Shown: piece by piece, positions 1-33,629 of the stretch | Layout: the number at the start of each line of letters is the position of its first letter | Position numbering within the stretch: the first letter of the stretch is position 1 | Virus record (IMG/VR): IMGVR_UViG_3300031227_000219 | Coordinates: 1 to 33,629 of that record | DNA: 33,629 bases | Reading direction: 5' to 3' (one strand) | Source: a virus | Translations under genes and position numbers: made by a program | The notes under the pieces: generated by a model | The model's input: the letters and a program-made list of their open reading frames with translations, nothing else | Databases searched by the model: none | What the model was told of the DNA's origin: nothing

Positions 1-50
1 GAAGTTTCGACCGAAATGGCCCATTTTGATTACTTGATATAGTCAAAAGT

Positions 51-77
51 TCACAATTCTTTTATATTTAGGTTTGT
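51..77 (+). promoter_or_regulatory. Copy 1 of recurrent T-rich intergenic element (candidate phage promoter)
   Basis: The sequence reads TCACAATTCTTTTATATTTA and lies about 40-60 bases upstream of the first gene. It matches elements near 8431, 8991, 18271 and 33507 that share TCACAATTTTTTTATATTCT; this copy lacks the CTCTCTT tail. Recurrence only in gaps upstream of genes suggests a promoter or transcript-processing site. No classical -35/-10 pair is obvious. Confidence 0.45.
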
Positions 78-109
78 AGTAGAGAAAAAAAGTTAATGGA
101 GGCTTACTG

Positions 110-892
110 ATGAAACGACGTGGAAGCTCATTTTATAGGTCGGAAGTTGCTCCAATGTTCCAACAATTTAGTGTTGGCGACATTGTGACGCCGCTCTTTT
201 TGGACACTTACCCGGTCGTTCATGGGACGATTGTTGATGTGCGGCCCAAAGAGGCCAAGATTTATGTAGCGTGGAATAATGGTCCTATAAAACAACATGA
301 CCCTGATGAGATACAGGTTGTGCCTTTTGAGGCTCGCCGGGTATCACGAGTTGTCAAGAAAAGCAAAGATTTGAAGTCTGAAGACAAGTATGTTGGTGAT
401 CCCAAGACGCATGGAATTGATAAGCCCCGTGGCGGCGGCTTTTCGATATTACAAGATTTAGCTGATGACTTACATGAAGAGAGTTATGAAGAGGCCCAAA
501 AGCAGACTAAAGAAATTGAGAAAGAATTGAAGAATCGTCGTGGGAGCAGATTAGGCGAAACTCTTCTCGAAAAGTCTACGACTTGGCATGAAGATGGTTC
601 AGTAGAAAAGAAAGTAAGGATGTGGGAAGACGATTACGACTATGATGGTGATGAATACGATGATGAAGACGATGAAGATGAGGTTTTTGAGGTTAGTGAT
701 TTGCGTCGTGCTGTTTATCATAATGAACGTGGTAGAATATACAGGCGGACTCGTCTTGAAGGTGATTCAAGCGTGTTGATATGTCCACGTTGCAAGAGTG
801 ATGGCTTAGAATTACAGCCATTTACGAAAAGCGTGAAGATATACATTTGTCCTGAATGTGGATGGAAAATTACAACTGACAAGCTTATATAG
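110..892 (+). CDS. Hypothetical phage protein with SH3/KOW-like start and C-terminal zinc ribbon
   Basis: The gene encodes 260 aa and starts at an ATG preceded by TGGAGG. Residues about 20-70 (GDIVTPLF...HGTIVDVRP...VAWNNG) look like a small beta-barrel of SH3/KOW type. A charged helical middle and a very acidic D/E stretch follow around residues 180-195. The end carries two CxxC pairs (CPRC and CPEC), a typical zinc ribbon. The domains suggest nucleic-acid or protein binding, but I do not recognise the family and assign no function. It is the first gene after a recurrent intergenic element and lies 9 bases before the next gene. Confidence 0.85.
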   Translation: MKRRGSSFYRSEVAPMFQQFSVGDIVTPLFLDTYPVVHGTIVDVRPKEAKIYVAWNNGPIKQHDPDEIQVVPFEARRVSRVVKKSKDLKSEDKYVGDPKTHGIDKPRGGGFSILQDLADDLHEESYEEAQKQTKEIEKELKNRRGSRLGETLLEKSTTWHEDGSVEKKVRMWEDDYDYDGDEYDDEDDEDEVFEVSDLRRAVYHNERGRIYRRTRLEGDSSVLICPRCKSDGLELQPFTKSVKIYICPECGWKITTDKLI

Positions 893-901
893 GAGAATCT
901 G

Positions 902-1294
902 ATGAACGAGAAAAGAGTAGCAAAAAAACTGCTTAGATTAGCAAAAGAGTGTTTGGGTGTAAGTCTGAGTGATGAAGCTAGTGAATTATTATTATACATA
1001 AATAACGATGCTCAATTGTACAGACAACAATTTATTCCGATAGTAAAGAATTTGATGCTCAAGCGCGCGAAGGGCATCTATGATAGTCTTAAGGCTGTGA
1101 AGTTGTTTATGTATTTGGTAGATGCTGGTGCCAAGAAGTATATTAAGGAATTTGGTTCGCCAGGTGATAGTATGCGCAGTATGTTTCCCAAGTCTGTGCG
1201 TCTTAAAGTTGCCGAAGAGTTGCGTGATGACTTTGAGGATGAGGCAGACCTTGGGAATTGGGACGATTTCATTCCTGCGAAGTATCAGGTATAA
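902..1294 (+). CDS. Hypothetical protein with N-terminal amphipathic tag
   Basis: The gene encodes 130 aa with a GGAG site before its ATG. It opens with MNEKRVAKKLLRLAKECLG, the clearest form of the helix that recurs at the start of many unrelated proteins in this window. The remainder is helical and charged, with an acidic C-terminal part (ELRDDFEDEADLGNWDDF). No enzymatic motif is visible. At DNA level the segment AGATTAGCAAAAGAG is shared with the start of the gene at 3594, which hints that the 5' segment was copied between genes. I infer a virion or packaged protein; the function is unknown. Confidence 0.8.
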   Translation: MNEKRVAKKLLRLAKECLGVSLSDEASELLLYINNDAQLYRQQFIPIVKNLMLKRAKGIYDSLKAVKLFMYLVDAGAKKYIKEFGSPGDSMRSMFPKSVRLKVAEELRDDFEDEADLGNWDDFIPAKYQV

Positions 1295-1314
1295 AATCAT
1301 AAAAGGATTTGTTG

Positions 1315-2655
1315 ATGAGGACAGCTTCAATTGAGATGCGTGAAGAAAGGGGCCAGTTGATTGTAACTGGTCCTTTTATAGAGATGAGAGAAGTATTCCC
1401 TAAGTTGAAAAGCAGGGGATTCAAGTATAATAGTTCGGACAAGAGTTGGCGCATAGAGAAGTCACAGTTGACTGCTCGCAAGTTGAAGAATTTAGACAAA
1501 TTATTGGACAATAGCAGGAATGAGACATTAGTTCAAATGGCGTCAGCGAAGGATGTTTTGGACAAGCTAGATGGCTTACAGTTTTTTCGTGTTGAGTATA
1601 ATGGCAAAAAGGGATTTGCCATTCATGGCAATGTTTTTGATTTCAAAGAAATTGTCAAGAAAGCTGGGGGGCGCTGGAATAGGGGTGCTTCAAGATATGA
1701 TTTTGAGTACTATAATTTTGACGTAGACAAATTAGAATTGGTAGTAGACAAGATACTCAAGGCAGAGAAAGATTCAAAGCGTTTACGGTCGGAAATACGC
1801 GGCAAGTTGGACAACAAGGATTTTGGGATAGTTTCTACGCATTTACGTGATTCGTATTTGTATATTATGTCAACATCCAAGAAGTATCGTGATATCATCA
1901 AGCAACATTTTCCAAAAGCTCGTTGGAAATTGCCTTATTGGATGATAAAAGTCTCTGATATTGAGTATACTAACGTAGACAAGTTCATAAAGAAAGTCAA
2001 TGAATTAGAAGAATCATCGTTTCAAGACAAGTCTAAGCCGAAGAAAGACAAGAAGCGTTCTACTTCGGCAGATTATTCATGGTCTGTCGGTGAGGGTTAT
2101 GGTGGTAAGTCTTACAAGCGTGGCACTGTTGTGGTAGCTCCTCTTTCTGATCAGAAAAAAGGATGGCCTAAGTATTTGTATATTTTGAAGACTGAGAGTA
2201 CATATTTTAGGGAAGATGGTATGAGTTTTGGCGTTGGGGATGATAGTGGTAAGTTATTTTATTATTCTGCTAGGGCGGCCACTCCTGAAGAGGCTCAGCC
2301 TTTGATAGATGAGTCAACTGAAAGGGCAAGCAAGTCAAAGGCTTTGAAGGAATTGAAAGATATTGGGCTTGATATACGCAAAAAAGGTCGTTGTCCTAAA
2401 GTTATGGTAAAGCCAAAGGGTAACAAATACGTATTGAATAGCAATTTGATACCTTATGGTGGCGGTTCATGGTTTGTAGTAGATAGTGGAGTGGTGTGGT
2501 ATGTGGTGAATAATGGCAGTGATGGGGATAATTGGGATTTAAACAATGTTCAAACTGGTGGTGCTGGCGCTATTGGGCATCGTATTAGAGATAGATTTAT
2601 AGCACAAAGAGTAGAGTATTTGGCTGGTATTATGGGCATCAAACCGAGCAAGTAG
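1315..2655 (+). CDS. Protein with repeated KxxGxxWxxxxxxW-type modules
   Basis: I place the start at ATG 1315 because AAGGA lies about 8 bases upstream, rather than at a TTG six bases earlier; this gives 446 aa. Three similar modules lie in the first half. Each has a beta-strand, then a helix, then a conserved Trp: KLKSRGFKYNSSDKSWRI, then VKKAGGRWNRGASRYDF, then IIKQHFPKARWKLPYWMI. The pattern resembles the DUF5710-type module often attached to DNA-processing proteins. A Lys-rich linker near residue 235 separates these modules from a C-terminal domain that I do not recognise. The neighbouring nuclease-like gene is compatible with a nucleic-acid role, but this is inference. Confidence 0.8.
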   Translation: MRTASIEMREERGQLIVTGPFIEMREVFPKLKSRGFKYNSSDKSWRIEKSQLTARKLKNLDKLLDNSRNETLVQMASAKDVLDKLDGLQFFRVEYNGKKGFAIHGNVFDFKEIVKKAGGRWNRGASRYDFEYYNFDVDKLELVVDKILKAEKDSKRLRSEIRGKLDNKDFGIVSTHLRDSYLYIMSTSKKYRDIIKQHFPKARWKLPYWMIKVSDIEYTNVDKFIKKVNELEESSFQDKSKPKKDKKRSTSADYSWSVGEGYGGKSYKRGTVVVAPLSDQKKGWPKYLYILKTESTYFREDGMSFGVGDDSGKLFYYSARAATPEEAQPLIDESTERASKSKALKELKDIGLDIRKKGRCPKVMVKPKGNKYVLNSNLIPYGGGSWFVVDSGVVWYVVNNGSDGDNWDLNNVQTGGAGAIGHRIRDRFIAQRVEYLAGIMGIKPSK

Positions 2656-2670
2656 ACTTTTGGGGTTGAT

Positions 2671-3135
2671 ATGTCAGAACACGAACGTATGATTGGATTG
2701 TTGTTGAGTAATCCGACTATTTTGGGAAAAGCGTTAGATTTTCCAAAGGTTTGGATACGTTGCAAAGAATATATAATTGATCCGGTTACACAAGAGAAAG
2801 CGGACTTGATATTTCAGAACAAGTATAATGCTTATCGTGCCGAACTTGATACAGTTTGTTTTGTAGTAGAGTTGAAGAGTGATCAGGCCGATCATGAGGT
2901 AGTTGGTCAGCTTCAGAAAGCAGTTGATCTTATGGCCAAGACTGGGCCGCGAATAGGCCATTGGTATGACACCAAGGGTATAGCCATTGCTAAACAGTAT
3001 ACAGCTAGTGGGTTGCGCTTGCTTCATAATGCGGGTTTTCGTGCGTTTTTATGGGGAGAGTCGGAAGAATCAGGTGTTTTTCTTAGAGAGCTTAGTTCTA
3101 AGAAACGCAAGAAAAAATCGTTTGCGGTAACATAG
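2671..3135 (+). CDS. Probable PD-(D/E)XK-fold nuclease
   Basis: The gene encodes 154 aa. The arrangement KADLIFQNKY (about residues 44-53), then FVVELKSD (residues 64-71, with E67-x-K69), then a helix VVGQLQKAVDLM fits the PD-(D/E)XK core: an acidic residue on one strand, E-x-K on the next, and a following helix with Q. NucS/DUF91-like and VRR-type proteins share this layout. The tail is Lys-rich (SKKRKKK). It lies 15 bases after the module-repeat gene and upstream of tagged small proteins. The fold assignment is from motif only; cleavage activity and target are unknown. Confidence 0.65.
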   Translation: MSEHERMIGLLLSNPTILGKALDFPKVWIRCKEYIIDPVTQEKADLIFQNKYNAYRAELDTVCFVVELKSDQADHEVVGQLQKAVDLMAKTGPRIGHWYDTKGIAIAKQYTASGLRLLHNAGFRAFLWGESEESGVFLRELSSKKRKKKSFAVT

Positions 3136-3169
3136 CAATTTGAATTATTTGTTACCAAGGAGTCAAGTA

Positions 3170-3592
3170 ATGAATTGCAAAAAATTGGCACAGGAGTTAG
3201 TGAGGCTTGCAAAGGTTTTGATAAGTGAGGATGATGGATTTATGGATAGCGAGGCTTATCTTTCTCAGGACGATGTTGATCTTGCGATTGGCCAGCAGTT
3301 TGTTGCGAGCATGAATGACCGTGATTATTTGACTTTTGAAGAAGTAAAAGTTCTTTGTGTTTCATGTGCTGACAAGATGAAAGAAGCCGGCGTAACACGA
3401 ATCAAGAAGTCGAGTTTTTCTCGTGTTGCCAAAATGACTTGGGATGAATGTATTGCTGAGGCAAAAGCTACTGGCAAGACCAACCCCGAGGCTTTTTGTG
3501 GATGGCTTCGTGCTTATGGACCACATGGAACGGTAAAGCCTTCGAAGCCTGGCAAAGTCCCAAAGGGGTATCATCCACAAAAGGGGAAGTAA
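3170..3592 (+). CDS. Tagged hypothetical protein
   Basis: I start the gene at ATG 3170 because CCAAGGAG lies just upstream; an alternative frame extension begins at 3140. The product is 140 aa. It opens with MNCKKLAQELVRLAKVLIS, a strong copy of the shared N-terminal helix, followed directly by EDD and then by YLSQDDVD, a form of the MxSQDD motif seen in the acidic head proteins. The C-terminal half is Lys/Pro/Gly-rich (KPSKPGKVPKGYHPQKGK). No enzymatic motif is visible. The ISE and SQDD stretches after the tag could be protease sites, by analogy with T4 head propeptides; this is inference. Confidence 0.75.
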   Translation: MNCKKLAQELVRLAKVLISEDDGFMDSEAYLSQDDVDLAIGQQFVASMNDRDYLTFEEVKVLCVSCADKMKEAGVTRIKKSSFSRVAKMTWDECIAEAKATGKTNPEAFCGWLRAYGPHGTVKPSKPGKVPKGYHPQKGK

Positions 3593-3593
3593 A

Positions 3594-3890
3594 ATGAACG
3601 GAAAGCAAGTAGCACAACAATTAGTAAGATTAGCAAAAGAGCTTTCTTCTGCTAGAGAGACAAAGCTTCAGAAAGAAGTAGCGAAGCGGATTGATAAAGC
3701 CTATGAGTTGATATATCAAGCAGACATTCTTTTGAGTAATTGTTATGAAGGTGACAAGAGTAGCCCAAATGACAAAGCTGTAAAAGAGATAAGGTTTGGG
3801 GTTTTGCGTCCTGCATTGAAAGAGATGGGTTCTCTCGGTTGGTCCAAACCACTTTCAAGTGTGACTTTTGTGCCTGAAAAGTTTAGGTAA
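3594..3890 (+). CDS. Tagged small protein
   Basis: This 98-aa protein begins one base after the previous stop. It opens with MNGKQVAQQLVRLAKELSS, the shared amphipathic helix. A helical region continues to about residue 55, and the C-terminus (FGVLRPALKEMG, VTFVPEKFR) may form a small domain. No known family is recognised. Tight coupling to the tagged gene before it suggests co-expression and perhaps a common destination. Confidence 0.75.
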   Translation: MNGKQVAQQLVRLAKELSSARETKLQKEVAKRIDKAYELIYQADILLSNCYEGDKSSPNDKAVKEIRFGVLRPALKEMGSLGWSKPLSSVTFVPEKFR

Positions 3891-3952
3891 TCTTCAGCCA
3901 TTGTGGTTTGAAGAAAAAACTGGTTGAAGGGAAAGAGAAACAGGAGTGAAAA

Positions 3953-4198
3953 ATGGCTTACAGTAAATCGTATCAGACAGTAGTAGCAGGTCGTGTTCGT
4001 GAGGACGAGATGCCTTTTTTCCGTCAGAACCGGATTGCGGCGCCGCCTAACACGTTCATAATTTCAAGTATTGGCGGGCAGAAGCAGCCTACAATTACAC
4101 TTACTCCTTTGGAAGACGTGAATGTAGGCAAGAAAGACAATCGCACTCAGGGTGATAATGCCTATTTACCCGGCTCCTACAACTGCATCTCGCAATAA
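3953..4198 (+). CDS. Small hypothetical protein, possibly structural
   Basis: The gene encodes 81 aa and is preceded by AGGAG about 8 bases upstream of ATG. It has no tag. The sequence is polar with beta-prone stretches (TFIISSIGG, PTITLTPLEDV), consistent with a minor virion component, but no family is recognised. The 62-base gap before it and the 89-base gap after it show no obvious promoter or strong terminator. Confidence 0.65.
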   Translation: MAYSKSYQTVVAGRVREDEMPFFRQNRIAAPPNTFIISSIGGQKQPTITLTPLEDVNVGKKDNRTQGDNAYLPGSYNCISQ

Positions 4199-4287
4199 TT
4201 ATGCTATATTGTGGATTGTTTAGGACGCAGATTGTCCGATTTTGCATTTGTGTAAAGCCGGCATAAGGAACAGATAGGAGGATTGTT

Positions 4288-4659
4288 ATGACTGGAATCA
4301 ACAATTGGGAATATGCAAAGTGGGCGATTGTTATTGGGCGTTCTTTGCGCTTCAATCCGCCCGTTGCAAATAGTGTAGAGTACAACACCGTTTTGAGTTT
4401 CATTGGTTCTGTTACGAACATAAGTCGTCAATGGCTTAAAGAGAGTGTGTATTGGAAAATGCGTACTCCTAATGTCAATTACAACATTACTCCAAATGAT
4501 TTAGGTGAAGCAGTTGTGTCAATTGGTCGCGACATGATGAAGATACCGGTTAGAGATGCCGTTGAAAGAACATGGGTTCAATGGTTGATTATAGCTACTG
4601 GTAATCGTCGTTATGGGGCCAAGGGCAATACGATTGGTTCCAAAGTAACGGTGCCCTAA
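4288..4659 (+). CDS. Hypothetical protein, paralogue of the product at 18355
   Basis: The gene encodes 123 aa with AGGAGG before the ATG. Its ending (ATGNRRYGAKGNTIGSKVTVP) closely parallels STGNRRYG....GGSKVDLP in the protein at 18355. Both begin with a W-x-YA-[KR]-W segment and are of similar length. The pair is therefore likely to derive from a duplication. The fold is probably mainly helical. Both occur among structural genes, which suggests a virion role, but nothing identifies it. Confidence 0.75.
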   Translation: MTGINNWEYAKWAIVIGRSLRFNPPVANSVEYNTVLSFIGSVTNISRQWLKESVYWKMRTPNVNYNITPNDLGEAVVSIGRDMMKIPVRDAVERTWVQWLIIATGNRRYGAKGNTIGSKVTVP

Positions 4660-4694
4660 TCTTAGCAAACAGTAATGAAAACAGGAGGAAAAGG

Positions 4695-5510
4695 ATGAGA
4701 ACGCGGAAGTCGTCTAAGGCGGAATTATATCGTGTTGCAAAGTTTATGGTTGGTGAAGAACAATACGATACGCAAGATGAAATCAAATGGCTGACTCCTA
4801 ATGGTTCAGTTATAACAGCTTCAATCTCGAAGAAGGCAAGGCAAGTAGTTGCCGGTATGTTTGGCAAGACGGCAGCACGGCCTACTCCAATTGCTTTACG
4901 CAAGCCTGAAAAAGTCAAAGCGTTGATGAAGAAGTCGGGTTTTGCTTTGTTAGAGGATGGTTCGGTTGCTTTTTGGCCGATGGTTCCGTGGGGGCCAATT
5001 CCTGATTATCGCAAGAAACCACGTAGGTTAGCGGGTGGTTTTCCTGAAGGCGACAGAGCTTGCATGTATGCGATAAATGGAAATGACGAGAAAGTAGTTC
5101 TATACAAGGCGCTGCTTGATAAGTTGATTCGTTTTAATAGGTCATTGAAAGCTGCCGGTAGTGGTGTTGTTTCGGAAGAAGAAGCTGTTAGTGATGCTAC
5201 TGATTCATTTGATGGCTTGTTTGGCGAAGCAAAGACAAAGAATCCTTATATGAGTCCTCGTTTCAGGAAGCCGCGTAAAGAGATTGGCAATGAGCTTATT
5301 GCAATGCGCTCAGACGTTGAAAGCGGCAAGTTTGATGTAGCTATGAAGCGTTTTGGCAAGCTTGAAGAGCTTGTGTTTGTTGCATTGCAAGTTTGGGAAG
5401 GTCAGAGTGAAGCTTTGACCAAACGTAGACAGCTTATGCGTACTATCATGAACGCATTTGCTAAGAATCGCGAGGAAATCATTCAGGCTCTAGCTACTGC
5501 TAAAGTGTAA
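4695..5510 (+). CDS. Hypothetical protein with weak N-terminal tag
   Basis: The gene encodes 271 aa with an AGGAGG site. The start MRTRKSSKAELYRVAKFMV resembles the shared helix and is followed by GEEQYDTQDE. A middle region (SGFALLEDGSVAFWPMVPWG, DRACMYAI) looks globular. The C-terminal 90 residues are predicted helical and charged, with heptad-like stretches (ELIAMRSDVESGKFDVAMKRF, QLMRTIMNAF). No catalytic motif is seen. An 82-base gap with a weak hairpin separates it from the head module. Confidence 0.75.
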   Translation: MRTRKSSKAELYRVAKFMVGEEQYDTQDEIKWLTPNGSVITASISKKARQVVAGMFGKTAARPTPIALRKPEKVKALMKKSGFALLEDGSVAFWPMVPWGPIPDYRKKPRRLAGGFPEGDRACMYAINGNDEKVVLYKALLDKLIRFNRSLKAAGSGVVSEEEAVSDATDSFDGLFGEAKTKNPYMSPRFRKPRKEIGNELIAMRSDVESGKFDVAMKRFGKLEELVFVALQVWEGQSEALTKRRQLMRTIMNAFAKNREEIIQALATAKV

Positions 5511-5592
5511 TTATACGTGGGGAGAACTCATTTTACGATGGGTTTTTCCCCATAACTAACTCAATTCACCTCTTGTAGTAAGCCGGATAACA

Positions 5593-7878
5593 ATGCCAGC
5601 AAGACGTTGCACCTCAGAGTCATGTTTGTTGGAAGCGGCTCACAAGAGTCGTCTTTTTTCTTTAGAACTTCCTGTTGCTGACATTTTACACAATCCGCAA
5701 CGGGAATGGTTGATTCGTTCGTTGGGCAATCGAAAGCGTGTAGCATCTGATCGTAAGATCTCGGTTGATTGGAAAAAGTTCAACGTAGAAGACTATTTTT
5801 TCACTCATTGTACAATCGTTTGTTCGGTTGTCACAGCTTCAAACGGGTACTACATAGAGCCTCCTTGTGATGAGCTTGTGAACAACAATGGAAATGCTTG
5901 GAATAACGAAGTTTTGTTATCCACGTTTAGGTCATTTGTTGGGGCTGAGAACTATTTTGAACACATGCAGGCGCCTGAGCTTTCTAAAGGAAAGATTTTA
6001 GATGCGGTTATACGCCCAGTAAACTATAAGGGCAAGAATGGCAAAACAGCCGATATTTACTATACAGATATTTTGGTAGCAACTGACCGCAAGCACATTG
6101 ATTTGGTAGAGCGGATTGAGAAAGGCGAGTTGAATACATTATCCATGGGCTGTTTTGAAGCTGGTACTTTGGTAACTATGGCTAATGGCACTCGTAAGCC
6201 TATTGAGACTATAGAAAAAGGCGAGCGAGTAATTAGTCATCGTGGTTATGCAAGAGAAGTATTGCGTCCAATTAAAACGCAATGGCTTGGCGATATGTAC
6301 AAGGTTCATGTTGAAGGAAGACCTGAGCCGATAGTTTGTACTGGGAATCATAAGTTTTGGTCATGGCAAAGACCTCCGTATTGTGCCTGTGGTTGTGGGG
6401 AATCTTTGCCTGATGCGAGTGTTTGGAATAAGCGAAAAAGTTTGAAAACGTCATTTGTAAATGGCCATAGAATGCGTGTTTTGAATCCGATGGTTGAATA
6501 TAGTGTAAGTGAGAAAGAACGACGGCTGGCGATTTTGGACGAGGCGGCGCAACCGCATTTTGAATGGAAGGAAGCTCGCGGTCTTGAGGCAGGAGCCTAT
6601 CTTACAATTCCAAGTGAATACTCGATTGGCTCAGAAGATGTTTCTGTTGCTCGTGCTCGTTTGTTGGGTCTTTATTTGGCAGAGGGTTCAATAAACAACT
6701 GTGGTGGCTATAAATCAGTTGGGTTTACTTATTCACTCTATGAGAAAGATACTCTTGCTCAAGAGACAAAAGAACTGCTTGCTAAAGAGTTTGGAGTCGA
6801 ATCATCAGTTTATGAACGAAGTGACAGAAATACGTGTGAAACCAGAACACACAAGAATGATTTTGTTACAGAATGGTTTCAAAGTCATGGCGGGCATTAT
6901 TCTTGGGCTAAGGCTATTACTGAGGGTGTATTGCATTGGCCGCTTGATGCGTTACGAGCACTTGTCGGTGGATGGCTTGATGGTGATGGGTGTATGCATG
7001 AGGGCGGTCGTAAACGAATTATAGGTGTTACTGTTAGTGCTGACTTGGCGAGTCAGATAAGTCTTATTTTGGCTCGTTTGGGAATCTATCATACGTGGAA
7101 TGTGAAGGATGAATATGAGTCTGTTGAAAATGGAGTTATTGTTCCGCATCGTAAAAGCCACTATATTACAATTCCTTCAAGTGTTGTTCATTTAGTAACA
7201 CCATTTACAATGCGGTGGAATGATGGTGACCCAAGGCCAATTCACTCGCGTTGTCATATTCAGCCATCTTCAGAGAACGTAGTTGTGCGCGTGAAGAAGG
7301 TTGAACAGTTACGTCCGATACATGATGATAATGAACTATCGACAGTATATTGTCTTGAAGTTGAAGAAGAGCATAGTCTGTTAGTTGGTGGTAGTGTAGG
7401 AGTTCAGAACTGCGTCGCCCATTGGGTTACATGTAGTAAATGTGGCAAAGAGATAGCTGATGAGAAAGACAATTGTGAGCATATCAATAAAGAGTTGATG
7501 ACATACTTTACGGATGATAAAGGTGTCAAACGTATAACAGCAGAACTCTGTGGGCGCACCTTTGAGTCGAATGGAAAAAGAGTAGGGGACCAAGAATCTG
7601 TTCAGTTTATTGAGGCAAGTTGGGTTGAGCGTCCGGCTTTTACAGGGGCAGTTTTGAATTACTATGTTAGTGATATTCCAGAAGAGAAGAAGGCGAGTCT
7701 TCTGGAATACTCTTCGATGGACACGATGTATACCAATCTTGCCCAACTGAGGGTTGCTGATACAACTGGGATGATGGCGGTTCGTCTTGCCAAGGAAGAA
7801 GTGAAACGTTTGAATCTTGTCTATCTTGTTAATCGTGTAGCAATGAATGGTGTTAAATTCAGAAAGAAGGAGGCTTGA
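5593..7878 (+). CDS. Head-assembly protein (capsid maturation protease-like, SMGC family) interrupted by an intein
   Basis: The frame encodes 761 aa; removing the intein (residues 187-606) leaves a host protein of about 341 aa. The N-extein contains SKGKILDAVIRPV, DILVATDRKHIDLVERI and GELNTLSMG. The C-extein resumes with CVAHWVTCSKCGKEI...NCEHI, then VERPAFTGA. This combination matches a conserved phage head protein encoded just upstream of scaffold and major capsid genes, often annotated as a capsid maturation protease or structural protein. The Cys residues after SMG probably bind zinc. The start lacks a good Shine-Dalgarno site, so the first few residues are uncertain. The gene order here supports a head-assembly role; proteolytic activity is not shown by a motif I can point to. 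Confidence 0.75.
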   Translation: MPARRCTSESCLLEAAHKSRLFSLELPVADILHNPQREWLIRSLGNRKRVASDRKISVDWKKFNVEDYFFTHCTIVCSVVTASNGYYIEPPCDELVNNNGNAWNNEVLLSTFRSFVGAENYFEHMQAPELSKGKILDAVIRPVNYKGKNGKTADIYYTDILVATDRKHIDLVERIEKGELNTLSMGCFEAGTLVTMANGTRKPIETIEKGERVISHRGYAREVLRPIKTQWLGDMYKVHVEGRPEPIVCTGNHKFWSWQRPPYCACGCGESLPDASVWNKRKSLKTSFVNGHRMRVLNPMVEYSVSEKERRLAILDEAAQPHFEWKEARGLEAGAYLTIPSEYSIGSEDVSVARARLLGLYLAEGSINNCGGYKSVGFTYSLYEKDTLAQETKELLAKEFGVESSVYERSDRNTCETRTHKNDFVTEWFQSHGGHYSWAKAITEGVLHWPLDALRALVGGWLDGDGCMHEGGRKRIIGVTVSADLASQISLILARLGIYHTWNVKDEYESVENGVIVPHRKSHYITIPSSVVHLVTPFTMRWNDGDPRPIHSRCHIQPSSENVVVRVKKVEQLRPIHDDNELSTVYCLEVEEEHSLLVGGSVGVQNCVAHWVTCSKCGKEIADEKDNCEHINKELMTYFTDDKGVKRITAELCGRTFESNGKRVGDQESVQFIEASWVERPAFTGAVLNYYVSDIPEEKKASLLEYSSMDTMYTNLAQLRVADTTGMMAVRLAKEEVKRLNLVYLVNRVAMNGVKFRKKEA
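6151..7410 (+). mobile_element. Intein with LAGLIDADG homing endonuclease
   Basis: This in-frame insert of 420 aa begins at Cys (CFEAGTLVTMANGTRKPI, block A) and ends VGVQN followed by Cys, so the +1 nucleophile is Cys. Block B shows TGNHKFWS, with the expected T-x-x-H. Two LAGLIDADG motifs are visible: LLGLYLAEGS and LVGGWLDGDG. The end has VYCLEVEEEHSLLVGG (block F). The penultimate residue is Gln rather than the usual His. Near residue 260 a C-x-CGCGE cluster followed by FVNGH may be a small zinc motif. It splits the conserved SMG-C motif of the host protein, a typical choice of essential target site. Confidence 0.93.
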
Positions 7879-7880
7879 GG

Positions 7881-8354
7881 ATGGTTAGGAGACGAAGGCT
7901 TACCACGAGATTAGCTGCTGCTAAGAAAGAGGAGAAGAACGAAGACAATGGCGCTCTCAAGGATGCCGACAAGGATTGGTCTGAATTGACAAAAGCATCT
8001 CAAAAAACGTCCTCTTTGAGGCGGCGGAAAGCATCTGATGATTGCCCAGGATGTAACCCGCTGATGCGTGAAATTGTGGCAATGGAAAGGGTACTTGCAC
8101 AAGGCGAAAGTGGCACAGCAGAAATTGAACAGTACGAAAAAGAAATTGATGCTCAGCCTGCTGATGTTGAAATTCTTGATGAGGCTAAAACACTTTTCGA
8201 TGAAGAGGCCGACATCATACAGGAAAGCTTGATTGTCGATGTTGGTAAAGTTGATGAGCCAATGGATTATACAGACCAAAATACAAAAATGTCTTCCGAC
8301 GATTCACTGGCAAGACAACTAATAAGTCTTGCGCAAGCTTTATTAGAAGAATAA
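7881..8354 (+). CDS. Acidic scaffold/internal-type protein with C-terminal tag-like helix
   Basis: ATG 7881 follows AGGAGG at a good distance, giving 157 aa. The N-terminus is very basic (MVRRRRLTTRLAAAKKEE) and the body acidic. Around residue 50 lies a CPGC pair. The C-terminus SLARQLISLAQALLEE resembles the amphipathic tag found at the N-terminus of other proteins. A basic start, acidic body and helical end between the head-assembly protein and the capsid gene are typical of scaffold or internal core proteins. The role is inferred from position and composition. Confidence 0.7.
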   Translation: MVRRRRLTTRLAAAKKEEKNEDNGALKDADKDWSELTKASQKTSSLRRRKASDDCPGCNPLMREIVAMERVLAQGESGTAEIEQYEKEIDAQPADVEILDEAKTLFDEEADIIQESLIVDVGKVDEPMDYTDQNTKMSSDDSLARQLISLAQALLEE

Positions 8355-8415
8355 AAAATTCCAATATGTCGCGAATTCCGCTGTAATCTCTTGTGTTAGT
8401 GGGGCTTAGGCATTG

Positions 8416-8450
8416 ATGTCATTTTTCACAATTTTTTTATATTCTCTCTT
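8416..8450 (+). promoter_or_regulatory. Copy 2 of recurrent T-rich element (candidate promoter)
   Basis: The gap 8355-8500 contains GATGTCATTTTTCACAATTTTTTTATATTCTCTCTT (written here for position only: 8416-8450). The first 26 bases are identical to copy 3 at 8977. It lies about 50 bases upstream of the tagged gene at 8501. Near-identity of two copies within 600 bases points to a conserved regulatory site. Confidence 0.5.
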
Positions 8451-8500
8451 GTATGGTGTCTTTTGTTTTTATGAGGTTTTACGAGAAAGGAAGGGATGTT

Positions 8501-8818
8501 ATGGCTCGTAATGAGGAAATTGCTAGGAAGATTTTGAAGATTGCTAAGGAGTTGACAGGTGGCGATTCAGACCAGGGTTGTTATTTGCACAAAAATGGGC
8601 TTATAGTTTGGAGTTCCCCTGACAAGATAGATGAAACTCATAAGGATTTGCGTCGTATTGATGGCAAGTTAGAACTTGATGATACTTTTGATTGGAAAAA
8701 AATTCGGCGTATCAATGGTGAGAAGGTTAGTGTATGGACGTGGTATGGGATATTTGGTATGGCGAAAGATGCAATTGATATGCTTAAAAAGTTGGGTTAC
8801 AAAGAAGGAAAACCATAG
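8501..8818 (+). CDS. Tagged small protein in the head module
   Basis: I use ATG 8501, preceded by GAAAGGAAGGGATG, instead of an upstream in-frame start at 8453 that overlaps the regulatory element. The product is 105 aa and begins MARNEEIARKILKIAKELTG, a strong copy of the shared helix. The rest (KNGLIVWSSPDKIDETHKDL, KVSVWTWYGIFGMAKDAIDM) appears to be one small alpha/beta domain of unknown type. It sits between two acidic core proteins, which supports a head location for tagged proteins. Confidence 0.75.
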   Translation: MARNEEIARKILKIAKELTGGDSDQGCYLHKNGLIVWSSPDKIDETHKDLRRIDGKLELDDTFDWKKIRRINGEKVSVWTWYGIFGMAKDAIDMLKKLGYKEGKP

Positions 8819-8976
8819 ACAGACGAGTTTTTGACAATTTCAAATGGGTGTACGTATAGATTATGGTGCGGGTGTTATTCCGATTGGTTTTTTGGGTGAC
8901 AGGGAACCAACCCGATAGAGGTTTAGGAGAGCATTTTAAGGCTTTTGTGATTGTGAGACGTTTGTGAAAGATCAGG

Positions 8977-9027
8977 ATGTCATTTTTCACAATTTTTTTA
9001 TTCTCTCTTTTTTATTCTCTCTTAGTG
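8977..9027 (+). promoter_or_regulatory. Copy 3 of recurrent T-rich element with doubled ATTCTCTCTT
   Basis: The 269-base gap between 8818 and 9088 holds GATGTCATTTTTCACAATTT followed by TTTTATTCTCTCTT and a second ATTCTCTCTTAG. It precedes the poly-Asp gene by about 60 bases. The earlier part of the gap (8819-8970) contains only a 24-codon reading frame at 8844 without a ribosome site; I see nothing else there. Confidence 0.5.
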
Positions 9028-9087
9028 TAGAAGTAGAAGCCTGTTGACTTTCAGGGTTATTTGACCCAAGTTAGAAAGGAGATACGG

Positions 9088-10071
9088 ATGGTCCGTCGAA
9101 GAATTACTCGGATTGGAAAGAAAAAGCCGCGTAGTCTTGTTGCTGAAATTGCGGCTGTGGAAAAACAATTGGGAATGTATTCTCAGGACGATGACTTAGA
9201 CGATGATCTTTTAGAAGATGAATTAGAAGATGACTTAGAAGATGACTTAGAAGATCTTTTAGAAGACGACTTAGAAGACGACTTAGAAGATGAATTAGAA
9301 GACGACTTAGAAGATGATCTTTTAGAAGATGAATTAGAAGATGATCTTTTAGAAGATGACTTAGAAGACGACTTAGAAGACGACTTAGAAGACGATTTGC
9401 TGATAGACGAGTCCATCTTGTCACAAGACGAAGATGAAGATGCCGAAGAAGACTACGAAGATGCCAAAGACGAAGAAGATGAAATTGATGACGAGATTGA
9501 AGTTGAGGACGATGAAGATATTGAAGCTATGCTTTATTCAGAAGATGAAGAGGCTTCAGAGGAACTTATCGAAGAAGAATTCAATGTAATGTCTCAAGAC
9601 GATGACGACGACGATGACGACGATGATGACGATGATGACGACGATGATGACGACGATGATGACGACGACGACGACGACGACGACGACGATGATGACGACG
9701 ACGACGACGATGACGATGATGATGAAGACGATGACGATGAGATTGCTTGTGTAACATCGAGGCGCAATTCTTCTCGCAGGCGAAGGAAAGCTTCACGTCG
9801 CAGGCGTTCTAGCGAAGAAGAGCCTGGCATAGAAGACGAGATTACTCAGGATTCTCTTAGTGATGTTGAAGACGAGCGTGGCAAAGAAGATTTGGCGACT
9901 GAACCTTCGACGCTATCAACAGCCCCAACTTCTTGCACTGCACGTTATCAGGAAGCATCGAAGCGTCTTGACAGGGTGGCAAGTTACTTTGAGAATCAAG
10001 GTCGTAAAGATTTGGCTTTGCGAGTAGATAGGCTGGCAGACGCGGTTGATGCTTTGCTGCCGAACAAATAA
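9088..10071 (+). CDS. Hyper-acidic poly-Asp scaffold/core protein
   Basis: ATG 9088 follows AAGGAG by six bases, giving 327 aa. The N-terminus is basic (MVRRRITRIGKKKPR) and leads into a helix VAEIAAVEKQLGMYSQDD. Residues about 35-105 are repeats of LEDD/LEDE units. A second tract has 42 uninterrupted Asp codons, followed by E-DDDD-E. Basic Arg/Ser patches (SRRNSSRRRRKASRRRRSS) come next. The C-terminal 45 residues form a helix pair (ARYQEASKRLDRVASYF, LALRVDRLADAVDALL). Basic ends, acidic body and location next to the capsid gene fit a scaffold or internal core protein. The motif [ML]x-S-Q-D occurs three times (MYSQDD, ILSQDE, VMSQDD), possibly processing sites. Confidence 0.8.
   Translation: MVRRRITRIGKKKPRSLVAEIAAVEKQLGMYSQDDDLDDDLLEDELEDDLEDDLEDLLEDDLEDDLEDELEDDLEDDLLEDELEDDLLEDDLEDDLEDDLEDDLLIDESILSQDEDEDAEEDYEDAKDEEDEIDDEIEVEDDEDIEAMLYSEDEEASEELIEEEFNVMSQDDDDDDDDDDDDDDDDDDDDDDDDDDDDDDDDDDDDDDDDDDEDDDDEIACVTSRRNSSRRRRKASRRRRSSEEEPGIEDEITQDSLSDVEDERGKEDLATEPSTLSTAPTSCTARYQEASKRLDRVASYFENQGRKDLALRVDRLADAVDALLPNK
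9191..9399 (+). repeat. In-frame minisatellite encoding LEDD/LEDE units
   Basis: The 12-base unit TTAGAAGA[TC]GA[CA] is repeated about 15 times with occasional CTTTTAGAAGAT variants. All variation keeps the reading frame and the acidic character. Such repeats usually vary in copy number by slippage. Confidence 0.85.
9598..9723 (+). repeat. Tract of 42 consecutive Asp codons
   Basis: The tract consists only of GAC and GAT in a mixed order, so the codons are not a simple trinucleotide expansion. The mix suggests selection on the protein sequence. The opposite strand is open as long Ser or His/Arg runs, which are shadows. Confidence 0.95.
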
Positions 10072-10114
10072 GTCAAGTTCATCTTGTGAAAAGGTCGAAA
10101 GAAAGGAGAGAATA

Positions 10115-11071
10115 ATGTCGAGGCGACGGAATCGTTTAACGGCTAGTAATCGTCGCAGAGAACGTAAGGCTGTTGAGGACAGCATTCCTTATCCCGGAAC
10201 GGTTAACCAACCGGATCGTCGGTTTAAGAAATGCCAAGAGTATAACACGTTTGAGCAGACTGTAAACCACGAACTCCCAGATATGCGGACAGAGTGGAAA
10301 GAAGATGCTCATGATGAAATCGGTTTTGGTATTCCTGAAGCTGGTGGGCCTACTGTTGCCAGCATCAAGGCTGCGGCTTCCAAAGCTGTGAAGCTGGCAG
10401 TTTTGCTTCTCGGGGATAAGGTCAAAGAACAGGTTATTGAGAATCAGGCTCGCGACTTCATGAAGCTTGGCAATAAGTGTCTTGATAGGGCTCTGAAGCG
10501 CTTTGCTCAGACCGAGGACATTTACGCTGCTGATGAAGATAAAGATGAAGGCGAAAAACAGGAAGAAAAGGACGAAAAGGTTGAAAAGGAAGAAATAAAG
10601 GAAGAAAAGGTAGAGGAAGAAAAGGACGAAGAGGCTGACGAGGAAAAGGAAAAAGAGGCTTCTGAGGACGAAGAGAAAAAGAAAAAGGACGAAGAAGAGG
10701 CTGAGGCAGAGGCTGCTAAGACAATCCAAGAAGAGGCTGAAGAAAAGGCCAAAGAAAAAGAAGCAAGCGCGGCTGAGTTTGACATAGAGTTGCAGTCAAT
10801 GTCGGATGAAGGCATGCGTGAAGATGCAGCCGCCGACAAGGTACTTGCAAGTCTCTATGCTCAGGACGAAGAAGCCGACGAAGAAGCCGACGAAGATGAA
10901 TCCGGCGATGAAGATGAGGGAAAAGAAAAGACCTCATCGAAGAAAGCTACAAAGCAGGGCGTCAAAAAGCTTGGCGGCCAGCCGAAAAAAGCATCTGTTT
11001 CGTCAGATGATGCTGTCAATTTGAGCGAGCTTTGGGTAGACGCTCCTGACGTGGGCGATGTGTTTAAGTAA
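10115..11071 (+). CDS. Glu/Lys-rich scaffold-type protein upstream of capsid genes
   Basis: ATG 10115 follows AAAGGAGAG, giving 318 aa. The start is basic (MSRRRNRLTASNRRRERK). Residues 30-130 form a conserved-looking globular or helical part (YNTFEQTVNHELPDMRTEWK, FGIPEAGGPTVASIKAAASK, QARDFMKLGNKCLDRALKRF). A long E/K/D-rich tract of about 110 residues, almost certainly coiled-coil or disordered, follows. Then LASLYAQDEEA repeats the LYxQD motif. The end, LSELWVDAPDVGDVFK, may contact the capsid. Composition and position directly before the decoration and capsid genes support a scaffold/core role. Confidence 0.75.
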   Translation: MSRRRNRLTASNRRRERKAVEDSIPYPGTVNQPDRRFKKCQEYNTFEQTVNHELPDMRTEWKEDAHDEIGFGIPEAGGPTVASIKAAASKAVKLAVLLLGDKVKEQVIENQARDFMKLGNKCLDRALKRFAQTEDIYAADEDKDEGEKQEEKDEKVEKEEIKEEKVEEEKDEEADEEKEKEASEDEEKKKKDEEEAEAEAAKTIQEEAEEKAKEKEASAAEFDIELQSMSDEGMREDAAADKVLASLYAQDEEADEEADEDESGDEDEGKEKTSSKKATKQGVKKLGGQPKKASVSSDDAVNLSELWVDAPDVGDVFK

Positions 11072-11121
11072 GCCTGACGTGGGCTTTTACTGGTCGTTTT
11101 TTGTAAAGGAGGAACTGAGAC

Positions 11122-11631
11122 ATGGCCTTGACGATTCTGATTCGTGGCCACCTCAACGCGATTCCTGTTCTCGCAGATGTTTGCTATACAAAGGCAAACT
11201 ATGGCGTGAACACGAATAACTCGCTGAGTATTAACACTCCGCGTGGCGTAATTGGTGGCTCAATTGCTGCAATCAGTGCTGGTAACGACTACACTGTCGT
11301 TCCAGGTCACATTGACTTGCAGCCTGTTGGGTTGTTTGTCAACGATGCCGCTGGTGCGGCCTATGAGAACGCTCCTGCCGTAGCAAGCGGTAAGGTAACG
11401 GTCATGAAGGCTCAAGCTAGTGTCGAAGTTGACGTGTTTGAAACTCGTAATGCAGCTAATTCAGCAGATATTACTTACGTTGTAGGTAATTTACTGTATA
11501 GCTCAGCACAGGGTTTCTTGACGAACGAATTGCCGTCCGATATTGGTGGTTCTGTTGATACTGTAATTGGTATCATGACGAAAGCACCTACGACGGTTTC
11601 ACCTACCATGGGTTTAGATGAAAGAATATAA
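11122..11631 (+). CDS. Candidate capsid decoration/stabilisation protein
   Basis: The gene encodes 169 aa with AAAGGAGG upstream, and lies 33 bases before the major capsid start. The sequence is beta-rich and uncharged (PRGVIGGSIAAISAGNDYTV, VGNLLYSSAQGFLTNELP). It ends VSPTMGLDERI. Genes immediately upstream of a phage major capsid gene with this beta-rich, Gly/Ala/Thr composition commonly encode decoration or stabilising proteins. Codon choice is richer in C-ending codons than in the flanking small genes, as in the capsid exons, fitting high expression. The assignment rests on position and composition. Confidence 0.6.
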   Translation: MALTILIRGHLNAIPVLADVCYTKANYGVNTNNSLSINTPRGVIGGSIAAISAGNDYTVVPGHIDLQPVGLFVNDAAGAAYENAPAVASGKVTVMKAQASVEVDVFETRNAANSADITYVVGNLLYSSAQGFLTNELPSDIGGSVDTVIGIMTKAPTTVSPTMGLDERI

Positions 11632-11664
11632 GCCCTGGTATAAGGCTGACAAGAGGAGAAAAAA

Positions 11665-14600
11665 ATGTCCGTAGACAATAAGACTAAGCAGGAAATCATC
11701 AGCCAATACATCAAGACTGCCGCTGGCCGGCAGCGTCTTGCGGCGAGCATTAACTGAATGGTGCTCGTAAAATCCGGTAAATTGCTGGGACACCCTTAGA
11801 CATGAAAATCAACGGCATAACAATTAGCGAAACGAGATTGACGAAGCTGACGGCTATATTAGCTAATAAGGTTTATAGTTACATGTCCAAGGACAATCAG
11901 CATCCGAGCCTTGTTGGAAACGACGAGGAAGGTTCAACGACTGGAGACGAGGCTAAGGGCCAAAAAGCCTATGCCGGTAAGGTCTCGCCTGCATTCGGTA
12001 ACGATGTGGGTATGCCGGGCATTCTTGAGAAAAAGAATGGTGATACAGTCTGAACTCATCGGTAACGGTGAGAGGTAGGTTGAGAGACCTATCCGCCTTG
12101 TGCAAGCAAGGTTGTAACAGAATGGATTCAGCCTCTTCGTCGGCGTCGGGACTACACTTCCGTGGGATAACGTACCGTCTCACGTTAAACTCGGTAAATT
12201 GCTGGAAACTCATGGAGAAGTTGTAATGCGTGAGGTTTTGAACAAAGAGTTGCTAACAAAACTCTACGTTCTTGATAAGAGAACTGATAGAGAAATTGCT
12301 GGCATACTTAATGTTCATCGTGCATCAGTTACAGTGGCTCGAAAGAGACATGGAATAAAAAAGATTAGAGAGTATGAGAGGAAAAATCTCTCTGATTTGT
12401 CTGATGTGCAGACTTCATTGATCGACGGTTCCATATTAGGTGATGGAGCAATAGAACGTAACCATTCAAGTTCGTATGTTTTTTCTTTTGGACACTCACA
12501 AAAACAACACAGTTATGCTAAGATGAAAGCGAAGATTCTTGGAGATTATTTTAGTAATGTTAGAATTGACAAGAAAGGCATGATGTGTGTCAGGTCGATT
12601 GTGCATCCTGTCTTTGGTGAATATCGAAAAGAATGTTATATCAACATAGATGGCAAGTGGCATAAAAGAATGCCCAAATCGTTATTGGACAGATTGAATC
12701 TTTACTCGCTTTCGGTGTGGTACTGTGATGATGGTTGTCAGAGTGGCAATCAGGTTTGGTTTTGTGTGGGGTGTCCAGTTGAAGAAGACCGCGAGAACGC
12801 AATTTCGGTTATTGAAGATAAATTTGGACTTTCTTGTTCTATTCATAAGATGAGCAGGGAAGAATGTTGGAGACTTTGTGTGTTAAAGCGTTCTCAAGAG
12901 AAATTTTTTGATATTGTGAGTGGTTTCGTTAGCATTGCAATACCGTACAAGATACCTAACTGGTATCAAGTGCGGCATGACAATCAGCAGCCAAGCCTTT
13001 TTGGAAACGAAAAGGTGGGTTCAACGACTGGTGGAAGCCTAAACTCTGATAAAGAGCATGGCGATAACACACGCCTTGATTGGGAGACTAATCAGGGTAC
13101 GCCGGGTGCCTGTATGATGAAACAGGTGAAGATACAGTCTGAACAGCAGTTAATTCTTGGTAGCTGTTGAGTCTGGCAGAAATGACCAGAACGGTATCTT
13201 GAAAAAGATACTTGTAACAGATTGCGCAAGGCGTTCTTCGTCGAACAGTTGCCCGATGGTGCTTTGCCGATTTACGACAAAGACCCAAACGTCACCGCTT
13301 ATGTGATCGGTGAGGAAGGCGAGAACATCGTTGCGGTTGCAAAGCCAAAGCGTGTTCTTTTCCCGCTGTTTGAAATTGCGTCGAATCCTGAAATTCAACT
13401 CACTGAGGTTAAGTCTCGTCGTTTTGACCTTAATACCCATGGGGTCGCTGTTTAGAGATAAACAGATAAAAATATCCCGTAAATTGCTGGAACCCAAATG
13501 AGTAACGAATTTTCTGAAACTATGATGAAGACAAATTTGAACAATGATGAGGTTCGCAGTCTATATCAGAATGGTTTTTCTGATATTCAGATTGCCAAAC
13601 AACTTCATGTTGGTCGTGCTAAACTTCGTGCTTGGCGTGAATCTAATGGTATTCCGTCAAAAAAGAAGGTTGTGCAAAAATTATCTTTATCAGAATTGCA
13701 GAAAATTGTAGAAGGGCTAAATGCCGGTCAAACACTTACCAACATATCAAGTGAATTGAACATGAGTCGTGTAACCTTAGCTAAGATGATCAAGAAGGCG
13801 GGACTTTCTTACAAAGAATACCGTCCTGCTCATCCAGTTGAGATTGACGATTATGTTCTTACACAAGTTCAAAAAGAAGTTCTTTTGGGTGATATGTTTG
13901 GAGATGGCGGACTAGTGCCTACTAGCAAAAAAAATGCTTATTATCAATGCGCTCATAGTATTGGTCAAAAGTCATTTTTATACTGGAAGGCGAATGTTTT
14001 CCATCCTTTGACTTCCAGAGTAGGAAGTTATAAGACCAAAGATGGTGAATACGTGCGAATGGGGACGTGGACAAGTGGTTGTCTCAAAGCTTATCATCAA
14101 GATTTTTATCCTGATGGAAAAGGCAATAAGACAATTACAGTCTCACTTGCAAATCGTATGACACCATTGGCATTAGCTGTTTGGTACATGGGCGATGGTT
14201 CTATCAACAGGAATACCGGAGTATTTCATGTTGGAAGGCAAATTGAGTTTTATCAAGTAGCAGAAATTCTATCTGATAAGTTTGAAATGCTGTTGAAGGC
14301 ATGTCGTTATGAACGTGAATGGCATCTTAGGGTTATGAATCCTGAAAAGTTTTTCACGCTTATATCGCCATATCTTCTTGAATCATTCGGGTATAAAGTT
14401 CCCAAAGCCTATCGTGAACTTGTTGGCAATCAGCAGCCGAGCATTCTTCCAATAATGGAGCAGACTGAACGGATTGGTGAAAACCGATTCCTCAGTGTGT
14501 CGAAAGAGAATGAAGGTTCAGAGACTGGTGGAAGCCTAAACTCTGATAAAGAGCATGGCAATAACACACGCCTTGTGAAGTTATCACAGGGTATGCGGGA

Positions 14601-15189
14601 CATCCATTCCTCGTTGGATGAAGATACAGTCCACTCTACATCACTTCGATAAGATGTAGGTTGCATTGAGAGAAGTGTAGATCTGGCGAAGTCGGAGATT
14701 CAGGCTGAGGAAGACCGTAAGGTGTTCGCAGTCATGGACGCTCTCGCAACGGACCCGACGAACCCCAACCCGGACATTCCGGTAACGGGCAACCTGACGG
14801 CCAATGCGTTGGCAGATGCTTTTGCCAACATCGAGCGTACCGACATTCGGGTCGCTAACGTATTTCTCAATGCCAAGGATTATGCAGACCTACGTAAGTG
14901 GGACCGCGATACCCTTGACATCGAGACACAGCAAGTCTTGCTGAAGACTGGCCTGATGGCAACGCTTTGGGGTGCGAAGCTTATCGTATCTCGTATTGTT
15001 CCTGAAGGAACGGTTTATGTGTGTGGAGAACCTGAGTTCTTCGGACGCATCCCAGTAAGAACAGAGCTTACTGTTCTCTCCGCTGACGACCCTAAGAACA
15101 GGCTGATTGGTTTCTCTGTTTTCGAGAACATCGGAATTGGGGCATACAACCCATTTTCGCTTCAACGCCTGGTTATCACGAGAGTCTAA
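11665..15189 (+). CDS. Major capsid protein, four exons split by three group I introns
   Basis: Joining 11665-11751, 12126-12167, 13225-13430 and 14664-15189 gives an uninterrupted 286-aa protein. It reads ...GRQRLAASI / IQPLRRRRDYTSVG / RKAFFVEQLPDGALPIYDKD...EVKSRRFDL / IERSVDLAKSEIQAEEDRK and ends LQRLVITRV. This resembles HK97-fold major capsid proteins of large phages, which share RRDY-x-x-(V/I)-G-R-K, PLFEIA and AEEDRKVFAVMDA segments. AAGAGGAG precedes the start. Exon 1 and 3 boundaries are supported by P1 and P10 pairings. The exon 2/3 junction is placed by protein homology and may be off by a few bases. No frame reads through without splicing. It is followed by a strong terminator. 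Confidence 0.88.
11752..12125 (+). ncRNA. Group I intron 1 in the capsid gene (no intact endonuclease)
   Basis: This 374-base intron has all four conserved core segments in order: P GGTAAATTGCTGGGA near 11776, Q AATCAGCA near 11895, R GGTTCAACGACTGG near 11931 and S TGATACAGTC near 12041. P1 forms between exon GAGCATT and intron GGTGCTC, with U-G pairs at the splice site. P10 forms between exon 2 ATTCAG and CTGAAT. The last base is G, as expected. It lacks a full homing endonuclease. Confidence 0.9.
11802..12053 (+). pseudogene. Vestigial endonuclease frame inside intron 1
   Basis: An open frame of 83 codons starts right after segment P and ends in segment S, the same layout as the full endonuclease genes in introns 2 and 3. 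Its C-terminal part DNQHPSLVGNDEEGSTTG is in the same frame as DNQQPSLFGNEKVGSTTG of the intron 2 protein. The LAGLIDADG motifs are absent. I read it as a deletion remnant of an endonuclease gene, or simply core RNA that stays open; it is unlikely to be functional. Confidence 0.5.
12126..12167 (+). CDS. Major capsid exon 2 (14 codons)
   Basis: The exon encodes IQPLRRRRDYTSVG only. The upstream boundary is well supported: the first six exon bases ATTCAG are complementary to CTGAAT in the P1 loop of intron 1 (P10). The downstream end could be 12167 or 12168. The unusually small size means two mobile introns sit 42 bases apart. Confidence 0.8.
12168..13224 (+). ncRNA. Group I intron 2 in the capsid gene
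   Basis: This 1057-base intron shows P (TCGGTAAATTGCTGG near 12191), Q (AATCAGCAGCC near 12982), R (GGTTCAACGACTGG near 13017) and S (GAAGATACAGTCT near 13128). Exon CGTGGGAT can pair with GTCTCACG in the intron start, giving an eight-pair P1. By that pairing the splice would follow T12168, whereas capsid homology fits 12167 with intron end G13224. The exact junction is therefore uncertain by a few bases. An endonuclease gene fills the segment between P and Q. Confidence 0.88.
12226..13170 (+). CDS. LAGLIDADG homing endonuclease of intron 2
   Basis: I choose ATG 12226, preceded by GGAG about 9 bases upstream, over an extension starting at 12199; the product is 314 aa. An N-terminal HTH (DREIAGILNVHRASVTVARK) precedes two LAGLIDADG motifs, LIDGSILGDGAIE near residue 65 and LSVWYCDDG near residue 165. 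The C-terminal 60 residues are encoded by the intron core itself (Q, R and S segments), so these residues are constrained by RNA structure. It probably cleaves intron-less capsid alleles to spread the intron. Confidence 0.88.
   Translation: MREVLNKELLTKLYVLDKRTDREIAGILNVHRASVTVARKRHGIKKIREYERKNLSDLSDVQTSLIDGSILGDGAIERNHSSSYVFSFGHSQKQHSYAKMKAKILGDYFSNVRIDKKGMMCVRSIVHPVFGEYRKECYINIDGKWHKRMPKSLLDRLNLYSLSVWYCDDGCQSGNQVWFCVGCPVEEDRENAISVIEDKFGLSCSIHKMSREECWRLCVLKRSQEKFFDIVSGFVSIAIPYKIPNWYQVRHDNQQPSLFGNEKVGSTTGGSLNSDKEHGDNTRLDWETNQGTPGACMMKQVKIQSEQQLILGSC
13225..13430 (+). CDS. Major capsid exon 3
   Basis: The exon encodes RKAFFVEQLPDGALPIYDKD through SRRFDL. It ends GACCT, which pairs with GGGTC in the start of intron 3, with the usual U-G pair at the splice site. 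The reading frame continues into exon 4 with codon CT/C. Confidence 0.82.
13431..14663 (+). ncRNA. Group I intron 3 in the capsid gene
   Basis: This 1233-base intron shows P (CGTAAATTGCTGGAA near 13479), Q (AATCAGCAGCCGAGC near 14428), R (GGTTCAGAGACTGG near 14515) and S (AAGATACAGTCC near 14621). P1 pairs exon GACCT with GGGTC, ending in U-G. P10 pairs exon CAT with ATG. A stretch of about 50 bases around 14525-14575 is nearly identical to intron 2 around 13028-13078, so the two introns are close relatives at different insertion sites. Confidence 0.9.
13498..14652 (+). CDS. LAGLIDADG homing endonuclease of intron 3
   Basis: The gene encodes 384 aa from ATG 13498; a second in-frame ATG at 13522 is possible, and neither has a clear ribosome site. 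Two HTH-like segments occur (LYQNGFSDIQIAKQLHVGRA and TLTNISSELNMSRVTLAKMI). The LAGLIDADG motifs are VLLGDMFGDGGLV and LALAVWYMGDGSIN. Like the intron 2 protein, the C-terminus runs through the ribozyme core (QQPSI, GSETGGSLNSDKEHG). Function: DNA cleavage for intron homing. Confidence 0.9.
   Translation: MSNEFSETMMKTNLNNDEVRSLYQNGFSDIQIAKQLHVGRAKLRAWRESNGIPSKKKVVQKLSLSELQKIVEGLNAGQTLTNISSELNMSRVTLAKMIKKAGLSYKEYRPAHPVEIDDYVLTQVQKEVLLGDMFGDGGLVPTSKKNAYYQCAHSIGQKSFLYWKANVFHPLTSRVGSYKTKDGEYVRMGTWTSGCLKAYHQDFYPDGKGNKTITVSLANRMTPLALAVWYMGDGSINRNTGVFHVGRQIEFYQVAEILSDKFEMLLKACRYEREWHLRVMNPEKFFTLISPYLLESFGYKVPKAYRELVGNQQPSILPIMEQTERIGENRFLSVSKENEGSETGGSLNSDKEHGNNTRLVKLSQGMRDIHSSLDEDTVHSTSLR
14664..15189 (+). 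CDS. Major capsid exon 4
   Basis: This is the largest exon, 175 codons plus stop. It begins C-ATT-GAG (IERSVDLAKSEIQ) and covers the capsid core: VFLNAKDYADLRKWDRD, LKTGLMATLWGAKLIVSR, GTVYVCGEPEFFGRIPVRTE, IGIGAYNPFSLQRLV. The exon start CAT pairs with ATG next to the intron 3 guide sequence. Confidence 0.88.
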
Positions 15190-15257
15190 TGATTACTCGC
15201 AATAATGGCGTTCGATGACAATATGAGAGTCAATTAGTAGTGTAGCTCACGTCAGAC

Positions 15258-15293
15258 AAGGCCTCCGAGGTGAAACTCAGGGGCTTTTCTTTT
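15258..15293 (+). terminator. Rho-independent terminator after the capsid gene
   Basis: AAGGCCTCCGAG and CTCAGGGGCTTTT form a stem with one mismatch around a GTGAAA loop, followed by TTTTCTTTT. It lies about 70 bases after the capsid stop. Confidence 0.88.
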
Positions 15294-15296
15294 ACC

Positions 15297-15325
15297 TTGA
15301 CAGTAATGATTATACATTGTATAAC
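15297..15325 (+). promoter_or_regulatory. Sigma70-type promoter TTGACA-17-TATAAC
   Basis: TTGACA (15297-15302), a 17-base spacer and TATAAC (15320-15325) lie directly after the capsid terminator. It could drive the genes from 15454 onward by host RNA polymerase. It differs from the T-rich elements found elsewhere in the window. Confidence 0.75.
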
Positions 15326-15453
15326 AGTATTGCTGTGGTAAGGTGGCAGCAATTGAAACAGGCTATGTTATTGCGCAATATCAACAGTAATGCAAGGATT
15401 CATATTCTGCGGCGGCCATCAAGACTTGGGATACAAGGGGAAGATCATTCAAA

Positions 15454-15855
15454 TTGGCGAGAGACACAAGCAGTAATAGGACACACAAGCAACATGGTTT
15501 GTCTGAGGATAAGTTACGGGAGTTATATGGTAGTGGGTTATCGGACGAAAAAATAGGCGAGTTGTATGGTTTAACGGGTAATGGCGTATCTGCGTTGTTT
15601 AGAGGTACTGGTGGTGTAACGGTGAACTATAGCAATGTGGTTATTTACAGCACTGACATTGCTCAATCATCTTGGGGCTCTGGGCCATTTTCTGTTTCTC
15701 CATGGACGCTATGGAAGAATTGGTCAACAGAGTTTTGCCGTTATAATCCAACGCCCACAGCGGCGTTTTGGGCTGGTGCGCCTCCTACTGATCTTCTTAC
15801 AGCGTTTAACAGAGTAGTTGCTGTTGTGGCTGGCGCTCATGGTCCTATTCCGTAA
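15454..15855 (+). CDS. Small protein with endonuclease-type HTH segment fused ahead of a possible structural domain
   Basis: The frame from TTG 15454 encodes 133 aa; a shorter start at GTG 15620 would give about 78 aa. Residues 15-50 (LSEDKLRELYGSGLSDEKIG, LYGLTGNGVSALFRG) form an HTH like that of the intron 3 endonuclease. The C-terminal part (PFSVSPWTLWKNWSTEF, PTAAFWAGAPPTDLL, VVAVVAGAHGPIP) has another composition and may be the real gene. No strong ribosome site supports either start, though AAGGGG lies 13 bases before TTG. The HTH could be a leftover of a homing element. The 264-base gap before it holds the terminator, the promoter and nothing else clear. Confidence 0.5.
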   Translation: MARDTSSNRTHKQHGLSEDKLRELYGSGLSDEKIGELYGLTGNGVSALFRGTGGVTVNYSNVVIYSTDIAQSSWGSGPFSVSPWTLWKNWSTEFCRYNPTPTAAFWAGAPPTDLLTAFNRVVAVVAGAHGPIP

Positions 15856-15900
15856 GCAACAATACTGAGTTGACAAACACAATTAACAGGAGGAAATCTC

Positions 15901-16170
15901 ATGTTAGAACGTGTGATGGTTTGTGATTTATGGAAGGCTTCGGGGGGTGATGTAAAGATTGTCTTAATTAGCAAATGGCGCAATATAGCAATTACGATAG
16001 ACTCCGGTGCTGATGTTCACCCGGGGGCAATGGTTGCCACATTGCAAGCAATGTACGATGCTGATAGTCTTAGTGCGGGTCAGAAAACTGATTGGGATAC
16101 TGAGGAGGCTGATTTAACAACAGCGTTATTTGATGTTGCAACTATTCTTACAGGTCAGATTCCGCGATAA
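15901..16170 (+). CDS. Small hypothetical, possibly structural
   Basis: The gene encodes 89 aa with AGGAGG ahead of the ATG. The N-terminal half is beta-rich (VKIVLISKWRNIAITIDSGA); the C-terminal half is helical (MVATLQAMYDADSL, DLTTALFDVATILTG). No family is recognised. It forms a compact set with its neighbours downstream of the sigma70-type promoter. Confidence 0.7.
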   Translation: MLERVMVCDLWKASGGDVKIVLISKWRNIAITIDSGADVHPGAMVATLQAMYDADSLSAGQKTDWDTEEADLTTALFDVATILTGQIPR

Positions 16171-16185
16171 TTAAGGAGGTTAAAA

Positions 16186-16599
16186 ATGGCCGTTCAAAGA
16201 CGTGGCGGCTATATTCCTAATCCTGATGTACAGCCAGGAAAGGCTAATCAGTCTAACCAAGAAGCACGCGAGAACCAGTTTGCTGCTGGCGGATTTCGTG
16301 TTCAATCGGGTCGTCATGAGCAGCGAGAATTGCCTGCCCCGGATATATATGTTGATTGGCATTATGGTGCTAATTTATTGAGTCCAAATGGTGTTGGGCA
16401 ATTTTCAGGTGCTGTCATTGGTGGGAATGGTGTTATTGAAAGTGGAAATAGACAAGCTGCGGGCGGCTTATCTCAGCAACAAATAGAAGGTGGTGAGATG
16501 GCCTATGATGGGCGTGGTTTTCCAATGCGTTTTAATTGTTCAAATACAGATTTAGGTTACAGTGTTGGTCCGTATGGGTTCTGTGGATATGGCACTTAA
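16186..16599 (+). CDS. Gly/Gln-rich hypothetical, possibly virion surface
   Basis: The gene encodes 137 aa with AAGGAGG upstream. It is polar, rich in Gly, Asn and Gln (IGGNGVIESGNRQAAGGLSQ) and ends with aromatic-Gly repeats (GYSVGPYGFCGYGT). Such composition suits an extended structural or surface protein. No known family is recognised. Confidence 0.65.
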   Translation: MAVQRRGGYIPNPDVQPGKANQSNQEARENQFAAGGFRVQSGRHEQRELPAPDIYVDWHYGANLLSPNGVGQFSGAVIGGNGVIESGNRQAAGGLSQQQIEGGEMAYDGRGFPMRFNCSNTDLGYSVGPYGFCGYGT

Positions 16600-16643
16600 T
16601 TGACATTTTGACCATAGTCTTGTGGCTATTGGAGAATATGAAA

Positions 16644-17210
16644 ATGTTCACACACATCAAAAACTTCAACAAGATTGTAGTGATTGGACCTCAGCGGTCT
16701 GGCACTCGCATAGCGGCCAAGATGATAGCAAAAAGTCTTGACTGTAAGTTTTTTTCGGAGCTTGTTGTTGGGATTAGAAGTTTTGGACGATTGAAACGAC
16801 TCTTGACTACGGTTGGGGGTCGTTTTGTTGTACAGTGTCCAGGTTTGACAGCACGGGTGCATGATCTTGAATTGGATGATAAAACGCTTATTGTTTTCAT
16901 GCGTAGAAGTGTAGAGGATGTTCTTGCTTCTCAGGAAAGAATAAATTGGCAAGGTCATATTACAGAAGAAAGAGAATATGAGCGGCATGCAGATCATTTT
17001 GATGCAGATGATCCAATTTGTGTCAAGAAATTCAAGGTGTGGGATAAATTTCAGAAGCCATTGATAAAGCATCATTTTGATTTAGAGTATGATAGTTTGT
17101 CAAAGCATCCATTGTGGATACCTAAGACTTTACGCAGAGCATTTGGTCCTGGCCAAATTGATTTTTCAGAACTTGAGGCGTCAAGTGATAAAATAGGAGA
17201 CAAAGAATGA
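16644..17210 (+). CDS. Sulfotransferase-like P-loop protein
   Basis: I place the start at ATG 16644, nine bases after GGAG; an ATG at 16638 is also in frame. The product is about 188 aa. The N-terminus carries VVIGPQRSGTRIAAKMIAK, matching the 5'-PSB (PAPS-binding) loop GxxRSGT of the sulfotransferase family. TLIVFMRRSVEDVLASQERI corresponds to the 3'-PB region with conserved Arg and Ser. The family moves sulfate from PAPS to a sugar, protein or small molecule. At 188 aa it is shorter than most cellular members. Linkage to the nucleotidyltransferase at 17450 hints at surface-glycan modification; this is inference. Confidence 0.65.
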   Translation: MFTHIKNFNKIVVIGPQRSGTRIAAKMIAKSLDCKFFSELVVGIRSFGRLKRLLTTVGGRFVVQCPGLTARVHDLELDDKTLIVFMRRSVEDVLASQERINWQGHITEEREYERHADHFDADDPICVKKFKVWDKFQKPLIKHHFDLEYDSLSKHPLWIPKTLRRAFGPGQIDFSELEASSDKIGDKE

Positions 17211-17404
17211 CTGGCACTGCATTATGTTCAAAATGTGGCAAGACATACAGTTTACGAAGCGATGAATGTCCCTACTGCGGCAATAGCAAGGAAAAGCGTT
17301 TAAGTGGCCATTTTGAGAATAATAGCCAAGTTATAGGTCGCCACAAGATGGCCAAAAAGCTCAAAAAAGGCGATGGAAGAGCAGTAGGTGTTTCGCATGA
17401 TTAG
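17207..17404 (+). CDS. Small zinc-ribbon protein
   Basis: This 65-aa gene overlaps the previous stop by ATGA, so translation is likely coupled. Two CxxC pairs (CSKC and CPYC) spaced by 15 residues form a zinc ribbon. The C-terminal half is basic (GRHKMAKKLKKGDGRAVG). It may bind nucleic acid or act as an accessory factor; no target can be named. Confidence 0.75.
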   Translation: MTGTALCSKCGKTYSLRSDECPYCGNSKEKRLSGHFENNSQVIGRHKMAKKLKKGDGRAVGVSHD

Positions 17405-17449
17405 TTTGCACTTTTATGGTTAGTTCGCACCTCCAAAGGAGAGGACAAT

Positions 17450-18199
17450 ATGAAACTCAAAGGCATTGTTTTAGCTGGCGGGACGGCGAGTCGTTTGTAT
17501 CCTTTGACTGCTGTATCCAACAAGCATTTATTGCCTGTTGGGAAGATACCAATGATTTATTGGCCTATTGCGCGTCTTTTAGAGGCAGATGTTCGAGATA
17601 TTTTGGTAGTAACAAGTTGCGACCATATTGGTCATATTGTTGGCTTATTGGGTTCGGGTAGTGATATTGGGGCAGAGTTTACGTATCGGGTGCAGGATAA
17701 GGCAGGCGGAATAGCTCAAGCTCTTGGGTTGGCAGAAGATTTTGTAGATGAGTGTTGTGTGGTAATTTTGGGAGACAATATTTACGCGGGCACGATAGCT
17801 GATAAGATAAAGTCATTTGACGGTATTGGTTCCAAGATTTTTCTCAAGGAAGTTCCTGATCCCGGACGTTATGGCGTAGCTGAACTTTCTGTGTGCGGGG
17901 ATAGAGTTATTGGCATTGAAGAAAAACCACGTGAACCCAGGACCAATTTGGCCGTAACTGGTTGTTATATGTATGACTACAGTGTTTTTGAGGTTATAAA
18001 GACTTTGAAGCCTTCTGGGCGTGGTGAGATTGAGATAACAGATGTCAACAATTACTACATTAGTGAAGGCAGAATGAAGTGTGCTGAAATAGTTGACGAA
18101 TGGACGGATGCGGGCACTTTTGACAGTTTACAGCATGCAGGTGTTCTTGTTCACGATTTGCCGATTCCTGAAGTTGTATCAGCTATTATGACGAAATGA
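17450..18199 (+). CDS. Glucose-1-phosphate thymidylyltransferase-like nucleotidyltransferase (RmlA-like)
   Basis: The gene encodes 249 aa with AAAGGAG before the ATG. It starts KGIVLAGGTASRLYPLT, the nucleotide-binding loop, followed by NKHLLPVGKIPMIYWPI. VILGDNIY contains the catalytic Asp region. DPGRYGVAEL, GIEEKPREP and GRGEIEITDVNNYYI complete the signature of the RmlA/RfbA family. The enzyme joins dTTP and glucose-1-phosphate to make dTDP-glucose. It is shorter than the usual ~290 aa, because the C-terminal helical part is trimmed. In a phage this may feed glycosylation of virion, DNA or host envelope; none is shown here. Confidence 0.88.
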   Translation: MKLKGIVLAGGTASRLYPLTAVSNKHLLPVGKIPMIYWPIARLLEADVRDILVVTSCDHIGHIVGLLGSGSDIGAEFTYRVQDKAGGIAQALGLAEDFVDECCVVILGDNIYAGTIADKIKSFDGIGSKIFLKEVPDPGRYGVAELSVCGDRVIGIEEKPREPRTNLAVTGCYMYDYSVFEVIKTLKPSGRGEIEITDVNNYYISEGRMKCAEIVDEWTDAGTFDSLQHAGVLVHDLPIPEVVSAIMTK

Positions 18200-18207
18200 T
18201 TTTGACT

Positions 18208-18258
18208 GGCCCGATGTACAATGCCCCTATTGTTCCTCTCCAATTTGTGTATCGGGCC
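18208..18258. repeat. Inverted repeat GGCCCGAT...ATCGGGCC
   Basis: Perfect eight-base arms (18208-18215 and 18251-18258) enclose a 35-base loop in the gap after the nucleotidyltransferase gene. No U-run follows, so a terminator is not supported. It could be a protein-binding site or an RNA structure. Confidence 0.45.
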
Positions 18259-18262
18259 GGTT

Positions 18263-18290
18263 CTATTCATATTTCTTTTATATTCTTCAT
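18263..18290 (+). promoter_or_regulatory. Copy 4 of recurrent T-rich element (diverged)
   Basis: CTATTCATATTTCTTTTATATTCTTC resembles the TCACAATTTTTTTATATTCTC element found elsewhere. It lies about 65 bases before the gene at 18355, at the head of a new gene group. Confidence 0.4.
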
Positions 18291-18354
18291 TGTTATAGAG
18301 TGTTTAGTTTCTGGACTATGTTGAGGTTAGTATTTACGAAGTGGAGGGTAGATA

Positions 18355-18768
18355 ATGGCTGGAACGACATTGGCAAATTGTTGGCAATATGCTCGTTGGG
18401 TTTACACGATAGCTCGCAACATGCGTATTACCGAGCCTGAAGGTTTGGAATTGATTGCTGTCAAAGTGTTTTTGATGTTCATTTGGAATCCGGTAGCGGG
18501 GATTGGCACTCGTCCTTGGCTTGCGACAACGTATAACAAGCGTGCTGTTACTGCAACAACAAATTATGTATGCGATATAAGTGTACAGCCAACGCATGTA
18601 TTAGTTGAGTTGTTGGCAGCGGTTGGTAAGGATTTGGATGAGAATCCACTTACAGATGCTGAGAAGGTTGCGGTAGATGTTTTGATGTTGAGTACGGGCA
18701 ACAGGCGTTACGGCACTGATCCGTATTACGGTGGTCTTGGCGGTTCTAAAGTAGATTTGCCGCAGTAG
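18355..18768 (+). CDS. Hypothetical protein, paralogue of the product at 4288
   Basis: The gene encodes 137 aa; GGAGGG lies 9 bases upstream. It begins ANCWQYARWVYTIARNM, comparable with NNWEYAKWAIVIGRSL of the gene at 4288, and ends LSTGNRRYGTDPYYGG, GGSKVDLPQ. The helical pattern and the C-terminal Arg/Gly motif are shared. The function is unknown, though both copies sit in structural gene groups. Confidence 0.75.
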   Translation: MAGTTLANCWQYARWVYTIARNMRITEPEGLELIAVKVFLMFIWNPVAGIGTRPWLATTYNKRAVTATTNYVCDISVQPTHVLVELLAAVGKDLDENPLTDAEKVAVDVLMLSTGNRRYGTDPYYGGLGGSKVDLPQ

Positions 18769-18778
18769 GTGTTTATAG

Positions 18779-19102
18779 ATGAGTGAGAAGCTCAAAGTAG
18801 CCTGTTGTTTACTCAGGCTTGCTAAGCAGTTACTTGTTAGCCCAGAAGGTGTTTACAAGGTTGATATGCAAGTTGTGCAAGACTATTTCAATCAGTTTAT
18901 ACCACGTGGTGCAAGGGACATTCAGAAGTTAGTTGACGCTGGCAATGGTCTTGTCAAGGTAAAGAAGATTAGGGCTGGCAAGGCATTTATTTATCCGTAT
19001 GGTTATGAGTCATTAGAGAGTTATTTAGGGTTAGGGGCATTGAGTTTGTCTCCTGACATTCCAATGGAGGCTTTGATTCCTGTTGAGGGAGATGTCGTAT
19101 GA
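18779..19102 (+). CDS. Tagged hypothetical protein
   Basis: The gene encodes 107 aa. It opens MSEKLKVACCLLRLAKQLLV, matching the shared amphipathic helix, followed by SPEGVYKVDMQVVQDYFNQF. The C-terminal part (KAFIYPYGYESLESYLGLGA) is unfamiliar. The stop overlaps the next start by ATGA. Confidence 0.75.
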   Translation: MSEKLKVACCLLRLAKQLLVSPEGVYKVDMQVVQDYFNQFIPRGARDIQKLVDAGNGLVKVKKIRAGKAFIYPYGYESLESYLGLGALSLSPDIPMEALIPVEGDVV

Positions 19103-19476
19103 ACAGAAAAAGAATAGCTCATAAATTATTCAAGCGTGAAGCGGCTAGAAAGCCCATAAAGAACATTGCGATGCTTGTAACGGCAGAAGGTATTGAACTT
19201 GACTATTTTGTTGGCACGACATTGAATGGCGGTGGGTCTTATTTCAAAAGGATAGTTTTGGATAAGGCATTTGACAAGGTTAGAAGATTTGCTGATGATT
19301 CTGTTGTCACATTGTTTAGCAAGTTTGGTGGCAAGCAGAAAGGCAAGATGCATTTAGGTGCTGGAATTTACAGTGGCAAGTTCATTGTGGGTGCAAAGGG
19401 CAAGATTGTGATTTCTGATTTTGATGAGGATGAAGTTTGGGATGAATTAGACAAGCAAGGTTGGAGAACACATTGA
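19099..19476 (+). CDS. Tagged hypothetical protein
   Basis: The gene encodes 125 aa and is translationally coupled to the gene before it. The start MNRKRIAHKLFKREAARK is nearly identical, at DNA level, to the first 27 bases of the gene at 32358 (24 of 27 by eye), although the bodies differ. The body is a beta-rich domain (IAMLVTAEGIELDYFVGTTL, AGIYSGKFIVGAKGKIVISD). No function is recognised. The shared 5' segment is the best DNA-level sign that the tag spreads by copying. Confidence 0.75.
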   Translation: MNRKRIAHKLFKREAARKPIKNIAMLVTAEGIELDYFVGTTLNGGGSYFKRIVLDKAFDKVRRFADDSVVTLFSKFGGKQKGKMHLGAGIYSGKFIVGAKGKIVISDFDEDEVWDELDKQGWRTH

Positions 19477-19571
19477 ATGTACAAGTCTCAATTGTGTTGG
19501 GGCTTGATAGTATGTCCTTCAGGGCTTATTGTGAGTTCTGAAAATATGCATTAGGAAAGGAGGCCATTGAG

Positions 19572-20447
19572 ATGGCTAAGAAGAAGAATGTGGAAAAATG
19601 GGTATTGTTGCGGGGCTTGCATCTTGGTTTCGCACGTGAGTCATTTGGTGCTGGCACAGTGCTGACACATGATCTTGATCTTGACATTTTGTTAGTAGAT
19701 GGTCGGAAGTTTGATTCAACGAAGGACCTTGACATTTTGAAGGCTCATGAATGGATTCGTCCTTATTCTCAGGAAGCGGTTGATATGGTAAAAGAAGTTC
19801 AGCCGCCACGTCAGGAGCCCCGGGTCAAGATAGTTCGTGAAAAGAAAGCTGCTGAGGATATTCCTGGTGGAGAAGATCGTGAGCATGGCGGAATGAAAGT
19901 TGTGAAATCTGATGAGGATTTGATGGATGTGCGAATTGACATCCGTCATACAAAACCGAAGATGAAGGAGGAGCTTGACAGGGAAGCTCCACTTGAGGTT
20001 ATTCGTGGGGATGAAACTCCTGAAGAACGCAGGGTTCGTTTGAAACAGGAGGCTCCTGGTGAGCGATTGACTCGTTTACAGAGCGAAATTCCCAGTATGC
20101 CCATTGTACAGGATGACAGTCTTGGGGAAGTTGTTGGAGGCACCACGCCGGCCTTGAATGTTGGTCAGGTTCATACTCGAACGGCTGAAGAAGTAGATAA
20201 ATTACGAGCTGACGCGAATCAAAAGATAGATGAGCTTCCTAAGAAGCGCAAACGTGGTCGTCCACGAAAGAATCCTGTTGAAGCTGCTGACAAGCCGAAG
20301 CGCAAACGTGGTCGTCCACGAAAGAATCCTGTTGAATCTCAGCCTAAAAGCGCATCTTCTGAGCCGCAGGAGCAACAGGAACAGTCTGTTCAGCCGGAAA
20401 AACAGGAGTTGCAGGAGTCACAGGAGCCACAGGAGCAACAGGAGTAG
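19572..20447 (+). CDS. AT-hook protein with Gln/Glu-rich tail
   Basis: The gene encodes 291 aa with AAAGGAGG upstream. Residues 1-70 look globular (WVLLRGLHLGFARESFGAGT). A charged middle follows. Two identical AT-hooks, KRKRGRPRKNPVE, occupy residues about 225-237 and 243-255. The tail is E/Q/P-rich (EPQEQQEQSVQPEKQELQE). AT-hooks bind the minor groove of AT-rich DNA, so a DNA-binding role in packaging, nucleoid condensation or host takeover is plausible. It is not tagged with the N-terminal helix. Confidence 0.8.
   Translation: MAKKKNVEKWVLLRGLHLGFARESFGAGTVLTHDLDLDILLVDGRKFDSTKDLDILKAHEWIRPYSQEAVDMVKEVQPPRQEPRVKIVREKKAAEDIPGGEDREHGGMKVVKSDEDLMDVRIDIRHTKPKMKEELDREAPLEVIRGDETPEERRVRLKQEAPGERLTRLQSEIPSMPIVQDDSLGEVVGGTTPALNVGQVHTRTAEEVDKLRADANQKIDELPKKRKRGRPRKNPVEAADKPKRKRGRPRKNPVESQPKSASSEPQEQQEQSVQPEKQELQESQEPQEQQE
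20244..20336 (+). repeat. Tandem duplication encoding the two AT-hooks
   Basis: A 39-base sequence occurs identically at 20244-20282 and 20298-20336, with a period of 54 bases. Identity at synonymous sites indicates a recent duplication. Confidence 0.9.
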
Positions 20448-20451
20448 TTTG

Positions 20452-20715
20452 ATGTTATATGAATACAAATGCAAGAAATGTAATGAGATAATTGAAATGG
20501 ATTTTACCTTTGGTGCGCCAGCGAAAGCTATTGATTGTGAATGTGGCGGGATTGCTCAAAGGCATTTTGGTAGTTGTATTTTCATGTTGAAGGGAAATGA
20601 TTGGCCACGTAAAAACAGTTTGTTCAAGAAGGAAATGACTGAAAAGAATGCAAGGGCTGGTCGTTGTATGGGGAAAGAATGGGGTGACCAACCCAGATTA
20701 GTGAAGGACCAATAG
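20452..20715 (+). CDS. FmdB-like zinc-ribbon protein
   Basis: I place the start at ATG 20452, just after the previous stop, giving 87 aa; an upstream extension in the same frame overlaps the AT-hook gene. MLYEYKCKKCNEIIEMDF and CECGG give the CxxC...CxCG zinc ribbon. CIFMLKGNDWPRKN matches the FmdB regulatory-protein C-terminal pattern (F-x-LKG-x-x-W). The family is common in bacteria and in phage structural regions, with little known function. Confidence 0.8.
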   Translation: MLYEYKCKKCNEIIEMDFTFGAPAKAIDCECGGIAQRHFGSCIFMLKGNDWPRKNSLFKKEMTEKNARAGRCMGKEWGDQPRLVKDQ

Positions 20716-20722
20716 GAACGAG

Positions 20723-20757
20723 TTGGGGCATGGTAGTGTTTATCATGCCCCAATTTT
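20723..20757 (+). terminator. Rho-independent terminator
   Basis: TTGGGGCATG and CATGCCCCAA form a perfect 10-base stem with an 11-base loop, followed by TTTT. It follows the FmdB-like gene by 8 bases. Confidence 0.85.
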
Positions 20758-20806
20758 CGCCGTGTGGCGGCGACAAAATGAAATGAACATTAGAAAAGAG
20801 GAAAAA

Positions 20807-21061
20807 ATGGACAAAGACTTTGCAATATATCGCACTTCGGACATTTATTTCAGTGCGTATTTAAGCGCGTTGGACATTTGTTTGGACCGTACAGAATCAC
20901 AGGATAACGATGTAGGCAAAAAGAAGATAATTTTTGTATTTAGAGTTCCGAGACAGGATTTGAATCGTCTCAAAGCGTCTTTTTTTGGCGGCACTGGGAC
21001 GGTTAAGGCTTTGAAGATATGCCAGCAATTGAGAACTCTAAAACAGATGTGTTACGTTTGA
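20807..21061 (+). CDS. DUF5659-like small protein
   Basis: I use ATG 20807, preceded by AAGAGG, giving 84 aa. The layout YRTSDIYFSAYLSALDICL, then KKIIFVFRVP, then a C-terminal helix with QQLRTLKQMCYV resembles the DUF5659 family of small phage and plasmid proteins. The start at 20723 would overlap the terminator and is rejected. The function of the family is unknown. Confidence 0.65.
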   Translation: MDKDFAIYRTSDIYFSAYLSALDICLDRTESQDNDVGKKKIIFVFRVPRQDLNRLKASFFGGTGTVKALKICQQLRTLKQMCYV

Positions 21062-21117
21062 TGTAAGTCGTTGTAAATAAAGGACTTGCGCAAATCAAAG
21101 CCAAGACTTAAGAGGAG

Positions 21118-21621
21118 TTGGTCATTTTAAAGAGGCAAAGGGATATAGAAAGACGTTTGATTGCAGAATATACAGAAAGACATTTTGTAGCTGGCAGGTC
21201 GTTATCAGAGATGATGAAGAAGTGGGACAAATCATATCCGCGTATCAAAGGCAAGATAGACGGACTGTCAGTATTACAGAAGGTGCCCAATATAGGTTCT
21301 ATATCTGCAACTTTTGATGACTGGGAAGAACTTTCAGGTATTCGTAAGGTGCCGATGCGTGAATTTGGAAAACCTGAAAACATCTTCAATAGTTCTGATG
21401 ATATTCATAGAAGCAAAGAGCTATCAGAGCGTATCAGAGAATCAGGAAAGATTTCGCCATTGATTGTTGTTATTGATGATGATGGTTTTTGGCTGCTTGA
21501 AGGCGTGCATAGATATGTAGCTCTTTCTGAGCTTGGTGTAAAGTCGTTGCCGGCTTTGGTAGTTATAGACCATGAGCGGATGTTAAGGAAAAAATGGATT
21601 CATTACGACTTGGAAGAGTAA
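21118..21621 (+). CDS. ParB/sulfiredoxin-fold protein
   Basis: The frame encodes about 167 aa. The C-terminal half has LSERIRESGKISPLIVVID followed by WLLEGVHRYVALSELGVKSL, matching the ParB N-terminal/sulfiredoxin fold with its G-x-HR-x-x-A core. The family binds nucleotide (CTP in ParB) or acts as a nuclease or kinase-like factor. The start is odd: AAGAGGAG runs directly into TTG 21118 with no spacer, and the next in-frame candidate at ideal distance is ATT 21124. No ATG occurs until residue 31. The 5' end is therefore uncertain. Confidence 0.72.
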   Translation: MVILKRQRDIERRLIAEYTERHFVAGRSLSEMMKKWDKSYPRIKGKIDGLSVLQKVPNIGSISATFDDWEELSGIRKVPMREFGKPENIFNSSDDIHRSKELSERIRESGKISPLIVVIDDDGFWLLEGVHRYVALSELGVKSLPALVVIDHERMLRKKWIHYDLEE

Positions 21622-21646
21622 TGAGCACTCAGTAAAGGAGTAATTT

Positions 21647-22408
21647 ATGGCCACTTATTCGGGCACTTATATCAAGATAAATACTTCTAGTAGTGCTCGC
21701 ATCAACGCTTTGGTTGATGACTTGCTTACTCCTCGATTGATGCAATTTCGTCAAATCAATGTTTACGATGAGAATGCGGTATTGCAATTGGATGGTGTTA
21801 CATGGCAGGCAGAATATCATCCTTGGAATAGCACGTTTCCAATGCGCGTGCACAAGAATGGCGAATTGGTATCGTTTAGCAGCGCCAATTATACGTATGG
21901 GACATTGCAAGTAGGTGCAATCAATTCTGGTGATATAGTCAACATCACTTACAATTTTGACTATTTCCCTGTCAAAGTATTGACTGGTTATCTTCGTCAG
22001 GTTGTTGATTTTATCAATACGGGAGCTATTGGTCCTCCTACAGATTATACGGTAGAGACGGCACCTAGTTATTGGGATGGTGTCATGGTCGATTTGGCGT
22101 TCGCTCTATGTATGGAGCGTTTACTTTTGGATTACGATTTATGGTATGGCCGGTTGATATTTGCCATTCCGAACATTGAAGAGGGCGGTGACATAGTTGG
22201 TCAGCTTGAGACTCTCAAATCTAATGCAGAGGAGCGAGCCAACAAGACTTTGGATAACGAGAAATTCAAGGTTGGCAATCATTTGGCACCGCCGACTACG
22301 TATTATTGGCAGGGCATTCGTGGTGGCGGCGGCGGCGGTGGTGGTCGTGCTGGGGCTACTTATGCTCGTGGAAAGTTACACGGATGGCGTCCAAATAAAT
22401 ATATTTAG
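21647..22408 (+). CDS. Structural protein with poly-Gly linker
   Basis: The gene encodes 253 aa with AAAGGAG upstream. The N-terminal 110 residues are beta-rich (TYGTLQVGAINSGDIVNITY). A helical middle (YLRQVVDFINTGAIGPPTDY, VMVDLAFALCMERLLLDYDL) follows. Near the end eight consecutive Gly (residues about 226-233) precede a basic tail (RAGATYARGKLHGWRPNKYI). This is likely a virion protein such as a neck or tail component. I see no specific family. A 107-base gap after it is without clear features. Confidence 0.7.
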   Translation: MATYSGTYIKINTSSSARINALVDDLLTPRLMQFRQINVYDENAVLQLDGVTWQAEYHPWNSTFPMRVHKNGELVSFSSANYTYGTLQVGAINSGDIVNITYNFDYFPVKVLTGYLRQVVDFINTGAIGPPTDYTVETAPSYWDGVMVDLAFALCMERLLLDYDLWYGRLIFAIPNIEEGGDIVGQLETLKSNAEERANKTLDNEKFKVGNHLAPPTTYYWQGIRGGGGGGGGRAGATYARGKLHGWRPNKYI

Positions 22409-22515
22409 GGATGAATGTGAATATATTCTTTGCCGAAACTGTCACAGAGGTGTGCATTTTTGTAGTCCGACCAAGTACATTTAACATGTCCTTGTAAGTC
22501 AGAAGGAGTTTTGGA

Positions 22516-23157
22516 ATGTTGGATTACGGGACAATTACGAAGTCGATTGTAGCTGCTGAGCTTTCGGAGAAGCAAAAAGAGTATCGTGAGTATTTTGAAG
22601 GCATAATGTCTAAATGGAAGATTGAGAGTCCTGCCGATTTATCGGTTGCGGACAAGAAGAAGTTTTTTGAAGAGGTTGACAAGGGATGGGAAGCTGACGA
22701 AGAATCTGATGCGAAGAAAAGCAGTGATAGGATAGCTCAGGAAGATTTGATTGATGAAAAGATGGTTTTGGTAAAGGGTGCTATTGGTGCGTTTGTAGAT
22801 TACTTGTTTGATATAGATGGTTCTTATGACGTGTTGAAGGCTGTTGCAAAGCGTAATCCTGTTGTGGTATCTGAGGAGGCCACGATGGAGGATATTTTTG
22901 CAATGGAAGATGTTATAAACAGTACTATGTTTGTTGTTGTCAAACGTTCTCTTGCAGGAGTCCCGTGGAATAGAGTGAATGTTATCAAAGCAATCAAAGC
23001 TTTCACTTACATTTTGACTGGTGACCCGGGTCAAGGCATTGGTGAACTCAGGTTACTTATCAACAAGCCCAAGATTAGCGAATATGATCAGGGATTGCGA
23101 GACGATTTGGCATCGGCATTGAAGTTGCGTGTAGTAAAGGGTTTGAGGGCATTGTGA
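22516..23157 (+). CDS. Phage protein with SPADLS-KKKFFEEVDKGW motif
   Basis: The gene encodes 213 aa with GAAGGAG upstream. Residues 20-55 contain EYFEGIMSKWKIESPADLSV followed by KKKFFEEVDKGWEADEE, a motif that recurs in structural or hypothetical proteins of large myoviruses. An RIAQEDLIDE segment follows. The C-terminal 120 residues are helical (MVLVKGAIGAFVDYLF, NVIKAIKAFTYILTGDPG). The stop overlaps a GTG start of the next gene. Confidence 0.7.
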   Translation: MLDYGTITKSIVAAELSEKQKEYREYFEGIMSKWKIESPADLSVADKKKFFEEVDKGWEADEESDAKKSSDRIAQEDLIDEKMVLVKGAIGAFVDYLFDIDGSYDVLKAVAKRNPVVVSEEATMEDIFAMEDVINSTMFVVVKRSLAGVPWNRVNVIKAIKAFTYILTGDPGQGIGELRLLINKPKISEYDQGLRDDLASALKLRVVKGLRAL

Positions 23158-23474
23158 AAAACGAATTTGATGTAACTAAAGAATTGGTAGAGATTGGCAG
23201 ACTCATAGATTCTGCGCGTTTGATAGAAGTGGTCAGAAGCAGCGTGCATTCTATGTTTCGCAATAGGCGTTTAATGATTATTGGTGGCAAGTTTGCTGAA
23301 CGACATGCGGCGGGCTCGTCAAAGTATGATGTTGTAATAGTTCATGATGGAAAAAATGCTTTTGAGGTTGTTGCTCGTCGCATTCGTAAAAAGTTGCCAG
23401 ATGTTGAGATAACTGGTCTTGTGAATAATGTAATTGGAATACGAACGGTCAAGAAAAATGGAGAGAAAATTTGA
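23154..23474 (+). CDS. Small nucleotidyltransferase-like or hypothetical protein
   Basis: The gene encodes 106 aa from a GTG that overlaps the previous stop (GTGA). The sequence has a beta-alpha pattern: RLMIIGGKFAERHAAGSSKY, then DVVIVHDGKNAFEVVARRIR, then DVEITGLVNNVIGIRTV. The order GG-x-FAERH...S-K-YDVVIV loosely recalls the nucleotidyltransferase start GGxAxxxxG...DxDxx, with only one Asp, so activity is doubtful. The end overlaps the next gene. Confidence 0.65.
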   Translation: MKNEFDVTKELVEIGRLIDSARLIEVVRSSVHSMFRNRRLMIIGGKFAERHAAGSSKYDVVIVHDGKNAFEVVARRIRKKLPDVEITGLVNNVIGIRTVKKNGEKI

Positions 23475-24805
23475 CTGATATAGCTCGAATAGCAACTACG
23501 ATAGCGGCTGAGCATATTGAGGCTGCCGGTGTGCGCGTTTTTCTCGACATTGGTGAGAAGCTTAGCGACACTGATTTAGATAGGCTTTCCAAGCGTTTGA
23601 AGCAAATTGCTGCTCTTGGGAATGATATTGAACGTGCCAAGATTCGATGGTTAGATGAAAGAAAGGCTAATACTGAGTGGGAAAAAGACAGGCGAGCTTT
23701 GTTCATAGTTACTGGTTTTTTTGAGGACAAACAAGGCTTTTTGCCCTTGAAGTTACAGACCATTGCAAAGCGTTTAGGTGGAATCAGGCGTAATCCGTTT
23801 TCTGGCCCGGTCAATTTGATTTTTGGGTTTGGGCTAAAACCGGAGAAGTGGCTAAAAGGGATAGTTTCTCTTGCTAGAGGTTTTTTGAAGTCAATAAAGC
23901 AATGGAAGAAGCGTGGTGTTGATTTGCCGACTAATTTCAATGTTTCAGGATTCAATGTAGTCAATGCTGCTTCTTTGACTGCTGCTCAGTTGAAACCTTT
24001 TTTGGACTATGTAAAAAAGGCTGCTAAGTATGTTCCTGCGAATGTTTTGTATGGAGATTTGCGAGTTACGACGAAAAAGGAGTTGCCTAAGCAAGCGAGA
24101 ACATTGGCTTACTATAACAAGTCTGCGGATACTATGTCATTGATAGTAGATGCCAAGGATGCTCATCCTGTTTATTCGATTGCGCATGAGTTGGGGCATC
24201 GTGTAGAGCATAAGTTTTTCAAGAACATGCGTGAAATGGTTGAATTATATCGTGAAGGCGGCGGAAAAGGAATAGAGCAAAATGATGTATTTGAGTTTTC
24301 TGATGCTTTGTGGAAAATGAGCAGTTCAGCGCACATGGATGATATAGCGGCAGTGATAAAAGAGCAAGATTCTGAATTGTTTGAGCGCGTGAAGGGCATA
24401 GTAAGAGCTATTGCGGCCAAGTATGACGAGATAATGCATACGGTTAGAAAGTTAGGCAAAACTTACGGGGTCAAAATTCCATCAAGCAAGCGTTTACAAG
24501 GTACCATTGCGAAGTGGATTTTTAGTTTTTCTGATGGTAAAGACAAGCTGTTTCGTGATTTTACAAGCGCTGGTGTAGACATACGTTCTCACGTCATTGG
24601 TTGGCTTTATGAGTTGCAGAAAATACATGATGTCAACCAGTTGGTAGCGGACATTATGAGGTCTACATCATCGGAAAGCGGGGGACTGTTTCCGACTCCG
24701 TATAGTCGTACAGACGTAGATGAGTTTTTTGCGGAAAACTATGTGGCTTACAAAATGGGCAAAAAGGTTCATCCCAAAGTAGCTGAACTATTGAAGGGAT
24801 ACTGA
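23471..24805 (+). CDS. HELGH zinc metallopeptidase-like protein (zincin 1)
   Basis: The gene encodes 444 aa from a TTG overlapping the previous stop by TTGA. The N-terminus DIARIATTIAAEHIEAAG resembles the looser form of the window's tag. HELGH at residues 239-243 gives the zincin HExxH zinc site. EFFAENYVAYKMG near the C-terminus could offer the third ligand and a Tyr. Two helical blocks surround the core. The fold suits a metallopeptidase, but the substrate is unknown. A second HELGH protein of similar layout lies at 25890. Confidence 0.75.
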   Translation: MTDIARIATTIAAEHIEAAGVRVFLDIGEKLSDTDLDRLSKRLKQIAALGNDIERAKIRWLDERKANTEWEKDRRALFIVTGFFEDKQGFLPLKLQTIAKRLGGIRRNPFSGPVNLIFGFGLKPEKWLKGIVSLARGFLKSIKQWKKRGVDLPTNFNVSGFNVVNAASLTAAQLKPFLDYVKKAAKYVPANVLYGDLRVTTKKELPKQARTLAYYNKSADTMSLIVDAKDAHPVYSIAHELGHRVEHKFFKNMREMVELYREGGGKGIEQNDVFEFSDALWKMSSSAHMDDIAAVIKEQDSELFERVKGIVRAIAAKYDEIMHTVRKLGKTYGVKIPSSKRLQGTIAKWIFSFSDGKDKLFRDFTSAGVDIRSHVIGWLYELQKIHDVNQLVADIMRSTSSESGGLFPTPYSRTDVDEFFAENYVAYKMGKKVHPKVAELLKGY

Positions 24806-24852
24806 TAACAAGAGCAAGCAGTATCTAAATTGCTTAGCGGAAGGAGCGTAAA

Positions 24853-25338
24853 ATGAGTGTGAGCAAAACCACGGGTGCACCGTACTATAGTGGCGATTGG
24901 ACGGCTATCAAGGATATCTGTCGTACGTTCAACATAGGTGAGGGTAAGCTTGCCAAGATTACAGAGCAACTTGTAGAGTTTTATGAGGAGATGGTAGATC
25001 GCGAAATTGATGGAATGCTTGAACGCTACTATTACACACCTATTTTGCCTTACAATCAAGTAATGCCAGATGGTTCCACAAAGTCGATTTATCCCGGCAA
25101 TTTACGGCGTCTTGCTCGTTATTGGTCTGCTGGGTTGCTTTTGTTGAGCGAGTTTCAGGGTCTTGAGCCTAATGTACAAGAGGCTTCTACGAATTACATA
25201 GATGAGAGTCGTCGCATGGTATATGATTTAGTTAGATTTATGCGTCGTCTTCCACAGCCAGGCGGAATGTACAAGCATAATCTGAAAACATTAAGCCCCA
25301 CCTTTGCTCCTGGTCAGAACCCGGAGCCTAACTTCTAA
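24853..25338 (+). CDS. Candidate head-tail adaptor protein
   Basis: The gene encodes 161 aa with GGAAGGAG upstream. It contains DREIDGMLERYYYTPIL, then PGNLRRLARYWSAGLLLLSEF, then MVYDLVRFMRRL. This matches the layout of small connector (adaptor/DUF1320-like) proteins: an initial helix with Y-x-x-P, a segment aligning to the portal side, and a final helix. The adjacent genes at 21647 and 32926 could be other neck parts. The assignment rests on motif layout only. Confidence 0.55.
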   Translation: MSVSKTTGAPYYSGDWTAIKDICRTFNIGEGKLAKITEQLVEFYEEMVDREIDGMLERYYYTPILPYNQVMPDGSTKSIYPGNLRRLARYWSAGLLLLSEFQGLEPNVQEASTNYIDESRRMVYDLVRFMRRLPQPGGMYKHNLKTLSPTFAPGQNPEPNF

Positions 25339-25350
25339 GGGTTGTCGCTA

Positions 25351-25860
25351 ATGGACGTTAAAGGGATAATTAGTCGTGTGGCTTCTGATGTAGTTGTAGA
25401 ACAATTTTCTGTACCCATGATGGGCAAGTTGAATTGTGCTCAGGATGGAGGAAGCTATGCTATCTTGGAAGTTCCAGAAGAGTTTGTTGAGTCAGTTTAC
25501 CAAGCTATTTATGAACCTGGAATGGAAAAGCCACCCAATTATGCGCCGCACATATCAGTAATGTCAGATGATGAGTTGGAGAAAGCTGGCAAGATAGAAG
25601 AAGATGGTCAGAAGTTTCAGTTTACGGTTGAAGGTATTGATTCAGTTGACCCTGAAGGTTGGGATGAGATGGAGAAGGTATGGTTTGTACGTTGCAAGTC
25701 GCCTCAATTGGAGGCGTTGCGTCAAAAATATGACTTGACGCCATTGATGAACGGTGACCATCAGTTTCACATCAGCATAGCTGTAAAGCCTAAAGAAAAG
25801 AAAGCATCCTGGGAGCGTATGGCTTGTAGTGTGGAATCGTACTATCGTAGGTCGAGATAG
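25351..25860 (+). CDS. 2H phosphoesterase-like protein with tag-like start
   Basis: I choose ATG 25351 because AAGG lies 10 bases upstream; the product is 169 aa. Two H-x-S motifs, PHISVM (His67) and FHISIAV (His140), define the 2H phosphoesterase fold, which includes 2'-5' RNA ligase-like enzymes, cyclic phosphodiesterases and phage anti-CBASS Acb1. The N-terminus MDVKGIISRVASDVVVE resembles the looser tag form. The substrate could be RNA 2',3'-cyclic ends or cyclic nucleotides; neither can be decided from the sequence. Confidence 0.7.
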   Translation: MDVKGIISRVASDVVVEQFSVPMMGKLNCAQDGGSYAILEVPEEFVESVYQAIYEPGMEKPPNYAPHISVMSDDELEKAGKIEEDGQKFQFTVEGIDSVDPEGWDEMEKVWFVRCKSPQLEALRQKYDLTPLMNGDHQFHISIAVKPKEKKASWERMACSVESYYRRSR

Positions 25861-25889
25861 TAGTGGGCGTGAGTTGTAGGATTTGTAGC

Positions 25890-27503
25890 ATGGATGCAAT
25901 CTCTATAGAAGATCGGTTGGTCATGGGGCGAATAGCTTCAAGATTGGTATTGGCAGTTCCTAATTTAAATGATTCACACTGGATTGCAATCAAGAAGATG
26001 TCAGCTAAAGTGTCCCGGTTATTCAAAAAGCTCAATGCTTGTGACAAGATTTCAGAAGACAATCCTGATGGTCGTTTGACATGTTCTGTGAATCTGTTTC
26101 GGTCAAACAAGAAATTTTTGACGAATTTAGGTCGATCAGTAAAAGACGAGTGGGGTAAGGTTTCATGGGTTGTTGAATATGAATCGGCATATAGGGAGGT
26201 CAAGGAAGCGGGCAAGATGCTTGTAGAAGTGGCTGATAATATTTCAGACCATTATATCAGGAATGTAATTCCTATTATCAAGCAAGCCCCTACGTTGATT
26301 GAGAATTATCGGATTTCGGGAATTGATACTCCTGAGCATGAAAAAGCGGCCATCAAGCTAAAGACGGCGGCACATGGGTTTGCGATATCGAGGCATGTTT
26401 TAGAGGTATTGCCTCGTATTGTGTGGAACAATGAGGTTGCGATTGTTGACATATATAAGAAAACGGCACCTAGTGAGTTTAGTTATGGCGGATTCAAGAT
26501 TATCAATCGTTATGGTTTACTCAAGGATGAGATAGGAAGGACTCTCAAGTCAATTGACAATGCGACACAGAAGTTGAAAAGTTCTGGTTTTGGGGCTGCC
26601 ATATATGGACAATTTGTGATTAGGTCGAATAAAGAGGGCATGAGTAGTGCGTTTGGTAGTGGGCATTTAGCTGGTGGCTATTATAGTCCGAGTGAGGATT
26701 TGTTTGTTGGTTTTGCACCGAATGCGCAGGCGAGTGATAGTCTCATTGTTCATGAATTAGGGCATCGGTATTGGTGGAAATTTTTGGACGGTGCTCAACG
26801 CAATTATTGGCGAGGCAAGTTTGAGGAGCGGGCAGGTTACACAGAGGAGACGATGCGAGCGGTTTTGGTTTTGACTGTTCAAGAACGCCGAGAGATGTGG
26901 AAGATAATCAAGAGAGCGTGGATGGGATGGAAGTTTAGGAAGATTGACGACCGTATTGCTAGAAAATTTGGGGGCGTGGCATTAGACAAGCTTACGAGGT
27001 ATGTTTTGGATTATTTGCAACCCAAATTGGATTTCAAGGCTTATATGATATCTGGCTTTTTTGCGAAGTGGGCTAAGGTTCTCCTTTGTGATGAGAGGGA
27101 TTTTGAGCGATTTGGCATTCCAAAGTATGAGGGAAACAAAGGTTACGATGACTGGGATTACGATGAATGGCTGAAAAGCTTGCCAAAAGGATTTATGCCT
27201 TTGTCACGAGCGACCATAGGAGGGAAGGAGTGTTTTAGTTTTGAGAGACCTCCTACCAGAAAACAGGCGCAGATGTTTATTGGAAAAGGCGATTATATGC
27301 CAGACTGGAACGCGACTCAAATCAAGCTCAGGATAAATGAATATCTCAAGGCGCGTGGCATGTCTCCGGCATCTGTTAGTGAATACGGAACCACTAACAC
27401 GCAAGAGGATTGGGCTGAGACTTTTACGGCTGTGGTGATGAAAAAAAGAGCCTCGGAAGAAGCTGTGGATAGATTTTGGCGAACTGTCGATAAAAAGTGG
27501 TAA
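25890..27503 (+). CDS. HELGH zinc metallopeptidase-like protein (zincin 2)
   Basis: The start is uncertain: ATG 25890 (537 aa) or a GTG at 25863. MDAISIEDRLVMGRIASRLV carries the looser tag. HELGH at residues about 288-292 gives the zinc site, followed by RYWWKFLDGAQRNYW. WAETFTAVVMKKRASE near the C-terminus is comparable with the zincin 1 EFFAENYVAYKM segment. The protein is large and helical in its N-terminal half. It may be a virion-associated peptidase with unknown target. Confidence 0.75.
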   Translation: MDAISIEDRLVMGRIASRLVLAVPNLNDSHWIAIKKMSAKVSRLFKKLNACDKISEDNPDGRLTCSVNLFRSNKKFLTNLGRSVKDEWGKVSWVVEYESAYREVKEAGKMLVEVADNISDHYIRNVIPIIKQAPTLIENYRISGIDTPEHEKAAIKLKTAAHGFAISRHVLEVLPRIVWNNEVAIVDIYKKTAPSEFSYGGFKIINRYGLLKDEIGRTLKSIDNATQKLKSSGFGAAIYGQFVIRSNKEGMSSAFGSGHLAGGYYSPSEDLFVGFAPNAQASDSLIVHELGHRYWWKFLDGAQRNYWRGKFEERAGYTEETMRAVLVLTVQERREMWKIIKRAWMGWKFRKIDDRIARKFGGVALDKLTRYVLDYLQPKLDFKAYMISGFFAKWAKVLLCDERDFERFGIPKYEGNKGYDDWDYDEWLKSLPKGFMPLSRATIGGKECFSFERPPTRKQAQMFIGKGDYMPDWNATQIKLRINEYLKARGMSPASVSEYGTTNTQEDWAETFTAVVMKKRASEEAVDRFWRTVDKKW

Positions 27504-27979
27504 AAGTGAAAGGAAAACTATGGACATTAGTTACAATCCGTCTTCTCGGTTTTGTGCGGCTGTTGTTAGGTATAATCTTGGTCGTTTTTTCTGATGAAGA
27601 AGAGGAAATGACTGAGAAAGAGGTGAAGCGTGGCTTGATGGGTTGTCTCAAGTTTGGCTTGACAAGTTCGTTGAAGGATATTGTCAATAAAGCTAGAGGT
27701 TTGCGTGGCAATAAGATACCGTGGAAGTCTGTTATCAGGCATATATGGGAAGAAATCAAAGAGAAGGTAAGCATACGAAAGGTTGCCAAGGACATTTGGC
27801 AGATAGCTCGTAAGAAGGGTTGGAAGTTTGCTGTTGTGGCAATCTTACTTGAGATGTTTGAGGACATTGTATTGCCCGGTCTGGCTATTGTTCTTGGACA
27901 TCCAGAGTTGGCACCGATGTTTTTGGCGTTACATCTTGAGCCGATTGTATATCCAATAGCTATGTGTATCCTTCAGTGA
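27497..27979 (+). CDS. Membrane protein, hypothetical
   Basis: The gene encodes 160 aa from GTG 27497, overlapping the previous gene; ATG 27608 is a shorter alternative. The N-terminal segment TLVTIRLLGFVRLLLGIILV is a likely membrane helix. Two more hydrophobic stretches (FAVVAILLEMFEDIVLPGLA and MFLALHLEPIVYPIAMCIL) occur at the C-terminus. The centre is basic and amphipathic. Holin, lysis or injection-related roles are possible; no family is recognised. Confidence 0.65.
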   Translation: MVKVKGKLWTLVTIRLLGFVRLLLGIILVVFSDEEEEMTEKEVKRGLMGCLKFGLTSSLKDIVNKARGLRGNKIPWKSVIRHIWEEIKEKVSIRKVAKDIWQIARKKGWKFAVVAILLEMFEDIVLPGLAIVLGHPELAPMFLALHLEPIVYPIAMCILQ

Positions 27980-27991
27980 AAGGAGTGATTG

Positions 27992-28534
27992 ATGAATGGT
28001 AGGCGTGTAAGGACAGCTAAACAAATAGATGCTTCTTTGAAGGATGTGTTAAATCGCATCTATCGGCGGATTCGTGATTCTGATTTGGCAAAGACACTTT
28101 CTGACAAGGTTGTGCACTATTTCAAGACGAAGAACGACAATTATGATTTGTCTTCACGGCAGACGAGCATGTTATATCGTAATGTGCACGATTATGACGA
28201 ACAGGTTCCGCTTTCCAAGAAGCGTGACTTAGACATTGATTGGACTGCACATGGTGCGTATCGCAGCGAATTGAGAGATATTTCGCCGCGCAAGGTAAAT
28301 GATGCTGTTCGCGATAAAGCACGCAAGAGCATTCAAAGGGGCAAATCGATAGACAAGACCATACGATTCCGCAATCCTGATACCGGGACGATAGTAGTAG
28401 ACTATAAATTGAAAAGAAGTCCTGCTACAGCGGATGTTGTAACTGTTTGGGCGTCTCAGGGACGTAGAATGCGTACAGCATCTAAAGAGTTGAAGGCCGA
28501 ACTTTTGGATGATATAGGCACATCTGAATTTTAG
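27992..28534 (+). CDS. Hypothetical protein with DUF4258-like core
   Basis: ATG 27992 follows AAAGGAG, giving 180 aa. The core IDWTAHGAYRSELRDISPRK, then IRFRNPDTGTIVVDYKL, then ADVVTVWASQG has the layout of DUF4258/RelE-like small proteins: a His-containing start, R-x-x-x-R, and final beta strands. The N-terminal half is helical and basic. A toxin-like or RNA-binding role is possible but not supported by catalytic residues I can name. Confidence 0.6.
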   Translation: MNGRRVRTAKQIDASLKDVLNRIYRRIRDSDLAKTLSDKVVHYFKTKNDNYDLSSRQTSMLYRNVHDYDEQVPLSKKRDLDIDWTAHGAYRSELRDISPRKVNDAVRDKARKSIQRGKSIDKTIRFRNPDTGTIVVDYKLKRSPATADVVTVWASQGRRMRTASKELKAELLDDIGTSEF

Positions 28535-28542
28535 GAGAAAAA

Positions 28543-28884
28543 ATGAGACATTCAGAGATTTCAGAAAGAATAGTTGCAAGTTTTTCACGTAGTGCGGGTG
28601 GCGCTCTTTTCTACGTAAAGAATCCCTTGAAGAATTATCGGAAGTATGTAGAAAAAATGCTTCCTCGTTGGTTTAACAAGTCTGGCCAATATGAAGGTGA
28701 GCTTGATAGGGATTATCCTATAAGATGGAAGGGACCACAGATTGACAAGATGTTGGGGTTAGCAATTTCAGACAATTTCACTTTTGTTCAACAGACTTCT
28801 GATGGCCAGATTATAAAGGAAGAAGGCAAGATTACTGCCAGAATACAGGGCGGGGGTATTTACATCGCCGTGATGCTGTATTGA
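28543..28884 (+). CDS. Small protein with weak tag
   Basis: The gene encodes 113 aa with AGGAG. MRHSEISERIVASFSRSAGG may be a loose form of the tag. The body is charged and ends ITARIQGGGIYIAVML. No family is recognised. It is followed by a 55-base gap. Confidence 0.65.
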   Translation: MRHSEISERIVASFSRSAGGALFYVKNPLKNYRKYVEKMLPRWFNKSGQYEGELDRDYPIRWKGPQIDKMLGLAISDNFTFVQQTSDGQIIKEEGKITARIQGGGIYIAVMLY

Positions 28885-28939
28885 TTGAGGAGCTTTTAGA
28901 TAACTACGAAGAGTCGGAACTACTGAAAGTTATGAGCGA

Positions 28940-29335
28940 ATGAGTTGTCAGAGAATAGCAATTCGGATAGCTTCGGATTTCATAGCCAAAGCTCGTCCTT
29001 CTACTCTTTTCGAGCAGGCATTTTTTGACATACGCGAGAAAGCAAAGAAGCTCAAGCGTGGTTGGGAAAAGCAGGCTCGCGAGGCTTTGGAGAATCGTTT
29101 AGGTTCTGATTTACAGACACGTGGTTTCAGGGTATCTGCATTGCAAGTCAAGTTAGGCAGGTATCGTGGTTCTTCTTTTATAACGTCTGCGAAGTTAGCA
29201 GTTGAAGCAAAACCACCTTTCGAGGCCGAAGATGAAAGGGTTATCAAGCTTGAGAAGTATCTCAAGTCTAGGTATAGTCCGAAGTATAAGCTGAAAAGTG
29301 TTTCTAACGGAGTTGCCAATTTTAACGTTCGTTAA
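28940..29335 (+). CDS. Hypothetical protein with loose tag
   Basis: The gene encodes 131 aa; no strong ribosome site is visible. MSCQRIAIRIASDFIAKA is the clearest example of the looser R-I-A-x-x-I-A-S version. The body is basic and helical (FFDIREKAKKLKRGWEKQAR), followed by a beta region with F-x-V-S-A-L-Q-V-K-L. The function is unknown. Confidence 0.65.
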   Translation: MSCQRIAIRIASDFIAKARPSTLFEQAFFDIREKAKKLKRGWEKQAREALENRLGSDLQTRGFRVSALQVKLGRYRGSSFITSAKLAVEAKPPFEAEDERVIKLEKYLKSRYSPKYKLKSVSNGVANFNVR

Positions 29336-29350
29336 AAAGGTTTCACAATA

Positions 29351-29890
29351 ATGGATAGCAAGAAAGTAGCCGTCGAGCTTGTCAAGATAGCCAAGTTATT
29401 GGTATCTGAAGAAAAAGAGGCTCTTGCTTCCGAGAAATGGGAAGCACCGAAAGGGAATAGAAAAACATGGCGTCTCAAGAAAGACGATGGTTCTTACGAG
29501 TATCGTGATTCGCCTCCAGAAGAGGAAAAACCTGCTGAAAACAAAGAGAAGGTCAAAGAGAAGGTCAAAGAGAAGGTTAGGAAAGTTCGCAAGAAAAAGT
29601 ACAAGGTGAGTAAAAAATCTATTGAGCCTGTCAAAAAAGTCTTAGACAATAACAAAATAGCAGATGATTCGGATGAGTTAGAGGAGCTTGTTGGATTCAA
29701 GAAGACTTTGGGGCCAAGAAAAGGTGGTCGAACACCTGAAGAATTGAAGCGAGATTTTATTGCAAACATGGACCCTGCGAGTTATGAAAGTCCTGCTGCA
29801 TTTGAAGCTGCTCAAGAACGTATCAAGGGGATGCCGGTTGGCGACTTTGATGCGGTTTTGGGTGCGATAGCTGAAGATGAAGAGGAATAG
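29351..29890 (+). CDS. Tagged protein with KEKVKEKV repeat
   Basis: The gene encodes 179 aa; AAAAAGG lies 9 bases upstream of the ATG. It begins MDSKKVAVELVKIAKLLVSE, a strong tag, followed at once by EKEALASEKW. A Lys-rich KVKEKVKEKV stretch occupies residues 68-85. The C-terminal domain (LKRDFIANMDPASYESPAAF, VGDFDAVLGAIAED) looks like a conserved helical domain. No enzyme motif is seen. The VSE after the tag resembles a T4-type cleavage site. Confidence 0.75.
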   Translation: MDSKKVAVELVKIAKLLVSEEKEALASEKWEAPKGNRKTWRLKKDDGSYEYRDSPPEEEKPAENKEKVKEKVKEKVRKVRKKKYKVSKKSIEPVKKVLDNNKIADDSDELEELVGFKKTLGPRKGGRTPEELKRDFIANMDPASYESPAAFEAAQERIKGMPVGDFDAVLGAIAEDEEE

Positions 29891-29930
29891 AATTTTTGAT
29901 ATTTGTGAATTCAAAATTGGAGGACAATAG

Positions 29931-30857
29931 ATGAGTTTAGGACGATTTTTTTTGATTCGTTGGATTCGTGTTCTTATGGGTTTAGGGGATAATTCTGTAA
30001 AGCCTCCTGACAATTCACAGACTTCTCAAATCAAACGGGCTTTGCTTGTAGGGATCAACAAATATGCCATGCCGGGCAATGATTTAAACGGTTGTGTCAA
30101 CGATGTAGAAGACGTATACGATTTGCTTACGAAAGAGTATGGCTTTGAGAAAGACAATGTGCGCGTATTGACGGATGAGCGTGCCACGAAGATGGACATT
30201 ATAGACAGATTGCATTGGCTTGTAGATGAAACACAAGCAGGGGATATTGCTGTTTACTATCATAGCGGACATGGTACAAGAGTACGTGACCGCAACGGGG
30301 ATGAATTAGATGATTGTTTAGATGAATGTGTTGTGACTCACGATCATGATTGGGACAATCCACTGATAGATGATATTTTGGCTGACATTTTCAAAAAGCT
30401 TGTTGATGGGGCATATTTGAATGTAGTCGTAGATACATGTCACAGTGGCACTATTACTCGTAATTTTAGCAATCCAGAAGACGACAAAAACGTTTCTCGC
30501 AAGACACGTTTTCTTATGCCTCCGTTTGACATTGCGGCCCGTTCATTTAGTCGCGATTTACCGGTAAGACATTTTGGCGAGAAGTTCAATTTGCCAGGCA
30601 ATCAGCGGCACGTTTTGCTTTCTGGGTGCAAAGATGACCAGTACAGCGAAGAGTTGTATATTAGTGGCAAGGTTCGTGGTGTATTGACACACAGTATGAC
30701 ATCCTTTTTGCGCTCTGTGTTAGAGCCTGATACAAATTGGAAGATGGTTAGGGCGAATGTGCTGGAGGCTATCAAGAAGGCCGGTCACGAGCAAATACCA
30801 CAGTTGTCGGGTATGAATGAACTGTTGAAGAAAGAGCCATTTGGAGGGAAAGTCTAA
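29931..30857 (+). CDS. Metacaspase/caspase-like (C14) protease
   Basis: The gene encodes 308 aa with GGAGG upstream. After an N-terminal hydrophobic-basic helix (GRFFLIRWIRVLMGLG), residues 35-60 read RALLVGINKYAMPGNDLNGC, the typical start of the caspase fold. IAVYYHSGHGTR carries the catalytic His (His114) and VVVDTCHSGTI the catalytic Cys (Cys170). VLLSGCKDDQYSEE is also typical. Metacaspases cleave after Arg/Lys and are rare in phages. It may process virion proteins or act in host interaction. It lacks the shared tag, but the tagged CCA-type gene follows seven bases after it. Confidence 0.88.
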   Translation: MSLGRFFLIRWIRVLMGLGDNSVKPPDNSQTSQIKRALLVGINKYAMPGNDLNGCVNDVEDVYDLLTKEYGFEKDNVRVLTDERATKMDIIDRLHWLVDETQAGDIAVYYHSGHGTRVRDRNGDELDDCLDECVVTHDHDWDNPLIDDILADIFKKLVDGAYLNVVVDTCHSGTITRNFSNPEDDKNVSRKTRFLMPPFDIAARSFSRDLPVRHFGEKFNLPGNQRHVLLSGCKDDQYSEELYISGKVRGVLTHSMTSFLRSVLEPDTNWKMVRANVLEAIKKAGHEQIPQLSGMNELLKKEPFGGKV

Positions 30858-30864
30858 TGAAAAT

Positions 30865-32361
30865 ATGATAGCCAAAGAATTGATCAAAATAGCCAGACTG
30901 CTTTTATCTTCTAATGCTGAGAAGGAAGTAGAGCGTTTGTTGAAAGTCGTTCTCAAACGTTCACCGTTTGCTAATAAAGCTCATGCTGTGGGCGGATATA
31001 TTCGAGATGAGCTTTTGGATCAATACGAAGCTAAAGATTTGGACATTGTTGTTGAAATGCGTAATGGTGCTGAAAAGCTAACAAAATGGCTACATCAAAT
31101 GTTTTCTGAGTCAACACACCGTCCACGTCAGTTAGGGTCTGGTTATCCTATTTGGCAGCTTGTTTTCAAGGATACCACAGAGCATAAAGGCGAGTTATAC
31201 AAGACTGATGGCGCTGCGATAGAATTTGCTGATGCTCAGAAAGAGATGTTCCCGGACCCTACTTCACGCCAGCGAGTAACAGTTCCCGGAACGCTTGAAG
31301 AAGATGTTGAGCGCAGAGACTTTACTGTCAACATGCTTATGAAAGATTTGACCACAGGTGAGATAAAGGATTTGACTGGTGTAAGCAAGAGTGATTTGGA
31401 GAAGGGCATTTTACGTGGTCATCCCAATGTTTCGTTAGAGAAGACGTTTGCAAATGATCCACTTCGTATGCTTCGTTTGATACGTTTTCAGGCCAAATAT
31501 GGTTGGGATATACCACTTTCTGTATTGAAAACAGTAAAGAAGATGTCGGACAGGATTTCCATAATATCGGGCGAACGCATACAAGAAGAGCTTGTCAAGA
31601 TAATGAAGTTAGGTAAGTTATCCAAGGCTGTCAAGCTGATGAAGGTTGTAGGGCTTTTGCGATATGTTTTACCAGAGATAGAAGATTTATCCAAGACAGA
31701 GCAAAGTCCAGATCATCATGCTGAGGGTGATGTTTTTCGTCATACCTTGATGGTTCTCAAGAATGCCAAGCCGACCGTGGATGCCCAACTATCAGCTTTA
31801 TTGCATGACGTAGGCAAGCCTCAAGTTCAAGAGATTTTAGGGGATAAGATACGGTTTATTGGTCATGACGATGTTGGCGGAGAGATTGCGGAAGCCATTA
31901 TGCGTCGGTTAAAGTTTGATAAAAATGTGATAAAACGTGTTAGGATGATGGTAGAGCAACACATGCGACCTCTTAATTTGGGTGATAAGCCTTCTGGAAA
32001 GGCTTTGAGGAAGTTTATACGCAAAGTTGGAGATGGGATGGTAGACGGAATACTTGACCTTGCAGAAGCAGATGCATTGGGTAGTTTACCTCCGAGGAAT
32101 TACATTCCAGAACTACGTGAACAGATAGAAGAAATCAGACGTGAATCTCCTGTCAGTGTGAAGCCCGTATTGGATGGCAGAGAGATAATGCAATTACTGG
32201 GAATCAAGCCTGGGCCGCAGATTGGCCAAATAACTCGGTGGTTACAAGAGAAAGAAGATGAATATGCTTCTCGGGGAATGAAGTTGACGCTCGATGAAGC
32301 AAAGACACTTGTTCGTGGAGAGTTTGGCAATAAAAGTAACTTTTCAAGGAGAGAAGAATGA
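30865..32361 (+). CDS. CCA-adding-type tRNA nucleotidyltransferase with HD domain and N-terminal tag
   Basis: The start is ATG 30865; a TTG at 30841 overlaps the previous gene. The product is 498 aa. MIAKELIKIARLLLSS is a strong tag preceding the enzyme. HAVGGYIRDELL and AKDLDIVV (residues 40-62) are the G-G...D-x-D catalytic centre of the class II nucleotidyltransferase family. ERRDFTVNMLM and DPLRMLRLIRFQAKYGW follow. An HD domain (LLHDVGKPQ, His314-Asp315, and EQHMRPL) fills the C-terminal half. The family adds CCA ends to tRNA or poly(A). The tag before the enzyme start is the strongest evidence that the tag is a movable addition. Confidence 0.88.
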   Translation: MIAKELIKIARLLLSSNAEKEVERLLKVVLKRSPFANKAHAVGGYIRDELLDQYEAKDLDIVVEMRNGAEKLTKWLHQMFSESTHRPRQLGSGYPIWQLVFKDTTEHKGELYKTDGAAIEFADAQKEMFPDPTSRQRVTVPGTLEEDVERRDFTVNMLMKDLTTGEIKDLTGVSKSDLEKGILRGHPNVSLEKTFANDPLRMLRLIRFQAKYGWDIPLSVLKTVKKMSDRISIISGERIQEELVKIMKLGKLSKAVKLMKVVGLLRYVLPEIEDLSKTEQSPDHHAEGDVFRHTLMVLKNAKPTVDAQLSALLHDVGKPQVQEILGDKIRFIGHDDVGGEIAEAIMRRLKFDKNVIKRVRMMVEQHMRPLNLGDKPSGKALRKFIRKVGDGMVDGILDLAEADALGSLPPRNYIPELREQIEEIRRESPVSVKPVLDGREIMQLLGIKPGPQIGQITRWLQEKEDEYASRGMKLTLDEAKTLVRGEFGNKSNFSRREE

Positions 32362-32876
32362 ACAGAAAAAGATTGGCTCATGAACTGCTAAAGTTGGCGA
32401 AAGATTTACATGGTAGTGTTTCTGATGATCCATCGGAATGGGTTGAGAAATTAGACGAAGCGAAAGTAAGTGTTCTTTTGGCTGCGGTCAATTTGAAGCT
32501 TCTTTCTCGACAAGGTATAGGTGTAGAGTTTTCTTCTGGAATATCTAAGGCTGTCAAGTTGTTTGAGCAGGCAGTAGGAATCGTTGAGGGAATTTCTCTC
32601 AAGGCTGAAAGAACATCTGCTAAGGCTGAAAGAGCACCTGCCAGGGCTATCAAGTTGAACGCCAAAATGCGTGTTCGTGGATTGAAGCGAGCACTTAAGG
32701 ATGCAATGGCAAGTGCAAATGTTGTGACATTTGAGTATGAGAAGCAGAATGGTGAGACTCGCACTGTCAATGTTATTCCTACGTCTTTCAAAAAGCTGAA
32801 GTTTGGTTCGGGTTTTGAGGGCGATGATGTTGACCGTAAGGGCAAGAGGTCGTTCTATATTGCCAACATTCTCTAA
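32358..32876 (+). CDS. Tagged protein with possible WYL-like C-terminus
   Basis: The gene encodes 172 aa and overlaps the previous stop by ATGA. It starts MNRKRLAHELLKLAKDLHGS, a strong tag. A helical region with an internal repeat (LKAERTSAKAERAPAR) follows. The C-terminus VTFEYEKQNGETRTVNVIPT, then RSFYIANIL, resembles a WYL-like beta barrel, which binds nucleotides or nucleic acids. The match is weak. Confidence 0.72.
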   Translation: MNRKRLAHELLKLAKDLHGSVSDDPSEWVEKLDEAKVSVLLAAVNLKLLSRQGIGVEFSSGISKAVKLFEQAVGIVEGISLKAERTSAKAERAPARAIKLNAKMRVRGLKRALKDAMASANVVTFEYEKQNGETRTVNVIPTSFKKLKFGSGFEGDDVDRKGKRSFYIANIL

Positions 32877-32925
32877 TCAGAATAGTGTTTGTGGATGTTT
32901 TGATGCAGATTGAAATGGAGGTGAC

Positions 32926-33507
32926 ATGTATACGAATCCATCAAATCTCATCAAAACGCTCATGAACATGCTCTATGAAAACATGGATGTCATAAATCCG
33001 GTTATTCAGGAGTATATTCCAGGCAGGGTATTGACTATTTTTGAGGGCATGCGTAAGTCATTGCCACGAGAAGCATTTCCTAGTTTGGAGATAGAGCCCC
33101 AGAGCGGTTCAAATCAATGGGCCACGACTCGCGCTCAGCGCCCCAGGTATAATTTTCAATGCACTTTGACGGCGATAAATGACAATGAAGATTATGGCGT
33201 AGAGTATATTAGCACTATTGCTGTGCGAATAGTTGAACTGATGACTGACCCAACGAATTTGCAAATGCGGGTGTTGAATGAAACGATTTGGGACCCAAAT
33301 GCTGGTCTTGTGGATACTGTGATAACGGATAGTTTTGTTGAAGATGTGAGTTATAATGCCAGCAAGGATGGAACTGTCCGAACTGCTGAGTGGCCTTGGT
33401 TTGCTTTGATACATGAGCCATATCCTGAAAGCAAGTGGAAAGTAAGTGGTCCATGTCACCTATCGATGCCTACTTTGATAAAGCCGGACATCATTACGGT
33501 TCCATAA
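32926..33507 (+). CDS. Structural protein, candidate tail terminator or neck component
   Basis: The gene encodes 193 aa with a GGAGG site. The sequence is alpha/beta with no charge clusters (YNFQCTLTAINDNEDYGVEY, ISTIAVRIVELMTDPTNLQM, GTVRTAEWPWFALIHEPYPE). Its size, beta-rich core and placement after adaptor-type genes suggest a tail completion or terminator protein. The family cannot be confirmed by eye. Confidence 0.6.
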   Translation: MYTNPSNLIKTLMNMLYENMDVINPVIQEYIPGRVLTIFEGMRKSLPREAFPSLEIEPQSGSNQWATTRAQRPRYNFQCTLTAINDNEDYGVEYISTIAVRIVELMTDPTNLQMRVLNETIWDPNAGLVDTVITDSFVEDVSYNASKDGTVRTAEWPWFALIHEPYPESKWKVSGPCHLSMPTLIKPDIITVP

Positions 33508-33530
33508 TTTTTTTATATTCTCTCTTAGAT
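33503..33530 (+). promoter_or_regulatory. Copy 5 of recurrent T-rich element
   Basis: ATAATTTTTTTATATTCTCT followed by CTTAG lies immediately before a GGAGGG ribosome site, so a transcript starting just after it would have a very short leader. It is identical to copy 2 over the core TTTTTTTATATTCTCTCTT. Confidence 0.55.
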
Positions 33531-33543
33531 GGAGGGTTATGTA

Positions 33544-33629
33544 TTGAATGATAAGGAACTACAGTGGTTAAGTTGGTTGATAAAAAATGCCGATTTGATG
33601 AAATCATACGGGGAGTCGGTTGTTGCGGG
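33544..33629 (+). CDS. Partial gene at window end
   Basis: A frame starts with TTG 33544, about 8 bases after GGAGGG, and stays open to the end of the window (LNDKELQWLSWLIKNADLMK). No ATG in this frame precedes it. The product cannot be identified from 28 residues. Confidence 0.55.
   Translation, partial: MNDKELQWLSWLIKNADLMKSYGESVVA

Follow-up and report, generated by a model that had tools for sequence, protein, structure and literature searches.

Sequence comparison identifies positions 11665-15189 of the viral DNA analyzed here (the window, 33,629 nucleotides), on the plus strand, as the HK97-like major capsid protein (MCP) gene of a huge-phage lineage, with a predicted product of 286 amino acids. 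With a probability of about 0.93, this HK97-fold gene is split by three independently acquired group I introns of the homing endonuclease gene (HEG)-bearing type, which would be spliced out to leave four ligated exons. Each intron would fold around its own guide sequence (P1) and be excised in a two-step, guanosine-initiated reaction, upon which the four exons would be joined; the LAGLIDADG endonucleases of introns 2 and 3 would in turn cut intron-free capsid alleles of co-infecting phages, and the cut allele would then receive a copy of the intron. In vivo splicing, the activity of the endonucleases, and the direction in which introns moved are inferences from sequence comparison. Counting against this explanation are the A-U pairing of the intron 2 5′ splice site, the short P1 of intron 3, and the fact that the window is only a 33.6-kb fragment of a genome, elsewhere in which an intact second capsid gene could lie.

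Exon boundaries were placed such that the joined exons restore the sequence of intron-free relatives and that every intron starts with UAA and ends in G. Exon 1 (11665-11750, 86 nt, 3′ end ...GCGAGCAT), once joined, recreates ASMIQP, as found in 75 relatives without introns. Exon 2 is a mini-exon (12125-12167, 43 nt) that encodes M-IQPLRRRRDYTSVG, in a frame supported by an excess of synonymous differences from 57 relatives. The joining of exon 3 (13225-13430, 206 nt, 3′ end ...TTTGACCT) produces the SVG/RKAFF and RRFDL/IERS sequences of the relatives (slashes mark junctions), and exon 4 (14664-15189) spans 526 nt including the stop codon. All four lie on the plus strand, their sizes are fixed by the intron-free relatives, and the introns between them measure 374, 1057, and 1233 nt. 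Intron 1 interrupts Met29, intron 2 falls between Gly43 and Arg44, and intron 3 interrupts Leu112; the predicted junction peptides are LAASMIQPLR, RRRDYTSVGRK, and RRFDLIERSVDLAK. Joined in silico, the exons form one open frame of 286 amino acids, bearing out the start, stop, frame, and length proposed by the first-pass annotation, which had also rightly placed a mini-exon between two closely spaced introns but counted 42 rather than 43 nt for it. Shifting both ends of intron 1 by +1 (11751/12126) also preserves the frame, the sole change being Met29 to Ile; intron-free relatives have Met at this position. An exon at 12121-12168 (mini-exon NGFSLFVGVGTTLPWD), picked from P1 and P10 pairing only, proved wrong, as intron-free relatives show the other frame.

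The spliced protein matches the PHROG major head protein family phrog_2522 (E=9.3e-41); the Pfam and PHROG searches used an earlier, near-final and near-identical version of it, which leaves the capsid assignment, exon 4 included, unaffected. Its closest named relatives are the MCPs of the 485-kb uncultured phage LR745208 (67%), Tunturiibacter phage Tunturi_5 (51%), and Bacillus phage G (35%). An AlphaFold model of an intron-free orthologue is weak (pLDDT 54) and poor except in an A-domain-like part, yet HK97 gp5 structures rank first among its matches in the PDB. An uninterrupted second capsid gene, which had been named in advance as grounds for abandoning the intron reading, was found neither in the 33.6-kb window nor in a 71.7-kb contig with the same gene. 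Judging from the sequence, the capsid gene, presumably the most highly expressed one, would have to be spliced three times.

All three introns possess the group I core (P3, P4, P6, P7, and P8 with the P, Q, R, and S elements), so the elements reported earlier in three sets were indeed found three times. Intron 1 occupies 11751-12124, intron 2 12168-13224, and intron 3 13431-14663, all on the plus strand; the P element (5′ strand of P4) lies at 11778-11789, near 12195, and near 13480, respectively, and the S element (3′ strand of P7) at 12043-12053, near 13132, and near 14624. P1 forms in each of them, as claimed, with 7/7, 7/7, and 6/7 pairs, that of intron 3 being short at 5-6 bp. The P10 pairings proposed for introns 1 and 3 were confirmed by inspection, at 6 bp (CUGAAU with AUUCAG) and 3 bp (CAU with AUG), and that of intron 2 amounts to just 2 bp. 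A terminal ωG precedes every 3′ splice site (12124, 13224, and 14663), likewise in four relatives with subsets of these introns or one at another site (L050, L056, L085, and L112). By their P7.1/P7.2 insertions, the window introns appear IA-like.

The expectation that the Rfam group I model would match all three introns did not hold. RF00028 shares with them the P/Q/R/S core and the P3-P8 architecture, but its gathering score is reached by intron 1 only (51.4 bits over 11741-12072, cut-off 50); intron 2 scores 23.3 bits and intron 3 is unreported, and a search of the 71.7-kb contig likewise returned introns 1 and 2 only. A covariance model, R1, was trained on five intron-1 and intron-2 sequences with intron 3 left out. 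R1 finds the held-out intron 3 at 14427-14635 with 86.9 bits (E=1.2e-19), as compared to 173 and 148 bits for its training members intron 1 and intron 2, and in the 71.7-kb contig the three MCP introns are its only matches. RNAalifold independently recovered P6, P7, P7.1, P7.2, and P8 from the same five sequences, with double compensatory changes in 20 of the 39 pairs. P1 and P3 through P8 can be drawn in the three window introns and three homologs at the same sites, with compensatory pairs in P1, P3, P5, P6, P7, and P8; helix strands pair 94-100% with their own partners, and swaps between introns lower this to 53% in P1, 41% in P5, 77% in P6, and 45% in P8. The strands in these swaps were chosen by hand, which makes RNAalifold and the held-out search the unbiased tests. 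Weak Rfam matches to LOOT RNA, mir-977, and PhotoRC-I were set aside. The sub-threshold LOOT matches, at 13036-13110 (29.2 bits) and 14533-14622 (21.4 bits), coincide with P7.1/P7.2 of introns 2 and 3, and LOOT RNA may in part describe segments of this intron type.

Introns 2 and 3 carry LAGLIDADG homing endonuclease ORFs (PF03161), and intron 1 only a remnant of one. The intron 2 ORF spans 12217-13170 on the plus strand when read from its ATG, or 323 codons from a TTG at 12199 (E=3.8e-25); that of intron 3 (13498-14652, plus strand, 384 amino acids, E=1.9e-21) has an N-terminal HTH-like region, and the two predicted proteins are 27% identical. Both ORFs are inserted in P5, between the P and Q elements, and extend across the ribozyme core's 3′ half. 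The 83-codon ORF of intron 1 (11802-12053, plus strand) matches the start and end of the intact 342-amino-acid intron 1 ORF of L050 and L056, with the middle and both LAGLIDADG motifs deleted, and has no match in Pfam or PHROG. Thus lacking most of its endonuclease gene, intron 1 is probably now immobile. Searches with the endonucleases as queries found few relatives, among them relatives of the intron 3 endonuclease directly downstream of intron-free capsid genes in two contigs (L088 and L089), where they are apparently free-standing genes.

Relatives with subsets of the introns speak to how the arrangement arose. L050 contains introns 1 and 2, separated by the same 43-nt exon, L056 intron 1 only, and L085 intron 2 only, whereas L112 bears an intron at a fourth site, after an Asp aligned with Asp184, which R1 detects with E=1e-4; all four give an open MCP frame upon in-silico splicing. 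The presence of zero, one, two, or three introns at shared sites, together with a fourth site, argues for each intron being a mobile element in its own right, and the location of the sites within strongly conserved motifs of the MCP is what homing would lead one to expect. L050 and L056 form an intron-plus/intron-minus pair for intron 2 with the pattern of co-converted flanks. They are identical over flanks of 2,211 and 5,484 bp (7.7 kb around the MCP gene) and differ at the gene itself by intron 2 and 22 substitutions, all inside 279 bp around the intron 2 site; further differences cluster some 2.3 kb upstream, within an acidic gene of repetitive sequence. The 279-bp tract is the footprint expected of homing with co-conversion of the flanking exons, or of an intron-free segment having taken the place of one with the intron. 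Intron 2 would accordingly have been gained or lost recently in this pair, and comparison with their nearest relatives favors neither direction.

The introns may also exchange parts. Across P7.1/P7.2, the best match of window intron 1 is intron 2 of L050 (71%, vs. 59% to intron 1 of L050), and window intron 2 most resembles window intron 3 (85%) together with intron 1 of L050 (76%), whereas the 5′ intron segments cluster by insertion site. This pattern, in a small sample, suggests that introns within one gene swap parts.

How firmly do these data support the proposed joining and the integrity of the gene? Among the 80 best relatives retrieved with exon 4 as the query, 75 are uninterrupted and one more is truncated by the end of its contig; the spliced window MCP has the same length as the uninterrupted ones, which amount to 57 distinct 858-nt coding sequences. 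In the proposed frame, the mini-exon differs from these 57 by 495 synonymous and 85 non-synonymous codon-level differences, as compared to 19 vs. 560 and 29 vs. 502 in the two other frames. These counts bear on an alternative joining, of 11750 to 12126 and 12168 to 13225, that would read the mini-exon as IFSLFVGVGTTLPWD and that by inspection offers U·G at both 5′ splice sites, a perfect P10, and a whole gene still in frame. Its frame is the one with 19 synonymous and 560 non-synonymous differences and it destroys the invariant PLRxRRDY motif, making it highly improbable. An explanation by inactive insertions or an assembly chimera, with the MCP gene a pseudogene, is scarcely credible either: the same three-intron arrangement recurs in three contigs (the window, L003, and L004) with 1 difference in 3525 nt, the ribozyme cores are conserved, and in all four exons the differences from relatives fall mostly at third codon positions (79% in the mini-exon, 74% in exon 3, and 72% in exon 4), a pattern of purifying selection.

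The remaining difficulty concerns the 5′ splice site of intron 2. A U·G pair at this position is near-universal among group I introns, and introns 1 and 3 of the window conform. Window intron 2 (GTGGGA/TAA, guide UCUCACG) has an A-U pair at position -1, whereas its site homologs in L050 and L085 (GTGGGT/TAA, guide GCUCACU) have U·G. The G-U wobble just 5′ of the splice site has been described as a strong requisite (PMC6274277), and our literature search for exceptions found only the rule itself stated. For cleavage one base later, after U12168, inspection reveals no terminal G at the conserved 3′ position that would keep the frame. With the only rule-obeying in-frame alternative rejected by selection, intron 2 either splices with A-U or splices poorly. 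Tentatively, it may splice accurately and efficiently with a co-evolved A-U pair (exon U to A, guide G to U), possibly aided by its own LAGLIDADG protein; such a course is possible but doubtful. It is also fairly unlikely that intron 2 is defective or mis-spliced, with U·G shifted to +1 and cleavage one base later causing a frameshift and a scarcity of capsid, in a lineage that either needs an aiding factor (e.g., an intron-encoded maturase) or is dying. The departure from the homologs' U·G and the missing in-frame partner for U12168 are consistent with a defect, and the A-U sequence is identical in three contigs, perhaps not independent samples, which renders a simple assembly error unlikely. 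Weighing against a defect, the third-position bias of exons 3 and 4 implies that the protein is maintained, and the guide has changed from G to U in step with the exon, preserving the helix. If intron 2 does splice with its A-U pair, a natural, highly expressed gene would be using a group I intron without the U·G hallmark. The pair offers a direct natural test of the strictness of the rule.

Intron-free orthologs, covariation, the detection of held-out intron 3 by a covariance model, and relatives with intron subsets thus support the first-pass annotation's central claim, three group I introns in the MCP gene. Its remark that several introns in one phage structural gene are unusual overstated the case, given precedents in Twort orf142 and a crAss-like phage of the zeta group (PMC10136302; PMC7886860). 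The orf142 gene of Staphylococcus phage Twort, a different gene in a different phage, likewise has three group I introns, two of which are separated by an exon of just 23 nt, and exon skipping is reported for it (PMC10136302; Landthaler and Shub 1999). The window MCP would be truncated to 55 or 44 amino acids by skipping exon 2 or exon 3 alone, respectively; in silico, skipping both gives an in-frame 203-amino-acid protein. The crAss-like zeta-group cMAG OLRF01000054 has an MCP gene in five ORF fragments, with group I intron-type domains at three of the four interruptions (PMC7886860); it represents a gut phage of an unrelated lineage, and the text consulted gives no base-level junctions. Mycobacteriophage LittleE has a group I-type intron with a LAGLIDADG-like ORF in its HK97-like capsid gene, the splicing of which was proven by RT-PCR and N-terminal sequencing (PMC3706429), but its intron is single and its endonuclease gene lies on the opposite strand. 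In the Bastillevirinae, polymerase, terminase, and reductase genes, as opposed to a capsid gene, were found by experiment to contain two or three group I introns, with exon skipping and, unexpectedly, a small exon lodged between two introns (PMC11878797). Multi-intron phage genes, very short exons, and split capsid genes thus have precedents; the present case adds a new lineage with unusually informative alleles. The capsid gene of this huge-phage clade is a docking hotspot for introns, with four sites, and its alleles with zero to three introns form a natural series on intron acquisition, co-conversion, and decay in a gene for a bulk product. Gene callers are expected to report fragments for such capsid genes, which are thus easily missed.

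Several further features of the window and its relatives were observed. A 45-amino-acid stretch of the short ORF just 3′ of the capsid gene (15454-15600) is 58% identical to the C-terminus of a 690-amino-acid ORF located after the capsid gene of L050 and L056, and is probably the remnant of a lost nuclease-like gene. Two contigs (L114 and L115, both 4298-4450) show a partial duplication, in which a capsid N-terminal fragment of about 50 amino acids stands ahead of a distant, complete capsid gene, and L039 (3785-4111) has an intact capsid gene with a second capsid-like stretch (34% identity, 108 amino acids) downstream of it. Upstream of the capsid gene, the head maturation protease ORF (5593-7878) contains an intein at about residues 189-606 with Hint and LAGLIDADG_3 domains, absent in three relatives, where host residues 188 and 607 are joined, and present in G012. 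An acidic ORF (9061-10071) has a long aspartate run near 9600-9780. Within the structural region, 17450-18199 encodes a nucleotidyl transferase of the sugar-nucleotide type (PF00483, E=1.7e-46). Farther downstream lie genes for a 308-amino-acid caspase-domain protein (29931-30857; Peptidase_C14, E=5e-26) and a CCA-adding/poly(A) polymerase-like protein with an HD domain (30841-32361).
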